In this document: in pieces, positions 1 to 64,000 of the stretch | Layout: each line of letters opens with the position of its first letter | Numbering within the stretch: the first letter of the stretch is position 1 | Origin: Sandaracinus amylolyticus | GTDB lineage: Bacteria; Myxococcota_A; Polyangia; Polyangiales; Sandaracinaceae | DNA: 64,000 nt | Assembly (NCBI RefSeq): GCF_021631985.1 | Contig: NZ_CP070225.1 | Coordinates: forward strand, 8,432,001 to 8,496,000 | Direction of reading: 5' to 3' | Notes under the pieces: generated by a model | What the model was told of the DNA's origin: nothing | The model's database searches: none | The model's input: only the letters and a program-made list of their open reading frames with translations | Position numbers and translations under genes: made by a program

Positions 1-364
1 CGGGCTCGATCACCGACGCCCACGAGCTCACCTGATCGAGCGGGCCGAACACCTCGAAGATCGCGTCGACCTCGAGCTTGCCCACCTCGTCGCGCATCAG
101 CGCGATCACCTCGAGGCGATCGGCGAGCATGGCCTTCGCAGCGCGGCGCAGCGCGTCGGCGCGCTCGCTCACGGGGCGCGACGCCCATCCGTGCTGGGCG
201 CGCCGTGCCTCCTCGACCGCCTTCGTCACGTCGGCCGCGCTCGCGACCGGGATCGACGCGAGCGGTCGCAGATCGACCGGGCACACGGGGTGGATGGCGC
301 CGTCGCGGACGACGGGCGCGGAGGGCGTGACGCCCGGAACCGACGCGCTGCTGGCCTCGTGCAT
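1..364 (-). CDS. Aldehyde dehydrogenase, N-terminal fragment
   Basis: The first 121 residues of an NAD(P)-dependent aldehyde dehydrogenase; the gene runs off the left edge. After a short leader the fragment reads like the family N terminus: a PVDLRPLASIPVAS strand pair, a helix VTKAVEEARRAQHGWA, then the SERADALRRAA helix and MRDEVGKLEVDA. The catalytic Cys and Glu lie outside the window, so the substrate cannot be guessed. The ATG at 362-364 faces the lipoprotein start at 451 across about 86 bases, so a divergent promoter region is expected there. The family call is fairly sure; everything beyond that is open. Confidence 0.8.
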   Translation of the reverse strand, partial: MHEASSASVPGVTPSAPVVRDGAIHPVCPVDLRPLASIPVASAADVTKAVEEARRAQHGWASRPVSERADALRRAAKAMLADRLEVIALMRDEVGKLEVDAIFEVFGPLDQVSSWASVIEP

Positions 365-450
365 GGCGGCCGGATGTACCGCAACGCGCCCAGCGTGGCC
401 ACCGGGGGGTCCGCGCCATCCCCTTCGCAGCTCGGGTATCCTGGATCGTG

Positions 451-1719
451 ATGCTTGCCCGCTTCTCTTGGCTCTTGGTGATCGCGATCGCGGGTTGCTC
501 CCTCGAACGCGTGGGGTTCGAAGGAGGTCGCGACGCATCGACCGGCCCACCGGACGGCGGCTCGCTCGACGGCGGCCATCGCGACGGAGGCCGGCGCTGC
601 GAGGTCGGCGGCTGCGACGACGGCAACGTCTGCACGAACGACGTGTGCAATCCGTCGATCGGCTGCGTGAACACGCCGGTGCCCGGCAGCTGCGACGACG
701 ACGTGCTGTGCAACGGCGCCGACTCCTGCGCCGAGGGCACCTGCAGCGTGCACGACGGGGTCGATCCCTGTCCCGGCTCGTCGTTCTGCGACGCGACCAG
801 CGACATGTGCACGGGCTGCGAGGACGCGACCGACTGCCCCGCCGAGATGATCGGCGACTGGGGCGCGTGCGCGTTCCCCAGCAACGTCTGCGCGACGATG
901 GGCATGCGCACCCGCACCGTCACGAGCTACACGTGCTCGAACGGCGGCACCTGCGAGCCCAGCGCGCGCGCAGAGACCGAGCCCTGCGTCCGCGGCACCG
1001 ACGGCATCGCCTGCGGCGTGCCGACCACCGGCGCGTGGAGCGCGTGCACGTACCTCGACACGACGTGCAGCACGAGCGGCAGCCGCACCCGCACCATCTC
1101 CACGCCGACCTGCGCGTCGGGCTCGTGCGCGATGATCCAGACCATCGAGACCGACACCGCGGGCTGCGCGCGCACCACCGACGGCGTGATGTGCGGGGCG
1201 CCGATCCCCGGCGCGTGGAGCCTGTGCGGCGGCTACGACGACAGCTGTGACGAGAGCGGGACCCAGAGCCGCACCATCACCACGCCGCGCTGCAACGCCG
1301 GCACCTGCACCGGCAGCACCACCGCGCCCGAGATGCGCGCGTGCTCGCGCGACACCGACGGCCTGATGTGCGGCGCCGAGACCTGCACCGACTACGGGCT
1401 CTGCGTGCGCACCTCGTCGTCGGGCTCGGCGTGCATGGGCAACGGCGTGCAGACCCGGCGTTGCACCGGCGCCCAGTGCAGCGCCGGCACCTGCGCGATG
1501 TCCGGGGTGCGCATCGACGAGCGGGCGTGTTTCCTCGGCGGCGATCCCTGCGAGCGCGGGCGCACGTGCGGCGCGTGCCAGCCGCTCGTCGGCACGACCT
1601 GCACCCGCGGCGCGGCGGGCTATCGCGAGTGCACGATCCAGGGCGGCACCTGCGGCATGGGCGGCTGCGGCGGCAACTCCGCCGACGTGACGATCTGGGA
1701 GCGATGCACGTGCCCGTGA
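451..1719 (+). CDS. Cys-rich lipoprotein with thrombospondin-type-1-like repeats
   Basis: A 422-residue exported lipoprotein. The N terminus is a signal peptide ending in lipobox IAGC, followed by SLERVGFEGG and a short Asp/Gly/Ser linker. The mature part is packed with Cys. From about residue 130 it holds at least three units of about 60 residues, each with GxWSxC, an SxTRTITTPxC strand, and a closing CxRxTDGxxCG. That spacing resembles thrombospondin type 1 repeats of secreted adhesins. ATG 451 was preferred over the adjoining GTG at 448. The stop overlaps the next start (TGATG), so the two are coupled. An outer-surface adhesive role is inference. Confidence 0.8.
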   Translation: MLARFSWLLVIAIAGCSLERVGFEGGRDASTGPPDGGSLDGGHRDGGRRCEVGGCDDGNVCTNDVCNPSIGCVNTPVPGSCDDDVLCNGADSCAEGTCSVHDGVDPCPGSSFCDATSDMCTGCEDATDCPAEMIGDWGACAFPSNVCATMGMRTRTVTSYTCSNGGTCEPSARAETEPCVRGTDGIACGVPTTGAWSACTYLDTTCSTSGSRTRTISTPTCASGSCAMIQTIETDTAGCARTTDGVMCGAPIPGAWSLCGGYDDSCDESGTQSRTITTPRCNAGTCTGSTTAPEMRACSRDTDGLMCGAETCTDYGLCVRTSSSGSACMGNGVQTRRCTGAQCSAGTCAMSGVRIDERACFLGGDPCERGRTCGACQPLVGTTCTRGAAGYRECTIQGGTCGMGGCGGNSADVTIWERCTCP

Positions 1720-2195
1720 TGCGCGCGTTCGTGATCGTCCTCGCGCTCGGCGTCGTGTCGATCGCGCGCGCCGACGTCGTCGACCCCGAGCCCGAGCGCT
1801 GCCCGCGCGGCTCGACCCCCGCGACCGCGCACTCCGGCCCGTTCTGCCGCGCGGACGACACCTGCGCCTCCGACGCCGAGTGCAGCACCGGCCAGCGCTG
1901 CGTCGCGATCGCGCAGTGCCTCGAGACGCGCGGGTGCGGCGGCCGCACCGACTTCGAGGACGCCGAGCCCTGCACGCTCACCCACGTCTCCGGTGAGTGC
2001 GAGAGCGCGGGCGGATCGTGCGGCGACGAGGGCACGTGCACCGAGCGTCGGGTGTGCGCCGGTGAAGCCGAGCGTCCCGGTGGTGGCGGATGCAGCTGCG
2101 CCGCGCCCGGACGTGCCCGCGCGGGGACCGGCCTCGTGCTGGCGATCGCGACCCTCGCGACGATGTTCCTGGCTCGTCGGAGGCGAGCCGGGTGA
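1719..2195 (+). CDS. Secreted Cys-rich protein with MYXO-CTERM-like anchor
   Basis: A 158-residue protein starting inside the stop of the preceding lipoprotein. It has a signal peptide (FVIVLALGVVSIARA) and a Cys-rich body with a DxxCxxDAECxxGQRC module of the kind common in myxobacterial surface proteins. The C terminus has a Gly-rich GGGGCSC motif, a hydrophobic helix (TGLVLAIATLATMFLA) and a final RRRR cluster. This Cys, transmembrane helix, Arg layout matches MYXO-CTERM sorting signals, which route proteins to the cell surface. It probably works with the coupled upstream lipoprotein. The function of the body is unknown. Confidence 0.75.
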   Translation: MRAFVIVLALGVVSIARADVVDPEPERCPRGSTPATAHSGPFCRADDTCASDAECSTGQRCVAIAQCLETRGCGGRTDFEDAEPCTLTHVSGECESAGGSCGDEGTCTERRVCAGEAERPGGGGCSCAAPGRARAGTGLVLAIATLATMFLARRRRAG

Positions 2196-3178
2196 GCGCA
2201 GCGGAGCGCATCGAAGATCTGCGACGTGCAGCGGGCTCCGCGGTGGTGGAGTCGTTCTTCCGAGGGCTCTCGCGCGTGGCGTCGCTGCATCCGAATGCGC
2301 GTCCCGAGCGACACGGCGTGATCGTCGAGCGCGACATCGCGTACGTCGATCGTCCGGGCCCCGAGCATCGCCTCGACGTCTATCGCCCGGTGCGCGACGC
2401 GCAGGGCCCGCGGCCGGTCGTGATGTACGTGCACGGCGGCGGCTTCCGGATCCTCTCGAAGGACACCCACTGGCTGATGGGGCTCGCGTTCGCGCGCCGC
2501 GGCTACGTGGTGTTCAACGTCGACTACCGCCTCGCGCCGCGCCATCCGTTCCCCGCGGCGCTCGAGGACGCCGGGGCCGCGCTGAGCTGGGTCACGAAGA
2601 ACGCGCATCGCTGGGGCGGCGACCCATCGCGCATCGTGCTGGCGGGCGAGTCGGCGGGCGCGAACATCGTCGCCGCGCTCACGCTCGCGTGCTGCTACGA
2701 GCGCGACGAGCCGTACGCGAAGCGCGTGTTCGAGCTCGGCGTGGTGCCGGTCGCGACGCTGCCGGCGTGCGGGATCTTCCAGGTGAGCGACGTGCAGCGC
2801 TTCGCGCGTCGCAAGAAGGGGTTCCCGCGGTTCGTGATGGATCGCCTCGAGGAGGTCTCCCACGCGTACCTCGGGCGCGATCACACCGCGTACGGCACGT
2901 CGCTCGATCTCGCCGACCCGGTGTGCTTCCTCGAGCGCGCGCAGGCGCCGGCGCGCCCGCTGCCGCCGTTCTTCCTGCCGGTGGGCACTCGAGATCCGCT
3001 GCTCGACGACACGCGGCGGTTGGCGCGGGCGGTCTCGGCGCTCGGCGGGGAGGCGATCACGAAGATCTATCCCGGGGAAGTGCACGCGTTTCATGCCTTC
3101 GTGTTCCGGGGGGCCGCTCGGCGGTGTTGGCAGGAGATGCTGACGTTTCTGGACGGAAAGGCTTCGGCTTCGGCGTAA
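2192..3178 (+). CDS. Alpha/beta hydrolase of the HSL (Abhydrolase_3) esterase family
   Basis: A 328-residue carboxylesterase of the hormone-sensitive-lipase family. The sequence shows the HGGG oxyanion-hole motif (VMYVHGGGF, about residue 75), nucleophile motif GESAG (about 150), a late Asp in GTRDPLLDD and catalytic His in EVHAFHAF. No signal peptide is visible, so it is probably cytosolic, hydrolysing short acyl esters; the substrate is unknown. The GTG start at 2192 overlaps the upstream stop by four bases, which is why it was chosen over an ATG further upstream that would run deep into the previous gene. It ends just before a 26-bp inverted repeat. Confidence 0.87.
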   Translation: MSAAERIEDLRRAAGSAVVESFFRGLSRVASLHPNARPERHGVIVERDIAYVDRPGPEHRLDVYRPVRDAQGPRPVVMYVHGGGFRILSKDTHWLMGLAFARRGYVVFNVDYRLAPRHPFPAALEDAGAALSWVTKNAHRWGGDPSRIVLAGESAGANIVAALTLACCYERDEPYAKRVFELGVVPVATLPACGIFQVSDVQRFARRKKGFPRFVMDRLEEVSHAYLGRDHTAYGTSLDLADPVCFLERAQAPARPLPPFFLPVGTRDPLLDDTRRLARAVSALGGEAITKIYPGEVHAFHAFVFRGAARRCWQEMLTFLDGKASASA

Positions 3179-3362
3179 GGCGGGTGGGGGTGGGTCCGAC
3201 GCCCGGGGTGCGTCGGGCTGCTGGACGAGAGGCAGTGAGCGTCGGGAAGCGGTGGTCGCATCGCGGCGCGCGCTTCGCGCTCTGCCGCGATGCTTCGATC
3301 AGTCCGTGGTCGGCCTCGGCGGCCCCCGTCGCACGAGGGCGTCGGACCCACCCCCACCCGCC
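3179..3362. repeat. Perfect 26-bp inverted repeat, arms 158 bp apart (outer)
   Basis: Arms at 3179-3204 and 3337-3362 are exact reverse complements (26 of 26), beginning GGCGGGTGGGGGTGGGTCCG. The left arm starts directly after the TAA of the esterase gene. The 132 bases between hold no convincing gene. The arms are far longer than a terminator stem, and long exact arms suggest either a small mobile or repetitive element or recent duplication and inversion. No transposase is visible. Confidence 0.85.
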
Positions 3363-3507
3363 CGATACCGCGGTTCTGCCGTCTCGGTGGGTGGGGCTGG
3401 GGCGGCTCGCGACGGGTCCGCGCTTCGCCGCGGCCCCGACGCTCGCGGTTCGGGCTCTGCTTCGCACTCGCCTGGATGGGCCGGGCTCTGCTTCGCAGTC
3501 GCCCGAA

Positions 3508-3645
3508 GAGGAGCGGTCGCGCGCGGAGCGCGGGAACGCGACGGGTGGTGCGGGAGGAGCGGTCACGCGCGGAGCGCGGGAACGCGACGGGTGATGCGAG
3601 AGGAGCGGTCGCGCGCGGAGCGCGGGAACGCGACGGGTGTGGTGC
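3508..3645. repeat. Three tandem 46-bp repeats
   Basis: Three copies start at 3508, 3554 and 3600 with an exact period of 46. The core is GAGGAGCGGTCGCGCGCGGA followed by GCGCGGGAACGCGACGGGT; only a few bases differ between copies. Each unit carries a CGCGCGGAGCGCG dyad. The tract lies just upstream of the AraC-type gene at 3678 and could influence its expression, but may equally be neutral repetitive sequence. The rest of the 3179-3677 gap shows no gene. Confidence 0.85.
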
Positions 3646-3677
3646 GCGCGGGCTGGCGTCGGGGTCGCTCGGGCCGC

Positions 3678-4508
3678 ATGGCGGCTCTCGTGGCTCTGTC
3701 TTCGACGCGGTATCGCGAGCACCTGCCGATCCCGGCTCTCCGCGCGCATGTGCGGGTGGTCTGGGAGCTCTCCGGGCCGTGCGACGACCCTGCGCCCCAG
3801 CGGATGATTCCCGACGGCGCGATGAGCTGGTGGATCAACTTCGGCGCGCCACTCGCCGGGGGCTGCCACGTGCCGGCGGGCGGGACGCTCTTCATCGGCG
3901 AGATCCGACGGCCCTTCGAGCTCTCGTCGAGCGGCGCGCTCGACGTCGTGGGCGTGAGCTTCTGGCCGGGCCGCGCTCGCACCTTCGTCGATGTGCCGCC
4001 GCGCGAGCTCGTCGATCGCCTGAGCGTCGATCCGCCGCTCGCCCCCACCCTCGCGCGCGACCTCGCTCGCTCGATGCACGGCGCCGAGCCCGACGATCGC
4101 ATCGCGCTCCTCCAAGCCGCCCTCGCCCGCGCCCTCGTCGCGCCGCGCGCCCCGAGCGGACCGGTGCGCCGCGCGCTCGCGCTCCTCGAGCGCGACGACG
4201 GCACCCTGCGCATCGCCACGCTCGCCGACACCGTCGGGCTCAGCCCGCGGCAGCTCGAGCGCCGCTTCGCCGAGGAGGTGGGCATCGCGCCCAAGGCGCT
4301 CGCGTCGGTGCTCCGGTTCCGGCGCGCGCTCGACGCGATGACGGTGGGCAGCGCGGACTACCCGTCGATCGCACGACGCTGCGGCTACGCCGATCAGTCG
4401 CACCTCGTCCGCGACTTCACGCGCTTCGCCGGCTCGTCGCCCACCTGCTTCGTCGCCACCGACGCGCCCCGCGCGCGCCCCGAGTGGCTGCGCCGTCCCG
4501 CGAGCTGA
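3678..4508 (+). CDS. AraC-family transcriptional regulator
   Basis: A 276-residue one-component regulator. The N-terminal half (about 1-150, with RMIPDGAMSWWINFG and FWPGRARTFVDVP) resembles the DUF6597-type sensory domain of this subfamily. The C-terminal third holds two helix-turn-helix units: IATLADTVGLSPRQLERRFAEEVGIAPK and YPSIARRCGYADQSHLVRDFTRFAGSSP. The ATG at 3678 was chosen because upstream codons run through the 46-bp repeat tract. It stands alone between the esterase and RidA genes. The ligand is unknown. Confidence 0.85.
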   Translation: MAALVALSSTRYREHLPIPALRAHVRVVWELSGPCDDPAPQRMIPDGAMSWWINFGAPLAGGCHVPAGGTLFIGEIRRPFELSSSGALDVVGVSFWPGRARTFVDVPPRELVDRLSVDPPLAPTLARDLARSMHGAEPDDRIALLQAALARALVAPRAPSGPVRRALALLERDDGTLRIATLADTVGLSPRQLERRFAEEVGIAPKALASVLRFRRALDAMTVGSADYPSIARRCGYADQSHLVRDFTRFAGSSPTCFVATDAPRARPEWLRRPAS

Positions 4509-4557
4509 CGTCGCATTCGTTCAAGACCCCGCCCCGCCGCGGCCGTATCTCGATCGC

Positions 4558-4965
4558 ATGGCCGTTCAGCTGATCCATCCGTCCGGTCTCTTCCGGGCCG
4601 AGCACTACACCCAGGTCGCGATCGCGACCGGCACCCGCACCGTCTACCTCGCGGGCCAGGTCGCGTACGACGAGCACCAGCGCATCGTCGGAGTCGGCGA
4701 TCTCGCGGCGCAGACCGAGCAGGCGACGCTCAACGTGGGCCGCGCCCTCGAGGCCGCGGGCGCGACCTTCGAGGACGTCGCCAAGCTCACGATCTACGTC
4801 ACGCAGTGGACCCCCGAGCAGATGCCGCGCTTCGTCGAGGGCTTCTCGCGCGCCGCGCAGCGCCTCGGCATCACCTCTCGCCCGCCGGCCTCGCTGATCG
4901 GCGTCGAGGTGCTCTTCGATCCCGACATCCGGATCGAGATCGAAGCGATCGCCGTCCTTCCCTGA
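4558..4965 (+). CDS. RidA/YjgF-family protein (2-iminobutanoate/enamine deaminase type)
   Basis: A 135-residue member of the RidA superfamily, the usual length. The order of elements fits: VYLAGQVAYDE, GDLAAQTEQATLNVGRALEAAGATFEDV, the LTIYVTQW strand, and the conserved Arg in SRPPASLIGVEVLFDPDIRIEIEAIAV. RidA enzymes hydrolyse reactive enamine/imine intermediates from PLP enzymes; whether this paralogue is catalytic or belongs to another subgroup is not settled. It is monocistronic and convergent with the next gene, the two stops being almost in contact. Confidence 0.87.
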   Translation: MAVQLIHPSGLFRAEHYTQVAIATGTRTVYLAGQVAYDEHQRIVGVGDLAAQTEQATLNVGRALEAAGATFEDVAKLTIYVTQWTPEQMPRFVEGFSRAAQRLGITSRPPASLIGVEVLFDPDIRIEIEAIAVLP

Positions 4966-6432
4966 TCAGTCGCGATCGCACACCCCCGCGGGCGTCATGC
5001 TTCCGAAGTGCGGCACGCAGAACGAGCCGTCGGCGCAGCGGGGCTGGCGGTTGGCCCCGCCATCGGGCAGCGGGATCGCGCCGTCGGAGCCCGGGGGCAC
5101 CGGGTACCACGTGGGATCGCAGAGCGGCGCGCAGTAATCCTGATGACATCCGAGCCCCGCGCCGCAGTCGACGTGGCTCCCGCACCGATCGCCATCGCCG
5201 CCGGGCGGGATGCACACCATGATCGACGTGCTCGCGCCGTACGGGGTGAGCGGTCGGCACTGGCCCCCACCGGCGCACGGCGAAGGTGCGCTCGGATCGC
5301 AGCGCACGTCGGGGATGCACTCGCCGCCGGCGTGCGGACAGAGCTCGCCCGCCTCGCACCCGAACGCGTCGCAGGGCGCGATGCAGGTGCCCGCCTCGCG
5401 GCTGTAGGGCGCGCACGCGAGGCCCTCGCCGCAGCGCGACGTCATCAGCGTCTGGCCTCCCTCGAGCGACACCGCGACGTCGATCGTGCACGCCGCGCCC
5501 GCGCCCAGCGTCCCCGGCTCGCTCACGCAGCGCATCGCGTGACGACGACCCTCGTCGATCTGCCCCCACGCGCAGCGCTCTCCGCTCTCGCACGACGACG
5601 GGTCGGCCAGCGAGCAGTCGGACACGAGGTCGGCGTCGCACACTCCCACCTGCGCTCCGTCGTCGGGCGCGACGTCGACGCACAGCGAGCCGTCCTCGCA
5701 GTGCGAGGGCGCGGGATGGAAGACCGTGCCGCCGTCGGGCAGCGGAGACGGCACCCCGGCGTCGGGCAGCGGCCTCGCGTCGCAGCGCGTCGCGCATCGT
5801 CCGTACGCGCACCCGAGCTCCCGCGCGCAGTCGCCGTCGCTCGCGCACACCGCGCCGATCGCACCATCGCCGGTGTCGCGACAGACCCAGCGATCGCCCC
5901 CGCCACCGATCGGCCTGACGTGCGCGCATCGCTCCGACGCGCCGCACGGGCTCTGGGTCAGCGGATCGCACTCGATCGCCGTCACGCACGACTGCCAGTA
6001 TCCGGGGCAGATCTCGCCCGAGGCGCAGCCGAGCAAGTGGCAGGGGCGCACGCACACCGCGCTCTCCGCGAACGCTGGTGGCTGACAGACGAGGTCCTCG
6101 CCGCAGCGCGACGTCCGGTACGACAGGCCGTCGGCGAACGTGACGGGCACGTCGAACGCGCACGCCTCGCCCTCGCTCAGCGTTCCGGGCTCGGACGTGC
6201 AGCGGAACCCGGTCCACATGTAGGTATCGAGCTGGCCGTACGCGCACCGCTCGCCCTCGGCACACTCGTCGCCGCCGAGCACGCAGTTCGAGAAGCGGTC
6301 GCCCGCGTCCTCCCCGAAGCCCCAGCTCCCCGCATCGATCCCCGCGCCCGCATCGCCCCCGTCGGCGTTCGCGCCGCATCCCGAGAGCGCGACCACGACT
6401 CCGACGACTCCCCACACGGCTCCGTTCCGCAC
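4966..6432 (-). CDS. Cys-rich lipoprotein with internal duplication
   Basis: A 488-residue exported lipoprotein with signal peptide VVGVVVALSGC and an Asp/Gly/Ala linker. The mature part consists of two homologous halves of about 215 residues. Each contains ECAEGERCAYGQLD/SCESGERCAWGQID, a TSEPGTL/VSEPGTL strand, a TSRCGE motif, CDxxGCxxGExCP, CDPxxxSPC and a closing C-DGS-C. The duplication is clear by eye. No catalytic motif was recognised; a structural or binding role at the outer membrane is inference. It is convergent with RidA and belongs to the same general class as the other Cys-rich lipoproteins here. Confidence 0.8.
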   Translation of the reverse strand: MRNGAVWGVVGVVVALSGCGANADGGDAGAGIDAGSWGFGEDAGDRFSNCVLGGDECAEGERCAYGQLDTYMWTGFRCTSEPGTLSEGEACAFDVPVTFADGLSYRTSRCGEDLVCQPPAFAESAVCVRPCHLLGCASGEICPGYWQSCVTAIECDPLTQSPCGASERCAHVRPIGGGGDRWVCRDTGDGAIGAVCASDGDCARELGCAYGRCATRCDARPLPDAGVPSPLPDGGTVFHPAPSHCEDGSLCVDVAPDDGAQVGVCDADLVSDCSLADPSSCESGERCAWGQIDEGRRHAMRCVSEPGTLGAGAACTIDVAVSLEGGQTLMTSRCGEGLACAPYSREAGTCIAPCDAFGCEAGELCPHAGGECIPDVRCDPSAPSPCAGGGQCRPLTPYGASTSIMVCIPPGGDGDRCGSHVDCGAGLGCHQDYCAPLCDPTWYPVPPGSDGAIPLPDGGANRQPRCADGSFCVPHFGSMTPAGVCDRD

Positions 6433-6502
6433 GCGGCACCTCCTCGCGCGTGCCAGACCGAGCCGTCGCGCACGCGCGCGGAGTGGGGAGCACGTCGCGT
6501 GC

Positions 6503-7057
6503 TCAGCCCGCGGTGCGCGCGACCAGCGCGCTCGTCGCCTGCCACGCGCGGAACACGAACCAGAGGCAGACCAGGTGGAGGATCACGCCGAGCCCGTCCT
6601 CGAAGAACACGAAGAGCGCGGTGTCCCCCGCGTAGACCATCATCGCCACCACCAGCGCCCAGGGCTTGCCGCGCTTGCCCAGCCACGCGAGCCCGAAGAG
6701 AGCGCCGGCGGGCACCAGCGCGAGCGCCACGCCGATCACGTTCAGCCAAGGCATCCCGGCCTCGGCCGCGAGCACGTGGACGATGACCGCCGGCACCAAC
6801 GAAGCGCCGAGCGCCAGCGCGAAGCTCCAGTCCGCGCCCGCCGCCGCGGTGATCGCGTTGACCACCGAGAGCCCGACCGCCCAGTAGAGCCACGAGACGC
6901 CGCGCGAGACCTCGGACGCGAGCCGGACGAGCTCGGGGTCGGGCGCGGGCGCCGCTTCGCTCGCCGGCGCCTCGAAGGGCAACGTGAAGCCGGGTGGCGG
7001 AGGCTCGCGGTCGCGCGGGTCGTCGTTCGCGGGGGTGGTGCGGGTCGGGTCGAGCAT
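6503..7057 (-). CDS. Multi-pass membrane protein, unknown function
   Basis: A protein of about 184 residues. The first 50 are hydrophilic and Pro/Glu-rich (PRDREPPPPGFTLPFEAP). Four to five hydrophobic segments follow: YWAVGLSVVNAITAAAG, FALALGASLVPAVIVHVLA, LNVIGVALALVPAGALFGLAWL, ALVVAMMVYAGDTALFVFF and LGVILHLVCLWFVFRAW. The late GDTALFVFFEDGLGVILHLVCLWFVFRAW stretch recurs in small inner-membrane proteins of unknown role. The ATG at 7057 was preferred; a GTG at 7087 would add ten residues. It lies directly downstream of the hybrid kinase gene on the same strand, a possible but unproven operon. Confidence 0.7.
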   Translation of the reverse strand: MLDPTRTTPANDDPRDREPPPPGFTLPFEAPASEAAPAPDPELVRLASEVSRGVSWLYWAVGLSVVNAITAAAGADWSFALALGASLVPAVIVHVLAAEAGMPWLNVIGVALALVPAGALFGLAWLGKRGKPWALVVAMMVYAGDTALFVFFEDGLGVILHLVCLWFVFRAWQATSALVARTAG

Positions 7058-7083
7058 GGCGCGCGAGGCTAACACGCCGCCGT

Positions 7084-10000
7084 TCACCCCCTCGGACGCA
7101 GCTCCGCCATCACCTCGAGCAGGTGCGCCGGCTCCACCGGCTTCACGAGGTGCGCGTCGAACCCGACCTCGCGGGCGCGGCTTCGATCGCTCTCCTGGCC
7201 GTAGCCCGTGAGCGCCACCAGCCGCACGCTCGCGAGGCTCGGATCGGCGCGCAGTCGCCGCGCGAGCTCGAATCCGTCGATCCCCGGCAGCCCCACGTCG
7301 AGGATCGCGACGTCGGGCGCCACCTCGCGGACGAGCGCGAAGCCCTCTTCACCGTGGGCCGCGGTGCGGCAGGTCACGCTCTCGGCCTCGAGCAGCGCGC
7401 ACAGCGTCTCGCGGCTCTCGGCGTTGTCCTCGACGATGACCACCGACATCCCTCGCACCGACGCTCCGGTGCGGGGGCCGCGCGCGCGATCGGGATCGCT
7501 CCGGCCCGGCGCCTCGGCCCGAGGCAGTCGGATCACGATCTCGGCGCCACGCCCCTCGCCGTCGCTGTGGGCCTCCACGCTGCCGCCGTGCATCGTCACC
7601 AGGCTGCGCACCAGCGTGAGCCCCACGCCGAGGCCGCCGTCGGCGCGCTCGAGCGTGCGCTCCGACTGCACGAAGAGATCGAACACGTGCTCGATCATGT
7701 GCCGCGGGATCCCCATCCCGTCGTCGCGAACCCGCAGCACCACGCAGCCGTCCTCGGCGCGCGCCTCGAGCCGCACGTGCCCGCCGGGCGGCGTGTACTT
7801 CGCCGCGTTGTGCAGCAGGTTGACCTGGATCTGGTGCAGGCGCGCCGGGTCTCCGTCGACGTAGAGCGGCTCGTCCGGCACCGACACGACCAGCTCGTGC
7901 CGGCGCGACTCCATCGCGCCGCGCACCGCGTCGGCCGCGTCGTGCACCAGCTCCCGCACGTCGACGATGCGCCGCCTGAGCTCGATCTTGCTCTGGGTCA
8001 CCCGCCCGACCTCGAGCAGGTCGTCGAGCAGGCGCGCCATCTGTCGCGACTGCCGCTCGACGAGGCGGAGCAGGTGCGGTCGTCGCTCCGCGGCATCCTT
8101 CCCCGACGTGAGGATCGCGGTCGCGTTGACGAGCGCGCCGAGCGGATTGCGCAGCTCGTGCGAGAGCATCGCGAGGAACTCGTCACGCCGCCGCACCGCG
8201 TCGTGGATGCGCTCCTCGGCGTGCTTCTGCTCGGTCACGTCGCGCAGGACGCCGATCACGCCGACGACGTGGCCCTCGCGATCGCGCAGCGGCAGGCGGG
8301 TCGCGAGATCCCAGCCCTCGACGCCCTCGCCGTCGGGCGCGCGGCGCTCCAGCCGGTACTCCTGCGCGACGCCGGTGCGCAGCACCTCGAGGTCGGCCTG
8401 GTCGAGCGCGCCCGCCCCGTGGTCGAGGCCGAGCCGCGCCGCCATCGGCGCGTTCACGCGGATGAAGCGACCGGCGTCGCTCTTGAAGTAGATCGCGTCG
8501 GGGGTGCTCGCGAGCAGGCTGTCGAGCAGGTGCCGCGCCTGGAAGAGCGCGTCCTCGGCCGCCTTCAGGCTGCTGATGTCGATGATCGTGACGACGACAC
8601 CCTCGATCGACCCGTTCGCGCGGTACGGCAGCACCCGCAGGAAGTACGTGCGGCCGCCCTTGGTCCCGACCTGGCGCTCGATCGGCGTGCCGGTCGCGAG
8701 CACGCGCCGGATCGCCTCGTTCAGCTCGGGGTAGTCGAGGCGATGCGTGAACGTCTCGATCGAGCGCCCGACGTCGCGCGGCAGCAGCGTGAAGCTCTCG
8801 GCGATCTGCGGCGTGAACTTGCGGATGCGGAGCTCGCGGTCGAGGAACACGGCGCCGACGTCGGTGCTCGAGAGGAGGTTGTCGACGTCGTTCGTCAGCT
8901 CCGTGAGCTCCTGGATCTTGCGCTGGTACTCGGCGTTCACCGTGTACAGCTCCTCGTTCACGCTCTGGAGCTCTTCGTTCGTGCTCTGGAGCTCCTCGTT
9001 CGACGCGATCAGCTCCTCGTTCGTCGCCTGGAGCTCCTCGTTGCCGGTCTCGAGCTCTTCGATCGCCGCCTGCAGGTTCTCCTTCGTGTACGAGAGCTCG
9101 CGCTCGAGGTCCGCCATGCGCTCGCGCGAGACCTGATCGAGCTCGACCTCGGTCCCGTCGACGCGCTGTGCGCCGGTGGACGCGTCCGCCTCGCTCGGCG
9201 TGATCGTGATGAGGACGTGGCGCCCCCCGCCGTGGCGGTCGCGGACCCGACGGACCGACACGTCGTGCACGACCGGCACGCCGTCGATCGGGATCCGCAC
9301 CCCGCGGAACATCACCGGCGACGCCTCGCGCTTCGCGCGCTGCAGCCCACCGACGACGACCATGCGCAGCTCGCCGTCGATGATGTCGAGCACCTCGAGG
9401 TCCTGGCGCCCGTCCTTCAGCCTCAGGTAGCGGCTGGCGCCGGCGAACGAGTGGAGCAGCTCGCCGCTCTCGTCGACGAGCAGGCTCGGCGGCATCCGCT
9501 CGTCGAGCAGCACGTCGTAGGTCGAGAGCAGCTGCGCGAGCGAGTGCCGCGCGGGCGTCGTGCCGAAGCTCGGGCTGCGCCGCGCCTCGACGCTCGGACC
9601 GCGGAAGCGCGTGTCCGACGCGAGCCGTGCGTCGCCGCGCTTCCGGTAGATGCGCCAGTGCCGATCGATCGGCTCGAGCTCGTCGGTGAGGACGCCCGGG
9701 CTCTCGCTCGGCCCGAGGAAGAGCACACCGCCGCGACCGAGCGCGAAGTGGAAGAGCCCCAGCACCTTCTCCTGCACCGCGGGCTGCAGGTAGATGAGCA
9801 TGTTGCGGCAGCTGATCAGATCGACGCGCGTGAACGGCGCGTCGCGGATCACGTTGTGGACCGCGAACACCACGTTCTGTCGGAGGTCGGGCGCGACCTG
9901 GTAGGCGCCGCCGCGGTGCTGGAACCAGCGATCGAGGCGCTCGCGCGAGACGTTCGCGACCGCTTCCTCCGAGTACACCGCGCGCGACGCCGCCTCGATC

Positions 10001-11058
10001 GAGCCCGCGTGCACGTCGGTCGCGAAGATCTTGAACGGCCGGCCGCCGGTGCCGGCGGTGAGCTCGGAGAGGAGGATCGCGAGCGAGTACGCCTCCTCGC
10101 CGGTCGCGCAGCCCGGGACCCAGACGCGGAACGGCAGGTCGCGCGGGCCCCGCGCGAGCATCTCGGGCAGCACCTCGGTCGCGAGCAGGTCGAACGCCTC
10201 GTCGTTGCGGAAGAAGCGCGTCACGCCGATCAGCAGATCGCGGTAGAGCGTGTCGAGCTCCGCGCGCTCCTTGCGGAGGCGGTCCACGTACGCGCCGATC
10301 TCGCCGATGCGCGCGAGCTGCAGGCGCCGCTCGATGCGCCGGGTGACGGTGCTCGGCTTGTAGTGGGTGAAGTCGATGCCGAACTCGCGCTCGAGCATCG
10401 CGTAGACCGCCTCGAACCCGTCGGCGGGTGGCGCGCCCGCGGCGCGCCGGGTCTCGTGGGGCGAGCGCACGTGCTCGACGAGCGCGCCGGGGAGATCTTC
10501 GGGCGCGAGCACGAAGCTCGCGAGCTCGGTGTCGAGCGCCGCGCGCGGCATCCCGTCGAACTGCGCGGTCGTCGGGTCCTGCACCGCGACCAGGCCCCCC
10601 GCGCGATGCACGTCGCGGATCCCGCGCGAGCCGTCGCTCCCGCCACCGGAGAGCACGACCGAGATCGCGCGCTCGCCGCAGTCGCGCGCGAGCGACTTGA
10701 AGAACACGTCGATCGGCAGCGCGAGCTCGTGCTTCTTGTCGCGATCGCTGAGCCGCAGCCGCCCGCCCTCGATGCTCATCGCCTTGCCGGGAGGCAGCAG
10801 GTAGACGTGGTCGGGCTCGACCGGGATGCCGTCCTCCGCGAGGTGCACCGGCAGCTGGGTGCGGCGCGCGAGCAGCTCGTCCATGAGGCTCTTGAAGTCG
10901 GGCGAGAGGTGCTGGACGACGACGAACGCCATCCCGCTGCGCTGGGGAACGCTCGTGAAGAACCGCTCGAGCGCGTCGAGCCCGCCGGCCGACGCGCCGA
11001 TGCCCACCACGTATGGCGCGCTCGGCCGGGCTTCCTGCCGTTCGGTTGTGGAGACCAC
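7084..11058 (-). CDS. CheB-CheR-PAS-histidine kinase-receiver hybrid
   Basis: A 1324-residue signalling protein. In order: a CheB methylesterase domain (GIGASAGG with Ser23, QHL with His50, GGSDGSRG Asp), a CheR methyltransferase ([36 protein letters not shown] site), a coiled coil with repeated NEELQ/NEEL units, two PAS-like domains, a HisKA dimerisation domain ([16 protein letters not shown]), a HATPase, and a C-terminal receiver (VVIVEDN, phospho-Asp in [15 protein letters not shown] Lys). No receptor gene is adjacent. The start is a GTG preceded at 7 bases by GGAGGG. It probably couples reversible methylation to a phosphorelay; input and output are unknown. Confidence 0.9.
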
Positions 11059-11254
11059 GGTGCTCCCTCCGCGGCGAGACGAAGGCACACGTCGCGAAAC
11101 GCCCCGTCTCCGCGGGCTGCCCGCAGTGCAGCGGACGTGCCGAGCCGGCTTTCGTCCGTGATTTCGCGGAGGGCCCGTGGCGCCGCGCCTCACGCGCAGC
11201 GAATTGGGACGAGGCGCTTCGCCACGATCTCCGTGGCGACGCGCTCCGCGGAGC

Positions 11255-12199
11255 TCAGGCGCCCGGGCAGCGTCCGTGCTCGGTGCAGCGCTCCTCCAGC
11301 TCCGGCGCCCGCTCGACCAGGAAGTCCCGGAACGCGCGCACCTTCGCCGGCACCACCCGCCCGCTCGGGTAGACGCAGTAGAGGTTCGACGCGCCCGCCG
11401 AGTACTCGGGCAGCACGTGCTCGAGCGACGTGCGGTCGAGCTTCACGACCGTCGGCAGCACCGCGATGCCTCCGCCCTCCACCGCGATGCGCTCGAGGAA
11501 CGCCATGTCGTTGGCGCCGATCGGCGCGCGCACGTCGATCGAGCGCTCGCCGTCGGGCCCGGTGAGCGTCAGCCGCCCGCGCGCCTGCATCGAGCGAGGC
11601 AGCGCGAAGTCGTGGCTCGCGAGGTCCTCGATGCGGGTGGGGCGCCCTCGCGCGTCGAGGTACTTCGTGCTCGCCCAGAGCCCGAGTCCCACCGACGAGA
11701 GCCGCCGCGCCACGAGCGAGCTGTCCTCGAGCTGCTGCGCCGCGCGCACCGCGAGGTCGATCCCCTCGGCGACGAGATCGACGCGCCGATCGTCGACCAG
11801 GAGCTCGATCGTCACGTCGGGATGTCGCGCCCGGAACTCGGTCACCAGCCGCGGCATCCACCCGAGCGAGAGATCGCCCGGCGCGGTGATGCGCAGGTGC
11901 CCGCGCGGCCGCTCCCGCTCTTCGCGCGCGGCGGCGCTCGCCTCCTCGATGCGCGCGATCGCCGGCCCGACGCGCTCGAGGTACGCCGCGCCCGCCTCGG
12001 AGAGCGTCACCTTCCGGCTGGTGCGCACCACCAGCGCGGTCTCGAGCGCCGCCTCGAGCCGCGACACCCGCCGGCTGATCGTCGACTTCGGCAGGTGCAT
12101 CCGGGTGGCGGCGGCGGTGAACGACCCGGTCTCGGCCACACGCACGAACGCCTCGAGATCTTCGAGGGCCGGCATGTTCGGTTGTTCGATGAGCGACAT
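11255..12199 (-). CDS. LysR-family transcriptional regulator
   Basis: A 314-residue LysR-type regulator. The N-terminal winged helix is clear (LEDLEAFVRVAETGSFTAAATRMHLPKSTISRRVSRLE). It is followed by the usual LVVRTSRKVTLSEAGAAYLE wing and a periplasmic-binding-like effector domain with HLRITAPGDLS and VDDRRVDLVAEGIDLAVR. Two ATGs eight codons apart (12199 and 12175) are possible; neither has a strong ribosome binding site. It lies upstream of the hybrid kinase with 196 bases between. No divergent target gene of a typical LysR pair was identified, as the opposite gene is a lipoprotein. Confidence 0.86.
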   Translation of the reverse strand: MSLIEQPNMPALEDLEAFVRVAETGSFTAAATRMHLPKSTISRRVSRLEAALETALVVRTSRKVTLSEAGAAYLERVGPAIARIEEASAAAREERERPRGHLRITAPGDLSLGWMPRLVTEFRARHPDVTIELLVDDRRVDLVAEGIDLAVRAAQQLEDSSLVARRLSSVGLGLWASTKYLDARGRPTRIEDLASHDFALPRSMQARGRLTLTGPDGERSIDVRAPIGANDMAFLERIAVEGGGIAVLPTVVKLDRTSLEHVLPEYSAGASNLYCVYPSGRVVPAKVRAFRDFLVERAPELEERCTEHGRCPGA

Positions 12200-12456
12200 C
12201 GAGGAGATATCTGGGGCAACCGTTGCGAGAAGTGCAACGGTCCGTCCGAGGGTGGCCGTGTGAGCCGGGGTGGTCACGGGCTCGGACGTCACGAACCGTC
12301 TCGAAGTGACGCGAAGGGGAGCATCCCGCGGTTCGTGTCCCCGTCCTGGCACCTCCCATGCAGCGCGCGGCGGCCTTCATCGAGAGGCACGCGATGGCGC
12401 ACGAGACCTCGACTCGGCGCTCGCAGCGCGCGCGCCGATCCGGAGGTTCGAAGAAG

Positions 12457-13347
12457 ATGCGAAGAGTCGTTCGATCGGGGGCCGCGTCGACACCGTGCCG
12501 CATCGCAGATTCGGATTGGATCGACGAATCGGATGCACGGCGAGACGCGAGCCGCAGCGCCCTGGCAGTCGCGCTGCTGGCCACGCTCGCGGCAGGGTGC
12601 GAGTCGTGCGCCGCCGATCCCGCGGGCACCACGCGCGACGCCGCGCCGGTGGTGGATGCCGAACCACCGGCGTCGTGCACCGACGCCTACCGCGAGCTGC
12701 ACGGGATGATCGTGGCTGCCGCCGAGACGCACGGCGCCTGTTCCGCCGACTCGGATTGCCAGCTCGTCATGCCGACCGTGCGCTGTCCCTCGAGCACGGG
12801 GGTCTTCGAGTACTGCAGCATCGCAGTCAGCGATCCGGCGCGATTCGACGACGCGGTCCGCGCGCTCGGCGCGCTCGAGTGGTGCGACGAGTGCGCCATC
12901 TACGCGGACTTCATGTGCGATGGCTCGTCTCCAGGGTGCATCGACTCGCGAGAGGTCTACCCGTCCGGCTGTGTGTCGGCGGAAGCGCGCTGCGTCTCGG
13001 GAACGTGCACCGCCGTCGAGGCGATCCTCTCCTGCGACGACGTCCAAGCACGCTGGCACGGCGTGTTCGACGAGCTCGCGCGCGACTTCGCGGCTTGCAG
13101 CGACGACGGCGACTGCGTCGTCGCGTCTGCCTTCACGAGCAACTGCGGCCCCGGCGTGGAGCTGGACGACATCTGCGCCTCGGTCGCGCGGGAGCACCAG
13201 GACGTCGCGTCCCGCCGAATCGACGAGACGTTGGCAGACTTCTGCGGTCACGCGATCGCCGGCCCGTGCAGCAGGACCGAGGTGGCGGAGTGCGATCCTC
13301 CGCGATGTGTCGAAGGGTCGTGCCGGTCCCGCGCCGCGTCGCCGTGA
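12457..13347 (+). CDS. Cys-rich lipoprotein, unknown function
   Basis: A predicted lipoprotein with hydrophobic stretch SALAVALLATLAAGC and lipobox LAAGC. The mature protein (about 245 residues) contains two related halves, each with a CSxDxDCxx(V)V unit (GACSADSDCQLVM and AACSDDGDCVVAS) and a Cys pair near its end (CVSGTC, CVEGSC). The start is uncertain: ATG 12457 follows GGAGG by about ten bases but leaves an unusually long charged region before the hydrophobic core, and an upstream in-frame ATG at 12358 is less likely. No enzyme motif was recognised. The gene ends at a strong hairpin shared with the convergent gene. Confidence 0.65.
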   Translation: MRRVVRSGAASTPCRIADSDWIDESDARRDASRSALAVALLATLAAGCESCAADPAGTTRDAAPVVDAEPPASCTDAYRELHGMIVAAAETHGACSADSDCQLVMPTVRCPSSTGVFEYCSIAVSDPARFDDAVRALGALEWCDECAIYADFMCDGSSPGCIDSREVYPSGCVSAEARCVSGTCTAVEAILSCDDVQARWHGVFDELARDFAACSDDGDCVVASAFTSNCGPGVELDDICASVAREHQDVASRRIDETLADFCGHAIAGPCSRTEVAECDPPRCVEGSCRSRAASP

Positions 13348-13367
13348 CGAGCGCCGCGATCGACGAA

Positions 13368-13395
13368 GAGCCCGTGCGCCGAAGCGCACGGGCTC
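13368..13395. terminator. Hairpin between convergent genes
   Basis: An 11-bp perfect stem (GAGCCCGTGCG paired with CGCACGGGCTC) and a 6-base loop lie between the stop at 13347 and the stop of the opposite gene at 13400. It probably serves both directions. There is only a weak T-rich tail. Confidence 0.7.
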
Positions 13396-13399
13396 TCGT

Positions 13400-14230
13400 T
13401 CACGACTCGCGATCATCCACGAACGGACCGTCGCCGATGGGCCCGGGCGTCGGAATCGGCGCGACCGGCGTCGCCGGCTGCTCTTCCTGCTCCTCGTCTT
13501 CCTCCTCGCGCGCAGTGCGGGTCGAGCGATAGGTGTCGATCGGCGCGACCGCCTTCTGGAACCGCTCGATCGACTCCGCATCGGTCTCGTCGACCTCGGC
13601 CGAGAGCAGCCGCGCGTACTTGCTGATCGCGCGCGAGAACACGAACAGCGCGTCCTTCTTCGACGGCCGGCTCGAGCGCACCCGCGGTCGCTCGCCGGTG
13701 CCGATCGCCTCGCCGAGCGCGGCGGTCGCGTCGCGCGCCGCGGTGAAGTAGTCGACGCCCACGCACGCATCGATCTCGCGATCGAGCTTCAGCTCGACGA
13801 TGTGCTGCAGCCGGCGGTTGCCCTCACCCCACGCTGCCGGCGCCTCGAACCGGATGAACGCGATCCCCTCGGGGAAGGCCTTCTCGAGGATGCGCGTCGC
13901 GGTCGCGCTCGACGCTGTCACGCCCGCGGGCAGTCGCGTCTTCGCGACCAGCGCGTCGTGCATGCCGCCCCAGCACTGCCCGAAGGCGATGAACTGCTCG
14001 CGGATCGTCTGGACGTCCTTCTCCGTCTTGATGATGTCGTCGATGACCTGCGCCTGCTCGAGGATCGCCTCGAGCGCCTCGCGTTCCTTCTCGCGCACGT
14101 TGCGCGGCCGCGCGTTCCGGAGCTCGCGCGCCAGCGCCATCGCGATCCGCGCCTGGACGCGAATGCCATCGGTGTACGGGCCATAGAGAAGCGTCGCAGC
14201 CACTGCCAGAAGAGCCGTCACGGGAACCAC
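13400..14230 (-). CDS. Membrane-anchored coiled-coil protein, unknown function
   Basis: A 276-residue protein not matched to a family. It starts with a GTG and one hydrophobic segment (VTALLAVAATLLYG). A long helical, charged region follows (about 30-90, VREKEREALEAILEQAQVIDDIIKTEKDVQTIREQF), then a mixed domain with FPEGIAFIRFEAPAAWGEGNRRLQHIVELKLDREIDAC. The tail from about residue 235 is acidic and Pro-rich and looks disordered. The body is probably cytosolic or periplasmic on one anchor. It lies next to the repeat tract at the edge of the putative defence block, but nothing links it to that function. Confidence 0.65.
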   Translation of the reverse strand: MVPVTALLAVAATLLYGPYTDGIRVQARIAMALARELRNARPRNVREKEREALEAILEQAQVIDDIIKTEKDVQTIREQFIAFGQCWGGMHDALVAKTRLPAGVTASSATATRILEKAFPEGIAFIRFEAPAAWGEGNRRLQHIVELKLDREIDACVGVDYFTAARDATAALGEAIGTGERPRVRSSRPSKKDALFVFSRAISKYARLLSAEVDETDAESIERFQKAVAPIDTYRSTRTAREEEDEEQEEQPATPVAPIPTPGPIGDGPFVDDRES

Positions 14231-14341
14231 CTCGCTGAAGAGCGCGGCGTCACCCCCGACCCGCGCATCGTGGTGGGCTCATCGAAGAGCGATGACGCGC
14301 GTTGCGTGGCGGACGGCGAAAAAGCGTAACGGGTGACCCGA

Positions 14342-14553
14342 GTGACCATGCGTATGAGGTCACGAGCCACAATTTATCGATCCGTGACCATGCGTATGAG
14401 GTCACAGGGTCAGAATTTATCGATCCGTGACCATGCGTATGAGGTCCCGAGTCAGAATTTATCGATCCGTGACCATGCGCATGAGGTCCCGAGTCAGAAT
14501 TCTCGCGCGAGCGACCATGCGGATGAGGTCGCGAGTCAGAATTCACGCGTCGG
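14342..14553. repeat. Five tandem 42/43-bp repeats with GTGACC...GGTCAC dyads
   Basis: Copies start at 14342, 14384, 14427, 14469 and 14511. Each begins with GTGACCATGCGTATGAGGTC or a variant, an inverted repeat GTGACC-10 bases-GGTCAC, followed by CAGAATTTATCGATCCG. The AT-rich half (AATTTATCGAT) stands out in this genome. The first copies keep the full dyad; the last two are degraded. No spacers of variable sequence occur, so this is not a CRISPR array. It fills the gap between the membrane-anchored protein gene and the PLD gene; candidate roles are a repeated operator or a repetitive element. Confidence 0.88.
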
Positions 14554-14616
14554 GCTCACGCCGATGCGGTCGGCGCCGAGACGTCAGAGCGCTGCGTTCC
14601 CCGCCGGGACTCGAGT

Positions 14617-14823
14617 CCGAGATTCTGCGGGGACTCGAGATCGCCCTCACCGCGAAGCAACCCCACCACGAGCGGCCCGCTCGACACGCCGCAAACGAAA
14701 CTGCTGTGAGCGCGAGCGCGCGTCAGCGCGCCCTTGCGCGAACGTGCACACCGAAGCCTCACGGTCAGCACCCAGGTCGTCCTCGAGATCGCCGCGGCGC
14801 GAGCCGACGAGATCGTTCTCGAG
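14617..14823. repeat. Diverged direct repeat, copy A
   Basis: About 200 bases that align with 15834-16025 at roughly 80 percent by eye, same orientation. Shared blocks include CCGAGATTC, CCACGAGCGGCCCGCTCG, CAGCGCGCCCTTGCGCGA and a segment that in both copies reads TCGAGATCGCCGC or similar. Copy A lies just downstream of the PLD gene stop. No intact gene is visible in it; the changes do not clearly favour one reading frame. Confidence 0.75.
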
Positions 14824-14861
14824 AGGGCGCCAGCGCAAGCCGACGAGGGTGATCTCGAGAT

Positions 14862-15707
14862 CTACGATCGTGAGTACGAGAGCTCGATCGGCCTCGTGCT
14901 CGTCACCCGCACTCCCGGCAGCTTCGCGAGCACGGCGCAGACGAAGCTCGAGCGATGGATGCGCAGCTCGTCGAGCATCTCGCGGTTCGTGAGCCGACCG
15001 CGGGCACGCAGCACGTCCCACGCGAGGTTGAGCATCCGAGGCGAGACGACCTGAGCGCCACTGCGACGCTCGGCGGTTCGCTTGGTCTCCACCCACAAGC
15101 CCGAGGGCGTCACTTCGGCGAGCCGATTCGGCTGCGCGCTGGGACCAAGCGTGTAGACGACGGGCGTCTGCCGCGACGCCGCGTGCAGCATGGCGAGGAG
15201 CTCGGGCTCGATCTCCTCGTCGCGTTCGACTGCCGGACCAGTGAAGTCCGAGGAGCGCGGATCGGCCCAGAGCTGCTCCGCCCACGACCAGAGATCGGCG
15301 ATCGGCTGCTCGTCATCGCGCCCGCGCAACACCGTCGCTGCTTCGACGTTGGCGACCAGACCCGAGGTGAGATTCGCGGAGCCGACGATCGCAGTCGTCA
15401 GTCTGCCGCGGCGCCCGAGATAGACCTTCGGGTGGTAGGTCGAGCCGCCCGGATTGAGCACGCGGATGGACGCGCCGCCGTCGCGCAGCGCGGTCAGTGC
15501 TGCATCGCTGGTCGCACCGAGCGTGGTCGTGACCAACACGCGCGCGCGGCCGCGACGAGCGCTCGACTCGAGCTCGCGCGCGATGAGGTGGACACCGCGC
15601 GCTTGGGCGAACGCGACGCAGAGGAGCGAGTCGTCGGAGGAGTCGAGCAGGCCGCGGACGCTCGCGAGCAGCTCGCGCCCAGGCGCAGTGACGGCACTGA
15701 CCTCCAC
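14862..15707 (-). CDS. PLD-fold nuclease-like protein with winged-helix tail
   Basis: A protein of about 280 residues. The core has a single HKD-type site: HPKVYLGRRGRLTTAIVGSANLTSG, i.e. HxK, about 15 residues, then GSAN. This is the pattern of phospholipase D-fold nucleases that pair as dimers (BfiI/NgoFVII type) rather than lipid enzymes. The C-terminal 60 residues (MLNLAWDVLRARGRLTNREMLDELRIHRSSF) look like a winged helix for DNA binding. The start is unresolved: GTG 15707 lacks a good ribosome site and the frame stays open to 16103. It is flanked by a diverged 200-bp direct repeat and lies next to the PARIS-like pair, so a role in DNA defence is plausible. Confidence 0.7.
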   Translation of the reverse strand: MEVSAVTAPGRELLASVRGLLDSSDDSLLCVAFAQARGVHLIARELESSARRGRARVLVTTTLGATSDAALTALRDGGASIRVLNPGGSTYHPKVYLGRRGRLTTAIVGSANLTSGLVANVEAATVLRGRDDEQPIADLWSWAEQLWADPRSSDFTGPAVERDEEIEPELLAMLHAASRQTPVVYTLGPSAQPNRLAEVTPSGLWVETKRTAERRSGAQVVSPRMLNLAWDVLRARGRLTNREMLDELRIHRSSFVCAVLAKLPGVRVTSTRPIELSYSRS

Positions 15708-15833
15708 GTGACCGGAGAGTACGCGCTCCTCGCCTGAGGTAGCGAGCCCGACGGCAACGCCGTACTGCGAGCGACCGAGATGGGCCTGGAGAAGACCGCG
15801 GCCAGCGCAAATCGAATACCGTCGCAAGCTCCG

Positions 15834-16025
15834 CCGAGATTCCTGCGCGGACTCGAGCTCGTGCCGGCCGCGAAGCACCCGCCACGAGCGGCCCGCTCGC
15901 CACGGCCCAAACGAACTGCTCCGAGCGTGAGCGACCGCCAGCGCGCCCTTGCGCGAGCGCGCATGCGAAGGCGCACCGTCAGTACTCAGATCGTCATCGA
16001 GATCGCCGCACCGCGAGATCGTCCT
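15834..16025. repeat. Diverged direct repeat, copy B
   Basis: Second copy of the 200-base direct repeat described at 14617-14823. It lies immediately upstream of the PLD-like gene, so the pair brackets that gene with a spacing of about 1.2 kb. The rest of the 15708-16166 gap holds no other recognisable feature and must contain the promoters of the PLD gene and of the ATPase gene. Confidence 0.75.
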
Positions 16026-16166
16026 CAGAGACCGGTCCGACGACCTAGGGAGAGCCCTCGGTTGTGCAATCAACCACGCCGCTGCTGTACACTCGCAGCG
16101 CACGTGACGTGTTCACTTGCTGCGCGCCGTTGATTCGCCAGAACAAGGACCAGAGCAGAGAATCCA

Positions 16167-17327
16167 ATGGCACACATCGCTGAGTTCGAAATACATGGCC
16201 TGGCAGGGCGGAGTGCACCGATCAGGAAGGAGCTGCACCCGAAAACCAACCTGTTCTTCGGCGGCAACGGATCTGGCAAGACGTCACTCCTTCGCATCCT
16301 GCGTGCCGTTCTGGCTGAGGACACCTCCTCTCTGGCGACCGTCCCTTTCACGCGCGCCGAAGTTGTCGTCGCTCACCCTTTTCAGAAGCGTTCCTTCACC
16401 TATTCGCTCTTGCGGAACAGCGCGCCGCGGTCTCCTGCTGAAGAGCGTCGCTACGATCCCAAGTTGTTTGTCTACGACGAGACCGGCCGTCCGGTCCCGG
16501 ATGTGTCGCTCTCGGTGCAACCGGAGAAACGGCCGATGGGGTGGGCACATGAGTACTTGCCGACGACCCGAATGTTCTTCGGGGCGGACCGCACGTTGCC
16601 CGAGATGATGCGGCATTCTCTTCACACCGAACCCGGCATCGAGGACCTCGCGAATCGCCTCTTCAAAGATGCCGTCGAGCGTGAGTGGCTCACACTCTAT
16701 AGCCGGTCGCAAGCTCAGGTGCGGAAGGTGCAGGAAGATGGTCTTGCTGACCTGCTTGTCGCCCTTCTGAATCGCAGCGGTGCTGACGAGAACACGCCGC
16801 CGGAGCCCGAGGTGTCGGCGGAAGCTGCCTACGATAGGGCCGTTACATTTCTGAGGCGCATGCGCCGTGTCAGAACCGCGCCGAAGATCGGAACATTCAC
16901 GGCGCACTACGAGCGCGATCCTGTGCTCCAGCACGTGATGCGTCACATCGATGAGGTCGAAACAAAGATCAAAGACATTCAGAAGCCCATCGACGAGTTC
17001 CGGACGCAGATCGATAGACTCTTCAGCGGCGGCAAGAAGCTGCTAGCGGGGCCCGACGGCCTCTCGGTTCAGCTCGCCGGAGATAGAAAGATCGATATCA
17101 GTTCGCTCTCCTCGGGCGAGAAACAGATAATTCGGCTGCTCATGGCAGCGATCCGTGGCGACGGCCCCATCTTGATCGATGAGCCAGAGCTTTCGATGCA
17201 CATCAACTGGCAGCGCGAGTTCATTCGCACGATGCGCGCGCTGAACCAGGATTCGCAAATCATCGCCGCGACGCACTCTCCGGAGATCCTCGCAGACATC
17301 CCTGATGAGAACATCTTTCGTATCTAG
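16167..17327 (+). CDS. AAA/ABC-type ATPase of a PARIS-like defence pair (AriA-like)
   Basis: A 386-residue ATPase of the AAA_15/AAA_21 class. Walker A is GGNGSGKTS (32-40), the ABC signature is SSGEKQ (about 315-320), Walker B is ILIDEPE (Asp338, Glu339) and the switch His is in ATHSPEIL (His370). The middle (about 100-300) is helical and charged. The next gene, nine bases downstream, is a DUF4435/TOPRIM protein; this order is the hallmark of PARIS anti-phage systems, where the ATPase holds the nuclease until a phage trigger appears. Codon use is visibly less GC3-biased than in neighbours, suggesting transfer. The ATPase call is firm, the PARIS assignment probable. Confidence 0.85.
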   Translation: MAHIAEFEIHGLAGRSAPIRKELHPKTNLFFGGNGSGKTSLLRILRAVLAEDTSSLATVPFTRAEVVVAHPFQKRSFTYSLLRNSAPRSPAEERRYDPKLFVYDETGRPVPDVSLSVQPEKRPMGWAHEYLPTTRMFFGADRTLPEMMRHSLHTEPGIEDLANRLFKDAVEREWLTLYSRSQAQVRKVQEDGLADLLVALLNRSGADENTPPEPEVSAEAAYDRAVTFLRRMRRVRTAPKIGTFTAHYERDPVLQHVMRHIDEVETKIKDIQKPIDEFRTQIDRLFSGGKKLLAGPDGLSVQLAGDRKIDISSLSSGEKQIIRLLMAAIRGDGPILIDEPELSMHINWQREFIRTMRALNQDSQIIAATHSPEILADIPDENIFRI

Positions 17328-17336
17328 GGAGGCGAA

Positions 17337-18287
17337 GTGAGCACCCGTCTTGCGCACTCAGCCGGCGGCTTCATTAGAAGCATCCAGATGTCATCCGAGG
17401 ACGTCGTGCTGCTGGTTGAGGGAGTCGGTGATCGCGCGTTCTACAGCGGCGTGGCTCGTGAGGCGCTTCCGAACGTACTGACGCGCGTTGTTACCACCGC
17501 CGAGCTGCAAGGATTCACGAAAGCCAGTGGTAAGCCGGCGCTGATCGACACCTTCAAGCAACTAAAGAAGAGTGGCGTGCTCAAGACGAGCCTCGCGGGC
17601 GGACCGACGAAGACATTCGTAGTGATTCTCGACAAAGACATAGACGATCGCCGGAGACGGAAGCTTCGATCGCCGCACGTCGTCTACACGGTTCACTACA
17701 ATGTCGAAAACCACATCTTCGAAGCGGCCGATGTGGCGAAGGCCGTATCGTGTGCATGCTCGCTCGACCTGGAAGCGGTTGCGAGCGCGCTCGGCCATCA
17801 GGAACAATGGCGACGCAGCATCGGACGCGATTGGGCCGAATGGACGGCCTACTGCTACGCGGTTCACCGAAACAGCGTGGGCGTCCAAGGCTACGGGCGT
17901 GACAAGTCGATGTTCCACCCCAGGGCGGGCGATCCGATCGACTCCGCGACGCAGCAAACTATCGTCAGTCATGCCACGTTGATAGATGCGAACTTCCCTC
18001 GATATCTACGCACAGCGCGTCGCGTCATCGCTGAAGTTCTAGCTCGCGACGCACATGACCTTGTCTTCAATGGCAAGTGGTACGTCCCGTGGCTCGCACA
18101 CTTAGCGGACCGCGCTGCGAACGGCGCGCCGTATCCGAAAGCAAGTGCGGCGCATTTTCGTGCTTGTGCCCTCGCGACGATCAACTACGCCAGCGCTGTC
18201 CTCGCTGAGGTCGTACGGCGCATCAGGACGGCGGTGCACGGAACCGCAGCCGGCCCTGCCGCTGCGCCGAGCGCGAACTCTCCCTAA
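17337..18287 (+). CDS. DUF4435/TOPRIM-type effector of a PARIS-like pair (AriB-like)
   Basis: A 316-residue protein with a TOPRIM-like core: VLLVEGVGDRAFY carries the first acidic residue (Glu28), and TFVVILDKDIDD carries the DxD pair (Asp99, Asp101). VHYNVENHIFEA (about 119-130) matches the DUF4435 D/N-x-E-N signature, and a FNGKWYVPWLAHL motif lies late in the protein. In PARIS the DUF4435 partner is a nuclease released by its ATPase. The GTG start has GGGAGG four bases upstream and lies nine bases after the ATPase stop, so the two are co-transcribed. The last 20 residues are Ala/Pro-rich. The exact target and system subtype are not known from sequence. Confidence 0.82.
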   Translation: MSTRLAHSAGGFIRSIQMSSEDVVLLVEGVGDRAFYSGVAREALPNVLTRVVTTAELQGFTKASGKPALIDTFKQLKKSGVLKTSLAGGPTKTFVVILDKDIDDRRRRKLRSPHVVYTVHYNVENHIFEAADVAKAVSCACSLDLEAVASALGHQEQWRRSIGRDWAEWTAYCYAVHRNSVGVQGYGRDKSMFHPRAGDPIDSATQQTIVSHATLIDANFPRYLRTARRVIAEVLARDAHDLVFNGKWYVPWLAHLADRAANGAPYPKASAAHFRACALATINYASAVLAEVVRRIRTAVHGTAAGPAAAPSANSP

Positions 18288-18528
18288 GTGGGCCCACCAC
18301 CGTCCCGCGACCGTCGTGCTCGATGCGAGTGTGGATTGCGGCGAAGTGCTACCGACCTCTCAAGCAGCGTCTGGAAGCTTCGGGAGCCGCGCCGTCTCTC
18401 TCGATTCCGCGAGGCGGCCGCGGTGCGAGTGCACGCGCGCTTCGCCGGCGTGATCCGGGAGCCACCGCGATGCGTCGCCGGCCCGAGAAGCCATAGCGCT
18501 CACGTGTTCATCCACACGGCGCCGCATG
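18288..18528. other. Intergenic region without recognised gene
   Basis: About 240 bases between the convergent DUF4435 and helicase genes. No convincing hairpin, gene or repeat was seen. Base composition returns to the high-GC background here, consistent with the right border of the lower-GC insert lying near 18,290. Confidence 0.5.
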
Positions 18529-21500
18529 CTACCCCGCCGCTCGCTTCGTCTCCTGGTACATCCTTGCCGGCATCGCGTACTGCAGGTCCCACTCGATCTG
18601 CATCGGCCTCCCACCGCGATGCGACCGGTACCAGCCCGGGCCCAGGTTCACGTAGGGAAGGCGCTCTCCGCGCTCTCCGGTCTGGCGCTCTCGCACGAAG
18701 AGCAGGACTTGGTTCGCTGCGCCTCTCTTCGCCGCGATGTATCGCTTTCCTGCCGGCGCGCTCTCGTGACAGGTGCTCTGGCTCTCCCAGTGGAACCTGG
18801 TCGGGCTGATCGGGTAGTCGTCGTAGAGGGTCGTCGGGGTGTAGTGCTTCTCGCTCTTCTCCAGGGTGATGAAGAGCAAGTCGAGCTTGCGCTCGGGCAC
18901 GTGGAAGACGCCGGTCTGGATGCGCTTCACGCCGCCTTTGTCGTTGCGCTCGTCGATGCCGGCGAGGACCTCGTCGAGCGTGTAGGTCGCGTGGACGCGC
19001 AGCGGGAGATCGCCGAGCGGCGCGCCCAGCCAGCGGCTGCGATCCGCGAGCACGCCGAACAGCTCGCGCAGCTCGCGGCGTAGCGCGGGGCGCGACCAGA
19101 GGTGCGACCACGCGCGCGACATCTGCGCGTAGGGCGCGCGCACCCAGCCGAGCAGGACGAACAGCCAGCGCTGGATGGGATCGCTCGCGTCGGGCGCAGG
19201 TGCGCTCCCGCGCGCGAGGAGCGCGCGGAATCCGTCGAGGCGCAGCGGGTCGTCGACGTGGAGCATGCGGCTCAATGCGCGCTCGACCTGGAGGTCTTCG
19301 TCGCCGTCGCGACGACTCGACTCGAGCCCTGCTTCACGCCGCAGTCGAGTCCAGGTCCAGGGCTCGGCGCCCGACGAATAGACGTCTTCGACGTCGGTGT
19401 CGGTCTCGCGCAGGAAGGTGGCGAGATCGATGTCGCGGTGGCTCTTCGCGAGCTCGCGCAGGTCCTCGACCAGCGCCTTCTTTCCGAGGCCGAGCGCGTG
19501 CTGGACGTTCTCCAGCACCGCGTCCTGGGCGATGCGATCGAGCTGGATGACACAGCCGCTCGGGAGTGAAGGAAAGCCGCGCTCGATCTCGCTCTGGATG
19601 CTCTTGCGAGTGCCGCCGACGATCGCGCGATAGCGAAGGTCGAAGCGGAAGCGACGGTGTGCGTCGCCGATGAAGTCGAGCACCGTGAGGCAGTCTTTGT
19701 CGCGCGACTTCCGGAGGCCGCGGCCGAGCTGCTGGAGGAACACCGTCGCGCTCTCGGTCGGGCGCAGGAAGAGCACGGTGTCGACGTCGGGGAGATCGAC
19801 ACCCTCGTTGAACAGGTCGACGCTGAAGATCGCGCGCAGCGATCCGGCGCGCAGCGCGGCGAGCGCTTGCTCGCGCTGGGTGCGCGGCGTGTCGGCGCTG
19901 ACCGCCTCGGCCGGGAGCTTCGCCTCGCTGAACTTGCGCGCCATGAAGCGCGCGTGCGCGACGTCGACGCAGAACCCGAGCGCGCGCATGGCGCCGATGT
20001 CGCAAACTCGCTTCTGCGTCTCGGCGAGCACGCGCAGCGCGAACGCGTCGTCGGCGGTGTAGACGTTCGAGAGCTGCGTCGTGTCGTACTTGCCGCCCGA
20101 CCACGGGATCATGCGGAGATCGGGCGCGCCGCCGACACCGAAGTAGTGGAATGGCGAGAGCAGCTCTTGATCGAGCGCCTTCCAGAGTCGCAGCTCCGAC
20201 GCGATGCGATCGTCGAAGTGCGAGAGCACGCTCTTGCCGTCGGCGCGCTCCGGCGTGGCAGTGAGCCCGAGCAATACGCGCGGGCGGAGGTGCGTGAGCA
20301 GGCGCTGATAACTCTCCGCGGCGGCGTGGTGGAACTCGTCGACGATCACCACGTCGAACGAGTCGGGTGAGAGCGCGTCGATGCGCTCGCGCGAGAGCGA
20401 CTGGATGCTCGCGAACACGTGCTCGCCGCGCACCGGGCGATCGTCGCCGACGTGCAGCTCGCCGAACGACGCGTCCTTGAGCACGACCTGGAACGCAGTG
20501 AGCGTCTGCTCGAGGATCTCGCGTCGATGCGCGACGAAGAGCAGTCGATCGCGCGCGAGCTCCTTGCGGAGCCGCGCATAGTCGAGCGCGGCGACGATGG
20601 TCTTGCCGGTGCCGGTCGCGGCGACGACGAGGTTTCGCCAGTGACCGCGGGCGCGCTCGGCGGCGAGGTCGTCGAGGATCTCGCGCTGGTGGGGGCGAGG
20701 CTCGACGTCGAACACGAAGAGATGACGCGCGCTCTCGTTCTTCTGGGTCGCGATCGCCCTGTCGAACTCGTCGGGCTCGTAGGCGCGGAACTCGGGGTCG
20801 GCCCAGTACTGCTCGAACGTGGTGCGGAACTTCTCGAGGATGGGGCCGTTGTCGATCTGCGAGAGACGCACGTTCCACTCGAGACCATCGAGCATCGCGG
20901 CGGCGGAGAGGTTCGAGCTGCCGACACACGCGGTCGAATAACCACTCTCGCGATGGAAGAGCCACGCCTTGGCGTGGAGGCGGGTGCGCGTGGTGTCGTA
21001 GGAGACGCGGACGTCGGCGCCGAGCGCGCGGAGCTCGTCGAGCGCGCGGCGATCGGTCGCGCTCATGTACGCAGTGGTCAGGACGCGAAGCGCGCCGGGG
21101 CGACGGCGCACCAGCGCGCGCAGCTCGTCCTCGACGAGGCGGAAGCCGCTCCACTTGAGGAACGAGCAGAGGAGATCGACACGATCGGCGCTCGCGATCT
21201 CGCGCTTCACCTCGGGGCCGAGCGAGACATCGTGGCGACCGTTGACCAGGAGATCGCTCGTCCCGAGCGGGATCTCGGGGCGCGTCGGGGAGGTCGCGTG
21301 GCCGAGCGACGACGGGGCGGGCTCGCGCACTGCGAGCAGACGGCGACCGGGCGCGGCGACGTGATCGTCGCGCGACGCGCCGGCATCGGGCACGTCGCGC
21401 TCGATCAGCTCGAGCAAGCGATTGGTGAGCGCGATCTGGCGATCGAGCGCGTCCTCGCGCGAGGTGGGCACTGCGCTCAGCGCATGCACGACGCGCGAGT

Positions 21501-21651
21501 GGAGCAAGCGCGCGAGCGCGCGTGGGGCGTCCGATGGATCGAGGGGCTCGGTCTCGTGGAGCTCGCTCGCGAGCGCAGCGAGCGAGGCATCCAGCGAGTG
21601 GGTGACGGGAGCGTCGTAGAGGCCCGGAGTCGGAGGACGGCGCGCGGTCAC
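18529..21651 (-). CDS. PLD-domain SF2 helicase with DUF3427 C terminus
   Basis: A 1040-residue protein. Residues about 140-290 form a PLD nuclease domain with one HKD-type site (LHAKAWLF, His226/Lys228, then GSSNLS at 244-249). Residues about 320-700 form an SF2 helicase/ATPase: Walker A AATGTGKT (344-351), DEFH box (438-441), GLTATPERADG, and motif VI QQLGRGLRKS. The C terminus holds the DUF3427 module (LFITLEKSEKHYTP, DYPISPTRFHWESQS). This architecture recurs in bacteria, often in defence islands, and is thought to process DNA; its biological trigger is not established. The start is GTG 21651. Confidence 0.87.
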   Translation of the reverse strand: MTARRPPTPGLYDAPVTHSLDASLAALASELHETEPLDPSDAPRALARLLHSRVVHALSAVPTSREDALDRQIALTNRLLELIERDVPDAGASRDDHVAAPGRRLLAVREPAPSSLGHATSPTRPEIPLGTSDLLVNGRHDVSLGPEVKREIASADRVDLLCSFLKWSGFRLVEDELRALVRRRPGALRVLTTAYMSATDRRALDELRALGADVRVSYDTTRTRLHAKAWLFHRESGYSTACVGSSNLSAAAMLDGLEWNVRLSQIDNGPILEKFRTTFEQYWADPEFRAYEPDEFDRAIATQKNESARHLFVFDVEPRPHQREILDDLAAERARGHWRNLVVAATGTGKTIVAALDYARLRKELARDRLLFVAHRREILEQTLTAFQVVLKDASFGELHVGDDRPVRGEHVFASIQSLSRERIDALSPDSFDVVIVDEFHHAAAESYQRLLTHLRPRVLLGLTATPERADGKSVLSHFDDRIASELRLWKALDQELLSPFHYFGVGGAPDLRMIPWSGGKYDTTQLSNVYTADDAFALRVLAETQKRVCDIGAMRALGFCVDVAHARFMARKFSEAKLPAEAVSADTPRTQREQALAALRAGSLRAIFSVDLFNEGVDLPDVDTVLFLRPTESATVFLQQLGRGLRKSRDKDCLTVLDFIGDAHRRFRFDLRYRAIVGGTRKSIQSEIERGFPSLPSGCVIQLDRIAQDAVLENVQHALGLGKKALVEDLRELAKSHRDIDLATFLRETDTDVEDVYSSGAEPWTWTRLRREAGLESSRRDGDEDLQVERALSRMLHVDDPLRLDGFRALLARGSAPAPDASDPIQRWLFVLLGWVRAPYAQMSRAWSHLWSRPALRRELRELFGVLADRSRWLGAPLGDLPLRVHATYTLDEVLAGIDERNDKGGVKRIQTGVFHVPERKLDLLFITLEKSEKHYTPTTLYDDYPISPTRFHWESQSTCHESAPAGKRYIAAKRGAANQVLLFVRERQTGERGERLPYVNLGPGWYRSHRGGRPMQIEWDLQYAMPARMYQETKRAAG

Positions 21652-21685
21652 GCCTCGAGACTACCAGCCGCGCACGCTCCTTCGC

Positions 21686-22753
21686 TCAGACCCGCGCCGG
21701 CGGGAGCAGGTCGAGCGTGCGCTCCACCTCGGCGGGATCGACGTAGAACAACCCCTCGCCGCGCGGCTGGCCGACGACGAACGCGAAGTGCTGCTCCTCG
21801 CGCTCGACGGTGTTCTTGTAGACCGTGACGAAGCGGTCGGGAGGCTGGAGGACCAGCAGCGAGCCGCCCGGCGCGAGGCCCAGGATGCCGTGGGCCAGAC
21901 CGCTGCCCTCGACGCCGACGACGACCCGCGCGCCCGCGCAGGTCTTCACGATCGTGGCGACGTCGGTCTGCGCCGGATCCAGGACGCGGAAGCCGCGGCG
22001 CTGCGCCAGCATCTCGGCGAGCGCCGCCTCGTTCTCGAGGACGCGCGGTTTGCCCTTTCCGGTGCGGCCTCGCACGACGAAGACGCCCGGATGCGGCTTG
22101 GCGTCCACGCGGGCGAACAGCTTCTCCCGCAGCGCACGAAAGCGTGCGCGCTTGTCGTTCGTGTAGCCGAAGTCGTCGAAGAGGACGAGCTCGCGGAAGA
22201 ACGCCGACTCCAGCCGCGAGGGCTGGATGCCGAGCCACTCCTCGTAGGTCGGCTCGTGGCAGCCCACCGCCGTGCGCGAGATCGTGACCGGGTCTCCCTC
22301 CGCGGCCGCCAGCGGGTAGGCGAGACAGTCGTGAAGGAGCCAGTTGCCGAAGTACGTCATGCCCGCGAACGTCGAATAGACGGCGCCCCGCCCGATCTCG
22401 CGCTCGACGCGCAGACGCGGGACTCGTGTCGTGCGCGTGCGGATGCACTCGTGGCCTCTGCCCTTGTAGACGACGCCGTCGAGCAGCCACGCCTTCTCGA
22501 AGAGGAACGCACGAGTCGGGGCGTGGTCGACGAACCCACCCTCGACTTCTTTCAGCGCGTCTCCCTCGGAGAACATCGTCCCAGTGACGCGCTCGAGCTG
22601 GTTGGGCAGGAAGAACGCCTTGGGGGCGCGCGCGCGGGTCGCCGGGCTGAGAGTCCATGTCCGATCGGCGACGTCTTGCAGCGGTCGGCCCTGCCAGCCG
22701 AAGAGTCGTCCTGCGCTGTGCAGCGCGGGCAATGGAGTCCACTTGCTGATCAC
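21686..22753 (-). CDS. Glycosyltransferase family 61 (DUF563) protein
   Basis: A 355-residue protein with the GT61 layout. A variable N terminus is followed by YFGNWLLHDCLAYPLAA (about 150), a FVVRGRTGKGKPRVLENE stretch, and the diagnostic GVEGSGLAHGILGLAPGGSLLVLQPPDRF block near 290-320, where GT61 enzymes bind the nucleotide sugar. No signal peptide or membrane segment is evident. The donor and acceptor are unknown; relatives add sugars to polysaccharides or proteins. It is divergent from the PhyH/PLP gene pair about 430 bases away, which may act on the same product. The start is a GTG. Confidence 0.8.
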   Translation of the reverse strand: MISKWTPLPALHSAGRLFGWQGRPLQDVADRTWTLSPATRARAPKAFFLPNQLERVTGTMFSEGDALKEVEGGFVDHAPTRAFLFEKAWLLDGVVYKGRGHECIRTRTTRVPRLRVEREIGRGAVYSTFAGMTYFGNWLLHDCLAYPLAAAEGDPVTISRTAVGCHEPTYEEWLGIQPSRLESAFFRELVLFDDFGYTNDKRARFRALREKLFARVDAKPHPGVFVVRGRTGKGKPRVLENEAALAEMLAQRRGFRVLDPAQTDVATIVKTCAGARVVVGVEGSGLAHGILGLAPGGSLLVLQPPDRFVTVYKNTVEREEQHFAFVVGQPRGEGLFYVDPAEVERTLDLLPPARV

Positions 22754-23186
22754 GAGTCACCTCGCGGGCTGAGTGCCATCGAGCGTCACCTAGCCTAGCC
22801 GCCGAAGCGCAGCGTCAAATGCTGCCGCTTGGAGCTTCGCGCGAATCCAACGGCTCGCTGCGCAGCCATCTCCCGTCCGTGCCCGAGACGGGCTGCTTCG
22901 CGAGCACTCCTGTCGCGTCCCGAATCCGAACCAAGACTCGCGCTCTTCGCGCGTCCAGGAGAGACGTACCAGTCTGCCGAGCTTGTGCCCGCACGCTCCG
23001 GGACGAAAGGCTGCTGCGTGTCTCGGCGCCTCAGTTAGCACCTGAGGGTGTGCATGGGACTCTCGCACATCGCGTGTCCGGGTGGCTGCGAATGCGCGGG
23101 AGCAGACTTGAAATGAAGTGGTCAGTGAGGTGACGCGACTCGACGCGTCTCGGGGGACGGAGATCCGTTTCGAGGGGGGATTCCGA
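22754..23186. other. Divergent intergenic region of about 430 bases
   Basis: The gap separates the GT61 gene from the PhyH-like gene and must hold both promoters. It contains one inverted copy of the 95-bp dispersed repeat (22843-22930). An open frame of 151 codons on the minus strand (22790-23245) crosses the repeat and the next gene start, and is considered spurious. Confidence 0.5.
22843..22930. repeat. Solo copy of the 95-bp dispersed repeat, inverted
   Basis: It begins GAATCCAACGGCTCGCTGCG and continues with CAGCC...CTCCCGTCCGTGCCCGAGACGGG, then CTGCTTCGCGAGCACTCC and CGCGTCCCGAATCC. It is the reverse complement of the tandem units at 56375-56674, with about 15 bases missing in the centre. 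This shows the element is dispersed in the genome, not local to the cpaB region. Confidence 0.85.
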
Positions 23187-24263
23187 ATGCTGACGTCCAG
23201 TGTGATTCCGGGGGCCTGGAGCGGACTGAGCCGGAGGCTCGTCAAGAGGACACGTCAGGCCGCCGGCCACGTGCGCCATCGAGCCAATCAAGTCCGCCAT
23301 CTCCGCCGTAGACCGCCTCTCTCCGCCATCGGCCGGCACATCATCGCCGAGCTCCGGCGCGACGGCGTGGCGGCGGTACCGCTCGAAGCGCTGCCCTTTG
23401 CCTCGAATCCGGCGCTGTTCGACGCCATGCCGAGGGTCTGTCAGCACCTCGATCGACTGGACCCCGACGCCGCGAGCACGCTGGAGTACAAAGACGGATT
23501 CGAGCACTGCGTCCCGATCAATCCGTCGAAGATCGCGACCGACTTTCCCGAGCTCTTCATGTGGGGCCTCGACGAGTCCCTGCTCGACATCGTCGAGAGC
23601 TGCATCGGTCTCGACGTCGCGTACCACGGCGTCTGCGCCCGGAAGGAGATCGTCGATGGCAGGTCCGTCGGGACGCGCTTGTGGCACCGGGACGGCGAAG
23701 ACCACGACGTCATCCGCGTGCTGATCTACTTGAGCGACGTCCTCGACGACGAGAGCGGTCCGTTCGAGTACGTGCCGCGCCACTCCAGTCCGACGTATCG
23801 CGACTTCCACGGAATCGACGAGATCACCGACGAGGAGATGAGGCGTGTCGTGCCGGAGTGGAGATGGCGCCGCGTGAAGGCGCCGAGAGGCACGGTCGTC
23901 TTCGGCGCAGTGGCCAAGATCTTCCACCACGGAAGGATCCCGAGGAGCGCCCGCAAGCTCGCGTCGTTCTGTTACACGTCGAGGCATCCGAAGGACGAAG
24001 TCCTGTGTCGGGCCTTCAGCTTCGAGTCGGGAATTCCGTTCCTGAACGAGCCTCTCTCGGACCGCCAGCGCGCGTGCCTGTGGAAGTACCAGGAGCTGCT
24101 CCCGGCACCGGGGCTCGGGCCCGCGCGGGCCGCTCCTGTCGCGGTCTCGCCCCGGCCGAAGAAGGCGGTGGTGGTCGCGCCGCGGCCGTCGCCCGCGCCG
24201 CTGTCTCGGATGGCGATCGCCGTCCCGGCCTCCCCGTCTCTCGCACCCTCGGAGCTCACGTGA
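23187..24263 (+). CDS. PhyH-like Fe(II)/2-oxoglutarate dioxygenase
   Basis: A 358-residue protein with a phytanoyl-CoA dioxygenase-like core. The iron-binding HxD is in LWHRDGEDHDV (His167, Asp169), the distal His in KIFHHGRIPRSARKLASF (247/248), and the Arg that would bind 2-oxoglutarate follows it. A TGxxEYVPxSH-like strand appears as SGPFEYVPRHS. The first 50 residues are basic; the last 60 are Pro/Ala-rich and probably disordered. ATG 23187 follows GAGGGGGG. The stop overlaps the start of the PLP-enzyme gene by four bases, so the two act together, probably on a small-molecule or sugar substrate. Confidence 0.8.
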   Translation: MLTSSVIPGAWSGLSRRLVKRTRQAAGHVRHRANQVRHLRRRPPLSAIGRHIIAELRRDGVAAVPLEALPFASNPALFDAMPRVCQHLDRLDPDAASTLEYKDGFEHCVPINPSKIATDFPELFMWGLDESLLDIVESCIGLDVAYHGVCARKEIVDGRSVGTRLWHRDGEDHDVIRVLIYLSDVLDDESGPFEYVPRHSSPTYRDFHGIDEITDEEMRRVVPEWRWRRVKAPRGTVVFGAVAKIFHHGRIPRSARKLASFCYTSRHPKDEVLCRAFSFESGIPFLNEPLSDRQRACLWKYQELLPAPGLGPARAAPVAVSPRPKKAVVVAPRPSPAPLSRMAIAVPASPSLAPSELT

Positions 24264-25255
24264 GCGCAGCTCCGAATCGGGTGCTCTGGTCGCCGTCACG
24301 GCCCGCCGCCGACCTGTCGCGCGCGGGCCGGGGCACCGGACCGATCATCGACCGGCGGGTCGCCCGCGTCGTGGACTCGATCTCGATGAAGAAGCTGCTC
24401 GGGCAGGCGGTCGCGAGCAGCCTCGGGCACGAGTTCGCGTCCACCTACACCGAGTGGATCCGAGCGTCCGAGGCCACGCCGGTCACCGGTCTCGAGACGT
24501 TCCCCGTGCGGTATTTCGTGAACGGGGTGACGCAGGCCTACGACATCTTCTTCTACGAGCACAAGGGCCGTCGATTCCGGACGCTCCAGGGCGAATATCC
24601 GTACGTGCGACTCTCGGTGCCGGACTGGGCGCACGTGGAGTCGGACGAGCTCCGGCCCAATGACGCGCTCGTCATGTCGGTGCCGTTCTACGCGGACGGC
24701 TCGGTGCCGCGTGGCTATCGCGCATTGCTCGACCGCTGCAGCGAGCTCGGAGTGCCGGTGATGATCGACGCCGCGTATTTCGGCACGAGCTTCGGCACTC
24801 GATTCGACTACACGCATCCTGCGATCGAGATGCTGAGCTTCAGTCTGAGCAAGACGTTCGCCGTGCACTCGTTCCGGATCGGCATTCTCTTCTCGAAGCG
24901 GGAGCTCTCCTATCTGGAAGAGATCCAGATGCAGGCGCGCTACTACAACCGCGTCGGCGCGTCCGTGGGCCTCGCGCTGATGCGCCAGTTCCCCGCGGAC
25001 TTCATGCCGTCGAGCTATCGCGATGCGCACCGGAGGGTGTGCGCGGAGCTGGACGTGATCCCCAGCCGCTGCGTGATGCTCGCGAACCTCCACGACGACG
25101 ACCGGCGCTTCGACGCGCTGCTGGAGGACTCTCGCTTCGAGAAGCCCGCGCTGCCCCCGGGCGTGCGGCGGCGGATCTGCGTCAGTGGGTACCTGCGCCA
25201 CTCCGGCTCGCCGCTGCGTCGTCTCGCCCGGCGCCTGCTCGGCAAGTCCGGCTGA
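24260..25255 (+). CDS. PLP-dependent fold-type I aminotransferase-like protein
   Basis: A 331-residue protein with the large-domain core of fold-type I PLP enzymes: VPVMIDAAYFG supplies the Asp that holds the pyridine nitrogen (Asp170), and SFSLSKTFAVHSFRIG the Schiff-base Lys (Lys198) and phosphate-binding Arg. The first 110 residues are divergent and the protein is shorter than typical class I aminotransferases, so the reaction (transamination, decarboxylation, other) is open. Its GTG start overlaps the dioxygenase stop by four bases. The pair suggests sequential oxidation and amination of one substrate, which is inference. Confidence 0.8.
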   Translation: MSAAPNRVLWSPSRPAADLSRAGRGTGPIIDRRVARVVDSISMKKLLGQAVASSLGHEFASTYTEWIRASEATPVTGLETFPVRYFVNGVTQAYDIFFYEHKGRRFRTLQGEYPYVRLSVPDWAHVESDELRPNDALVMSVPFYADGSVPRGYRALLDRCSELGVPVMIDAAYFGTSFGTRFDYTHPAIEMLSFSLSKTFAVHSFRIGILFSKRELSYLEEIQMQARYYNRVGASVGLALMRQFPADFMPSSYRDAHRRVCAELDVIPSRCVMLANLHDDDRRFDALLEDSRFEKPALPPGVRRRICVSGYLRHSGSPLRRLARRLLGKSG

Positions 25256-25306
25256 CCTTCGTCGAGCCTCGACGCTGTGGTCCTCGAGGGAGGCTCGGCG
25301 AACGGG

Positions 25307-25720
25307 CTAGCCCTGTGCCCGAGTCGAGGCTCGCCTCGACTGGGCGCTGGGCTGGCGGCGGTGTTTCTCGCGGGCTGCGAGCACCTCCGCGGTGTTCTCG
25401 GAGATCCACGTGCCGAGCGCGGCGACGTGCTTGGCGAGTCGACGGCCCATCGGCGTGAGCGAGTACTCGACACGCGGAGGAACCTCGGCGAAGTCACGCC
25501 GGAGCACGAAGCCGTCCTCTTCGAGCGTCCGTAGCGTCTGCGCCAGCATCTTCTCGCTGACGCCGCCGATGACCCGGCGCAGCTCGCTGAAGCGGAGCGT
25601 CTGGTCGTGGAGCGCGAGAAAGACCAGGACGCCCCAGCGCGACATCACGTGATCGAGGATCGATCGGCCGGGGCAGTCCTGTGCGTACGCCTCGCCGAGC
25701 AAGTCACGCGTCTTGGCCAT
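25307..25720 (-). CDS. HxlR-family transcriptional regulator
   Basis: A 137-residue winged-helix regulator of the HxlR family, usual length. The Cys near residue 16 (DCPGRSILDHVMSRWGVLVFLAL) is the position where redox-sensing members carry their reactive thiol. The DNA-binding core is LRFSELRRVIGGVSEKMLAQTLRTLEEDGFVLR, followed by the PPRVEYSLTPMGRRL wing. It is divergent from the SDR gene with about 76 bases between, containing repeat motifs that may be its operator. Control of the neighbouring SDR by an electrophile or oxidant is inference. Confidence 0.88.
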   Translation of the reverse strand: MAKTRDLLGEAYAQDCPGRSILDHVMSRWGVLVFLALHDQTLRFSELRRVIGGVSEKMLAQTLRTLEEDGFVLRRDFAEVPPRVEYSLTPMGRRLAKHVAALGTWISENTAEVLAAREKHRRQPSAQSRRASTRAQG

Positions 25721-25796
25721 CGTGGATACTTACCAGAAGGTACGTACTTACGAAGGGAAAGTGCCAGTGTTAGGCCATCGCTCAGGAGGCAACTCG
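25721..25796. promoter_or_regulatory. Divergent HxlR/SDR operator region
   Basis: The gap carries a direct repeat TACTTAC (25727-25733 and 25745-25751, centre spacing 18) and an inverted ACC-agaa-GGT between. This A/T-rich patch stands out and is well placed for HxlR binding over both promoters. AGGAGG sits seven bases before the SDR start. Confidence 0.45.
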
Positions 25797-26537
25797 ATGA
25801 GCACGATGACCAACGACAGGAAGAGGACGCTCGCGATCTTCGGTGCCGGGACCGGGCTCGGCGCGTCCGTCGCGGCACGGTTCGGACGCGAGGGGTACCG
25901 CGTGGCGCTGGTCGCGCGCCGCGCGGGTCCGCTCGAGGAGCGCGCCGCACAGCTCGCGCGCCTCGGCGTCGAGGCGATCGCGTTCCCGGCCGATCTCACG
26001 AACCTCGACGGCATCCCGGCGCTCGTGCGTTCGATCGAGGACGAGCTCGGGGGCATCGACGTCGCGATCTACGCGCCCGTGACGCCGGAGGTCGGGTTCG
26101 TGCCCGCGGTGGAGCTCGACGCCGCGAAGCTCCGACCGCTCGCCGAGCTGCTCACGTTCGCGCCGATCGAGGTCGCCCACGCCGTCCTTCCCGGAATGCT
26201 CGCCCGAGGCGACGGCGCGATCGTGCTCGGCGGCGGTCTCACCGCCGTGCACGCGATGCCGGGGATGAGCGGCGTGGGGCCCGCGATGGCGGCGGCGCGC
26301 AACTACATCTTCACGCTGAACGCCGAGGTCGGGCCGAAGGGCGTCTACGCGGGCACGGTCACGATCGGCGCGCTGATCGAGCGCTCGGCCGGGCACCGCG
26401 CGATGACCGCCGGCGGCGCACCGCTCGACGCGAGGTTCCCGGTCATCGATCCCGATGCGATCGCCGACGAGATCTGGACGCTCGTGACGAAGCGCGAGCG
26501 TGTGGAGGTGGTGCTGCCGCAGATGCCGGCGGCGTGA
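25797..26537 (+). CDS. SDR-family protein lacking the YxxxK catalytic pair
   Basis: A 246-residue short-chain dehydrogenase/reductase by fold: TLAIFGAGTGLGASVA (Gly motif, about 12-27), FPADLTN for the adenine pocket, and the IDVAIYAPV strand. In the position of the catalytic Tyr-x-x-x-Lys the sequence reads SGVGPAMAAARNYIF, so both Tyr and Lys are absent. It may bind a nucleotide without being a classical reductase. ATG 25797 has AGGAGG at good spacing. It is divergent from an HxlR regulator, a common arrangement for small redox enzymes, and ends at a strong hairpin. Confidence 0.8.
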   Translation: MSTMTNDRKRTLAIFGAGTGLGASVAARFGREGYRVALVARRAGPLEERAAQLARLGVEAIAFPADLTNLDGIPALVRSIEDELGGIDVAIYAPVTPEVGFVPAVELDAAKLRPLAELLTFAPIEVAHAVLPGMLARGDGAIVLGGGLTAVHAMPGMSGVGPAMAAARNYIFTLNAEVGPKGVYAGTVTIGALIERSAGHRAMTAGGAPLDARFPVIDPDAIADEIWTLVTKRERVEVVLPQMPAA

Positions 26538-26553
26538 CGTCCGCGGGAGGATC

Positions 26554-26590
26554 CACGAGAGACGTGCGCGAGCCCGCGCACGCTCTCGTG
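26554..26590. terminator. Bidirectional hairpin between SDR and AraC genes
   Basis: Arms CACGAGAGACGTGCGCG and CGCGCACGCTCTCGTG pair over 16 bases with a one-base bulge and a four-base loop. It lies between the convergent stops at 26537 and 26594. Confidence 0.75.
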
Positions 26591-26593
26591 CGA

Positions 26594-27499
26594 TCACGCT
26601 GCGTCGGGCGACGACAGATCGTCGCGGAGCGCGGCGATGTCGCGCTGGGGCGGGGCACCGAAGAGACGGCGGTACTCGCGGCTGAACTGCGACGGGCTCT
26701 CGTAGCCGACGCGGAACGAAGCGTCGGTGGCGCTCAGGCCTTCGCCCACCATGAGCCGTCGCGCCTCGTGGAGCCGCAGGCGCTTCTGGTACTGCAGCGG
26801 GCTCATCGCGGTGACGCTCTTGAAGTAGTGGTGCAGCGCCGACGCGCTCATGCCGACCTCTCGGGCCAGGGCGTCGATGCGGAGCGGCGCCGCGAAGTTC
26901 TCCTGCAGCCAGGAGAGTGCGCGCACGATGCGGCGCGCCTGTCCGTCGCGCGCGGCGATCTGGCGGAGCCGCGGGCCCTGCGGCCCTGCGAGCAGTCGAT
27001 AGGTGATCTCGCGCAGCGCGAGCGGCGCGAGCACCGGCTGATCGTCGGGGGTCTCGAGCAGCGAGACCAGACGCGTGAGGACGTCGACGAGCGCGGGCTC
27101 CATCGGGCTCACCGCGACCGCGCGCGCGAGCGGTGTGCGCGCCGCCTCGCGCCGGTCCGACGCGGCGACCAGCTCGGCGACCATCGACGTGTCGAGGCCG
27201 ATCCGGAGCGCGAGATACGGCGCTCGCGGCGAGGCACGAGTCACCTCGCCCATCATCGGCACGTCGGCGGAGACGATGAGGAAGTGCGCGGGGTCGTAGT
27301 CGAGGACCTCCTCGCCGAGCCGCATCCGCTTGGTGCCCTGCGCAATGACGCAGAGGGAGGGCTGGTAGAGGACCGGCACCGCCGTCGACGGGGCCGACTG
27401 GCGGAAGAAGGTCAGCTCGTCGATCGCGGTCGGGTGCTCGCCGTCGCCGCCGGTGAACCGGTCGATCAGCTCCAGCAGCTCGGTCAGTCGCCGCGACAT
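26594..27499 (-). CDS. AraC-family regulator with AraC_N cupin domain
   Basis: A 301-residue regulator. The N-terminal half matches the AraC_N domain of the YqhC-like subgroup (LYQPSLCVIAQGTKRMRLGEEVLDYDPAHFLIVSADVP). The C-terminal third has the double helix-turn-helix (LRIDALAREVGMSASALHHYFKSVTAMSPLQYQK and SATDASFRVGYESPSQFSREYRRLFG). YqhC-type regulators sense aldehydes and switch on adjacent alcohol/aldehyde reductases; here the divergent gene is a zinc alcohol dehydrogenase, which supports the same logic. ATG 27499 was preferred to a start nine codons upstream. Confidence 0.9.
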   Translation of the reverse strand: MSRRLTELLELIDRFTGGDGEHPTAIDELTFFRQSAPSTAVPVLYQPSLCVIAQGTKRMRLGEEVLDYDPAHFLIVSADVPMMGEVTRASPRAPYLALRIGLDTSMVAELVAASDRREAARTPLARAVAVSPMEPALVDVLTRLVSLLETPDDQPVLAPLALREITYRLLAGPQGPRLRQIAARDGQARRIVRALSWLQENFAAPLRIDALAREVGMSASALHHYFKSVTAMSPLQYQKRLRLHEARRLMVGEGLSATDASFRVGYESPSQFSREYRRLFGAPPQRDIAALRDDLSSPDAA

Positions 27500-27630
27500 G
27501 GATCGCGAAAATGCAGGATCGGGCAAGGATCGTCGAGGATCGATCTAACGCGGGCAGAGCACGCGAACCTAGGGTGGGCGACGCGGAACACGCGCCCGTG
27601 AGGGCGCAGACGTCCGAGAGGAACCACACC

Positions 27631-28674
27631 ATGTCCACGAAGGCCTACGCGGCTCGGAGCTCCAGCTCTCCGCTCGCACCGTTCACGATCGAGCGGCGGA
27701 GTCTGGGGCCGTCCGATGTCGAGATCACGATCCTCCACTGCGGTGTCTGCCACTCCGATCTGCACCAGGCGCGGAACGAGTGGTCGAACACCATCTACCC
27801 GTGCGTGCCCGGCCACGAGATCGTCGGGCGTGTCGCCCACGTCGGAAAGGACGTGACGAGGTTCGCGGAAGGCGACCTCGCCGCCGTCGGCTGCATGGTC
27901 GACTCCTGCCGCAAGTGCGCGAGCTGCGAGCGGGGGCTCGAGCAGTACTGCGTCGAGCTCCCGACCTTCACGTACAACGGTCGCGACGAGCGCGGCAGCG
28001 GGCCGACCTTCGGCGGCTACGCGCAGTCGATCGTCGTCGACGAGGCGTTCACGCTGCGGCTCCCCAGCGACGCGAGCCTCGCCGCGACCGCGCCGCTGCT
28101 CTGCGCCGGGATCACCACCTACTCGCCGCTGCGTCACTGGAACGTCGGGCCGGGAACGCAGGTCGGCGTCGTGGGCCTGGGCGGGCTCGGTCACATGGGC
28201 GTCAAGCTCGCGCGTGCCCTCGGCGCGCACGTCGTGCTGCTCACCACCTCGCCGAGGAAGGTCGAGGACGGCCTGCGACTGGGCGCCCACGAGGTCGTGG
28301 TCTCGACCGACGCGAACGCGATGGCGAAGCACCGAGGGAGGCTCGACTTCGTGCTCGACACGGTGTCCGCGGCCCACGACGTCGACGCGCTCCTCTCGCT
28401 GCTGAGGCTCGACGGAACGCTGGCGCTGGTGGGCGCACCGGACCGGCCGCTCTCGGTGGCGCCGTTCGGGATCATGCTGCCGCGGCGTCAGCTCGCGGGC
28501 TCGGGGATCGGCGGCATCGCCGAGACCCAGGAGATGCTCGACTTCTGCGCGACCCACGGGATCACCGCGGACGTGGAGACGATCGCGATCCAGCAGATCA
28601 ACGAGGCCTACGAGCGCCTGCTCCGGGGCGACGTGCGCTACCGGTTCGTGATCGACATGGCGTCGCTGGCGTAG
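27631..28674 (+). CDS. Zinc-dependent alcohol dehydrogenase (CAD/YahK-like)
   Basis: A 347-residue medium-chain dehydrogenase. Catalytic-zinc ligands lie in LHCGVCHSD (Cys37) and GHE (His62/Glu63). The structural-zinc Cys cluster is CRKCASCERGLEQYC, and the cofactor site VVGLGGLGHMGVKLARALG is a Rossmann GxGGxG. The family reduces aldehydes with NADPH. The gene stands divergent to the AraC_N regulator about 130 bases away and is followed by a DoxX gene on the same strand. ATG 27631 has GAGAGG upstream. An aldehyde-detoxification role is inferred from the pairing. Confidence 0.9.
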   Translation: MSTKAYAARSSSSPLAPFTIERRSLGPSDVEITILHCGVCHSDLHQARNEWSNTIYPCVPGHEIVGRVAHVGKDVTRFAEGDLAAVGCMVDSCRKCASCERGLEQYCVELPTFTYNGRDERGSGPTFGGYAQSIVVDEAFTLRLPSDASLAATAPLLCAGITTYSPLRHWNVGPGTQVGVVGLGGLGHMGVKLARALGAHVVLLTTSPRKVEDGLRLGAHEVVVSTDANAMAKHRGRLDFVLDTVSAAHDVDALLSLLRLDGTLALVGAPDRPLSVAPFGIMLPRRQLAGSGIGGIAETQEMLDFCATHGITADVETIAIQQINEAYERLLRGDVRYRFVIDMASLA

Positions 28675-28836
28675 TCGGGCGAGGCGTTGCGTCGTACGTC
28701 GAGCGTCCCGAGATCGACGACGTTCCCCGTCTGTGGGCGAGGAACGTTGCAGAACGAGCAACGACGAGTCGCATCGCGGACCTCTCCCGAGCTCCCGATC
28801 CGCGCCGCAGGTTGGTCGCGTCAGGAGGGTTTCCCC

Positions 28837-29292
28837 ATGAGCGATCGCATCCGCCGCTACGCCCCGCACGCCGCGCGCATCCTGCTCGGCCTGCTCTTCT
28901 TCGTGTTCGGCCTGAACGGCTTCCTGCAGTTCATCCCGCAGCCTCCGCCTCCGCCCGAGGCCGGCGCGTTCCTCGGTGGCCTGGCTGCCGCGGGCTACAT
29001 GTTCCCGCTGATCAAGGGCACGGAGGTCGTCGCGGGCGCGCTGCTGCTCACGAACCGCTTCGTCCCGCTGGCGCTGGTGCTGCTCGCGCCGATCGTCGTG
29101 AACATCGTGTTCTTCCACGCGGTGCTCGCGCCCGATGGAATCGGCATGGTGCTGTTCATCCTCGCGCTCGAGGTGGGCCTCGCGTTCGCGTACCGCAGCG
29201 CGTTCCGTGAGGTGCTCGCGCTCGACGCGAAGCCGACCCCGCAGCCCGCGGCGAACGGCGAGCAGGAGCGCCGCGCGGTCGCGACGGCGTGA
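28837..29292 (+). CDS. DoxX-family membrane protein
   Basis: A 151-residue inner-membrane protein with four hydrophobic segments: RILLGLLFFVFGLNGFLQFI, GAFLGGLAAAGYMFPLIKGTEVVAGALLL, VPLALVLLAPIVVNIVFF and MVLFILALEVGLAFAY. The FGLNGFxxFIPxPP and KGTEVVAGALLL motifs fit DoxX/DUF417-like proteins, often found near redox-stress genes. AGGAGG stands eight bases before ATG 28837. It is on the same strand as the alcohol dehydrogenase with 160 bases between, so probably has its own promoter. It ends at a hairpin. Confidence 0.82.
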   Translation: MSDRIRRYAPHAARILLGLLFFVFGLNGFLQFIPQPPPPPEAGAFLGGLAAAGYMFPLIKGTEVVAGALLLTNRFVPLALVLLAPIVVNIVFFHAVLAPDGIGMVLFILALEVGLAFAYRSAFREVLALDAKPTPQPAANGEQERRAVATA

Positions 29293-29358
29293 CCGATCGG
29301 CGTCGCGGCGGCGCGCGTCAGAGGATGACGCCCGCCGCCGCGACGTCGGCCCCGTGAA

Positions 29359-29390
29359 GAAGGCCGCGACGCTGGCTCGTCGCGGCCTTC
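29359..29390 (+). terminator. Hairpin after the DoxX gene
   Basis: A 13-bp perfect stem (GAAGGCCGCGACG with CGTCGCGGCCTTC) and six-base loop, 66 bases after the DoxX stop and upstream of the sigma-factor gene. No T-tract follows. Confidence 0.7.
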
Positions 29391-29470
29391 ACGCGTTCCG
29401 TCGCTTCGAGGCGAAGCCTCCGAGCGCGACCGTGTAACGTCGTGCTCGTCGCGTCCCTCGAATCGGCATC

Positions 29471-30124
29471 ATGAAGCCCGACGTGTCCTCTCCCCGCACC
29501 ATCGACGACACCGACGGCGCGGTCGTCGCGCAGGTCCTCGCGGGTGACGCCGCGCGCTTCGAGGCGCTGATGCGACGCCACAACCAGCGCGTGTTCCGCA
29601 CCGCACGCGCGATCCTGCGCAGCGAGGCGGAGGCCGAGGACGCGGCACAACAGGCGTGGCTCTCGGCGTACACCCACCTCGCGCAGTGGGATGGCCGCGC
29701 GCGCTTCTCGACGTGGCTCACCCGCATCGTCGCGCGCGAGGCGCTGCACCGGCTGCGCGGACGAGGCCACGATCACCTCGAGCTGGTCGAGGATCGCGCG
29801 TCGCCCTCGATGCCGAGCCCCGAGGACGAGACCACCCGCGCCGAGGTGCGCGCGATGCTCGAGCGCGAGATCGACGCGCTCCCCGAGGCGTTCCGCACCG
29901 TGCTCGTGCTGCGCGACCTCGAGGAGCTCTCGAGCGCCGAAGTGGGCGAGGTGCTCGGCCTCACCGAAGAGGCAGTGCGCGTCCGGCTGCACCGGGCGCG
30001 ACGCGCGCTGCGGGCCGGCATCGAGGAGCGGCTCGAGACGAGCGCGCGCGAGCTCTTCCCGTTCCTCGGCGAGCGCTGCGATCGCATCTGCGCGTCCGTG
30101 ATGCGCGCGATCGTGAGAGCATGA
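29471..30124 (+). CDS. ECF-type RNA polymerase sigma factor
   Basis: A 217-residue sigma-70-family factor of the extracytoplasmic-function type. Region 2 is FEALMRRHNQRVFRTARAILRSEAEAEDAAQQAWLSAY, with WDGRARFSTWLTRIVAREALHRLRG next. Region 4 is PEAFRTVLVLRDLEELSSAEVGEVLGLTEEAVRVRLHRARRALR. No anti-sigma factor is adjacent; instead a 65-residue small protein starts four bases downstream. A roughly 35-residue tail with FPFLGERCDRICASV contains two Cys and may sense redox or metal. The regulon is unknown. Confidence 0.9.
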   Translation: MKPDVSSPRTIDDTDGAVVAQVLAGDAARFEALMRRHNQRVFRTARAILRSEAEAEDAAQQAWLSAYTHLAQWDGRARFSTWLTRIVAREALHRLRGRGHDHLELVEDRASPSMPSPEDETTRAEVRAMLEREIDALPEAFRTVLVLRDLEELSSAEVGEVLGLTEEAVRVRLHRARRALRAGIEERLETSARELFPFLGERCDRICASVMRAIVRA

Positions 30125-30128
30125 GCAG

Positions 30129-30326
30129 GTGAGCGACACGAAGCAGAAGCGCACGCTGTCCGACGACGACGTCGTCGTGAAGCGCACGGAGACCGGCCGC
30201 GCGATCGAGCGCGTCGGCGGGAACCTCGGCCCGGGCGCGAAGACCGCGACCGATCCCGACGCCGGCGGTGGCGGTGGTCGCGGCGCGTCGCGGCCCGGCG
30301 GAGCGACCGACGCCGACGTGAGCTGA
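30129..30326 (+). CDS. Small acidic/Gly-rich protein downstream of sigma factor
   Basis: A 65-residue protein starting with GTG four bases after the sigma-factor stop. Its N terminus (MSDTKQKRTLSDDDVVVKR) resembles that of the two Tat-type proteins at 55380 and 55858 (KKRSLSDDEMVTDR). The rest is Gly/Asp/Arg-rich (DPDAGGGGGRGASRPGG) and looks disordered; no Cys and no hydrophobic segment. Its coupling to the sigma factor and the shared head motif make it likely to be real. Function unknown. Confidence 0.55.
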   Translation: MSDTKQKRTLSDDDVVVKRTETGRAIERVGGNLGPGAKTATDPDAGGGGGRGASRPGGATDADVS

Positions 30327-30399
30327 TGCGCAACTCTGCCGCGCATGCGGCATGCGCGATGCAGTCCTCTCGCCCGGACGAACGGACGAGGAGGACCTC

Positions 30400-30648
30400 A
30401 TGGAATGGGTGCGCGCAGCCGCTGCGTGGATCAGCGCTGCTGCGTTCCTGGTGCTCGCATCGAGCGCCGAAGCGCAGCAGGTCTACGTAGGCGACGATCT
30501 GCCCGAAGGTGACTGGATGACGAGCGGTCTCGCGCCGCTCGTGCTCTTGCTCGGGCTCGGCATCGTGGTCGCGCTGGTCGCGGCGGGCGTCGCCGCGGTC
30601 CTGCTCCGCTCGCCGCGGCGCCGGTTCGGCGGCCCGCGCGAGGCGTGA
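30400..30648 (+). CDS. Small exported or membrane-anchored protein
   Basis: An 82-residue protein with a cleavable-looking signal peptide (AAAAWISAAAFLVLASSAEAQ), a short acidic linker (VYVGDDLPEGDW), and one transmembrane helix (LAPLVLLLGLGIVVALVAAGVAAVLL) ending in RSPRRR. ATG 30400 follows GAGGAGG. No family was recognised. It may belong with the preceding small gene and sigma factor, being on the same strand with about 70 bases between. Confidence 0.6.
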   Translation: MEWVRAAAAWISAAAFLVLASSAEAQQVYVGDDLPEGDWMTSGLAPLVLLLGLGIVVALVAAGVAAVLLRSPRRRFGGPREA

Positions 30649-30663
30649 TCGCCGGCCACGCGA

Positions 30664-31518
30664 TCACATGCAGCGAGTCACACGCTCGGCCCAGGCGCGT
30701 CGAGCGTCGAGGCCCAGCGCGTCGAGCGCAGGCAGCACGACGGTCGCGACCACCTCGTCCATGAGGGCGCGGCTGCGATCGCCCATCGTGACCCCGAGCG
30801 CGGCGAGCTCGTCCTCGAGCGCCGCGTCGACGCCGAGCTCGAGCGTCATCGCCTCGTGCATGCGCGCCTCGATCGTGCCGAGCGCGAGCGGCAGATAGCG
30901 CTGCAATCCGGGTCGCTCGGCGTCGGTGAGCGCGTCGCGCAGGTACGCCCATCCGAAGCGCGCGTGGAGGGTCTCGTCGGCGGCGAGCTGCTCGAGCACC
31001 AGGCGCACGTGGGGCTCGCTCGCGAGCTCGCGCTCGGCCGCGAGCAGCGGGGCGGCGATGCTCTCGCTGAGGCACGAGACGAAGAGCACGTTGCGCAGCG
31101 CACGCTCGCGCGCAGTGGTGCCCGCGTGCTCGGGGAGCGGCTCGGTCGCGAGCTCGCGCTCGACCTCGGGCTCACCGCCGAGCAGCCGCACGACGTCGGC
31201 GCAGAGCGCGGCGTGACGCAGCTCGTCCATCGACATGCGGAGCGCGACGGTCTTGTACTCGAGCGGCGCCTCGGCCTCGATCAGGTGCGGCAAGAGGCGC
31301 GAGAAGACCGCGGCCGACTGGTGCTCGTGCTCCATGCGCGCGAGCCACGACGCGCGCGCGAGCGTGATCGCGCGCTCCGAGAAGTCGCCGGTCAGGCGGG
31401 CGTCGGGCGCGATCTCGGGGACCAGCTCGCCGCGCCGCAGCGCGCTGCGCACGAGGCGCAGGTGCTCGGTCGCGAGCGGCGAGGCACCGACGTCGACGCG
31501 CAGCTTGCCCCGGGTCAT
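30664..31518 (-). CDS. Ferritin-like diiron protein
   Basis: A 284-residue, all-helical cytosolic protein with the full set of ferritin-like carboxylate/His ligands: Glu63/Glu65 in RMEHEHQSA, ExxH at 99-102 (DELRH), Glu152 in CLSESIA and ExxH at 182-185 (DETLH). This spacing fits a diiron oxidase/oxygenase fold related to the AurF or ferritin-like group; the substrate is unknown. Its ATG overlaps the stop of the upstream small lipoprotein (ATGA), and that gene is in turn coupled to a paralogue, so three genes form one operon. Pairing an oxidase with two Cys-rich lipoproteins is unusual. Confidence 0.75.
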   Translation of the reverse strand: MTRGKLRVDVGASPLATEHLRLVRSALRRGELVPEIAPDARLTGDFSERAITLARASWLARMEHEHQSAAVFSRLLPHLIEAEAPLEYKTVALRMSMDELRHAALCADVVRLLGGEPEVERELATEPLPEHAGTTARERALRNVLFVSCLSESIAAPLLAAERELASEPHVRLVLEQLAADETLHARFGWAYLRDALTDAERPGLQRYLPLALGTIEARMHEAMTLELGVDAALEDELAALGVTMGDRSRALMDEVVATVVLPALDALGLDARRAWAERVTRCM

Positions 31519-31763
31519 GCCGGCAGATCGGGGGGCGTGAACGGGCCGGGCACCGGCAGCGGCGGACGGCACACGCTCGCGCTCGAGTCCCACATGAAGT
31601 GGCGGCGCTCGCAGCAGTAGCGGGTGTTCTCCGCGAAGCCGCACGCGCGATCGATCACCTGCTCGCACCCCGCGGCGGTCGTCGCGATCGCGAGCCCGAG
31701 GGTGACGGCGCGCGCGGCCTGCAGCGCCTTGCGTCGAGCGTTCTGGCGATCGTCGTCGCTCAT
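31515..31763 (-). CDS. Small Cys-rich lipoprotein, paralogue 1
   Basis: An 82-residue lipoprotein. A basic head (QNARRKALQAARAV) and hydrophobic core (TLGLAIATTAAGC) end in a lipobox. The mature peptide has the motif CEQVIDRAC-5-NTRYCCER, then a Pro-rich tail ending PGPFTPPDLPA. It is about 65 percent identical by eye to the next gene, its tandem paralogue, and is coupled by ATGA to the diiron gene. Six Cys, including an adjacent pair, suggest disulfides or metal binding outside the cytoplasm. No known family was recognised. Confidence 0.75.
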   Translation of the reverse strand: MSDDDRQNARRKALQAARAVTLGLAIATTAAGCEQVIDRACGFAENTRYCCERRHFMWDSSASVCRPPLPVPGPFTPPDLPA

Positions 31764-32005
31764 GCGGGCATGTCCGGCGGCACGAAGGGACCGATCACCG
31801 CGTGCATGCAGGTGCCGGTCGTCGGGTCGTAGTACGTCAGGGGCTGTCGCTCGCAGCAGTAGCGCGTGTTCTCGGTGAACGAGAACCGGCACGCGCGATC
31901 GACCACCTGCTCGCACCCTGCGGTGGTCGCGGCGATCGCGAGCCCGAGTGTCACCGCGCGCGCCGCCTGGAGCGCCTTGCGTCGTGCGTTCTCGCGATCG
32001 GTCAT
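31760..32005 (-). CDS. Small Cys-rich lipoprotein, paralogue 2
   Basis: An 81-residue lipoprotein, first gene of the three-gene operon. It shares with its neighbour the head NARRKALQAARAVTLGLAIA, the lipobox TTAGC, the motif CEQVVDRAC...ENTRYCCER and the tail GPFVPPDMPA. The middle differs (LTYYDPTTGTC). Its stop overlaps the start of paralogue 1 by four bases. Conservation of the Cys motif and tail against a variable middle suggests selection on the ends. Promoter signals must lie in 32006-32176, shared with the divergent Pal-like gene. Confidence 0.75.
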   Translation of the reverse strand: MTDRENARRKALQAARAVTLGLAIAATTAGCEQVVDRACRFSFTENTRYCCERQPLTYYDPTTGTCMHAVIGPFVPPDMPA

Positions 32006-32176
32006 GCGCGAGGGACGATCGCTCCGTCGTGTGGTGGCTCGCAACTCGGGCGCGCGTCGCAGAATGCGAGCGCGTTGCAGGACGCGACGCGCCGAGCGCA
32101 GCGCACGCTCCGATTCGCACGGGATCACGCGAGGCACGCGAGCTGCTGGTGGACGCGTTCGGAGGTCTCGCCACCG

Positions 32177-32677
32177 ATGCGCTCGATCGCTCTCGCCGTC
32201 TCGTTGCTCGCTTCGCTGATCGCGTGTGGAGGCCCGCCGCCCGCCGCCGCAGAGACCACGCCCGCCCGCACCGCCGCGTCCGTCGCTCGCGCGGCTGCAC
32301 CGTCGCGCGAAGGCCAGCGATCGCTCGCGGAGGGCACCGGCTGTGCGCTCTCCCCGGTCTACTTCGAGTACGACTCGAACACGATCGACGCGCGGGGGCG
32401 CGAGTCGCTGGTGCAGGATGCGCGGTGTCTGCGCGGGCGACCGAGCGACGCGGTGATGTTGACCGGGGGCGCCGACGAGCGGGGCACCGAGGAGTACAAC
32501 TTCGCGCTCGGCGATCGCCGCGCCCGCGCGGTGCAGGGCTACCTCGTCGGCGTGGGCGTCGAGGCGGAGCGCCTCCGGGTGCGCAGCGTCGGCGAGGAGT
32601 GGGCGAGCGGGCGCGACGAGGCGGGGATGGCCCACGATCGCCGGGTCGAGCCGGCGACGCCGGCGAGCGCGCGATGA
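32177..32677 (+). CDS. OmpA/Pal-like peptidoglycan-associated lipoprotein
   Basis: A 166-residue lipoprotein with signal peptide IALAVSLLASLIAC and a 50-residue Ala/Pro linker. It carries an OmpA-like domain: VYFEYDSNTIDARGRESL, then GGADERGTEEYNFALGDRRARAVQGYL (matching the GHTDERGTxEYN motif with Gly in place of His) and VRSVGEEWASG...HDRRVEP. It tethers the outer membrane to peptidoglycan in the Pal manner; the Tol genes are not here. GGAGG lies 11 bases before ATG 32177. The stop overlaps the start of a truncated receiver gene (ATGA). Confidence 0.83.
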   Translation: MRSIALAVSLLASLIACGGPPPAAAETTPARTAASVARAAAPSREGQRSLAEGTGCALSPVYFEYDSNTIDARGRESLVQDARCLRGRPSDAVMLTGGADERGTEEYNFALGDRRARAVQGYLVGVGVEAERLRVRSVGEEWASGRDEAGMAHDRRVEPATPASAR

Positions 32678-32880
32678 GCGCGGTGGCCTGCGCGCGTCCG
32701 TTCGCGGGCCGGTGCGCGGTCGTCGCCGCCGACGACCACGAGCTGCGCGCGATCATCGCCGACGTGCTGACCGCCGATGGGTTCGACGTCGTGACGGTCG
32801 CGGACGGCGCGGGCCTGCTCGAGACGCTGCACTACGCGGCGCGCGGACTGCTGCGCTGCGACCTCGTGGTGACCGATCGT
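32674..32880 (+). pseudogene. Truncated response-regulator receiver domain
   Basis: From ATG 32674, coupled to the Pal-like stop, the frame encodes a receiver-domain start: CAVVAADDHELRAIIADVLTADGFDVVTVADGAGLLETL and DLVVTDR, ending at the strand with the phospho-acceptor Asp. After about 32880 homology stops: the frame continues only as the antisense of the paralogous membrane gene. Beta strands 4-5 and the conserved Lys are missing. The likely explanation is a deletion or rearrangement that joined the tandem array to this gene. Confidence 0.7.
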
Positions 32881-32904
32881 GTGGAACGTGGTCGGCGCGC
32901 GATC

Positions 32905-33457
32905 TCAGTGATCGATCCGGGCCCAGCGCTCGCGCGCGACCCGGAACGGACCGTCCCCGGTGCGTCCCTCGCGCACGAGCCAGCGGGTCCCCTCGTCGTC
33001 GAGCTCGACGGTCCATCCGAGCTCGAGCCCGCGCGCGACCCTGGCCACGTAGAGGTCGCGCCTCCGCTGCTCGAGCCACGCACCGACGCCGACGGCGATC
33101 GCGATCGCCGCGAGCGCGCCTGCGACCTCCGATGCGTGCACGACCAAGCGATCGCCGCCGGACCGTGTCGAGCGTGAGCATCGCGGTGGCGCCGAAGAGC
33201 ACGAGGACGCCGAAGAGCGCGCCCGCCCTCGCGCACGACGAGATCGTGGGACCGAAGTCGCGCGGCCGGCGCGCGGCGAGCCCCGCGAGGATCGCGGCGA
33301 GGCCGGCGACGAGCCACATGGCTGCCCCCAGCGGGCCGGTTCCTCCGAAGCCGACGCTCGGCGCACCGAGGACCAGCACGCTCGCGATCGCGGCGACAGC
33401 GGCGAACGCGACCATGCGGATCCCATCGATCACGCGTCGCGCTCTCTGATCGTCCAT
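32905..33457 (-). pseudogene. Frameshifted seventh copy of the tandem membrane-protein family
   Basis: Starting at ATG 33457 (MDDQRARRVIDGIRMVAFAAVAAIA) the frame gives two to three membrane segments to about ...MLTLDTVR, then fails. The family C terminus (ASEVAGALAAIAIAVGVGAWLEQRRR, ...DDEGTRWLVREGRTGDGPF...RWARIDH) continues in another frame from about 33160 to the stop at 32905. Total length is 553 bases, one more than a multiple of three, so a single-base change near the GGTCCGGCGGCGATCG stretch would repair it. It lacks the 8-nt overlap seen between the intact copies. Decayed copy or sequencing error cannot be told apart here. Confidence 0.75.
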
Positions 33458-33504
33458 CGAAGCCCGGATCGACGCTGGGCGCACCGCGCGCCGCGGACAA
33501 TGGC

Positions 33505-34296
33505 TCAGCGATCGAGTCGGCCCCACCGCACGCGCACCACGCTCGCGCGATGGGGTCCGTCACCCGAGTGCGTCTCGCGCACCAACCACCGCGATCCGTC
33601 GGCCTCGGCCTCGATCGTCCAGCCGCGCTCCGCGTGCCGCTCGACGTCGCGCACCAGCTTCCGTCGCCGCGCGATCTCCACCGACGCCGCGAGCGCGACC
33701 ATCCCCGCGATCACGACGAGACCGATCGCCGCCTCGCGCGTGCCGTCGAGGTCCTCACCGATCCAAGCGACGAGGCTCGCGAAGAGCACGCACCAGGTCG
33801 CTGCGACGAGCGCCGCGCGCGGCTCGCTCGTGATCGTCGTGACCTCGACGGTCCTCTCGAGCGTCCATCCGAGCAGCGCGAACGCGAACGCCCCTGCGGC
33901 GCCCAGCAAGGCCCCGATCGGCGCAGAAAGGAACAACGTCCACAGGACTGGCCACTCGCCGAGATGGAGCACGTCGGTGCCCATGACCACGTCGGCCAAG
34001 CCGATCACCGCGATCGAGAGCGGCGAGCTCACTCCGCCCGCGATCGCGCAGAGGCCCGCGGCGTGCCCGACGTCGCGCCGACGACCCACGGCCCACCATG
34101 CGAGCGCCGCCGTCGTGCACCCAACCGCCCACGCGCACGCGTCCGCGATGCACGCCGGCCACTCGTATCGTCCGGCGCTCGGCAGAATCGCGTCGGGAAC
34201 GATCGCGCCGGCGATCAGTGCGACACACGCGAACGTGCTGCGGCGCAGCGCGAAGACCCGTCGCGCGATGCGCGCGTCGTCGATCGGCTCACCCAT
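33505..34296 (-). CDS. Tandem multi-pass membrane protein, array copy 6
   Basis: A 263-residue member of an unrecognised family present in seven tandem copies. About six hydrophobic segments (for example STFACVALIAGAIVPDAIL, AIAGGVSSPLSIAVIGLADVV, LFLSAPIGALLGAAGAFAFALLG, AAIGLVVIAGMVALAASVEIA) precede a basic helix RRRKLVRDVERHAERG. A 40-residue soluble module follows: WTIEAEADGSRWLVRETHSGDG...VRVRWGRLDR. The family motif ITSEPRA precedes the fifth segment. Start ATGG at 34296 overlaps the upstream copy's stop by eight bases. This copy has the most divergent C-terminal block of the intact six. Confidence 0.8.
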   Translation of the reverse strand: MGEPIDDARIARRVFALRRSTFACVALIAGAIVPDAILPSAGRYEWPACIADACAWAVGCTTAALAWWAVGRRRDVGHAAGLCAIAGGVSSPLSIAVIGLADVVMGTDVLHLGEWPVLWTLFLSAPIGALLGAAGAFAFALLGWTLERTVEVTTITSEPRAALVAATWCVLFASLVAWIGEDLDGTREAAIGLVVIAGMVALAASVEIARRRKLVRDVERHAERGWTIEAEADGSRWLVRETHSGDGPHRASVVRVRWGRLDR

Positions 34297-35089
34297 CGAG
34301 CCGTCCCCACCGCACGCGCAGCGCACCCTCGCGATACGCGCCATCACCGGCCAGCGTCTCGCGCACCAGCCACCGCGTTCCGTCGTCGTCACGCTCGATC
34401 GACCACCCTGCGATCCCACCGCGCTCGATCGCGCGAGCTCGCCAGCGACGTCGCGCGAGCTCGGCGCACGCGACGACCAGCACCAGCGCGGCGATCACGG
34501 CGAGCCCGAGCGCGGCCGCTTGCGCACTCACGACCGCGATCACGCCCGCGCCGAGCGTGGTCCACGCGGCGGCGATGCAGACGGCGCGTGGCATCGAGGA
34601 GATCGTCGGACGCTGCGCGACGCGCTCGAGCGCCAGCGCGAGCGGCACCAGCGCCGCGCCCGCGAACGCGCCGACCACGGCGCCGATCGGCATGCCGATG
34701 ATCGAGCCGAGCGTCGCGTAGACACACCAGCGCGCGAGCGCATCGAGGCGCCCCGTCGAGATGCCGTCCGCGATGCCGATCACGAAGCACGCGAGCGGCG
34801 AGTTCACCGCGCCGCCGAACATGGCGAGCCCGGCGCTGAACACCACGTCCCGTCGATGCCCCGCGAGCCACCACGCGAGCACGCCCGTCGCGCACGCCGC
34901 GGCCCATGCGTACCACACGGGCGGCGGCTTCCAGGCGCGCGTGTCGAAGTCGGGGCTCGGCTCGGTCGCGGCGCAGGCGCATCCGTGGATCACGATCGCG
35001 CTCCCGATGATCACCACGAGCGCGAACGCGATGCGTCGGAGGGCCAGCGTCCACCGTGCGACCCGCTCGTCGTCGACCGCGTCACCCAT
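34289..35089 (-). CDS. Tandem multi-pass membrane protein, array copy 5
   Basis: A 266-residue family member starting MGDAVDDERVARWTLALRR. Membrane segments include IAFALVVIIGSAIVIHGCACAA, WYAWAAACATGVLAWWLAG, FSAGLAMFGGAVNSPLACFVIGIAD, TLGSIIGMPIGAVVGAFAGAALVPL, AVCIAAAWTTLGAGVIAVV and GLAVIAALVLVVACAELA. The ISSMPRA motif and C-terminal GWSIERDDDGTRWLVRETLAGDGAYREGALRVRWGRLDG are typical. It is closest by eye to copies 1 and 3, sharing the ARWxxxxRR head and NSPLAC in the third segment. It overlaps the next copy by eight bases (ATGGGTGA). Confidence 0.82.
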   Translation of the reverse strand: MGDAVDDERVARWTLALRRIAFALVVIIGSAIVIHGCACAATEPSPDFDTRAWKPPPVWYAWAAACATGVLAWWLAGHRRDVVFSAGLAMFGGAVNSPLACFVIGIADGISTGRLDALARWCVYATLGSIIGMPIGAVVGAFAGAALVPLALALERVAQRPTISSMPRAVCIAAAWTTLGAGVIAVVSAQAAALGLAVIAALVLVVACAELARRRWRARAIERGGIAGWSIERDDDGTRWLVRETLAGDGAYREGALRVRWGRLDG

Positions 35090-35897
35090 CGAGCCGCCCC
35101 CAGCGCACGCGCACCACGCCCTCGCGATACGCGCCATCACCCGCGCGCGTCTCGCGCACCAGCCACCGCGTTCCGTGCTCGTCCACGTCGATCGTCCATC
35201 CAGGCACGCGCCCGCGCTCCACACCGCGAACGATCCACCGACGCCGCGTCACCTCGCTCGACGCGGCGATCACCCCGCCCACAGCGACGACGACCACGAC
35301 GAGCGCGACCTCGCGCGCACCGGTCGGAGCCTCCGCGAACGGCACCACGATCGCCGCGCCGATCGCGCACCACGAGGCAGCGATGCGCAGCGCGCGAGGC
35401 TTCGTCGTGATCGTCGGTGGGTCGGTGACCCGCTGGAGCCCGAGGCCGAGCGGCACGAGCGCCGCGCCCGCGATTGCACCGAGCACTGCGCCCAGCGGCG
35501 CGGCGAAGATGGACGCGAGCAGCGCGAAGAAGCTCCACCCGAGGACCCTGAGCGGCTCACCGTGCACGCACGCGTCGACGACCCCCAGCACCACGAACGT
35601 GAGCGGCGTATTCACTGCACCCGCAACCGCCGAGAGTCCCGCGCTGAACGCGACGTCGCGCCGAGCGCCTGCGGACCACCACGCGAGCGCCGCGCTCGAG
35701 CACGCCGCGCTCCAGGCATGGAACGGAGGGAACACGGGAGGCGGTGACTCGTCGAACGAGACCAAGCCGTTCGCCGCCCAATCGAGCAGCACGTGGATGA
35801 CGATCGCGCTCGCGACCAGCACGACGCACGCGAACGCCGTGCGTCGCACTGTCACGATCCACCTCGCGACCCGCTCGTCGTCGACCGCGTCACCCAT
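35082..35897 (-). CDS. Tandem multi-pass membrane protein, array copy 4
   Basis: A 271-residue family member with head MGDAVDDERVARWIVTVRR. The third segment contains NTPLTFVVLGVVDACV, the fourth ASIFAAPLGAVLGAIAGAALVPLGLG, then DPPTITTKPRA, two more hydrophobic segments and the soluble tail GWTIDVDEHGTRWLVRETRAGDGAYREGVVRVRWGRLDG. Overlap of eight bases with its downstream neighbour, as in all intact junctions. In the family, Pro in the N(S/T)P of segment 3 and the Pro-Arg-Ala before segment 5 are the most constant non-tail residues. Confidence 0.82.
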   Translation of the reverse strand: MGDAVDDERVARWIVTVRRTAFACVVLVASAIVIHVLLDWAANGLVSFDESPPPVFPPFHAWSAACSSAALAWWSAGARRDVAFSAGLSAVAGAVNTPLTFVVLGVVDACVHGEPLRVLGWSFFALLASIFAAPLGAVLGAIAGAALVPLGLGLQRVTDPPTITTKPRALRIAASWCAIGAAIVVPFAEAPTGAREVALVVVVVAVGGVIAASSEVTRRRWIVRGVERGRVPGWTIDVDEHGTRWLVRETRAGDGAYREGVVRVRWGRLDG

Positions 35898-36699
35898 CGA
35901 GCCGCCCCCACCGCACGCGCAGCGCACCCTCGCGATACGCGCCGTCCCCGACCCGCGCCTCGCGCACCAGCCAGCGCGTCCCGTCGGGCGCCTGCGCGAC
36001 GCTCCACCCCCGGGCCTCGCCTCGCGCGGCGTGGCGTGCGAGCCGACGCCGTCTGAGTGCTTCGACCGCACCGCCGACGACCACCGCCCACGCGATCGCG
36101 GCCCCCACGGTCGCGACGTCTTGCATCCGTGCGATGGGCGCTCGCCACATCGCCACGACCGAGAGCCCGAGCGCGCACCACAACCCTGCCGTGCAGAGCG
36201 CACGAGGCATCGTCGTGATCGTGACCCGCCGGCCGAGGCCACCGAGCATGTTCACGAGGGGCAAGAACGCGATCCCGAAGCACCACCCGATCACGAACCC
36301 CAGCGGCGTGCTGCACATCATCGCGAGCGTGGCGGACAGCACCGAGATCTCGATCTCCGGCCATTGCCCGGGAGTCCCGATCGACCCGAGCAAGCCGACC
36401 GTCACGGGCCCGCAGGCGGTGCCGGCGATCGCCATCGCCCGAAGTGCGCTGCGGGCGTCGCGCGAGTGCCAGCCTGCGCACGCCGCCAGGGCTCCGACGA
36501 TCACCACGCCTGCCCACTCGTAGTCGGACGGCGATCCTGCGAACGCAGGCGCCACGTCGTACGCCGGCTCGGACGTGAGGACCGGCAGGAACGCACGGAT
36601 CGCGAGCCCACCTGGGAACGCCGTGACGATGGCGCACGCCGCTGCGCGCAACACGTCGATCGCGCGGCGCACCCGCTGGTCGTCGATCGGCTCACCCAT
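35890..36699 (-). CDS. Tandem multi-pass membrane protein, array copy 3
   Basis: A 269-residue family member, more divergent in its membrane part: head MGEPIDDQRVRRAIDVLRAA, then AIAGTACGPVTVGLLGSIG in place of the NSP-type segment, LGFVIGWCFGIAFLPLVNML, and VTITTMPRALCTAGLWCALGLSVVAM. The soluble tail is nearly identical to that of copy 2 (DGTRWLVREARVGDGAYREGALRVRWGRLDG). Shared tails with diverged membrane segments suggest gene conversion of the 3' ends or strong constraint on the tail. Confidence 0.82.
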   Translation of the reverse strand: MGEPIDDQRVRRAIDVLRAAACAIVTAFPGGLAIRAFLPVLTSEPAYDVAPAFAGSPSDYEWAGVVIVGALAACAGWHSRDARSALRAMAIAGTACGPVTVGLLGSIGTPGQWPEIEISVLSATLAMMCSTPLGFVIGWCFGIAFLPLVNMLGGLGRRVTITTMPRALCTAGLWCALGLSVVAMWRAPIARMQDVATVGAAIAWAVVVGGAVEALRRRRLARHAARGEARGWSVAQAPDGTRWLVREARVGDGAYREGALRVRWGRLDG

Positions 36700-37486
36700 C
36701 GAGCCGTCCCCACCGCACGCGCAGCGCACCCTCGCGATACGCGCCGTCCCCGACCCGCGCCTCGCGCACCAGCCAGCGCGTCCCGTCCTCGCCGCGCTCG
36801 ACGCTCCACTCGGCGCTCCCGACCGTGATCCGCCGAGTCCATCGAATCCGTCGCACCATCTCGACCAGCGCACCGAGCGCGACGAGCCCCGCGCTCGCCG
36901 CGAGCACGCGCACCGCGACGCTCGTGAAGAGCGACGACTCGATCGCCAGCGACACCGCGCACCAGAGGGCGCACACGAAGATCGCGCGCGGCACGCTGGT
37001 GATCGTCGGCTTCGCCACGTCACGCGCGAGCACGCCCACCAGCGGCGCGAGCCACGCACCGAACACGCTCCCGACCGAGAGCCCGACCGTCCCGCTGCAC
37101 GCCAGGCCGCAGATGCCGAGGCCCATCAGCTCGGCGGCCCGCGCCGTCGATCGCTGCTCGATCCCGACCATGATCGCGAACGCCATCATCACGATCGGCC
37201 CATGCGCCGCGCCCGCGATCGCCGCGCGCTTGAGCACATCGTCGATCGCCCTCGCGCGCCACGCGGCGATGCCGGCGAGGATCGCGGTCGTGCCCGCCGC
37301 GACCCACGCGTGGCGCCCGCTCGGCTCGGGGAGCGTCTGGGACCACTCGGGCTCGCCGAACACCCACGCTTGCGACAGGTACAGCACGACGAGCGCGCCC
37401 GGCGCCGCGGCCACCACCGCGAACGCGAGGCTGCGCATCACGTCGATCGCGCGCCGCGCCCGCTCGTCGTCGATCGGCTCACGCAT
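36692..37486 (-). CDS. Tandem multi-pass membrane protein, array copy 2
   Basis: A 264-residue family member with head MREPIDDERARRAIDVMRSLAFAVVAAAPGALVVLYL. It resembles copy 3 in its head and in AIAGAAHGPIVMMAFAIMVG. Later parts are SVGSVFGAWLAPLVGVLA, KPTITSVPRAIFVCALWCAVSLAI and the basic MVRRIRWTRR before the tail WSVERGEDGTRWLVREARVGDGAYREGALRVRWGRLDG. Its start, ATGCGTGA, overlaps the stop of copy 1 by eight bases. Confidence 0.82.
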   Translation of the reverse strand: MREPIDDERARRAIDVMRSLAFAVVAAAPGALVVLYLSQAWVFGEPEWSQTLPEPSGRHAWVAAGTTAILAGIAAWRARAIDDVLKRAAIAGAAHGPIVMMAFAIMVGIEQRSTARAAELMGLGICGLACSGTVGLSVGSVFGAWLAPLVGVLARDVAKPTITSVPRAIFVCALWCAVSLAIESSLFTSVAVRVLAASAGLVALGALVEMVRRIRWTRRITVGSAEWSVERGEDGTRWLVREARVGDGAYREGALRVRWGRLDG

Positions 37487-38294
37487 CGAGCCGCCCCCAC
37501 CGCGTCCGCACCACGCCCTCGCGATACGCGCCCTCACCCGCGTGCGTCTCGCGCACCAGCCAGCGCGTCCCGTGGTCGTCGCGCTCGACGCTCCATCCCG
37601 CGATCGCACCGCGCTCGATCGCCCGCACGCGCCAGCGCCGCCGCACGAGCTCCACGCACGCGAGGACCAACACCACTGTCGCGCTCGTCGCCAGCGCGAT
37701 CGCGCCCTCGTGTGCACCCTCGACGGTCCACCGTACCGACGCGATCGCCGTCGCGCACACCGCGGTCCACGCCGCTGCGACGCACATCGCGCGCGGCATC
37801 GAGGTGATCGTCGGACGTCGCGACACGCGCTCGAGCGCGAGCCCGAGCGGAACGAACGTCGCGGCCGCGAGCGCGCCGATCACGGCGCCGACCGGCACCC
37901 CGATCAGCGAGCCGCCCGTCGCGCACCTGATCCAGGGACCCAGCGCTCGCAGTCGATGGGTCGCGACGGCCTCCACGACGCCGATCACGAGACACGCGAG
38001 CGGCGAATTGAGCGCGCCGCCCGCCATCGCGAGACCTGCGGTCGACATGACGTCGCGGCGATGCCCAGCGATCCACCACGCGAGCACGCCCGTCGCGCAC
38101 GCCGCGATCCACGCGTACCAAGCGGGTGGCTGTGGCGGATACAGCTCGGGAGAGTCGAAGCTCGAGGTGGCGGCCACGACCGCGCACCCGTGGATCACGA
38201 TGCCGCCCCCGAGCACCATCACCAGGGCGAATGCGGTTCGCCGGATCGTGATCGTCCATCGCGCAACGCGCTCGTCGTCGACTGGCCCGAGCAT
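37479..38294 (-). CDS. Tandem multi-pass membrane protein, array copy 1 (promoter-proximal)
   Basis: A 271-residue family member and first gene of the array in the direction of transcription. Head MLGPVDDERVARWTITIRR, segments AFALVMVLGGGIVIHGCAVVAA, WYAWIAACATGVLAWWIAG, GGALNSPLACLVIGVVEAV, GGSLIGVPVGAVIGALAAATFVPLGLAL, then ITSMPRAMCVAAAWTAVCATAIA and tail GWSVERDDHGTRWLVRETHAGEGAYREGVVRTRWGRLDA. The promoter should lie in 38295-38377, where a hairpin ends the upstream gene. Start is ATG 38294; GTG 38300 is an alternative. Confidence 0.8.
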   Translation of the reverse strand: MLGPVDDERVARWTITIRRTAFALVMVLGGGIVIHGCAVVAATSSFDSPELYPPQPPAWYAWIAACATGVLAWWIAGHRRDVMSTAGLAMAGGALNSPLACLVIGVVEAVATHRLRALGPWIRCATGGSLIGVPVGAVIGALAAATFVPLGLALERVSRRPTITSMPRAMCVAAAWTAVCATAIASVRWTVEGAHEGAIALATSATVVLVLACVELVRRRWRVRAIERGAIAGWSVERDDHGTRWLVRETHAGEGAYREGVVRTRWGRLDA

Positions 38295-38319
38295 CCGCAC
38301 AGCCTAGCCCGAACGCACG

Positions 38320-38353
38320 AACGCCCCGCGGCGCTTCCGCGCCGCAGGGCGTT
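38320..38353 (-). terminator. Hairpin downstream of the DUF6209 gene
   Basis: A 15-bp stem with one mismatch (AACGCCCCGCGGCGC / GCGCCGCAGGGCGTT) and TTCC loop lies between the DUF6209 stop and the start of the membrane-protein array. It insulates the array from upstream transcription. Confidence 0.72.
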
Positions 38354-38377
38354 TCCCCGCACCGACCCGTCGTCAGC

Positions 38378-39706
38378 TCACGGCAGGCAGATCTCGAGCT
38401 GATTCCGGTAGTCCTCGAACGTCCCGAAGAAGTTCGCGCCATCGGCGCGACGCAGCGCGACGCCGTTCACCGTGAAGTAGTACTCGACGTTCGCCGCGAC
38501 GTAGACGCCGTCGCCCGAGACCCGCAGATCCGCGTCGGGGCACTGCGACGGATCGGTGCGCGTGTACGGCCCCGCGAGCGGATCGATCTCCGCCATCGGC
38601 AGCTCGTAGCGCGCGTCGTTTCCCACGCGCCGGAAGAAGCGCACGTAGCGCGTCTGGAACGCACCGCTCGAGCGCCAGCGATAGTGCACCTGCACGTCGA
38701 GGTCGGCCCACAGGTTCGCGTTGTCGAAGTCGGTCACGCCCTCCTTCCACACGTCGAAGTAGATCGCGCGGATCGCGGCGCGCTGCCGCGCGTACGTGCC
38801 GTACGTCCAGCCGTTCTCGAGCGGGCGACGGCTCGCATCACACGGACCGTCGCACGTCATGCGATCGATCACCGACGCCGCGTTGCCCATCCAGCCCGGC
38901 GCGCGCGGATCGGCGTCGACCACGACGCGATGGTTCGCGCCATCGAGCGAGTCCCACGCGCGGCAGCCGTAGTACCCCTGGTTCTCGAACCAGAGCTGCA
39001 GCTCGCCGCTCTCCACGAGATCGATCACGCCGCTCCCGCTCGTGACCGGCACGTACCCGGTGCGCCCGCTCGGGAAGCGGTAGTGCGCGAGGATGCTCCA
39101 CGCCGGAAGGCCGTAGCGGGTGTCGCGACACTGCGGCAGGCGCGAGACGTCGTACTCGATGGTGAGGCGCGCGCTCTGGCGCACGTCGCCGCTCACCGAG
39201 ATCCCACCCGACGCGGGGAAGCGCGCGATCGGCGCCTCGTCGGTGGGCGCAGCCTCGATGGTGAAGCGGTAGTTCGCGCCGAACGCCGAGTCCCAGCCCT
39301 GACAGCCGAACGACGACGTGTTCTCGAACCACACCTCGAGCTCGCCGGCCTGCGTCAGCTCGATCGGCAGACCGACCTGATCGGGCGCCGGCGCGTGGCC
39401 CGCGACGTGGACCGAACGAACGTCGCCGCCCGCGATGCGGTAGTGCGCGGAGATCGACCACGCCGGGTTGCCGTAGCGCTCGCCGCGGCAGGTCGTCAGG
39501 CGCGACGCGTCGTAGGTGATCGTCGCGATCCCGCCCGCCACCAGCGCGCCCTCGACGCGCTGCTGGAAGTCGGCGGTGAACACGAGCTCGGCGCTGCGGC
39601 CCTCGAGCCCCGCGCGATCGACCGCGATCGAGCCCTCGGCCTCGGGCGCGCACGCGACCAGCGCGAGCGCGACGAGCACGGAATTCACGAGCTGGATTGG
39701 GCGCAT
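38378..39706 (-). CDS. Lipoprotein with duplicated DUF6209-like modules
   Basis: A 442-residue exported lipoprotein with signal peptide LVNSVLVALALVAC. Two modules of about 115 residues follow, each with TITYDASRLxxCR-type and PAWSI(S/L)AHYRxxxG motifs and a closing LxVWFEN/LQLWFENxxxxGCxxWDSxxGANxR. This is the pattern of DUF6209, a family of secreted proteins common in Myxococcota. A third, partial unit (VHYRWRSSGAFQTRYVRF, VEYYFTVNG) is near the end. Beta-sandwich folding and ligand or surface binding are inference. The gene faces a small lipoprotein gene across 125 bases. Confidence 0.8.
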   Translation of the reverse strand: MRPIQLVNSVLVALALVACAPEAEGSIAVDRAGLEGRSAELVFTADFQQRVEGALVAGGIATITYDASRLTTCRGERYGNPAWSISAHYRIAGGDVRSVHVAGHAPAPDQVGLPIELTQAGELEVWFENTSSFGCQGWDSAFGANYRFTIEAAPTDEAPIARFPASGGISVSGDVRQSARLTIEYDVSRLPQCRDTRYGLPAWSILAHYRFPSGRTGYVPVTSGSGVIDLVESGELQLWFENQGYYGCRAWDSLDGANHRVVVDADPRAPGWMGNAASVIDRMTCDGPCDASRRPLENGWTYGTYARQRAAIRAIYFDVWKEGVTDFDNANLWADLDVQVHYRWRSSGAFQTRYVRFFRRVGNDARYELPMAEIDPLAGPYTRTDPSQCPDADLRVSGDGVYVAANVEYYFTVNGVALRRADGANFFGTFEDYRNQLEICLP

Positions 39707-39830
39707 CTTCCATCCCCTGCAGGAGTCACTCAGGCCGGAGTGACTAGCATCGTCGGGAGGCGAGGCAACCACGTCGCCTCACACCCGCGACGCTCGTCAC
39801 GACGGCCTCGCGGGCGCACGCTCGATCGCG

Positions 39831-40133
39831 ATGCGCCCGCTGCTCGTCCTCGCGCTCCTCGGCGTCGGATGCGTCGAGCCCGACGGCTCCTACGCGTGCG
39901 GCCCGGTCGGCGCGTATCTCTTCTGCGCGCCCGACGAGGCGTGCGTCGGCGTGATCTCGTTCACCGGCGCAGCGCCCGAGGTCTGGGCCTGCGCCCCCGA
40001 CGTCGGCTGCGACGCGCCCGAGGACGACTACTGCGACGAGCGCGCGACGTCCGCGCGCTGCGAGCCCACGCGCGCCGACGCCAACGACGGATCACGCCCG
40101 CTGGTCAGCGTCGTGCGCTGCGAGGTCCCGTAG
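39831..40133 (+). CDS. Small Cys-rich lipoprotein
   Basis: A 100-residue lipoprotein: RPLLVLALLGVGC signal peptide with lipobox GVGC, then a Cys-rich body with CGPVGAYLFCAPDEACVGVI and CAPDVGCDAP. The FCxPDEACVGV pattern recalls the short disulfide modules of other secreted myxobacterial proteins. Divergent from the DUF6209 lipoprotein, so both may share regulation. It ends at a perfect 22-bp palindrome that starts in its stop codon. No function is recognised. Confidence 0.68.
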   Translation: MRPLLVLALLGVGCVEPDGSYACGPVGAYLFCAPDEACVGVISFTGAAPEVWACAPDVGCDAPEDDYCDERATSARCEPTRADANDGSRPLVSVVRCEVP

Positions 40134-40154
40134 ATCGTTGGAGCTCCAACGATC
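40133..40154 (+). terminator. Perfect 22-bp palindrome at a stop codon
   Basis: The 22 bases from GATCGTTGG through the central AGCT to CCAACGATC are fully self-complementary and begin at the last base of the TAG stop. The position suggests a terminator, or a protein-binding palindrome, as there is no unpaired loop. Confidence 0.6.
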
Positions 40155-40172
40155 TCGAGGACTGGCGAAGAT

Positions 40173-40404
40173 CGGCTCGCCCGCCGGTCGTCCGGGACCT
40201 GCGGGACGAGCACTCCGGTGAGGACTCAAATCGGCTCGCCCGCCGGTCGCTCCCGTCCGCGCGCTTCGCGCGCTCCCGTCCGGGACCTGCGGGACGAGCA
40301 CTCCGGTGAGGACTCAAATCGGCTCGCCCGCCGGTCCCTACCGTCCGCGCGCTCCGCGCGCTCCCGTCCGGGACCCGCGGGACGAGCACTCCGGTGAGGA
40401 CTCA
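40173..40404. repeat. Type II repeat cluster (three partial/full copies) ending in a stop codon
   Basis: Units beginning GGCTCGCCCGCCGGTC start at 40173, 40233 and 40321. The full unit continues with CCGTCCGCGCGCT(T/C)CGCGCGCTCCCGTCCGGGACC(T/C)GCGGGACGAGCACTCCGGTGAGGACTCA, shown here only to describe the order of its parts. Read on the minus strand the last copy starts with the TGA stop of the hydrolase gene. GCGCGC arms make a strong hairpin. Related copies are at 48764 and 55296. Confidence 0.85.
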
Positions 40405-41292
40405 GCGGGCGAGGGTGGGGTGCGACCGGCCGAAGAACTCGAGCACCGCGCTCGCGAGCTGCTCGGGGACTTCGTTGGCGAGCGAGTGGCGCGCGCCGGG
40501 GAACACCTTGAGCTCGGCGCGCGGGATCATCCCCGCGAGGCGCTTCACGCCTTCGCCCATGCCGAGCCCGTGATCGCGATCGCCCCATCCGAGCAGCGTC
40601 GGCTGGGTGATGCGCTCGGCGTACGCGAAGTGCGTGTGCAGGAACTGGTCGAACGCGACCTCGAAGTACATGCGCGCGAAGCCCGGCCCCATGACCTCGC
40701 GGTAGTACGCGAACGTGTCGCGCAGCGTCTGATCGCGCTTGGGCCAACGCGCCTCGTACCAGTACCGCGACTGCACCCAGACGAAGGGCCAGAAGAGGAA
40801 TCGCCCCGCGGCGCGACCGAGCGCCTTGCCCACGTCGGCGACCAGCTTCGCGGGCTGCCACGCGCCCGCCGGCGCCCACGCCGCGAGCTCGGGGAAACGA
40901 TCGGGGACACGATGACCGAGGCGCAGCGTCAGATTGCCACCGAGGCTGCCGCCCCCGACGCGCGCCCGCTGCACTCCGACCACGTCGAGGAAGCCGAGCA
41001 GCGTGTCCTCGTAGAGCTGCAGCGAGTAGGGGCGGTTCGGCTTCTCCGAGTAGCCGCACCCCGGTAGGTCCGCGACCAGCACGCGATGACGCCGCGCGAG
41101 GTGCGGGACGAGATCGTCGTACTCCTCGATGCGCGATGTGTGGCCGTGCACCAGCAGCAGCGGTGTCGGGTCCGCATCGCGCTCGGTCGGACCGACGTCG
41201 ATGTACCGGAGGCGCATGCCCAGCACGTCCACGTCGTGCTGCTCGAACTGTGTTCCGCGAGCGCGTTGCGGCCGTCGGAGTCCCGGGGGCAT
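40402..41292 (-). CDS. Alpha/beta hydrolase
   Basis: A 296-residue alpha/beta hydrolase. The strand-turn PLLLVHGHTSRIEEY carries the oxyanion HG motif, GGGSLGGN (GxSxG) the nucleophile Ser, GDRDHG a candidate acid and GARHSLANEVPEQ the catalytic His. DLPGCGYSEKP is the usual post-strand motif. A large helical cap (about 150-225, rich in Trp/Tyr/Phe) suggests a hydrophobic substrate. ATG 41292 with GGAG upstream was preferred to GTG 41307. It is alone between repeats and the asparagine-synthetase-like gene. Confidence 0.85.
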   Translation of the reverse strand: MPPGLRRPQRARGTQFEQHDVDVLGMRLRYIDVGPTERDADPTPLLLVHGHTSRIEEYDDLVPHLARRHRVLVADLPGCGYSEKPNRPYSLQLYEDTLLGFLDVVGVQRARVGGGSLGGNLTLRLGHRVPDRFPELAAWAPAGAWQPAKLVADVGKALGRAAGRFLFWPFVWVQSRYWYEARWPKRDQTLRDTFAYYREVMGPGFARMYFEVAFDQFLHTHFAYAERITQPTLLGWGDRDHGLGMGEGVKRLAGMIPRAELKVFPGARHSLANEVPEQLASAVLEFFGRSHPTLAR

Positions 41293-41539
41293 GGCTGTTG
41301 GCTCCACGTACGTTTCTTATGGTCCCCGCACGTGCTCGCGTCGAGCATCACGCCTGCATTTGACTGATGCGAGGCGTGCTGCCATGCCGCGAACGTCGGA
41401 TGCGCGCGTCGCGATCTCCATTGCCAGCCGAGCTGCGCCCGTGCACCGACCACTCGACTTTGCGAGCTCGACGCGTCCGGCGCTCCCGCGCGCGCGGCGA
41501 CCTCGTCGTGTGCAATCGCTTGGTCCATGAGGTGAGTCG

Positions 41540-43333
41540 ATGCGCGATGTCGTGATGGTTTGCTGCCGGAGAGGTCACACGCTCGAAGACCTGCTCCCCG
41601 AGATCAACTCCGTGCTCGAGGCGTTCGTCGATCCGGAGACGACCACGGCCGACGTGTGGTTCGACTGGAGCTCGAGCTTCGCGATGGTGCACCTCACGCC
41701 ATCGAACGGGCGCGGCGAGATCAAGATGCATCGCGTGAAGCGACAGCGCGCGTTCGTCTACACCGGGTACGTGCGGCCGGAGTGGCGCGACCCGGCGACC
41801 ATCGCCGCCAAGCTCGCGCAGCGCGAAGGCCGGCTCGTCCTCGACGAGTCGCCGGGCGGGATCGCCGCGTACTTCCTCGCCGACACGAACCACGGGCAGT
41901 GCTTCGCGTGGTCGAGCCACGCGGGGGTGCAGAGCGTGTTCTACACGGTCGGCCCGCGGTGCATCGCGATCAGCAACCGACCGCTGCTCTCGCACGTGGT
42001 CGGCTTCGAGACGACGCGGCCCACGTTCTCGGTGCGCTGGGCGCATCAGATCGTGATCGCCGGCAGCACGCTGTGGGACGACACGCCCTACGAGGGCACG
42101 CGACACATCGAGCCGCGATCGATGATCGTGGTGAACGCCGACGGCCGGCTCGAGCATCGCCCGCACCCGGTCCCGCTGCAGCGCCGGAGCTATCCGGACG
42201 GCAGCAAGGAAGCGATCGACGAGCTCGCGCACGAGAGCCTGGGCGCAGCGTCGGTCCTGCGCGGCATGCCGAAGGCGGAGCTCCGGCTGAGCGGAGGCAA
42301 GGACAGTCGCTACGTCGCGGCCGTCCTCTCGCGTGCGGGCGCCGACGTGGAGTCGGTGACGTACTCCGAGACCCATGCCGGTGAAGGACCGCTCGCCCGA
42401 GTCGTCGCGGATCACTTCGGGATCCCGCATCGCATCGGGACCATGCCGATCGCGACGCCCGAGAACGTCCTCGCGACGGTGTACCGGAACCTCCGTCGCA
42501 GCGACGGGCTCCTCTCGGAGAATCGTCAGCTCGTGTTCGGGTCGCTCGATCGATCCGATGGCCAGCCGTTCATCGACGGGCAGGCGCATCACCCGCGCGG
42601 CGGATACGGGATCGTCATGGGCGACGCGCTGAAGGTCCGCGAGCGCATGCACGGGCACTGCGACGGACTGCGGAAGCTCGTGGTGCCCGAGCTGGCGGAC
42701 GAGCGAGCGCGCCGCGTCGACGAGATCATCGACGGCTGGACCCTCTCTCATCCCGCCGAGGCCGCGTACTGGATGTACAGCGACTATCGGATGACGCGCT
42801 GGATCAACGGCTCGTACCTCGCGGGCTCTCGCCAGCGCCCGTACGTGTGGCTCTGCATGGACGAGCGCGTGCTCTCCGCGATCTCGCAGATCTCGGTCTA
42901 CGATCGCAGCAGCGAGCGGGCGTTCTACGCGGCGATGATCCAGATCGCCAAGCCCGGGATCGAGCGCATTCCGCTGTACGAGGATCAGTGGAAGTTCGAT
43001 CGCGCGGGCAAGGACGCGTCCCCGTTCCCCGACGGCTACGAAGAGCGCAACACGCCGTTCGTGCTGCCGCAGGAGCCGGGGCGCGGCCGGGCTTCGCCGG
43101 AGCGCCGGCTCGGGCTGGTGTGGTCGACCTTCCGTCGGCTCGTGCTCGAGACCAAGAGCGGCGCTGCGGTGGCCGAGTGCGTCGATCCCACGGTGCGTGC
43201 CGCGCTGCTCGAGGGTGGCGCAGCGCACGAGTCGCTGGGGCTCACCCACGGCGTGCTGGTCGACTTCATCTGGCGCATCACCGCGGCCTCGCTGGTGCTC
43301 GAAGGCGAGTGGCTCTCTCCGCAGCCCGCGTGA
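41540..43333 (+). CDS. Asparagine-synthetase-like ATP pyrophosphatase
   Basis: A 597-residue protein whose C-terminal part is a PP-loop ATP pyrophosphatase: LRLSGGKDSRYVAAVLS (loop 251-256), as in asparagine synthetase B and lasso-peptide cyclases. The N-terminal 200 residues have the layout of the class II glutaminase domain (a FDWSSSFAMV strand, LDESPGGIAAYFLADT, RPLLSHVVG), but the catalytic Cys expected at position 2 is absent, so ammonia from glutamine is unlikely. AGGTGAG precedes ATG 41540. No leader peptide, RRE or transglutaminase gene is adjacent. It may activate a carboxylate for amide formation in a pathway not visible here. Confidence 0.8.
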   Translation: MRDVVMVCCRRGHTLEDLLPEINSVLEAFVDPETTTADVWFDWSSSFAMVHLTPSNGRGEIKMHRVKRQRAFVYTGYVRPEWRDPATIAAKLAQREGRLVLDESPGGIAAYFLADTNHGQCFAWSSHAGVQSVFYTVGPRCIAISNRPLLSHVVGFETTRPTFSVRWAHQIVIAGSTLWDDTPYEGTRHIEPRSMIVVNADGRLEHRPHPVPLQRRSYPDGSKEAIDELAHESLGAASVLRGMPKAELRLSGGKDSRYVAAVLSRAGADVESVTYSETHAGEGPLARVVADHFGIPHRIGTMPIATPENVLATVYRNLRRSDGLLSENRQLVFGSLDRSDGQPFIDGQAHHPRGGYGIVMGDALKVRERMHGHCDGLRKLVVPELADERARRVDEIIDGWTLSHPAEAAYWMYSDYRMTRWINGSYLAGSRQRPYVWLCMDERVLSAISQISVYDRSSERAFYAAMIQIAKPGIERIPLYEDQWKFDRAGKDASPFPDGYEERNTPFVLPQEPGRGRASPERRLGLVWSTFRRLVLETKSGAAVAECVDPTVRAALLEGGAAHESLGLTHGVLVDFIWRITAASLVLEGEWLSPQPA

Positions 43334-43361
43334 GCTCTGGGTCGTCGTCCGCTCGCGCGCG

Positions 43362-44663
43362 TCACGCGATGCGCGCGAGCTGGGCGACGGCGTCCTCGAG
43401 CGTCGTGCGCTCGTGCTTGCCCTGCCGCAGGAACGCCTCGATCGCGTCGATGCGCGACAGCGCCGCATCGAGCCGGGGATCGCTGCCGCGCTTGTAGGCA
43501 CCGAGCATCACGAGGTCGCGCTTGCTCTCGTAGAGCGCGAGGTGCGCGCGCAGGCGCGCGGCCGCGTCGCGATGTGCGGGCGTGGTGATCGCGTCCATCA
43601 CCCGCGAGAGCGAGACGAGCGGATCGATCGCGGGCCAGCGACCGCGCGCGCCGAGCGCGCGATCGAGCACGACGTGGCCGTCGAGGATGCCGCGCACCTC
43701 GTCGGCGATCGGCTCCTCCATGTCGCCGCCCTCGACCAGCACCGTGTAGAACGCGGTGATCGATCCGTGCTCGCTGGTGCCGCTGCGCTCGAGCAGCTGG
43801 GGGAGCATCGCGAACGTCGAGGGCGGATAGCCGCGGCGCGCCGGCGGCTCGCCCGCCGCCAGGCCCACCTCGCGCCCGGCGCGCGCGAAGCGAGTGAGCG
43901 AGTCCATCATGAGCAGCACGCGCTTGCCGCGATCGCGGAACCACTCGGCGATCGCGGTCGCGACCCACGCGCTGCGCATGCGCACGAGCGACGGCGTGTC
44001 GCTCGTCGCGCAGACCACGACGCCGCGCGCGCGGCCGTCCTCGCCCAGCGCGTCCTCGAGGAACTCGCGCACCTCGCGACCGCGCTCGCCCACGAGGCAC
44101 ACCACGAACACGTCGGCATCGGCCTGGCGTGCGATCTGTCCGAGCAGCGTGCTCTTGCCCACGCCGCTGCCCGCGAAGAGCCCGATGCGCTGTCCTTCTC
44201 CGACGGTCGCGAGCGCGTCGATCGCACGCACGCCCAGCGCGAGCGGGCGCGTGATGCGAGGCCGCGCGATCGGGCTCGGCGGCGGGCGCATGACGTCCCA
44301 CTCCTCGCCCTCGATCGCCGGGCCGCCGTCGATGGGATCGCCGAGCCCACCGAGCACGCGCCCCAGCACCTGCTCGCTCACCCGCACCGAGAGCGGCCTT
44401 CCGGTCGGGCGCACCGGATCGTCGGCGCCGACGCCTTCCGCGGAGCCGAGCGGCATCAGCGTCGCATCGTCGAGATGGAACCCGACGACCTCGGCGAGCA
44501 GCGGCGGATGAGCGCGCCGCTCGATCTCGACGATCTCGCCGAGCCGCACGCCGGGCACCGCAGCGCGGATCGAGAGCCCGACGAGCTCGCGCACGCTGCC
44601 GGTGACGCGCACGGTGTCGGCGCGCCGCAGCGCCGCGAGCGATCGCGCGAGGTCGAACGTCAT
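43362..44663 (-). CDS. FliI/YscN-family rotary secretion ATPase
   Basis: A 433-residue F1-beta-like ATPase of the flagellar/type III secretion class. Walker A is AGSGVGKST (164-172), followed by VGERGREVREF, Walker B VLLMMDSLTRFARAGREVG, and the diagnostic GEPPARRGYPPSTFAMLPQLLERSG. It is of usual length. No other secretion or flagellar gene is in the window, which is odd because the ATPase normally lies with its stator and chaperones. It probably belongs to a type III-like apparatus encoded elsewhere. It lies 25 bases downstream of a LysR gene on the same strand. Confidence 0.9.
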   Translation of the reverse strand: MTFDLARSLAALRRADTVRVTGSVRELVGLSIRAAVPGVRLGEIVEIERRAHPPLLAEVVGFHLDDATLMPLGSAEGVGADDPVRPTGRPLSVRVSEQVLGRVLGGLGDPIDGGPAIEGEEWDVMRPPPSPIARPRITRPLALGVRAIDALATVGEGQRIGLFAGSGVGKSTLLGQIARQADADVFVVCLVGERGREVREFLEDALGEDGRARGVVVCATSDTPSLVRMRSAWVATAIAEWFRDRGKRVLLMMDSLTRFARAGREVGLAAGEPPARRGYPPSTFAMLPQLLERSGTSEHGSITAFYTVLVEGGDMEEPIADEVRGILDGHVVLDRALGARGRWPAIDPLVSLSRVMDAITTPAHRDAAARLRAHLALYESKRDLVMLGAYKRGSDPRLDAALSRIDAIEAFLRQGKHERTTLEDAVAQLARIA

Positions 44664-44688
44664 CGCGCGCGATCGTACTCGAAGCGGC

Positions 44689-45579
44689 TCATCGCGGAGC
44701 GAGCTCGCGCATCACGCCGATGAACGCGCGCAGGCTCGCGCTCACGTAGCGATGGCTCGGATGGAACAGCGCGAGCCCCGAGGAATCGGGCGTCCACCCC
44801 GCGAGCACGCGGACGAGCCGGCGCGCCGCGAGATCCTCGTGCACCGCCCAGTCGCTCAGATAGGCGAGCCCCGCGCCGTCGAGCGCGGCCCTCCGCACCA
44901 GCTCCTCGTCGCCGAGCGTCAGCGCGCCCTGCACGTCGAGCACGACCTCCTTGCCGCGCTTCTCGAGCTCCCAGCGATAGATCGTCCCGCTCGGCATACG
45001 GAACCGGATGCACTCGTGCTCCAGCAGATCCCCGGGCTTCCTCGGGCGGGTGCGACCCTCGAAGTACGAGGGCGCGCCCACGATCGCGAAGCCGACGCGC
45101 TGCGGGCCGCAGGGGATCGCGACCATGTCCTTCGGCACGAGATCGCGCACCCGCACGCCCGCATCGAGCCCCTCGGCGACGATGTCGACGAGCCGCTCCT
45201 CGGTCACGAGATCGACCTGCACCTCGGGGAAGCGCCGCCGGAACTCGAGCACGATCGGCATCAGCACGTAGCGCGCGGCGCCCCGTGACGTCGTGATGCG
45301 CAGGGTGCCGCGCGGGGTGTCGCGGAAGTCGTCCACCGACTCGAGCGCACCCGCGATCTCGCGGAGCGGCGGGCCGATGCGCGCGAGCAGGTGCGCGCCG
45401 GCGTCGGTGAGCGAGACGCTGCGCGTGGTGCGGTGGAGCAGGCGCACGCCGAGCCGCTGCTCGAGCGTCGCGATGGTGTGGCTCAGCGCCGAGGGCGAGA
45501 CGCCGAGCTCGGTCGCCGCGGCGCGGAAGCTGCGATGGGTCGCGACCGCGACGAACGCTTGGAGATCGGGGACGCTCAT
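44689..45579 (-). CDS. LysR-family transcriptional regulator
   Basis: A 296-residue LysR-type regulator. DNA-binding domain: [66 protein letters not shown]. The effector domain has [20 protein letters not shown] and [20 protein letters not shown]. Divergent from an SDR gene with 90 bases between, the classical LysR target arrangement, so it probably controls that gene. The long open frame that continues far upstream of the ATG at 45579 is antisense read-through and was rejected. Confidence 0.9.
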
Positions 45580-45669
45580 CGTTCGAAATCTCTCATCAGA
45601 GCATCTCGGATTGCACCGATTGTTCGCACAGCGCGAGAGCACCATCCATCTCCGCGAAGGAGAGAGCAC

Positions 45670-46506
45670 GTGCAGAACAAGACCGTCCTCGTCACTGGGA
45701 GCTCGAGCGGGTTCGGGCGCGACATCGCGAAGCACTTCGCCGCGCAGGGCTGGAACGTCGTCGCCACGATGCGCACGCCGAGCGACGCGAGAGAGCTCGC
45801 GGAGCTGCCGAACGTGCTGGTCACGCCGCTCGACGTGCAGGATCGCGCGAGCATCGACGCCGCAGTGGAGGCCACGATCGCGCGCTTCGGGCGGATCGAC
45901 GTGGTGGTGAACAACGCGGGCTTCGGCCTCTTCGGGCTCTTCGAGGCGACGCCGCGGGAGAAGGTGCTCGAGCAGCTCGAGGTGAACGTGATCGGGCTGA
46001 TGGACGTCACCCGCGCGGTGCTGCCGCAGCTGCGCGCGCAGCGCTCGGGCGTGGTGGTGAACGTCACCTCGGGCGCGGGCGTGTTCACGCTGCCGATGAG
46101 CTCGCTCTACAGCGCCAGCAAGTTCGCGGTGGAGGGCTTCTCGGAGTCGCTCTCGTACGAGCTCGCGCCGCTCGGGATCGCGGTGAAGCTGATCGAGCCC
46201 GGGGGCGTGCTCAGCACCCGCTTCAACGAGCGCGCGTTCGGCGAGGCCGCGCGCAACCGCGCGATCTCCGACTACGACCCGTTCGTGACCGCGACGATGG
46301 CGCGCTTCGACGAGCTGCTCGCGGAGCGCCGCACCGCGACCTCGGCCGACGTGGCCGCGGTGATCTTCGGCGCGGCGACCGACGGCACCGATCGCCTGCG
46401 CTACGTCGCGACCCCCGACATCGAGCCGATGGTCGCGCTGCGTCGCTCGACCTCGGAGGACGAGTACCTCCGCACGATGCGAGCGCGCTTCGGCTTCCGC
46501 GGCTGA
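45670..46506 (+). CDS. Short-chain dehydrogenase/reductase
   Basis: A 278-residue classical SDR: VLVTGSSSGFGRDIA cofactor motif, VVVNNAGFG, active-site Ser in VNVTSGAGVF and SLYSASKFAVEGF (YxxxK). The late part (LIEPGGVLSTRF) matches the group that acts on ketones or steroids, substrate unknown. The start is GTG 45670 with AAGGAGAG upstream. The divergent LysR gene is the likely regulator. The intact catalytic set contrasts with the SDR at 25797. Confidence 0.9.
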   Translation: MQNKTVLVTGSSSGFGRDIAKHFAAQGWNVVATMRTPSDARELAELPNVLVTPLDVQDRASIDAAVEATIARFGRIDVVVNNAGFGLFGLFEATPREKVLEQLEVNVIGLMDVTRAVLPQLRAQRSGVVVNVTSGAGVFTLPMSSLYSASKFAVEGFSESLSYELAPLGIAVKLIEPGGVLSTRFNERAFGEAARNRAISDYDPFVTATMARFDELLAERRTATSADVAAVIFGAATDGTDRLRYVATPDIEPMVALRRSTSEDEYLRTMRARFGFRG

Positions 46507-46571
46507 GCTTCGGCCCCCCAGCCCCGCTCGATCTCGCGCGGCGGCCGACTCGATGTTTCGACAGCCTTCGA

Positions 46572-47678
46572 CTACTCGAACAAGCCCTTGAGCTTGTCGA
46601 GGAAGCTCTTCTGCTGCGGGTGCACGTCCTCGCCGAACTCCGCCGCGAGCTCCTCGATCAGCTTGCGCTGGCGCTTCGTGATGTTCGACGGCACCTCGAC
46701 GACGATCTGCACCAGCTGATCGCCCTTGCCCGCGCCGCCGAGCACCTCGATGCCCTTTCCGCGCAGGCGGAACACCTTCCCGCTCTGGGTGCCCGGCGGC
46801 ACCTTCATCTTCACGCGGCCCTCGAGCGTGGGGATGTCCACCTGGGTGCCCAGCACGACCTGGGGAAAGCTCACCGGGATCGTGACCTTGATGTCCGCGC
46901 CGTCGCGCTTGAACAGCGGGTGAGCGCGCACCCGGATCCGCACGTGCAGATCGCCGGGCGGGCCGCCGTGGCGCCCGCGCTCGCCCGCGCCGCGCACGCT
47001 GCGGATCGCGCCGTCCTCGACCCCCGGCGGGACCTTCACGAGCATCTCCTCGTGGCTCGGCACGACCGTCTTGCCCTTGCAGGTCGGGCACGGCGTCTCG
47101 ATGCGCTTGCCGGTCCCGCCGCACGAGGAGCAGGGGCGCGACGCCGAGAAGAACCCCCGCTGGAACTTCACCTCGCCGACGCCGTTGCAGGCGTGGCAGC
47201 GCTCGACCTTCGAGCCCTTCGCGGCGCCCGAGCCCTCGCAGGTGCCGCAGGTCACGAGGCGCGGCACCTGGATCGGCTTCTCGGTGCCCAGCGCGGCCTC
47301 TTCGAACGAGATCTCGAGCTCGAGCTCGATGTCGGTGCCCTGGCGCGCCCGGCGCGCCGCGCCCGAGAGCCCGAACACCTCGCCCATCAGGCCCTCGAGG
47401 ATCTCGCTCACCGCGCGGAAGTCGATGCGCTCGTAGTCCGCGGCCCCGCCGAACGCGGCGTGCCCCATGCGGTCGTAGCGACGGCGCTTCTCGACGTCGA
47501 TGAGCACCGAGTACGCTTCGCTGATCTCCTTGAACTTCTCCTCGGCGGACGGGTCGCCCTGATTGCGGTCGGGATGCCACTGCTTCGCGAGCTGGCGATA
47601 CGCCTGCTTGATGTCGTCGGGAGTTGCGGTCTTCCCGACGCCCAAGGACTCGTAGTAGTCGCGCTTCGGAGGAGCCAT
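46572..47678 (-). CDS. dnaJ: DnaJ-type Hsp40 co-chaperone
   Basis: A 368-residue type I Hsp40. J domain: DYYESLGVGKTATPDDIKQAYRQLAKQWHPDRN with the HPD triad near residue 36. A short linker (about 75-115) is less Gly-rich than in Escherichia coli DnaJ. The zinc region has four CxxCxGxG-type repeats (CGTCEGSG, CHACNGVG, CSSCGGTG, CPTCKGKT), followed by two substrate-binding domains. It stimulates DnaK ATPase and holds unfolded clients. No grpE or dnaK is adjacent. ATG 47678 follows GGAGG? on the opposite strand only, so its ribosome site is weak. Confidence 0.9.
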   Translation of the reverse strand: MAPPKRDYYESLGVGKTATPDDIKQAYRQLAKQWHPDRNQGDPSAEEKFKEISEAYSVLIDVEKRRRYDRMGHAAFGGAADYERIDFRAVSEILEGLMGEVFGLSGAARRARQGTDIELELEISFEEAALGTEKPIQVPRLVTCGTCEGSGAAKGSKVERCHACNGVGEVKFQRGFFSASRPCSSCGGTGKRIETPCPTCKGKTVVPSHEEMLVKVPPGVEDGAIRSVRGAGERGRHGGPPGDLHVRIRVRAHPLFKRDGADIKVTIPVSFPQVVLGTQVDIPTLEGRVKMKVPPGTQSGKVFRLRGKGIEVLGGAGKGDQLVQIVVEVPSNITKRQRKLIEELAAEFGEDVHPQQKSFLDKLKGLFE

Positions 47679-47857
47679 GAGTTGTTCGCTGATCCGCGGA
47701 CTGCCGCGAAAGCGCCGCGATCTTACGGCGGTAGCGCGGGATGGCCAAGGGCTCGACCGGGACGTGGCGCGGAGCGGGCGCATCGGCTACCCCACGGGCC
47801 CTCGGGCCAGGCCCCGCGTTTCGAAGTGGATGGGCGAGTGACGCAGGTGGGCTGGGC

Positions 47858-48766
47858 GTGATCGAGCTGGAGGTCGAGGCGGCCGAGGCCGGGCTGCGGC
47901 TCGATGTCGTGCTGGTGCGCCGTGTTCCGGGGATGAGCCGCGCGAAGGCGCGCGAGATGGTCGAGAGCGGGGCCATTCGCGTGAACGGCCGCAGCCCGCG
48001 CAAGGGCCTGCGGCTGGCGCCCGGGGATCGCGTGGTGCTCGCGCGCGCGCCGGCGCCCAGCGACTTCCACGCGCGTCCCGACGCGAAGCTGCCGCTCCAC
48101 GTGGTGCACGAAGATCCGTGGATCGTCGTGGTCGACAAGCCCGCGGGGGTGCCCAGCCATCCGCTGCGCGAGAACGAGATCGGCACGATCGCGAGCGCGC
48201 TGGTCGCACGGTATCCCGAGATGAGCGGGGTCGGGTATCGACTGCGCGAGCCGGGGATCCTGCACCGGCTCGACACCGACACGAGCGGGCTGATCGTCGC
48301 GGCGCGCGACGAGCTCACGTTCGAGGCGCTGCGCACCGCGCTGAAGGAAGGCCACATCGACAAGCGCTACGTCGCGCTGGTCGAGGGCCGCGTGGATGCG
48401 CCGCAGGTGATCGACCTGCCGATCGGGCCGCATCCCCGCGATCCGCGCCGCGTCGTCACGATCGACGTGAAGGGCGCGCGTCCGGCGCGCACCGAGGTGC
48501 TGAAGGCCGAGCCGATCGGCGTGTACACGCGGGTCGAGGTGTCGGCCTCGCACGCGACGAGACACCAGGTGCGCGCGCACCTCGCGGCGATCGGCCACCC
48601 GCTGGTCGGCGACGCGCTCTACGGAGGAAGCGCGCTGCCCGGGCTGGCGCGCCACTTCCTCCACGCGTCGCGGGTCGCGTTCGAGCATCCCCACGACGGC
48701 CGCCCGATGCGGTTCACGTCGCCGCTCCCGCGAGACCTGCAGGCCGCGATCGAGACCGCGCGTTGA
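47858..48766 (+). CDS. RluA-family pseudouridine synthase
   Basis: A 302-residue enzyme with an N-terminal S4 RNA-binding domain (LRLDVVLVRRVPGMSRAKAREMVESGAIRVNG) and the RluA catalytic domain. The active-site motif is GILHRLDTDTSGLIVAA with the catalytic Asp, and the late motif is TRHQVRAHLAAIGHPLVGDALYGG. It isomerises uridine in rRNA or tRNA; the exact site cannot be read. GTG 47858 with AGGTGGG upstream was chosen, although the frame is open from an ATG at 47741. A type II repeat begins at its stop codon. Confidence 0.88.
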   Translation: MIELEVEAAEAGLRLDVVLVRRVPGMSRAKAREMVESGAIRVNGRSPRKGLRLAPGDRVVLARAPAPSDFHARPDAKLPLHVVHEDPWIVVVDKPAGVPSHPLRENEIGTIASALVARYPEMSGVGYRLREPGILHRLDTDTSGLIVAARDELTFEALRTALKEGHIDKRYVALVEGRVDAPQVIDLPIGPHPRDPRRVVTIDVKGARPARTEVLKAEPIGVYTRVEVSASHATRHQVRAHLAAIGHPLVGDALYGGSALPGLARHFLHASRVAFEHPHDGRPMRFTSPLPRDLQAAIETAR

Positions 48767-48814
48767 GTCCCGGACGGGAGCGCGCGGACGGTAGGGACCC
48801 GCGGGCGAGCCGAT
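48764..48814. repeat. Type II repeat, truncated copy starting at the RluA stop
   Basis: Begins TGAGTCCCGGACGGGAGCGC, including the stop codon, and continues to CGGGCGAGCCGATTTT. It lacks the GAGCACTCCGGTGAGG half of the full unit. Its orientation relative to the upstream gene is the same as at 40402 and 55380. Confidence 0.8.
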
Positions 48815-48824
48815 TTTCGCCGGC

Positions 48825-49925
48825 TCACTCGTAGGCGATCAGCAGCGCCGAGAGATCGTAGTGGGGCTCGGTGTGGGCCCCTCCGTCGTACTCGCAGCCC
48901 GTGCCGAGCGTGCAGCCCGCGCAGACGGTCACGCCGGGACGGCACGAGTTCTCGTAGGCAGCGACGTCGTAGCCGACCTCCACCGTGCTGTCGGTCGGGA
49001 GCGGCACGGCGAAGGTCCAGTCGTGCACCACGGCGCCCGGGCACCAGCCGGCGCGCGGATACGTGTACGTGCCGGCCTGGCCCGGGGCTGCGGTCGTCGC
49101 GCAGTCGTCGCGCCAGATGTTGCGGGTGAACGCCTCGCCCTCGACCGAGAAGGTGTGATCGCGCGCGCAGAATTCCGCGCAATTCTCGGCGTTTCCTTGG
49201 CCGTGGCCGGTGATGAACGTGCGGATCGCGAGCGCCGACGCGCCCGTCGGGACATCGAGCGTGACCGGCGGGACCTGGCTCGGGATGCTGCGCGCGGGAT
49301 CGCCGTAGACCGGCTGCTGCGACCGGAACAACGGCACCACCGCCATCGCCCGGCGCTCGAGCGCGCCGGGACGGAGCTCGAAGGACACGTCGACGAGCCA
49401 GCCCGCGCCGTTCGCGTGCCCCGGGCCGACCCACGTGTCGATGAACACCTGGAGCGTGCGACGCCCGGAGAGCAGCGGGCGCAGATCGGTCACGTCGACG
49501 TCCCACGACGCGCCCACGCGGTAGGGCGTCACGAAGCGCGAGATCTCGATGCGCTGCTCTTCTTCCTCGGGAACGCCGGGGTTCTCGACGATCATCAGCG
49601 CGCCGCGACGATCCCACCAGTCGCATCCGCCGTCGGGCGGGCAGCGCAGCGCGAAGTGCATGATCACCTCGCCGTAACGCTGATCGAGCGCGGGGAAGTC
49701 GACCTCGACGTTCACGCGGCGTCGATTCTCGACGGTGAAGTGGACGTGCTCGCCGTCCATCGCGACGACGGTGAGCGGCTCGGTGGGCCCGCCGCCCGCG
49801 TCGGGCTCCTGGGTGCCCCCATCGACCCCGCCCGCATCGCCGCCGGGATCGTCGTCGTCACCACACCCCGCGGCGAGCAGACAGAGAACGAGACAAAGGG
49901 CGCGCTTGGTGTCGTCGACGCTCAC
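48825..49925 (-). CDS. PNGase F-like lipoprotein
   Basis: A 366-residue lipoprotein (LCLVLCLLAAGC, then an Asp/Gly linker). The body matches the two jelly-roll domains of peptide-N-glycosidase F: MHFALRCP, CDWWDRRGAL (the WDR-type Asp), IEISRFVTPYRVGASWDVDVTDLRPLLSGRR, TWVGPG, and in the second domain GHGQGNAENCAEFC with a Glu at the catalytic position. Such enzymes remove N-glycans from glycoproteins, and a predatory or saprophytic myxobacterium could use one on prey material. GTG 49925 with GAGAGG upstream. Located downstream of the DUF3570 gene on the same strand with only 11 bases between. Confidence 0.8.
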   Translation of the reverse strand: MSVDDTKRALCLVLCLLAAGCGDDDDPGGDAGGVDGGTQEPDAGGGPTEPLTVVAMDGEHVHFTVENRRRVNVEVDFPALDQRYGEVIMHFALRCPPDGGCDWWDRRGALMIVENPGVPEEEEQRIEISRFVTPYRVGASWDVDVTDLRPLLSGRRTLQVFIDTWVGPGHANGAGWLVDVSFELRPGALERRAMAVVPLFRSQQPVYGDPARSIPSQVPPVTLDVPTGASALAIRTFITGHGQGNAENCAEFCARDHTFSVEGEAFTRNIWRDDCATTAAPGQAGTYTYPRAGWCPGAVVHDWTFAVPLPTDSTVEVGYDVAAYENSCRPGVTVCAGCTLGTGCEYDGGAHTEPHYDLSALLIAYE

Positions 49926-49936
49926 GAGAGACCTCT

Positions 49937-51097
49937 CTAGAAAGGAACTCGAAGTCCAGCCTGCGCGATCACGCCGTTCCCGAAGCGGCTCGACTGCCAC
50001 CAGTAGTCGACGCTGAACCACACCTCGCCCTCGTGCGCGAAGCCGAGGAACGTGCGCTCGAGGAACTCCATCGCGACGCGCGCGTGTGCGCCCACGAGGT
50101 GGCTCGAGAAGTCCTGCATCTTCGGATCGTTGGTCACGAACGGATCGTCGGCCGTGTACTGATCAGGTGCGCGATAGAAGAAGGATCGGGTCTGCGAATA
50201 GAACCGATATCGCAGGCGCAGCGTGATCAGGTCGCCGATCTCCTGGTAGACGCGCGCTTCGGGCGTGACCGCCGCGAGATCCCAGCCGTCGACGTAGAAG
50301 CGATAGAGCGCGTGGAACGCGGTGCGCGTCTCCGGCACGTAGAGCGCGACACGCCCGTAGAGCGAGTGCCGCAGGCGCTCGTCGGGGTGCTCCTCGGGGC
50401 GCACCACGCCCTCGATCGACACGCCGCGATACGGGTTCTGCAGGTAACCCCAGTTGTAGACGAGGTCGTAGCCGAACGACGCGACGAGCTGGGGCGTGAG
50501 GATCTGGCTGAGCGAGAGCCCGAGCGTGAAGCCCTCGAGCTGCCCCACGCGCCCGCGGTTCGACAGATCGCGCCCGCCGCCCTCGCGCGGCTGGGTGCCG
50601 CGCACGACGGAGCCCACGTCGTCGTGGATGTACGTGAGCGCCATTCCGATCAGCGTGCAGCGCTGGGCGAGCGAGAGCGTGCCCGCCAGCGTCACGCCGG
50701 TCGCGAGGTAGTCGGGCTCGTGGCTGATCCGCGTCGATGCGTCGAGCCGCAGCTGCGCCTCGCCGAGGTCGAATTCGTGGCCCGTGCCGACCGTCACCTG
50801 ATGACGCGTCTCGGTGAACCGGATGTCCTCCACCACGCCGGCGGCGAGGCTCGCGCTGGTGATCGAGTCGACGAGGTACTCGGCGCGCACGTCGGTGCCG
50901 TCCGGCGAGGTCAGCCGGAACCGCACCTCGGGCGCGACCACGCGCGTCGAGGTCTCCCAGTAGTAGTTGCCCTGCACGCCGACTTCGCCGGTCCACGTGC
51001 CGGTCGTCTCGTCGGCGCGCGCTGGGCTCACGAGGAGCGCCACCGCGAGCGCGACGAGGATGCGGACGAAGTGGCGCGATGCGTGATGCGACGTCAT
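49937..51097 (-). CDS. DUF3570 outer-membrane protein
   Basis: A 386-residue beta-barrel-like protein with a signal peptide (FVRILVALAVALLVSPARA). Many alternating amphipathic strands and a C-terminal aromatic residue (AQAGLRVPF) fit an outer-membrane barrel. SYDxVYNWGYLQNPYR-type segment FGYDLVYNWGYLQNPYRG and RLRYRFYSQTRSFFYR are characteristic of DUF3570. The family nearly always neighbours a DUF4266 lipoprotein, as here, and often an ApbE flavinylation enzyme and a thioredoxin, which are absent. A hairpin separates the two genes. It probably acts in an extracytoplasmic redox or metal pathway, not yet defined. Confidence 0.85.
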   Translation of the reverse strand: MTSHHASRHFVRILVALAVALLVSPARADETTGTWTGEVGVQGNYYWETSTRVVAPEVRFRLTSPDGTDVRAEYLVDSITSASLAAGVVEDIRFTETRHQVTVGTGHEFDLGEAQLRLDASTRISHEPDYLATGVTLAGTLSLAQRCTLIGMALTYIHDDVGSVVRGTQPREGGGRDLSNRGRVGQLEGFTLGLSLSQILTPQLVASFGYDLVYNWGYLQNPYRGVSIEGVVRPEEHPDERLRHSLYGRVALYVPETRTAFHALYRFYVDGWDLAAVTPEARVYQEIGDLITLRLRYRFYSQTRSFFYRAPDQYTADDPFVTNDPKMQDFSSHLVGAHARVAMEFLERTFLGFAHEGEVWFSVDYWWQSSRFGNGVIAQAGLRVPF

Positions 51098-51184
51098 CCG
51101 CGGACCCGAGTGAGAGCAAGCGGGGCTGGGGCCCCGCGCGCAGTGTTTGGGGTGGGGGGACCCGATCCGGCTCTGCCGGTCGGG

Positions 51185-51210
51185 GGGAGGGGTCTTCCAA
51201 GACCCCTCCC
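51185..51210 (-). terminator. Hairpin between DUF4266 and DUF3570 genes
   Basis: A 12-bp perfect stem (GGGAGGGGTCTT / AAGACCCCTCCC) with a two-base centre, seven bases after the DUF4266 stop. No T-tract follows, so it could be a partial terminator that lowers DUF3570 expression or an mRNA-stabilising structure. Confidence 0.65.
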
Positions 51211-51216
51211 GAAAGC

Positions 51217-51423
51217 TCAGTTGCATCCGCAGCCGCCGCCGGTGCTGCCGTGGCCGCCGGTCGCGCCTTCGCGCGAGTCGTGGACGTGCGCGCGGAACGC
51301 GGTCTCGTCGTCCTCGCGCCCGAAGTCCATCGACGCGCGGCTCAGGTGCTCGCGCTCGTAGGGCGCCACGGTCGCGCAGCCGGTGATCGCCGCGGCCGCG
51401 AACAACACAACGACGATTCGCAT
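51217..51423 (-). CDS. DUF4266 lipoprotein
   Basis: A 68-residue lipoprotein with signal peptide RIVVVLFAAAAITGC. The mature peptide matches DUF4266 throughout: VAPYEREHLSRASMDF, a central Glu/Asp stretch, HVHDSREGATGG and the C-terminal GGGCGCN. The closing CGC motif is a potential metal or redox site. It precedes the DUF3570 gene as in other bacteria. Two Cys besides the lipid Cys are conserved in the family. Confidence 0.88.
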   Translation of the reverse strand: MRIVVVLFAAAAITGCATVAPYEREHLSRASMDFGREDDETAFRAHVHDSREGATGGHGSTGGGCGCN

Positions 51424-51490
51424 GGCGCGCCAGCCTAGCGACCGAGCCCTCGCCGCTCAAGGCTCGAGTCGCTCGGATGATCCCCGGTGA

Positions 51491-53071
51491 TCAGGGCGTG
51501 CGCGGCACCGACCCGACGCTCGAGAGCCCACTCGTCGTGCTCGGCACCACGGTGTACGTCCCGGCGCCGGTCGCGTTGTTGATCCGCACCCGCCCCGAGC
51601 CGCCGCCACCGCCGCCGCCGTTGACCTGGTCGCTCCCCGCGGTCGCCATGCCGGTCAGCGTCGATCCTGCGCCGCCGCCGCCACCGCTCCCGTTCGACGG
51701 CACGCCTTGGGCGGGCACCATCAGCACCGATCCGTCGCCGCCTTCCGCGCCGTTGTTCGAGTCGCTGCAGTTGTCGCAGCGCGCGCCCTGACCGCCCGCG
51801 CCGCCCGGCGCGCCCACCCGCCCGGCCGCGAGCGTCACCGTGATCGCCTCGACGAGGATCGCGCCGCCCGAGCCGCCGCCACCGCCCGCGCCGCTGTCGA
51901 TCACCAGCCCGCCGGTCGTGCCGCCGTGGCCACCTTCGCCGCCGGCGTCGATCGCGCCGCTCGCGGTGACCGTGATCGACGTCGCGCTCGTGATCTGGAG
52001 CGCCCCACCGCCGTGCCCGCCGCGCCCGCCGCTGTCGTCCCCGCCTCCGCCGCCGCCCGATCCGCCGCGCAGCGGGACGAGGTCGGCATCGCCGTAGGTG
52101 CTGCCCTCCGCGCCACCGTCGGCCTCGGGCGAGTCACCGCCCGCCGCGCCGACGCTCGCGTGGCTCCCGCCCCCGCCTCCGCCGTCGTCGTCGTTCCCGA
52201 GCCCGCTGTCCGACTCGCCGCGGTGGCCTCCGCCTGCGCCGCTGCCGTCGGTCTCCGCCGGGCCGCCCGCCCCACCGCCGGGGCCCGGCCCGAACCCGGT
52301 GCCGCTCACCGTGACGAGCCCCTCGATCAGCACGTCCCCCGCGCTGACGATCACCAGCGAGCGCGTCCCGCCGCTGCCCGCGAGCACGCCCAGCTGCCGC
52401 ACCCGCAGGCTCCCGACCACGAACACGCCATAGTTGGCGCCGCCCGAGCCCGCGATCTGCGCGTAGCGGATCCCGTTGTTCGTTCCGACGCCCGCGTCGC
52501 GCACGTTCCGCAGCACGGTCGCCGGGTTGTTCCCGTCGCGCACCTCGATGAGGCCGGTGTCGGGATAGGCGATCCACACCTCGTCGTTGACCACGTCGAG
52601 GGCTGCGGTCCCGTCGGTGAACGCGACCATCCCTCCCACGTTGCTCGGCACCACCGCGCGACAGCTCGTGCCCGCCGCGGCGCATCCGAGCGCGCACGCG
52701 GTCACCACCGGCGCGCCGGCGACGCACGTCGTGAGCTGTCCGCCACTGCAGCTCGGAGGTCCGCTGCATCCGCCGTCGACCATGCCCGCATCGCGCCCGG
52801 CGTCCTGTCCCGCGGTGCCGGCATCGGAGCCCGCGTCCTCGACGATCCCGCCGTCGAAGCCCGCGTCCTCGTCGATCACAGCGCCGTCGTCACCGGCGTC
52901 CTCCTCGATCGAGCCCGCGTCGAACGACGCGTCGACGCCGCCGCCGTCGATCCCTCCGCCGTCGCGTGGTGTCGGTCCGTCGCCCTGGAAGCCCACTCGC
53001 TCGAGCGAGCATCCGGGCAGCGCCGCGAGCACACACGAAGCGACGACGAAGAGAAGACAGCGGTACGTCAC
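51491..53071 (-). CDS. Gly-rich surface lipoprotein
   Basis: A 526-residue lipoprotein. Signal peptide LLFVVASCVLAALPGC is followed by SLERVGFQG, identical over eight positions to the lipoprotein at 451, and a long Asp/Ala/Gly linker. Then come a Cys-rich segment (CSGPPSCSGGQLTTC) and a large beta-helix-like region with runs of Gly (GGGGGGS, GGSGGGGGGDDSGG) and short hydrophobic strands (SLVIVSAGDVLIEGLVTVSG, GAILVEAITVTLAAG). The pattern resembles Gly-rich cell-surface proteins of myxobacteria. GTG 53071. Function unknown. Confidence 0.75.
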   Translation of the reverse strand: MTYRCLLFVVASCVLAALPGCSLERVGFQGDGPTPRDGGGIDGGGVDASFDAGSIEEDAGDDGAVIDEDAGFDGGIVEDAGSDAGTAGQDAGRDAGMVDGGCSGPPSCSGGQLTTCVAGAPVVTACALGCAAAGTSCRAVVPSNVGGMVAFTDGTAALDVVNDEVWIAYPDTGLIEVRDGNNPATVLRNVRDAGVGTNNGIRYAQIAGSGGANYGVFVVGSLRVRQLGVLAGSGGTRSLVIVSAGDVLIEGLVTVSGTGFGPGPGGGAGGPAETDGSGAGGGHRGESDSGLGNDDDGGGGGGSHASVGAAGGDSPEADGGAEGSTYGDADLVPLRGGSGGGGGGDDSGGRGGHGGGALQITSATSITVTASGAIDAGGEGGHGGTTGGLVIDSGAGGGGGSGGAILVEAITVTLAAGRVGAPGGAGGQGARCDNCSDSNNGAEGGDGSVLMVPAQGVPSNGSGGGGGAGSTLTGMATAGSDQVNGGGGGGGSGRVRINNATGAGTYTVVPSTTSGLSSVGSVPRTP

Positions 53072-53102
53072 CGACCCAGGATCGGGGAACGCGCCGCCCG
53101 TT

Positions 53103-55199
<2,097 letters not shown>

Positions 55200-55206
55200 G
55201 CGAGCC

Positions 55207-55248
55207 GCAAAAACTAGAGCCCGGAGGCCATGACGGCCAGCCGGGCTC
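55207..55248 (-). promoter_or_regulatory. Terminator-like hairpin in the uvrB leader
   Basis: On the minus strand GAGCCCGG pairs with CCGGGCTC (55241-55248 and 55217-55224) with an inner GGCC/GGCC pair, followed by TAGTTTTTGC. This is a GC-rich stem with a run of five T, i.e. intrinsic-terminator form, ending nine bases before the uvrB ATG. Either it ends transcription from the gene at 55380, or it attenuates uvrB itself. Confidence 0.6.
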
Positions 55249-55255
55249 CAGTCTC

Positions 55256-55277
55256 ACCTGTCAGCTTTCTGTCAGGT
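55256..55277. promoter_or_regulatory. Possible operator upstream of uvrB
   Basis: ACCTG-12 bases-CAGGT is an inverted repeat, and CTGTCAG occurs twice within it. The patch is A/T-richer than the surroundings. It is well placed to bind a repressor such as an SOS regulator, but it does not match a LexA consensus that I can name with confidence. Confidence 0.35.
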
Positions 55278-55295
55278 ACGATCGCGGGATCGAAC

Positions 55296-55382
55296 ATCGG
55301 CTCGCCCGCTGGTCCCTACCGTCCGCGCGCTTCGCGCGCTCCCGTCCGGGACCTGCGGGACGAGCACTCCGGTTAGGAATCA
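55296..55382. repeat. Type II repeat ending at the stop of the 55380 gene
   Basis: Begins ATCGGCTCGCCCGCTGGTCC and runs through CGCGCGCTTCGCGCGC and GAGCACTCCGGT to GGAATCA. The last three bases are the stop codon (minus strand TGA) of the Tat-type gene. One near-complete unit, about 90 percent like the copy at 40321. Confidence 0.85.
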
Positions 55383-55682
55383 GCAGTGACGGCCACGACC
55401 CGCGGGGTCGTTGGGATCACTGTCGCTGCAGCTGCGGCGGCCGCAGCCCGCGGGGTCGTTGGGATCGCTGTCGCTGATGCCGCGGCCACGGCCACGGCCC
55501 GCCGGGTCGCGGGGATCACTGTCGGTGCACTGCGCCTGCGCCTGGGTCGGCGTGACCGCGGCCGCGAGGCCCGCCGCGCCGAGGATCGCGCCGCCGAGCA
55601 TCGCCATGCTCGAGCGACGGCCCATCGCGCGCTCCGTCACCAGGTCCGCATCGTCCAGCGTCTTCTTCTTCTTCTCGCTCAT
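55380..55682 (-). CDS. Tat-type exported protein with Asp-Pro repeats, copy 1
   Basis: A 100-residue protein. Charged head KKKKTLDDADLVTER, then a twin-arginine-like signal GRRSSMAMLGGAILGAAGLAAAV and an AQAQ cleavage-like site. The mature peptide has three repeats of DSDPxDPAGxGRxx, the last two ending in C. Asp spacing recalls Ca-binding repeats, but Pro in the loops is atypical. Paralogous with the next gene, separated by a hairpin. Arg/Gly/Cys content is high. No family recognised. A Tat route would mean folding or metal loading before export. Confidence 0.72.
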   Translation of the reverse strand: MSEKKKKTLDDADLVTERAMGRRSSMAMLGGAILGAAGLAAAVTPTQAQAQCTDSDPRDPAGRGRGRGISDSDPNDPAGCGRRSCSDSDPNDPAGRGRHC

Positions 55683-55813
55683 GTCTCCCTAACCCTCCCG
55701 CGACGACGCGGTCCGCGGACGCCGCGGCGCGAGCATCGCACAACCGGGGCACCCCCCGGAAGTCCTGATCGACGCAGCCCGAACGGAGATGTTCATCGCT
55801 GCGGAATGACAGA

Positions 55814-55840
55814 ACGCCCCGCGCGAACCGCACGGGGCGT
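55814..55840 (-). terminator. Hairpin after the second Tat-type gene
   Basis: ACGCCCCGCGCG and CGCACGGGGCGT pair with one mismatch and a three-base loop, 18 bases downstream of the stop at 55858. It separates the two paralogues, which therefore probably have separate transcripts. Confidence 0.65.
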
Positions 55841-55857
55841 CCTCTCCGAGGAAACTC

Positions 55858-56226
55858 TCAGCAGTGACGGCCGCCGCCCGCGGGGTCGTAGGGATCGGCG
55901 TCGCTGCAGCTGCGACGGCCACGACCACGCCCCGCGGCGTCCGAGGGATCACTGTCGGTCAGGCCGGTGCGACGACCGCAGCCGCCGGGATCGCTGGGAT
56001 CACTGTCGCTCCAGCCGGGGCACCCGCGGCCGCGACCGGCGGGGTCGCTGGGGTCGCGGTCCGTGACCTGCGCCTCGGCGCGCTGTGGGCTCACTGCCGC
56101 CGCGATTCCCGCGGCCCCGAGGATCGCGCCGCCGAGCACCGCGATGCTCGAGCGACGGCCCATCGGGCGATCGGTGACCATCTCGTCGTCACTGAGCGAG
56201 CGCTTCTTCACCGGCTTCTCGGACAT
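55858..56226 (-). CDS. Tat-type exported protein with Asp-Pro repeats, copy 2
   Basis: A 122-residue paralogue of the gene at 55380. Head KPVKKRSLSDDEMVTDR, twin-arginine signal GRRSSIAVLGGAILGAAGIAAAV, AEAQ, then four or five repeats: DRDPSDPAGRGRGC, DSDPSDPGGCGRR, DSDPSDAAGRGRGRRSC and DADPYDPAGGGRHC. Both proteins end in GRHC. Repeat number differs between paralogues, as expected for a repeat that expands and contracts. Head and signal are more alike than repeats. Function unknown; metal binding at the surface is a guess. Confidence 0.72.
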   Translation of the reverse strand: MSEKPVKKRSLSDDEMVTDRPMGRRSSIAVLGGAILGAAGIAAAVSPQRAEAQVTDRDPSDPAGRGRGCPGWSDSDPSDPGGCGRRTGLTDSDPSDAAGRGRGRRSCSDADPYDPAGGGRHC

Positions 56227-56374
56227 GTGAACCCCTCCCGTTCCCGTTGTGGTGACGCTCGAACGTTCCGCTCCCACGAGCAAGCGTCTCACGGACCGCG
56301 TCCGACGGGAACGACGAACTCGATATTCGTCGGGTGGGAGAATTTTCCCCCCGACGATGTTCGAGATCGCGCTC

Positions 56375-56674
56375 GAGCCGTTGGATTCAGGACGCGACGG
56401 GAGTGCTCGCGAAGCAGCCGGCGGACGGGAGTGCCCGTCTCGGGCACGGACGGGAGCTGGCTGCGCAGCGAGCCGTTGAATTCGGGACGCGCCAGGAGTG
56501 CTCGCGAAGCAGCCGGCGGACGGGAGTGCCCGTCTCGGGCACGGACGGGAGCTGGCTGCGCAGCGAGCCGTTGGATTCAGGACGCGACGGGAGTGCTCGC
56601 GAAGCAGCCGGCGGACGGGAGTGCCCGTCTCGGGCACGGACGGGAGCTGGCTGCGCAGCGAGCCGTTCGATTCA
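56375..56674. repeat. Tandem 95-bp repeats, three full units plus partial
   Basis: Units start at 56375, 56470, 56565 and 56660 with an exact period of 95. Each starts GAGCCGTT(G/C)(G/A)ATTC and contains GACGGGAGTGCTCGCGAAGC, GGCGGACGGGAGTGCCCG, TCTCGGGCACGGACGGGAGC and TGGCTGCGCAGC. The last partial unit includes the stop codon of cpaB (56672-56674). The rest of 56227-56374 holds a short A/T-containing patch near 56320-56350, presumably the promoter of the Tat-type gene; no gene is seen. Confidence 0.9.
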
Positions 56675-57571
56675 GGGTGCGGCGGGCGCAGTCGGTGCGG
56701 CGGGCGCGGCGGCGGGCTCGGTGCCCGGGGTCGCAGTCGTGGCCGCGCCTTCGGGCGGCGGCGGAGCGACGGGCGCGGCGACCGCGACGGTGCGGCGCAG
56801 GAAGCGAGCGCGGCGCGCCGGCTCGAGCACGTCGGCCGCCACGATGTCGGGGTGATTGCCGCCGACCTGGATGTCGTTGGGGTTGCGCAGCAGCAGGCTC
56901 AGCCCGCCGCGCTGGCGCGCGATCGTGAGGAGCGCGCCCTGCTCGACCGTGACCTGCAGCGTGATGTTCGTCGCGCGGCCGAAGCGCACGTCGCGGGTGT
57001 CGCCGCGCGAGCCGCCGGTCGTCGGGGCCTCGACCGCGTCGCGCACCTCGAACTCCTGGCCGACCGCGAGCACGAGGATGTTCTCGAGCACCACGACCTG
57101 ACGCCAGGTGTCGGGCAGCTCGCGGCTGCCGACGGTGAGCAGCACGTCGACGCGATCGCCCGGGCGCAGCAGGCCGCCGAACGTCGAGGTCGGGCGCGCC
57201 ATGATCGTCACCGCGCGCTGGCCGGAGGGGATCGTGCCCGAGAGGGTGCGGCGCGCGTCGGACATCGCGCTGAGATCGGTGCGGAGGACCGCCTCGCCGG
57301 CGTGCACCGCCTGGGCGAGCGGCAGGCCGATCAGGTCGCGCATGCCGTCGGCCGGGATGTGGCGCTCCTCGAGGTAGCTCTGGGGCACTTCCTTCGTGGT
57401 GAGCCACTCGGCGCGCACCGGCTGACCGAGCTCGATGTCGATCGCCGCCGCGACCACCTCGATCGTCTGGCCGCCCGCCTCCTCGGCGCGGAACTGGTCC
57501 TGGTACATCCAGAAGACCAGGACGCCCATCACGAGGAGCGCCGCCGAGAGCATGAGGAGGGTGCGGTTCAT
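56672..57571 (-). CDS. cpaB: CpaB-like Flp/Tad pilus assembly protein
   Basis: A 299-residue protein: one N-terminal membrane segment (LLMLSAALLVMGVLVFWM), an SAF domain (VVAAAIDIELGQPVRAEWLTTKEVP, LAQAVHAGEAVLRTDLS), and the RcpC/CpaB domain (GQRAVTIMARPTSTFGGLLRPGDRVDVLLTV, VVLENILVLAVG). The last 40 residues are Ala/Pro-rich. CpaB is a periplasmic subunit linked to the secretin of Tad pili. No other tad/cpa gene is in the window, which is unusual. It follows an uncharacterised gene by 48 bases. Confidence 0.87.
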   Translation of the reverse strand: MNRTLLMLSAALLVMGVLVFWMYQDQFRAEEAGGQTIEVVAAAIDIELGQPVRAEWLTTKEVPQSYLEERHIPADGMRDLIGLPLAQAVHAGEAVLRTDLSAMSDARRTLSGTIPSGQRAVTIMARPTSTFGGLLRPGDRVDVLLTVGSRELPDTWRQVVVLENILVLAVGQEFEVRDAVEAPTTGGSRGDTRDVRFGRATNITLQVTVEQGALLTIARQRGGLSLLLRNPNDIQVGGNHPDIVAADVLEPARRARFLRRTVAVAAPVAPPPPEGAATTATPGTEPAAAPAAPTAPAAP

Positions 57572-57619
57572 CCGAGATCCGAGATGGGTAGGTAGGCTCG
57601 TTCGCGCGCGGGTCGCTCG

Positions 57620-58153
57620 TCAACCCCTCGCAGCGTCCGGCGCAGGGAGGACGGCGCGCACCCGCTCCGCGGTCGTCGCGTGGGCGTAGCGCAGGATCGC
57701 GTCGAGCGCGCACTCGCCGGTCGCGAGCAGGTTCGCCTGCACCGCGCCCGCGGCTGCGCCAGGGGCCTCGCGGGGGTCGTGGATCGCGGCGAGCGTCGCC
57801 AGCGCGGCGCCCTGCGCGCTCTGGACCGCGGGGTCGCTCGGCATCGAGAACGCGGCCTCGAGCGCAGCGGGGTCGGGGGCCTCGGCTCCGTCGCACCACG
57901 CGCGGGCAGAGGCGAGCGCGGCGCGTGTGCTCGCATCGTCGACCACCTCGAGCGCGAGCTCGGCGCACCCGCAGGCCGCGCGGACCAGCGCGCGCCGGTC
58001 GGTCCCCTCGAGGGTCGCCGCGATCGCGAGGAGCCAGTCGCCGCGCGGGCACGCGGTCCACGCCGCGCTCCAGTCGTCGCCGAAGGGCTCGGCCCACGCG
58101 ACCACGTCGCGGTAGGCCCCTCGGGCCTCGAGCCATCGCGCCAGGCTGCTCAC
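57620..58153 (-). CDS. Conserved hypothetical protein, Ala-rich helical
   Basis: A 177-residue protein without signal or membrane segment. Helical and Ala/Trp-rich: VVAWAEPFGDDWSAAWTACPRGDWLLAIAATL is the most distinctive part; CPRGDWLLxxA occurs in an uncharacterised bacterial family similar to DUF6931. Cys-rich C-GCAELAL follows. GTG 58153 chosen. It faces the VWA lipoprotein across 54 bases and may be in an operon with cpaB. No function is assigned. Confidence 0.6.
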   Translation of the reverse strand: MSSLARWLEARGAYRDVVAWAEPFGDDWSAAWTACPRGDWLLAIAATLEGTDRRALVRAACGCAELALEVVDDASTRAALASARAWCDGAEAPDPAALEAAFSMPSDPAVQSAQGAALATLAAIHDPREAPGAAAGAVQANLLATGECALDAILRYAHATTAERVRAVLPAPDAARG

Positions 58154-58207
58154 GGCGCGCGCACGATAGCGCGCACACCGGCGCCGCGTCATGCTCGCGC
58201 CCCCGAG

Positions 58208-59143
58208 ATGCTCCGCCTCTTCGTCCTCTGCTCGCTCGCGCTCGCCGCGTCGTTGCTCGGTGCGTGCGACCAGGGCGAGCCCGAGGGCGAGAGCTCGCTC
58301 GACGCGTGCAGCAACGGGCGCGACGACGACGACGACGATCTCGTCGACTGCTCCGATCCCGCGTGCCGCGCGTACGTGTTCTGCCTCTCGAACGACGCCG
58401 GTGCGGACGCCGGGCCCGTCGACGCGGCGCCGCTGCCCGACGGAGCCGTCTGCGTGCGTCCGATCGACGTGGTGCTCACCGTCGACGTGTCGAGCTCGAT
58501 GGGCGCGCCGCTCGCCGCGCTGCGCGACGCGTCGGCGACGCTGATCGAGCGGCTGCAGCAGCTCGACCCGAGCGCGCGGGTGTCGCTCGTCGTGTTCGTC
58601 GACGACGCGCTCGCGATCGACGAGTGCGCGCCGCTCGACGCGACCGCGCTGCACGATCAGCTCGAGCTCTGGCGGGTGCGCTCCGAGGACAACCGCAGCC
58701 CGGTGAGCGACACGTACAACACCGACTGCCCGGAGAACTCGCTCGACGCGCTGATGCTCGCGACTCGTGGATGCCCGTGGCGCGCCGGCGCGGCGCGGCT
58801 CGTCGTGCACGTCACCGACGACACGTTCGCCGAGCGTCCGACCGTGCTCAGCGGGCCCTTCGGCGGCGGGATCGTGGTGCAGTCGACCTACGCCGAGGTC
58901 GGCGAGGCGATGGAGGACGCGGGCGTGCGGATGATCGCGCTCACCCGCACCGGCGCCGGCCAGAGCTGCGGCGCGGGGCGCAGCCCCGACGTGGGCCAGG
59001 GGTTCCAGACGCCCTATCGCGACGCGCTCACGCTGCCCGAGCTCACCGGCGGTGTCGCGCTGCTCCTGCCCGATTTCGTCGCGGGGAACGTCGACGTCGT
59101 GAGCGCGATCGTCGACCGCGCGCAGCTCGCGTGCGAGCCCTGA
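58208..59143 (+). CDS. VWA-domain lipoprotein
   Basis: A 311-residue lipoprotein (LFVLCSLALAASLLGAC). The linker contains CSNGRDDDDDDLVDCSDPACR, a module frequent in secreted myxobacterial proteins. The von Willebrand A domain starts with DVVLTVDVSSSMGAPLAAL, including the MIDAS DxSxS, and continues with VSLVVFVDDA and a later LVVHVTDDTF. It ends with a Cys pair region (QSCGAGRSPD). Metal-dependent adhesion is the usual role of such domains. Confidence 0.85.
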   Translation: MLRLFVLCSLALAASLLGACDQGEPEGESSLDACSNGRDDDDDDLVDCSDPACRAYVFCLSNDAGADAGPVDAAPLPDGAVCVRPIDVVLTVDVSSSMGAPLAALRDASATLIERLQQLDPSARVSLVVFVDDALAIDECAPLDATALHDQLELWRVRSEDNRSPVSDTYNTDCPENSLDALMLATRGCPWRAGAARLVVHVTDDTFAERPTVLSGPFGGGIVVQSTYAEVGEAMEDAGVRMIALTRTGAGQSCGAGRSPDVGQGFQTPYRDALTLPELTGGVALLLPDFVAGNVDVVSAIVDRAQLACEP

Positions 59144-59209
59144 CGTCGCGTCGCACCTGCAACGGTGTTGCTGTTGCGCCGGGTCGCCCCCGGCTCTAGC
59201 CTCGACCTC

Positions 59210-59662
59210 GTGGCGACCCTCGCGACGAAAGCACCGCGCAAGAGCGGCGAGCTCAAGACGCTCCTGCGCGACGCGGGGCTGCGCGCGACCGCCGCGCGCA
59301 CGGCGGTGTTCCAGTGCCTGATCGACGCGGGCGGCCCGCTCTCGCACGCCGAGGTGTGTGATCGCCTCGCCGACGCGGGCTTCGATCGCGCGACCGTCTA
59401 TCGCAACCTCGCCGACCTCACGGAAGCGGGCCTGGTGCGCCGCACCGACCTCGGCGATCACCTCTGGCGCTTCGAGCTCACGACGAAGGTGGAGCACCCG
59501 ATCGACGAGGTGCACCCGCACTTCGTCTGCACCGAGTGCGGCACCGTCGCGTGCCTCCCCGAGGGCGCGGTGACGCTGAATCCGGTGAAGGGCGCCCCGA
59601 AGTCGTTCAAGACCGGCACCGTGGAAGTGCAGGTCCGAGGCACCTGCAACGGCTGCGGGTAG
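59210..59662 (+). CDS. Fur-family transcriptional regulator
   Basis: A 150-residue metalloregulator of the Fur/PerR/Zur family. Winged helix: GLRATAARTAVFQCLIDAGGPLSHAEVCDRLADAGFDRATVYRNLADLTEAGLV. Metal region: HPIDEVHPHFVCTECGTVACLP with the first CxxC; the second CNGC is at the very end. The His-rich stretch EHPIDEVHPH fits the regulatory metal site. GTG 59210 is uncertain; a start at 59165 would lengthen the N terminus. Which metal or peroxide it senses cannot be told. The intergenic TTGC-rich patch upstream may be its own promoter. Confidence 0.88.
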   Translation: MATLATKAPRKSGELKTLLRDAGLRATAARTAVFQCLIDAGGPLSHAEVCDRLADAGFDRATVYRNLADLTEAGLVRRTDLGDHLWRFELTTKVEHPIDEVHPHFVCTECGTVACLPEGAVTLNPVKGAPKSFKTGTVEVQVRGTCNGCG

Positions 59663-59708
59663 CCGCTCGCGTCCCCAGCCCGGCCCCCGTTGCATCGGGT
59701 CCCCGGCT

Positions 59709-60308
59709 ATGCGACCTTCCGCGGCCATGCCTTCGGGGCGGCCCCTCGTGCTCGCATCGACGTCCGCTGCACGCCGCGCGCTGCTCGATCGTCTCCGCCT
59801 CCCCTACGAGGCCGTCGCGCCAGTGTGCGACGAGGACGCGATCGCGGGGCCCAGCGCGGAGGAGACCGCGCAGCTGCGCGCGCTCGCGAAGGCGGAGAGC
59901 GTGGCGCGCGTGCGCCCCGGTGCCGTGGTGATCGGCTCCGATCAGGTGGTCGAGCTCGACGGTGAGCTGCTCGGGAAGCCCGGCTCGCCCGAGCGCGCGG
60001 CCGCGCAGCTCGCCCGGCTCGCAGGGCGGGAGCACCGTCTCGTCACCGCCGTCGCGCTCGTCCAGGACGACGCGAGCGAAGTGCGCACGAGCGTCCATCG
60101 CATGGCCATGCGTCCTCTTGCTGGCGACGAGATCGGGCGTTACGTGGCGGCCGATGGGCCCAGCCATTGCGCTGGCAGCTACAAGGTCGAGAGCCTCGGG
60201 ATCGCGCTGTTCGATCGTATCGAGGGAGACGACTGGACGGCGATCGTGGGGCTTCCGCTTCTCGCGGTGAGCTCGATGCTCCGCGGCGCGGGGTTCGCAT
60301 TGCCGTAG
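59709..60308 (+). CDS. Maf-family nucleotide pyrophosphatase
   Basis: A 199-residue Maf protein: RPLVLASTSAARRALLDRLRLPYEAVAP with the substrate loop STSxARR, VVIGSDQVVELDGELLGKPG, and the C-terminal CAGSYKVESLGIALFDRIEGDDWTAIVGLPL. Maf enzymes hydrolyse noncanonical or modified nucleotides (YceF type: 7-methyl-GTP). The combination GSDQ and AGSYKVE is closest to YceF. A second ATG at 59727 is possible. It is on the same strand as fur and dksA. Confidence 0.88.
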   Translation: MRPSAAMPSGRPLVLASTSAARRALLDRLRLPYEAVAPVCDEDAIAGPSAEETAQLRALAKAESVARVRPGAVVIGSDQVVELDGELLGKPGSPERAAAQLARLAGREHRLVTAVALVQDDASEVRTSVHRMAMRPLAGDEIGRYVAADGPSHCAGSYKVESLGIALFDRIEGDDWTAIVGLPLLAVSSMLRGAGFALP

Positions 60309-60394
60309 GGGCATGCCCTGGAGTTCTCGTGCTGCGGTCTCCCGCAGCGCGACCATGACCGAAGTGCGACCGTGATCGAGTAGAGGGGAATCCA

Positions 60395-61018
60395 ATGGCG
60401 AAGGCACGCACGACCGAGAAGAGCGGAGCGAAGAAGACGGCCGCGACGACGACGACGAAGGCGAGCGCCTCCGAGCGCCCCGCCAAGCCGGCCGCGAAGC
60501 CCGCCGCCGCGGCTCCGTCTGCGGTCGAGAAGCCGGCCGCCGCCGCGAAGCCCGCGGCCGCCGCGTCGCCGAAGGAGCGCACGGCCGCCGGCACGATGTC
60601 GAACAACCAGCCGATCCCCGACGCGTCGCAGGTGCGCGCGCATCCCGACGCGAAGCTCAGCGCGAAGGAGATCCAGGGCCTCTACCAGAAGCTCATCGAC
60701 GAGCGGAACCGCGTGCTCAGCGGCTTCGATCGCCACGTGAGCGAGGCGCTGGAGGACGGCGACGTGCTCGCGGACGAGATCGACATCGCGCAGCGCTCGA
60801 CCGACCAGGCGTGGCTCTTCCGCTTCGCCGACAAGGAGCGGAAGCTGCTCATCGAGATCGAGGCCGCGCTCGAGAAGATGCGCTCGGGCGAGTACGGGCT
60901 CTGCGAGGGCACCGACGAGCCGATCGGCTTCAAGCGCCTCGAGCTGCGCCCGTGGACGCGCTACTCGGTCGGCTACAAGGAGCTGCTCGAGCGCGAGAAG
61001 GCGCAGCACACGCGCTGA
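60395..61018 (+). CDS. DksA/TraR-family protein with Lys/Ala-rich N-terminal tail
   Basis: A 207-residue protein. The first 65 residues are a Lys/Ala/Pro-rich tail like a histone H1 tail. The rest is DksA-like: coiled coil YQKLIDERNRVLSGFDRHV...DEIDIAQRSTDQAWLFRFADKERKLLIEIEAALEKMRSGEYGLCEGTDEPIGFKRLELRPWTRYSVGYKE. The zinc-finger region keeps only one Cys (CEGT) and has Thr and Ser in other positions, so metal binding is doubtful. DksA tunes RNA polymerase with ppGpp. The tail may bind nucleic acid. AGGGGA precedes ATG 60395. Confidence 0.85.
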   Translation: MAKARTTEKSGAKKTAATTTTKASASERPAKPAAKPAAAAPSAVEKPAAAAKPAAAASPKERTAAGTMSNNQPIPDASQVRAHPDAKLSAKEIQGLYQKLIDERNRVLSGFDRHVSEALEDGDVLADEIDIAQRSTDQAWLFRFADKERKLLIEIEAALEKMRSGEYGLCEGTDEPIGFKRLELRPWTRYSVGYKELLEREKAQHTR

Positions 61019-61039
61019 TCGCGATCGCGATCGACGAGA

Positions 61040-61072
61040 GAGCGCCGCACCCTCGCGAGAGGGGCGGCGCTC
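61040..61072. terminator. Bidirectional hairpin after the DksA-like gene
   Basis: GAGCGCCGC pairs with GCGGCGCTC around a 15-base loop, lying 21 bases after the DksA stop and before the convergent stop at 61081; a T-rich TTCGCATTT follows. Confidence 0.65.
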
Positions 61073-61080
61073 TTCGCATT

Positions 61081-61653
61081 TCAGAGCGCGTGCTGGGCGA
61101 GGAAGCGCAGCGTCTCGCGCTCGGCCGCGCGCGCCGCATCGGGAAGGTGCTCGGGCGAGCCCTCGTCGGTGAACAGGTGCTGTTCACCCACGTACCGATG
61201 CACTTCGATCGTGGGCACGCGCGCCGCGAGCTGCTCCACCGCGCTCGCGTCGACCCACGGGTCCTCGGTCGTGACGTGGATCTGGAGCGGCACCGACGCC
61301 GGCCACGCGTCGAGCTCGAGCGCTTCGATCGGCAGCGCGCCGTGGAGCAGCACCGCGCCGCGCGCGCCGGGCCGCGTCGCCGCGAGCAGCTGCGCCGCGC
61401 CGGTGCCCATCGAGAAGCCGACGTAGAGCGCGTCGCTCGGCACTTTCTCGACCGCGACGAGCGCGCGACGGATCAGCTCGCCGATGCCGAGCGCATCGCG
61501 CTTGGCCACGCCCTGCTCGAGCGTGTCGAAGACCTCTCCGTCGTAGAGGTCGGGCGTGGTGACGGTGTGGCCCGCAGCGCGCAGCCGATCGGCGAAGCGC
61601 GTGATGGCAGGACGAAGACCGAGGGCGGAGTGGAAGACGACGATGTGACTCAT
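61081..61653 (-). CDS. Dienelactone-hydrolase-family protein
   Basis: A 190-residue compact alpha/beta hydrolase: VVFHSALGLRPAITRFADRLRAAGHTVTTPDLYDG N terminus, nucleophile motif GFSMGTGAAQ with Ser where canonical dienelactone hydrolase has Cys, the acid in TTEDPWVD and the His in VGEQHLFTDEG. Substrate unknown. ATG 61653 faces a WYL-type regulator start at 61704 with 50 bases between, so the pair is probably regulated together. The gene is shorter than average for the family, but all catalytic elements are present. Confidence 0.85.
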   Translation of the reverse strand: MSHIVVFHSALGLRPAITRFADRLRAAGHTVTTPDLYDGEVFDTLEQGVAKRDALGIGELIRRALVAVEKVPSDALYVGFSMGTGAAQLLAATRPGARGAVLLHGALPIEALELDAWPASVPLQIHVTTEDPWVDASAVEQLAARVPTIEVHRYVGEQHLFTDEGSPEHLPDAARAAERETLRFLAQHAL

Positions 61654-61703
61654 GAGGAGCATCGTGGCGTGCGCGATGGCACCGTCATGTCACCGTTGTC
61701 GCC

Positions 61704-62396
61704 GTGAACCGTACGGATCGCCTTTATGCGCTCGCCGAAGAGCTCCGCCGGCAGGGCCGCAGCTCGACCTGGCTCGCCGAGCGCTTCGAGGTCTCGAGCC
61801 GCACCATCAAGCGCGACATCGCCGCGCTCGTCGAAGCGGGCGTGCCGGTGATCGCCGACGAGGGGCGCGGTGGTGGTTATCGGCTCGCGCGCTCGGCGAA
61901 CCTGCCACCGCTCACGTTCACCGCGGGCGAGGCGACGGCGATCGCGATCGCGCTCGCGGCCGAGCCCGACGCGCCGTTCCGCGCCGAGGGTCGCGCTGCG
62001 CTCACCAAGGTCCTCGGCGCGATGACGCGCGAGCAGCGCATCGATGCGAAGGCGCTCGCGGGGCGCGTGTGGATGCGCGGGCCCGCGACGGCGGTGCGCG
62101 ATCGCAGCGCGCGCGTGCTCGACGAGGCGCTGCGGCTCGGGCGCGTGGTGAACGTCGCGTACGACGACAGCGAGGAGGGCCTGCACGATCACGTGGTCGA
62201 GCCGCTCGCGTTCGCGCGCACCCACGGGCACTGGTGGCTGCTCGCGTGGTGTCGGACGCGCGAGGCCGGGCGCTGGCTCCGGCTCGATCGGGTGCGTGGC
62301 GCGCGGCTCACGCGCGAGCGTGCGACGATGGATCGTCCGCTCGATCGCGTGTTCGGCGAGCCACCTCCCGATGCGGGCCCGGTGCGCCTCGAGTGA
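61704..62396 (+). CDS. HTH-WYL transcriptional regulator (YafY-like)
   Basis: A 230-residue regulator: N-terminal helix-turn-helix RLYALAEELRRQGRSSTWLAERFEVSSRTIKRDIAALVEAGVPVIADEGRGGGYRLA, then a WYL-type domain with FARTHGHWWLLAWCRTREAGRWLRLDRV, in which the WYL triad reads WWL. GTG 61704. WYL domains sense ligands or nucleic acids; here the divergent hydrolase is the likely target. The length is typical of the short class. Confidence 0.87.
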   Translation: MNRTDRLYALAEELRRQGRSSTWLAERFEVSSRTIKRDIAALVEAGVPVIADEGRGGGYRLARSANLPPLTFTAGEATAIAIALAAEPDAPFRAEGRAALTKVLGAMTREQRIDAKALAGRVWMRGPATAVRDRSARVLDEALRLGRVVNVAYDDSEEGLHDHVVEPLAFARTHGHWWLLAWCRTREAGRWLRLDRVRGARLTRERATMDRPLDRVFGEPPPDAGPVRLE

Positions 62397-62432
62397 TCGT
62401 CGCGTATGGTCGGCGCCCTGGAGGCCTACGAC

Positions 62433-62870
62433 ATGTCGATCTTCTCGAGCTCCGTTCTCTCGCGCGCTGCGCTCTTCGTCTCGATCCTCGCAGCCGGCTG
62501 CGGCGGCGGCTCGTCCGAGCCCGCGCAGCAAGAGCAGACCGAGACCGCCGGTGCCGAGGAGGAGTCGATGACGCTCGATGCGTTCGTCGGCGAGCTCGCG
62601 CGTCAGGCGGGCCCCGCGCTCTGCGGCACCGAGGACGCGCCGCTGCGCGAGTGCTTCATGGTCGACGAGTCGGAGTGCGGTCAGCTCTTCAATCTCGCGA
62701 TGACCGAGTGCGGCAACCAGCTCCGCAGCGAGCTGCCCGCGACCGTCGACGCGTCGAACGCCGACGCGACCGCGACCTCGATCTCGCAGTGCGCGGGCAC
62801 CGCGTACCGCATGGGCCTCGAGCAGAACGGCCGCGTTCGCGCCGAGTGCCAGCAGCAGCCCGCGCAGTGA
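62433..62870 (+). CDS. Small lipoprotein, unknown function
   Basis: A 145-residue lipoprotein with signal LFVSILAAGC and a Gln/Glu-rich linker. The mature domain has six Cys with helices (FVGELARQAGPALCG, LRECFMVDESECGQLFNLAMTECGNQL, SISQCAGTAYRMGLEQNGRV). GGAGG is eight bases before ATG 62433, which is why this start was chosen over 62406. No family was recognised; a small disulfide-stabilised helical bundle is likely. It converges with the DUF2378 gene with no gap. Confidence 0.68.
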   Translation: MSIFSSSVLSRAALFVSILAAGCGGGSSEPAQQEQTETAGAEEESMTLDAFVGELARQAGPALCGTEDAPLRECFMVDESECGQLFNLAMTECGNQLRSELPATVDASNADATATSISQCAGTAYRMGLEQNGRVRAECQQQPAQ

Positions 62871-63542
62871 TCACCACTCGACGTCGAAGGTGCAGCGCTG
62901 CTTCGCACCTTCGATCGTCGTCGAGCGCACGGTGATCCGCGGGATCGGCGCGTCGTGCGAGCGCATCGTGCCGATCACGATGCCTTTGAAGACGCTCGGG
63001 TACATCGGGACGGGCTCGGCCAGCGCGCGCCACACCGCGCTGCTCGGGCCCGTGATCTCGAGCGCGTGTTGGTTGCCCTGCACCGAGAGGCTGTACGCCT
63101 CGACGAGGCGCCCGAGGATCCCCGCGGGATCGCTGCCCATCAGCACCGACATCGTGCGGCCCACGATGCTCTCGCGGAACACCGGATAGAACGTCTCCGC
63201 GATCGCCTGCATCGCGTCGGGCAGCGCGCGTCCCGGATGCAGCAGCGGCGCTGCGTAGAAGAAGAGCTTGTAGAAGTCGCGGTGCGGATAGAGCGTGAAC
63301 GAGTGCGTCGCGCGCGGGATCTCCGCCTCCGCGACGATGCGCGCGGCCACGCTCGGACCGACCTGCGCGCGCAGCGCCTTCACGAGCCCGTCGAAGAACA
63401 TCCCGCGCGACTGGATGTCGCTCGGGAAGTCGAGCAGCGCCTTCACGATGAGCGCGCGATCGCCGGGCGACACCTCGATGCGCCGCGTGAACGCCTCGAC
63501 GTCGCTCGGCGAGATCGCGCCCCGTCCCCAAGTCATCGACAT
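62871..63542 (-). CDS. DUF2378 (TIGR02265) family protein
   Basis: A 223-residue protein of a family restricted largely to Myxococcales: ALLDFPSDIQSRGMFFDGLVKAL, FTLYPHRDFYKLFFYAAPLLHP, ALPDAMQAIAETFYPVFRESIVGRTMSVLMGSDP, and a late VFKGIVIGTMRSHDAPIPRITV. Function unknown; some members neighbour signalling kinases. ATG 63542 overlaps no gene but lies only a few bases from the stop of the next gene on the same strand (63547), so the two are an operon. Confidence 0.88.
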   Translation of the reverse strand: MSMTWGRGAISPSDVEAFTRRIEVSPGDRALIVKALLDFPSDIQSRGMFFDGLVKALRAQVGPSVAARIVAEAEIPRATHSFTLYPHRDFYKLFFYAAPLLHPGRALPDAMQAIAETFYPVFRESIVGRTMSVLMGSDPAGILGRLVEAYSLSVQGNQHALEITGPSSAVWRALAEPVPMYPSVFKGIVIGTMRSHDAPIPRITVRSTTIEGAKQRCTFDVEW

Positions 63543-63546
63543 CGCG

Positions 63547-64000
63547 TCACCCGCATCGGTGGAAGAGGTTCGGTCGACCCTGCCGATATCGCCACTGGTC
63601 GACGACCTTGAAAGGCACGAAGCACGCGGGCTCGTCGAGTGGCCACACCCCGCAGCGCGGACCGGGCGACGCGATCGCATCGAGCACGTGGTTCGTCGCG
63701 CGGCGCGCCGCTTCGTTCGCGGCCTCCATCGTCGCGAGATCGGTGTGGGTGCGGACGTAGTCGGACGCGAGGAAGAAGTTGGGGATGCGCGTCTTCGACT
63801 CCGGTCGATCGCGCCACGAGTCGATCGTGTTCACGAGGAGCGGCTCGAGGTTCTCGACCGTGTTCGGGTTGGGCCAGACGATCGAGTCGTCGAGGAACCA
63901 CGAGCGCATCGACCCCGAGAGACGGCTCGCCACCTCGGGGCTGAACGAGCGCAGCACTTGCGCCCACACCTCGTCCTTCACTTCGTCCTTCGTCGCCAGC
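63547..64000 (-). CDS. FAD-dependent oxidoreductase, C-terminal fragment
   Basis: The last 150 residues of an amine-oxidase/phytoene-desaturase-like flavoprotein; the gene enters from the right edge. SKTRIPNFFLASDYVRTHTDLATMEAANEAARRATNHVLDA is the conserved C-terminal FAD contact of that superfamily (NLFLAGD...DLATMEGA). The N-terminal Rossmann motif is outside the window, so substrate class is not known. Upstream of the DUF2378 gene with only four bases between, in the same operon. Confidence 0.8.
   Translation of the reverse strand, partial: LATKDEVKDEVWAQVLRSFSPEVASRLSGSMRSWFLDDSIVWPNPNTVENLEPLLVNTIDSWRDRPESKTRIPNFFLASDYVRTHTDLATMEAANEAARRATNHVLDAIASPGPRCGVWPLDEPACFVPFKVVDQWRYRQGRPNLFHRCG

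Follow-up and report, generated by a model that had tools for sequence, protein, structure and literature searches.

A tandem array of divergent membrane protein paralogues with alike gene joints in Sandaracinus amylolyticus

Tandem arrays that undergo concerted evolution are made up of homologous copies with conversion tracts, changing copy number and a decaying copy at the end, while antigenic-variation cassette systems, e.g. pilE/pilS and vlsE, carry variable bodies between constant ends. The array described here, which sits in a 10.754-Mb chromosome of the soil myxobacterium Sandaracinus amylolyticus (the genome has a second contig) and was analysed within a window of 64,000 nucleotides, resembles both. 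Like the former it has homologous copies in tandem, tracts of conversion, a changing copy number and an end copy in decay, but homogenisation is here confined to the joints and the bodies are divergent. It shares with the latter the variable bodies and constant ends, and the body of one copy, c1, appears to have been replaced; however, all copies but c7 are full-length and each begins with a start codon of its own, and among the six full-length open copies of the array we found neither silent partial cassettes nor a single expression site. Its nearest likenesses are relatives found across the class (e.g. the sister Sandaracinus array and those at L042, L051, L053 and L087), which have the same six-helix and tail architecture and tandem arrangement, the sister array having the same junctions and flanking genes as well; they differ in their fewer copies and, outside Sandaracinus, in tails that are usually longer and in junctions that, where seen, are not 8-nt overlaps. 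A search of the literature on myxobacterial arrays or paralogues of such a kind returned nothing relevant. The preliminary description of this DNA had called the layout without described precedent, and in this it went too far: the class-wide family holds several small arrays, of which this one has the most copies, three copies being present in the sister species, and its layout is not unique.

The array, its family and its relatives

Six intact paralogous genes (263-271 aa) and one remnant, c7, occupy positions 38,294 to 32,905 of the minus strand (Table 1), and the third-position GC of the array frames, 0.87-0.94, is the codon signature of the genome. With c4 as the query, the other intact copies are recovered at E-values from 2.8e-31 to 1.9e-77 and the c7 remnant at 4.0e-12; judged by these alignments, the homology among the copies is far beyond chance, and the initial view of the six intact genes as clear paralogues is borne out. 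The motifs reported in the tail and the membrane part are present, albeit in slightly variable form (GSRWLVRE in c6, RTRWGRLD in c1, ISSMPRA in c5). The seventh copy had been taken to be merely frameshifted; its two parts do lie in different frames, but about 70 residues between them, comprising helices 4-5 with the glycine zipper, are also deleted.

At all five of their junctions the intact genes overlap by 8 nt in the form ATGNGTGA, as had been noted, with ATGCGTGA found once and ATGGGTGA four times. The junctions of the sister array are the same ATGCGTGA overlaps, and in the terminal copies of the two arrays, c6 and m3, no start codon lies inside the tail. These identical overlaps, which recur in the sister array, would have come along whenever the unit was duplicated, and no further cause for them is required. 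The WGRLD codons hold a GGGG-rich stretch able to pair with the ribosome at most next-gene starts (a generic anti-Shine-Dalgarno sequence), and this ribosome-binding stretch may be a source of some additional constraint on the extreme end of the tail.

Table 1. Array features and their positions in the window
Feature	Positions	Strand	Remarks
Leader/intergenic stretch upstream of c1	38295..38377	-	83/83 nt identical in sister species
Hairpin in the 83-nt stretch	38320..38353	-	15-bp, GC-rich, GGAA loop; z -3.5 (115-nt stretch folded)
c1	37479..38294	-	intact 6-TM paralogue, 271 aa
Overlap c1/c2	37479..37486	-	8-nt start/stop, ATGCGTGA
c2	36692..37486	-	intact paralogue, 264 aa
c2 side of conversion tract with c3	36695..36787	-	92/93 nt identical
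Overlap c2/c3	36692..36699	-	8-nt, ATGGGTGA
c3	35890..36699	-	intact paralogue, 269 aa; m2 (second gene of sister array) is the orthologue
c3 side of conversion tract with c2	35893..35985	-	92/93 nt identical
Overlap c3/c4	35890..35897	-	8-nt, ATGGGTGA
c4	35082..35897	-	intact paralogue, 271 aa
Overlap c4/c5	35082..35089	-	8-nt, ATGGGTGA
c5	34289..35089	-	intact paralogue, 266 aa; used for structure prediction
c5 tail end	34292..34340	-	49/49 nt identical to c2, 48/49 to c3
Overlap c5/c6	34289..34296	-	8-nt, ATGGGTGA
c6	33505..34296	-	final intact paralogue, 263 aa; tail without overlapping start codon
c7, 5' part	33152..33463	-	model positions 2-119
c7, 3' part	32905..33141	-	other frame, model positions 191-269

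The family is new to current libraries. No Pfam-A or NCBIfam family reaches its curated cut-off, the best match among 29 members being DUF4395 in one member (E 0.0072); none of the 29 matches a PADLOC model (2023 library); a family profile search of PDB sequences gave a chance-level match only (NDUA11, E 0.29); and Foldseek returned no match at E 0.001 against the PDB and viral models. The best VIA-align match (Z 8.2, rmsd 7.9 over 116) is within noise for helical bundles. The earlier judgement that the family is unrecognised thus stands in Pfam, NCBIfam, PADLOC, PDB-sequence and fold comparisons alike, and what is defined here is a membrane protein family of one Myxococcota class that current libraries lack and whose confidently predicted model gave no Foldseek match to a solved structure at E 0.001. 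Rubrerythrin-like and designed proteins head the VIA-align list at Z of about 8, values described by the tool itself as usual among helical bundles, and were set aside.

Profile searches found relatives in 63 of the 318 genomes of the class, five of them outside the order; earlier rounds had given 20 of 184 genomes of the order and 24 of 379 of the phylum, the latter all within the order. The first pass of these searches scores few candidates per genome, and absences of relatives are therefore weak. Most of the genomes that bear a relative have one copy, and tandem pairs or triplets recur at L042/L043, L051, L053, L079, L087 and L088. In the sister species (G001, 10.33 Mb) three tandem copies, m1-m3, occupy the same locus (L017:8966-11361), in the order alpha/beta hydrolase, DUF6209 gene, array, two small lipoproteins, ferritin-like gene; no array was found in a third Sandaracinus genome, a fragmented assembly of 820 contigs. 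In the array's own genome no other close copy was found, and a distant single-copy relative lies elsewhere (L073:4394-5269). A tblastn search of plasmids with c5 found none, and a scan of genome contigs with the first alignment gave 77 pattern matches, no relative among them. Single unrelated genes in related genomes, or copies without homology, would have spoken against an array of paralogues; instead the relatives are homologous and the sister array stands at the same locus.

The surroundings of the relatives are varied: among about 30 of them no neighbour is common across the family, so that no partner is indicated and no pathway can be named. In each of the two Sandaracinus genomes the single-copy relative (L073:4394-5269 and L045:3569-4405) adjoins a gene for a Ser/Thr protein kinase, and kinase genes, which are common in these genomes, lie near a few further relatives (L018, L048, L080). 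Extra hydrophobic segments follow the tail domain at L044:3209-4294 and also at L047, L049 and L052, and hence the tail is not always terminal.

Likeness of the tails and exchange between copies

Between paralogues, identity is 27-61% over the membrane part and 56-89% over the tail. The initial observation that the tails are far more alike than the membrane parts therefore holds between paralogues, but not for the orthologues c3 and m2, which are 71% identical in the membrane part and 72% in the tail. The same pattern reaches silent sites: c2 and c3 have a dS of 0.10 in the tail against 0.84 in the membrane part, and the pairs among c2, c3 and c5 range over 0.10-0.24 in the tail against 0.61-0.89 in the membrane part (values near 0.6-0.9 being rough in a GC-rich genome), whereas the control orthologues c3 and m2 give 0.44 and 0.39, respectively. 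Of the last 93 nt of c2 and c3, 92 are identical, a run equalled in none of 3000 permutations, and the 3' ends of c2 and c5 (49/49 nt, p 0.001) and of c3 and c5 (48/49, p 0.002) are likewise alike beyond chance, the p-values being pairwise and uncorrected for the 15 pairs. An excess of likeness that is restricted to paralogues of the same genome and extends to silent sites is the mark of gene conversion, and the proposal of conversion at 3' ends can be retained for c2, c3 and c5, with their tracts and lowered tail dS; the other pairs (e.g. c2/c4 and c4/c6) have little or no tract, which implies that older sharing and protein selection also contribute to the likeness of the tails. Set beside concerted evolution as it is known elsewhere, the array thus has tandem homologous copies throughout and tracts beyond chance with lowered synonymous divergence among c2, c3 and c5 only.

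The trees point the same way, with one reservation. In the membrane part, the protein tree places c3 with m2 (support 98/97) and the DNA tree rejects a grouping of c2, c3 and c5 (AU p about 1e-57), while the tail tree places c2 with c3 (support 94/98); with its 117 nt, however, the tail tree is too short to reject c3 with m2 (AU p 0.111), and the case for conversion consequently rests on the tracts and the dS values.

It could be argued that purifying selection alone, exerted through one common partner, keeps the tails alike and makes conversion unnecessary. The tail does have the lowest column entropy both among the nine array proteins (0.68) and among the 29 relatives (2.06), and c6 and m3, whose tails contain no start of a next gene, retain the WGRLD ending. 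Nonetheless, we regard selection alone as improbable, given that selection on the protein leaves synonymous divergence unlowered, yet c2 and c3 differ by a tail dS of 0.10 against 0.84 and share 92 of 93 nt, and that the orthologues c3 and m2 have no excess in the tail; codon choice or a ribosome-binding site within the WGRLD codons could lower dS slightly, and at the very end only. Duplication with conversion, as detailed below, explains the likeness of the tails in good part.

Exchange of another kind is suggested by c1, which, like m1, lies behind the 83-nt leader; the flanking genes of the two species differ at silent sites (dS 0.16-0.37). The first 27 nt of c1 agree with m1 at 25 positions and with c5 at 19, nucleotides 61-660 agree with c5 at 73% (422/576) and with m1 at 50% (281/567), and the last 30 nt agree with m1 and m3 at 27 positions and with c5 at 24. 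These alignments are most simply read as the replacement of an earlier c1 body by a c5-like one between conserved joints, a single case seen in two genomes. As for the leader itself, it is probably the terminator of the upstream gene together with the promoter of the array, and the hairpin within it is a candidate terminator, attenuator or promoter element without an Rfam match; an Rfam search around the array found nothing.

Taken together, these observations are consistent with a history in which a unit would have been duplicated head to tail, carrying the same 8-nt overlap to each junction, and in which neighbouring copies may recombine around the junctions (the 3' tail and the next 5' start), such that the DNA of the joints stays alike and the tails are kept alike while the bodies diverge, duplicate, move or decay, as in c7. 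We consider duplication and conversion very likely. In this locus nature supplies a clear example of bodies that diverge between joints which recombination homogenises, and the sister species serves as a built-in comparison. A bolder extension, which we rate as rather improbable, is that recombination across tail, junction and start swaps bodies under a fixed leader, making the array a diversity locus of constant joint and variable body in which strains would carry differing sets of envelope receptors or protective proteins, all of these reporting to one cytosolic partner through the tail; if bodies do swap under selection, this would be a new myxobacterial way to diversify the envelope.

Predicted fold and possible roles

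The AlphaFold2 model of c5, computed with 28 relatives, has a mean pLDDT of 91.2 and a pTM of 0.86, with helices at 7-41, 58-77, 82-112, 116-159, 165-188 and 191-222 and tail strands at 229-233, 239-246 and 256-263; a distant member modelled from its own alignment has the same order of elements (pLDDT 84.6, pTM 0.83). Over the 29 members, Lys and Arg average 3.4 at the N-terminus, 2.7 in loop 2-3, 2.9 in loop 4-5 and 6.9 after helix 6, compared with 0.3, 0.9 and 0.1 in loops 1-2, 3-4 and 5-6, a bias that by the positive-inside rule places both termini in the cytosol. We thus have high confidence in a predicted six-helix fold with a three-stranded cytosolic tail. Conserved across the 29 relatives are a glycine zipper in helix 4 (G132/G136/G140/G144) and, all on the cytosolic side or in the tail, R168 (loop 4-5), R214 (after helix 6) and L241, Y252 and R253 (tail). 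The membrane spans of the 29 members hold no conserved charged residue, and their sole conserved polar residue is a threonine present in 18; such a pattern argues against both enzymes and ion-coupled transporters. The most variable parts are the periplasmic loops 1-2 (entropy 2.17) and 3-4 (2.12).

We therefore picture an undescribed, fast-evolving inner-membrane family of one Myxococcota class, here expanded in tandem, whose conserved cytosolic face might bind one common cytosolic partner or membrane surface and whose variable periplasmic loops and helices would face the envelope. A common cytosolic partner for the tail is plausible, the tail being the most conserved part across the 29 relatives, if only modestly so. 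These features would suit a sensor or adaptor of the envelope, or a structural protein under loose constraint, better than a transporter or an enzyme; the sensor or adaptor role as such is doubtful, though possible, and we lean only somewhat towards the account as a whole, in which duplication, conversion, fold with topology, and role are combined.

The rate of evolution bears on this choice. Omega is 0.12-0.21 for the flanking genes, 0.43 for c3/m2 and 0.40 for the distant single-copy relative; as the latter evolves equally fast, rapid change characterises the whole family and does not stem from the array, and the earlier suggestion of an expanding array whose membrane domains diverge to sense or bind different ligands is not supported. 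Mere weakness of constraint, and not selection towards new specificities, may lie behind the rapid divergence. A reading that takes this further is that of a loosely constrained inner-membrane structural or stress protein with drifting copy number, whose extra copies are of minor or dosage-only importance: the high omega is also found in single copy, the sister species has three copies against six and a remnant, c7 is decaying, and the fragmented third genome of the genus yielded no array. On the other hand, all six copies are open, dN/dS is below 1 both for c3/m2 (0.43) and for the closest pair, c1/c5 (0.28/0.48), and the 83-nt leader is unchanged between species. We hold this reading to be tentative, about level with the sensor or adaptor and, like it, ahead of immunity and of a channel or transporter.

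Immunity is unlikely. On this reading the multi-pass proteins would protect against the toxins of kin or competitors, with their specificities collected in one place; diverging membrane proteins in tandem collections do occur at toxin-immunity loci, and the periplasmic loops are the most variable parts. Yet no toxin family or domain was found by Pfam among ten neighbours, the neighbours of the relatives are not common to the family, PADLOC matched none of 29 members, and there is mostly one copy per genome. Least probable of all is a hetero-oligomeric membrane channel or transporter assembled through the helix-4 glycine zipper, for although the zipper spacing is conserved in relatives, overlapping genes favour equal synthesis and there is a weak resemblance to the ECF-transporter S component 4huq_S (Z 6.0, rmsd 5.7 over 122) that lies within helical-bundle noise, the spans bear no conserved charge, the ten neighbours tested include no transporter ATPase, and the relatives are usually single genes, so that hetero-oligomers cannot be a requirement of the family.

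Flanks of the array

Pfam searches of ten neighbours of the array identified DUF6209, an alpha/beta hydrolase, OmpA, a sigma factor, a weak rubrerythrin and a weak asparagine synthase. Beyond c7, the stretch 30664-32005 of the minus strand carries a pair of small lipoprotein genes (about 81 aa each) and a ferritin/rubrerythrin-like gene, with 4-nt overlaps within the pair and between it and the latter gene. These lipoprotein and ferritin-like genes are kept together beside other genes, as a trio or a duo, in three other genera of the Sandaracinaceae that have no array (L101-L104), whence the position of the array is a Sandaracinus feature. Between the array and the lipoprotein genes lie, on the plus strand (32177-33177), an OmpA-family gene and then an open frame that runs antisense through the c7 remnant and whose start resembles by eye a response-regulator receiver, with no Pfam match; only about 40 nt occupy this interval in the sister species, and the region looks like a rearrangement breakpoint. 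On the other side of the array, at 40171-40404, an 88-nt direct repeat occurs twice in full, the two copies being 97% alike, and a third time in part, and is absent from the equivalent intergenic site of the sister species; it belongs to an interspersed repeat for which at least 57 matches were counted here and at least 63 in the genome of the sister, 40 candidates having been scored per genome.
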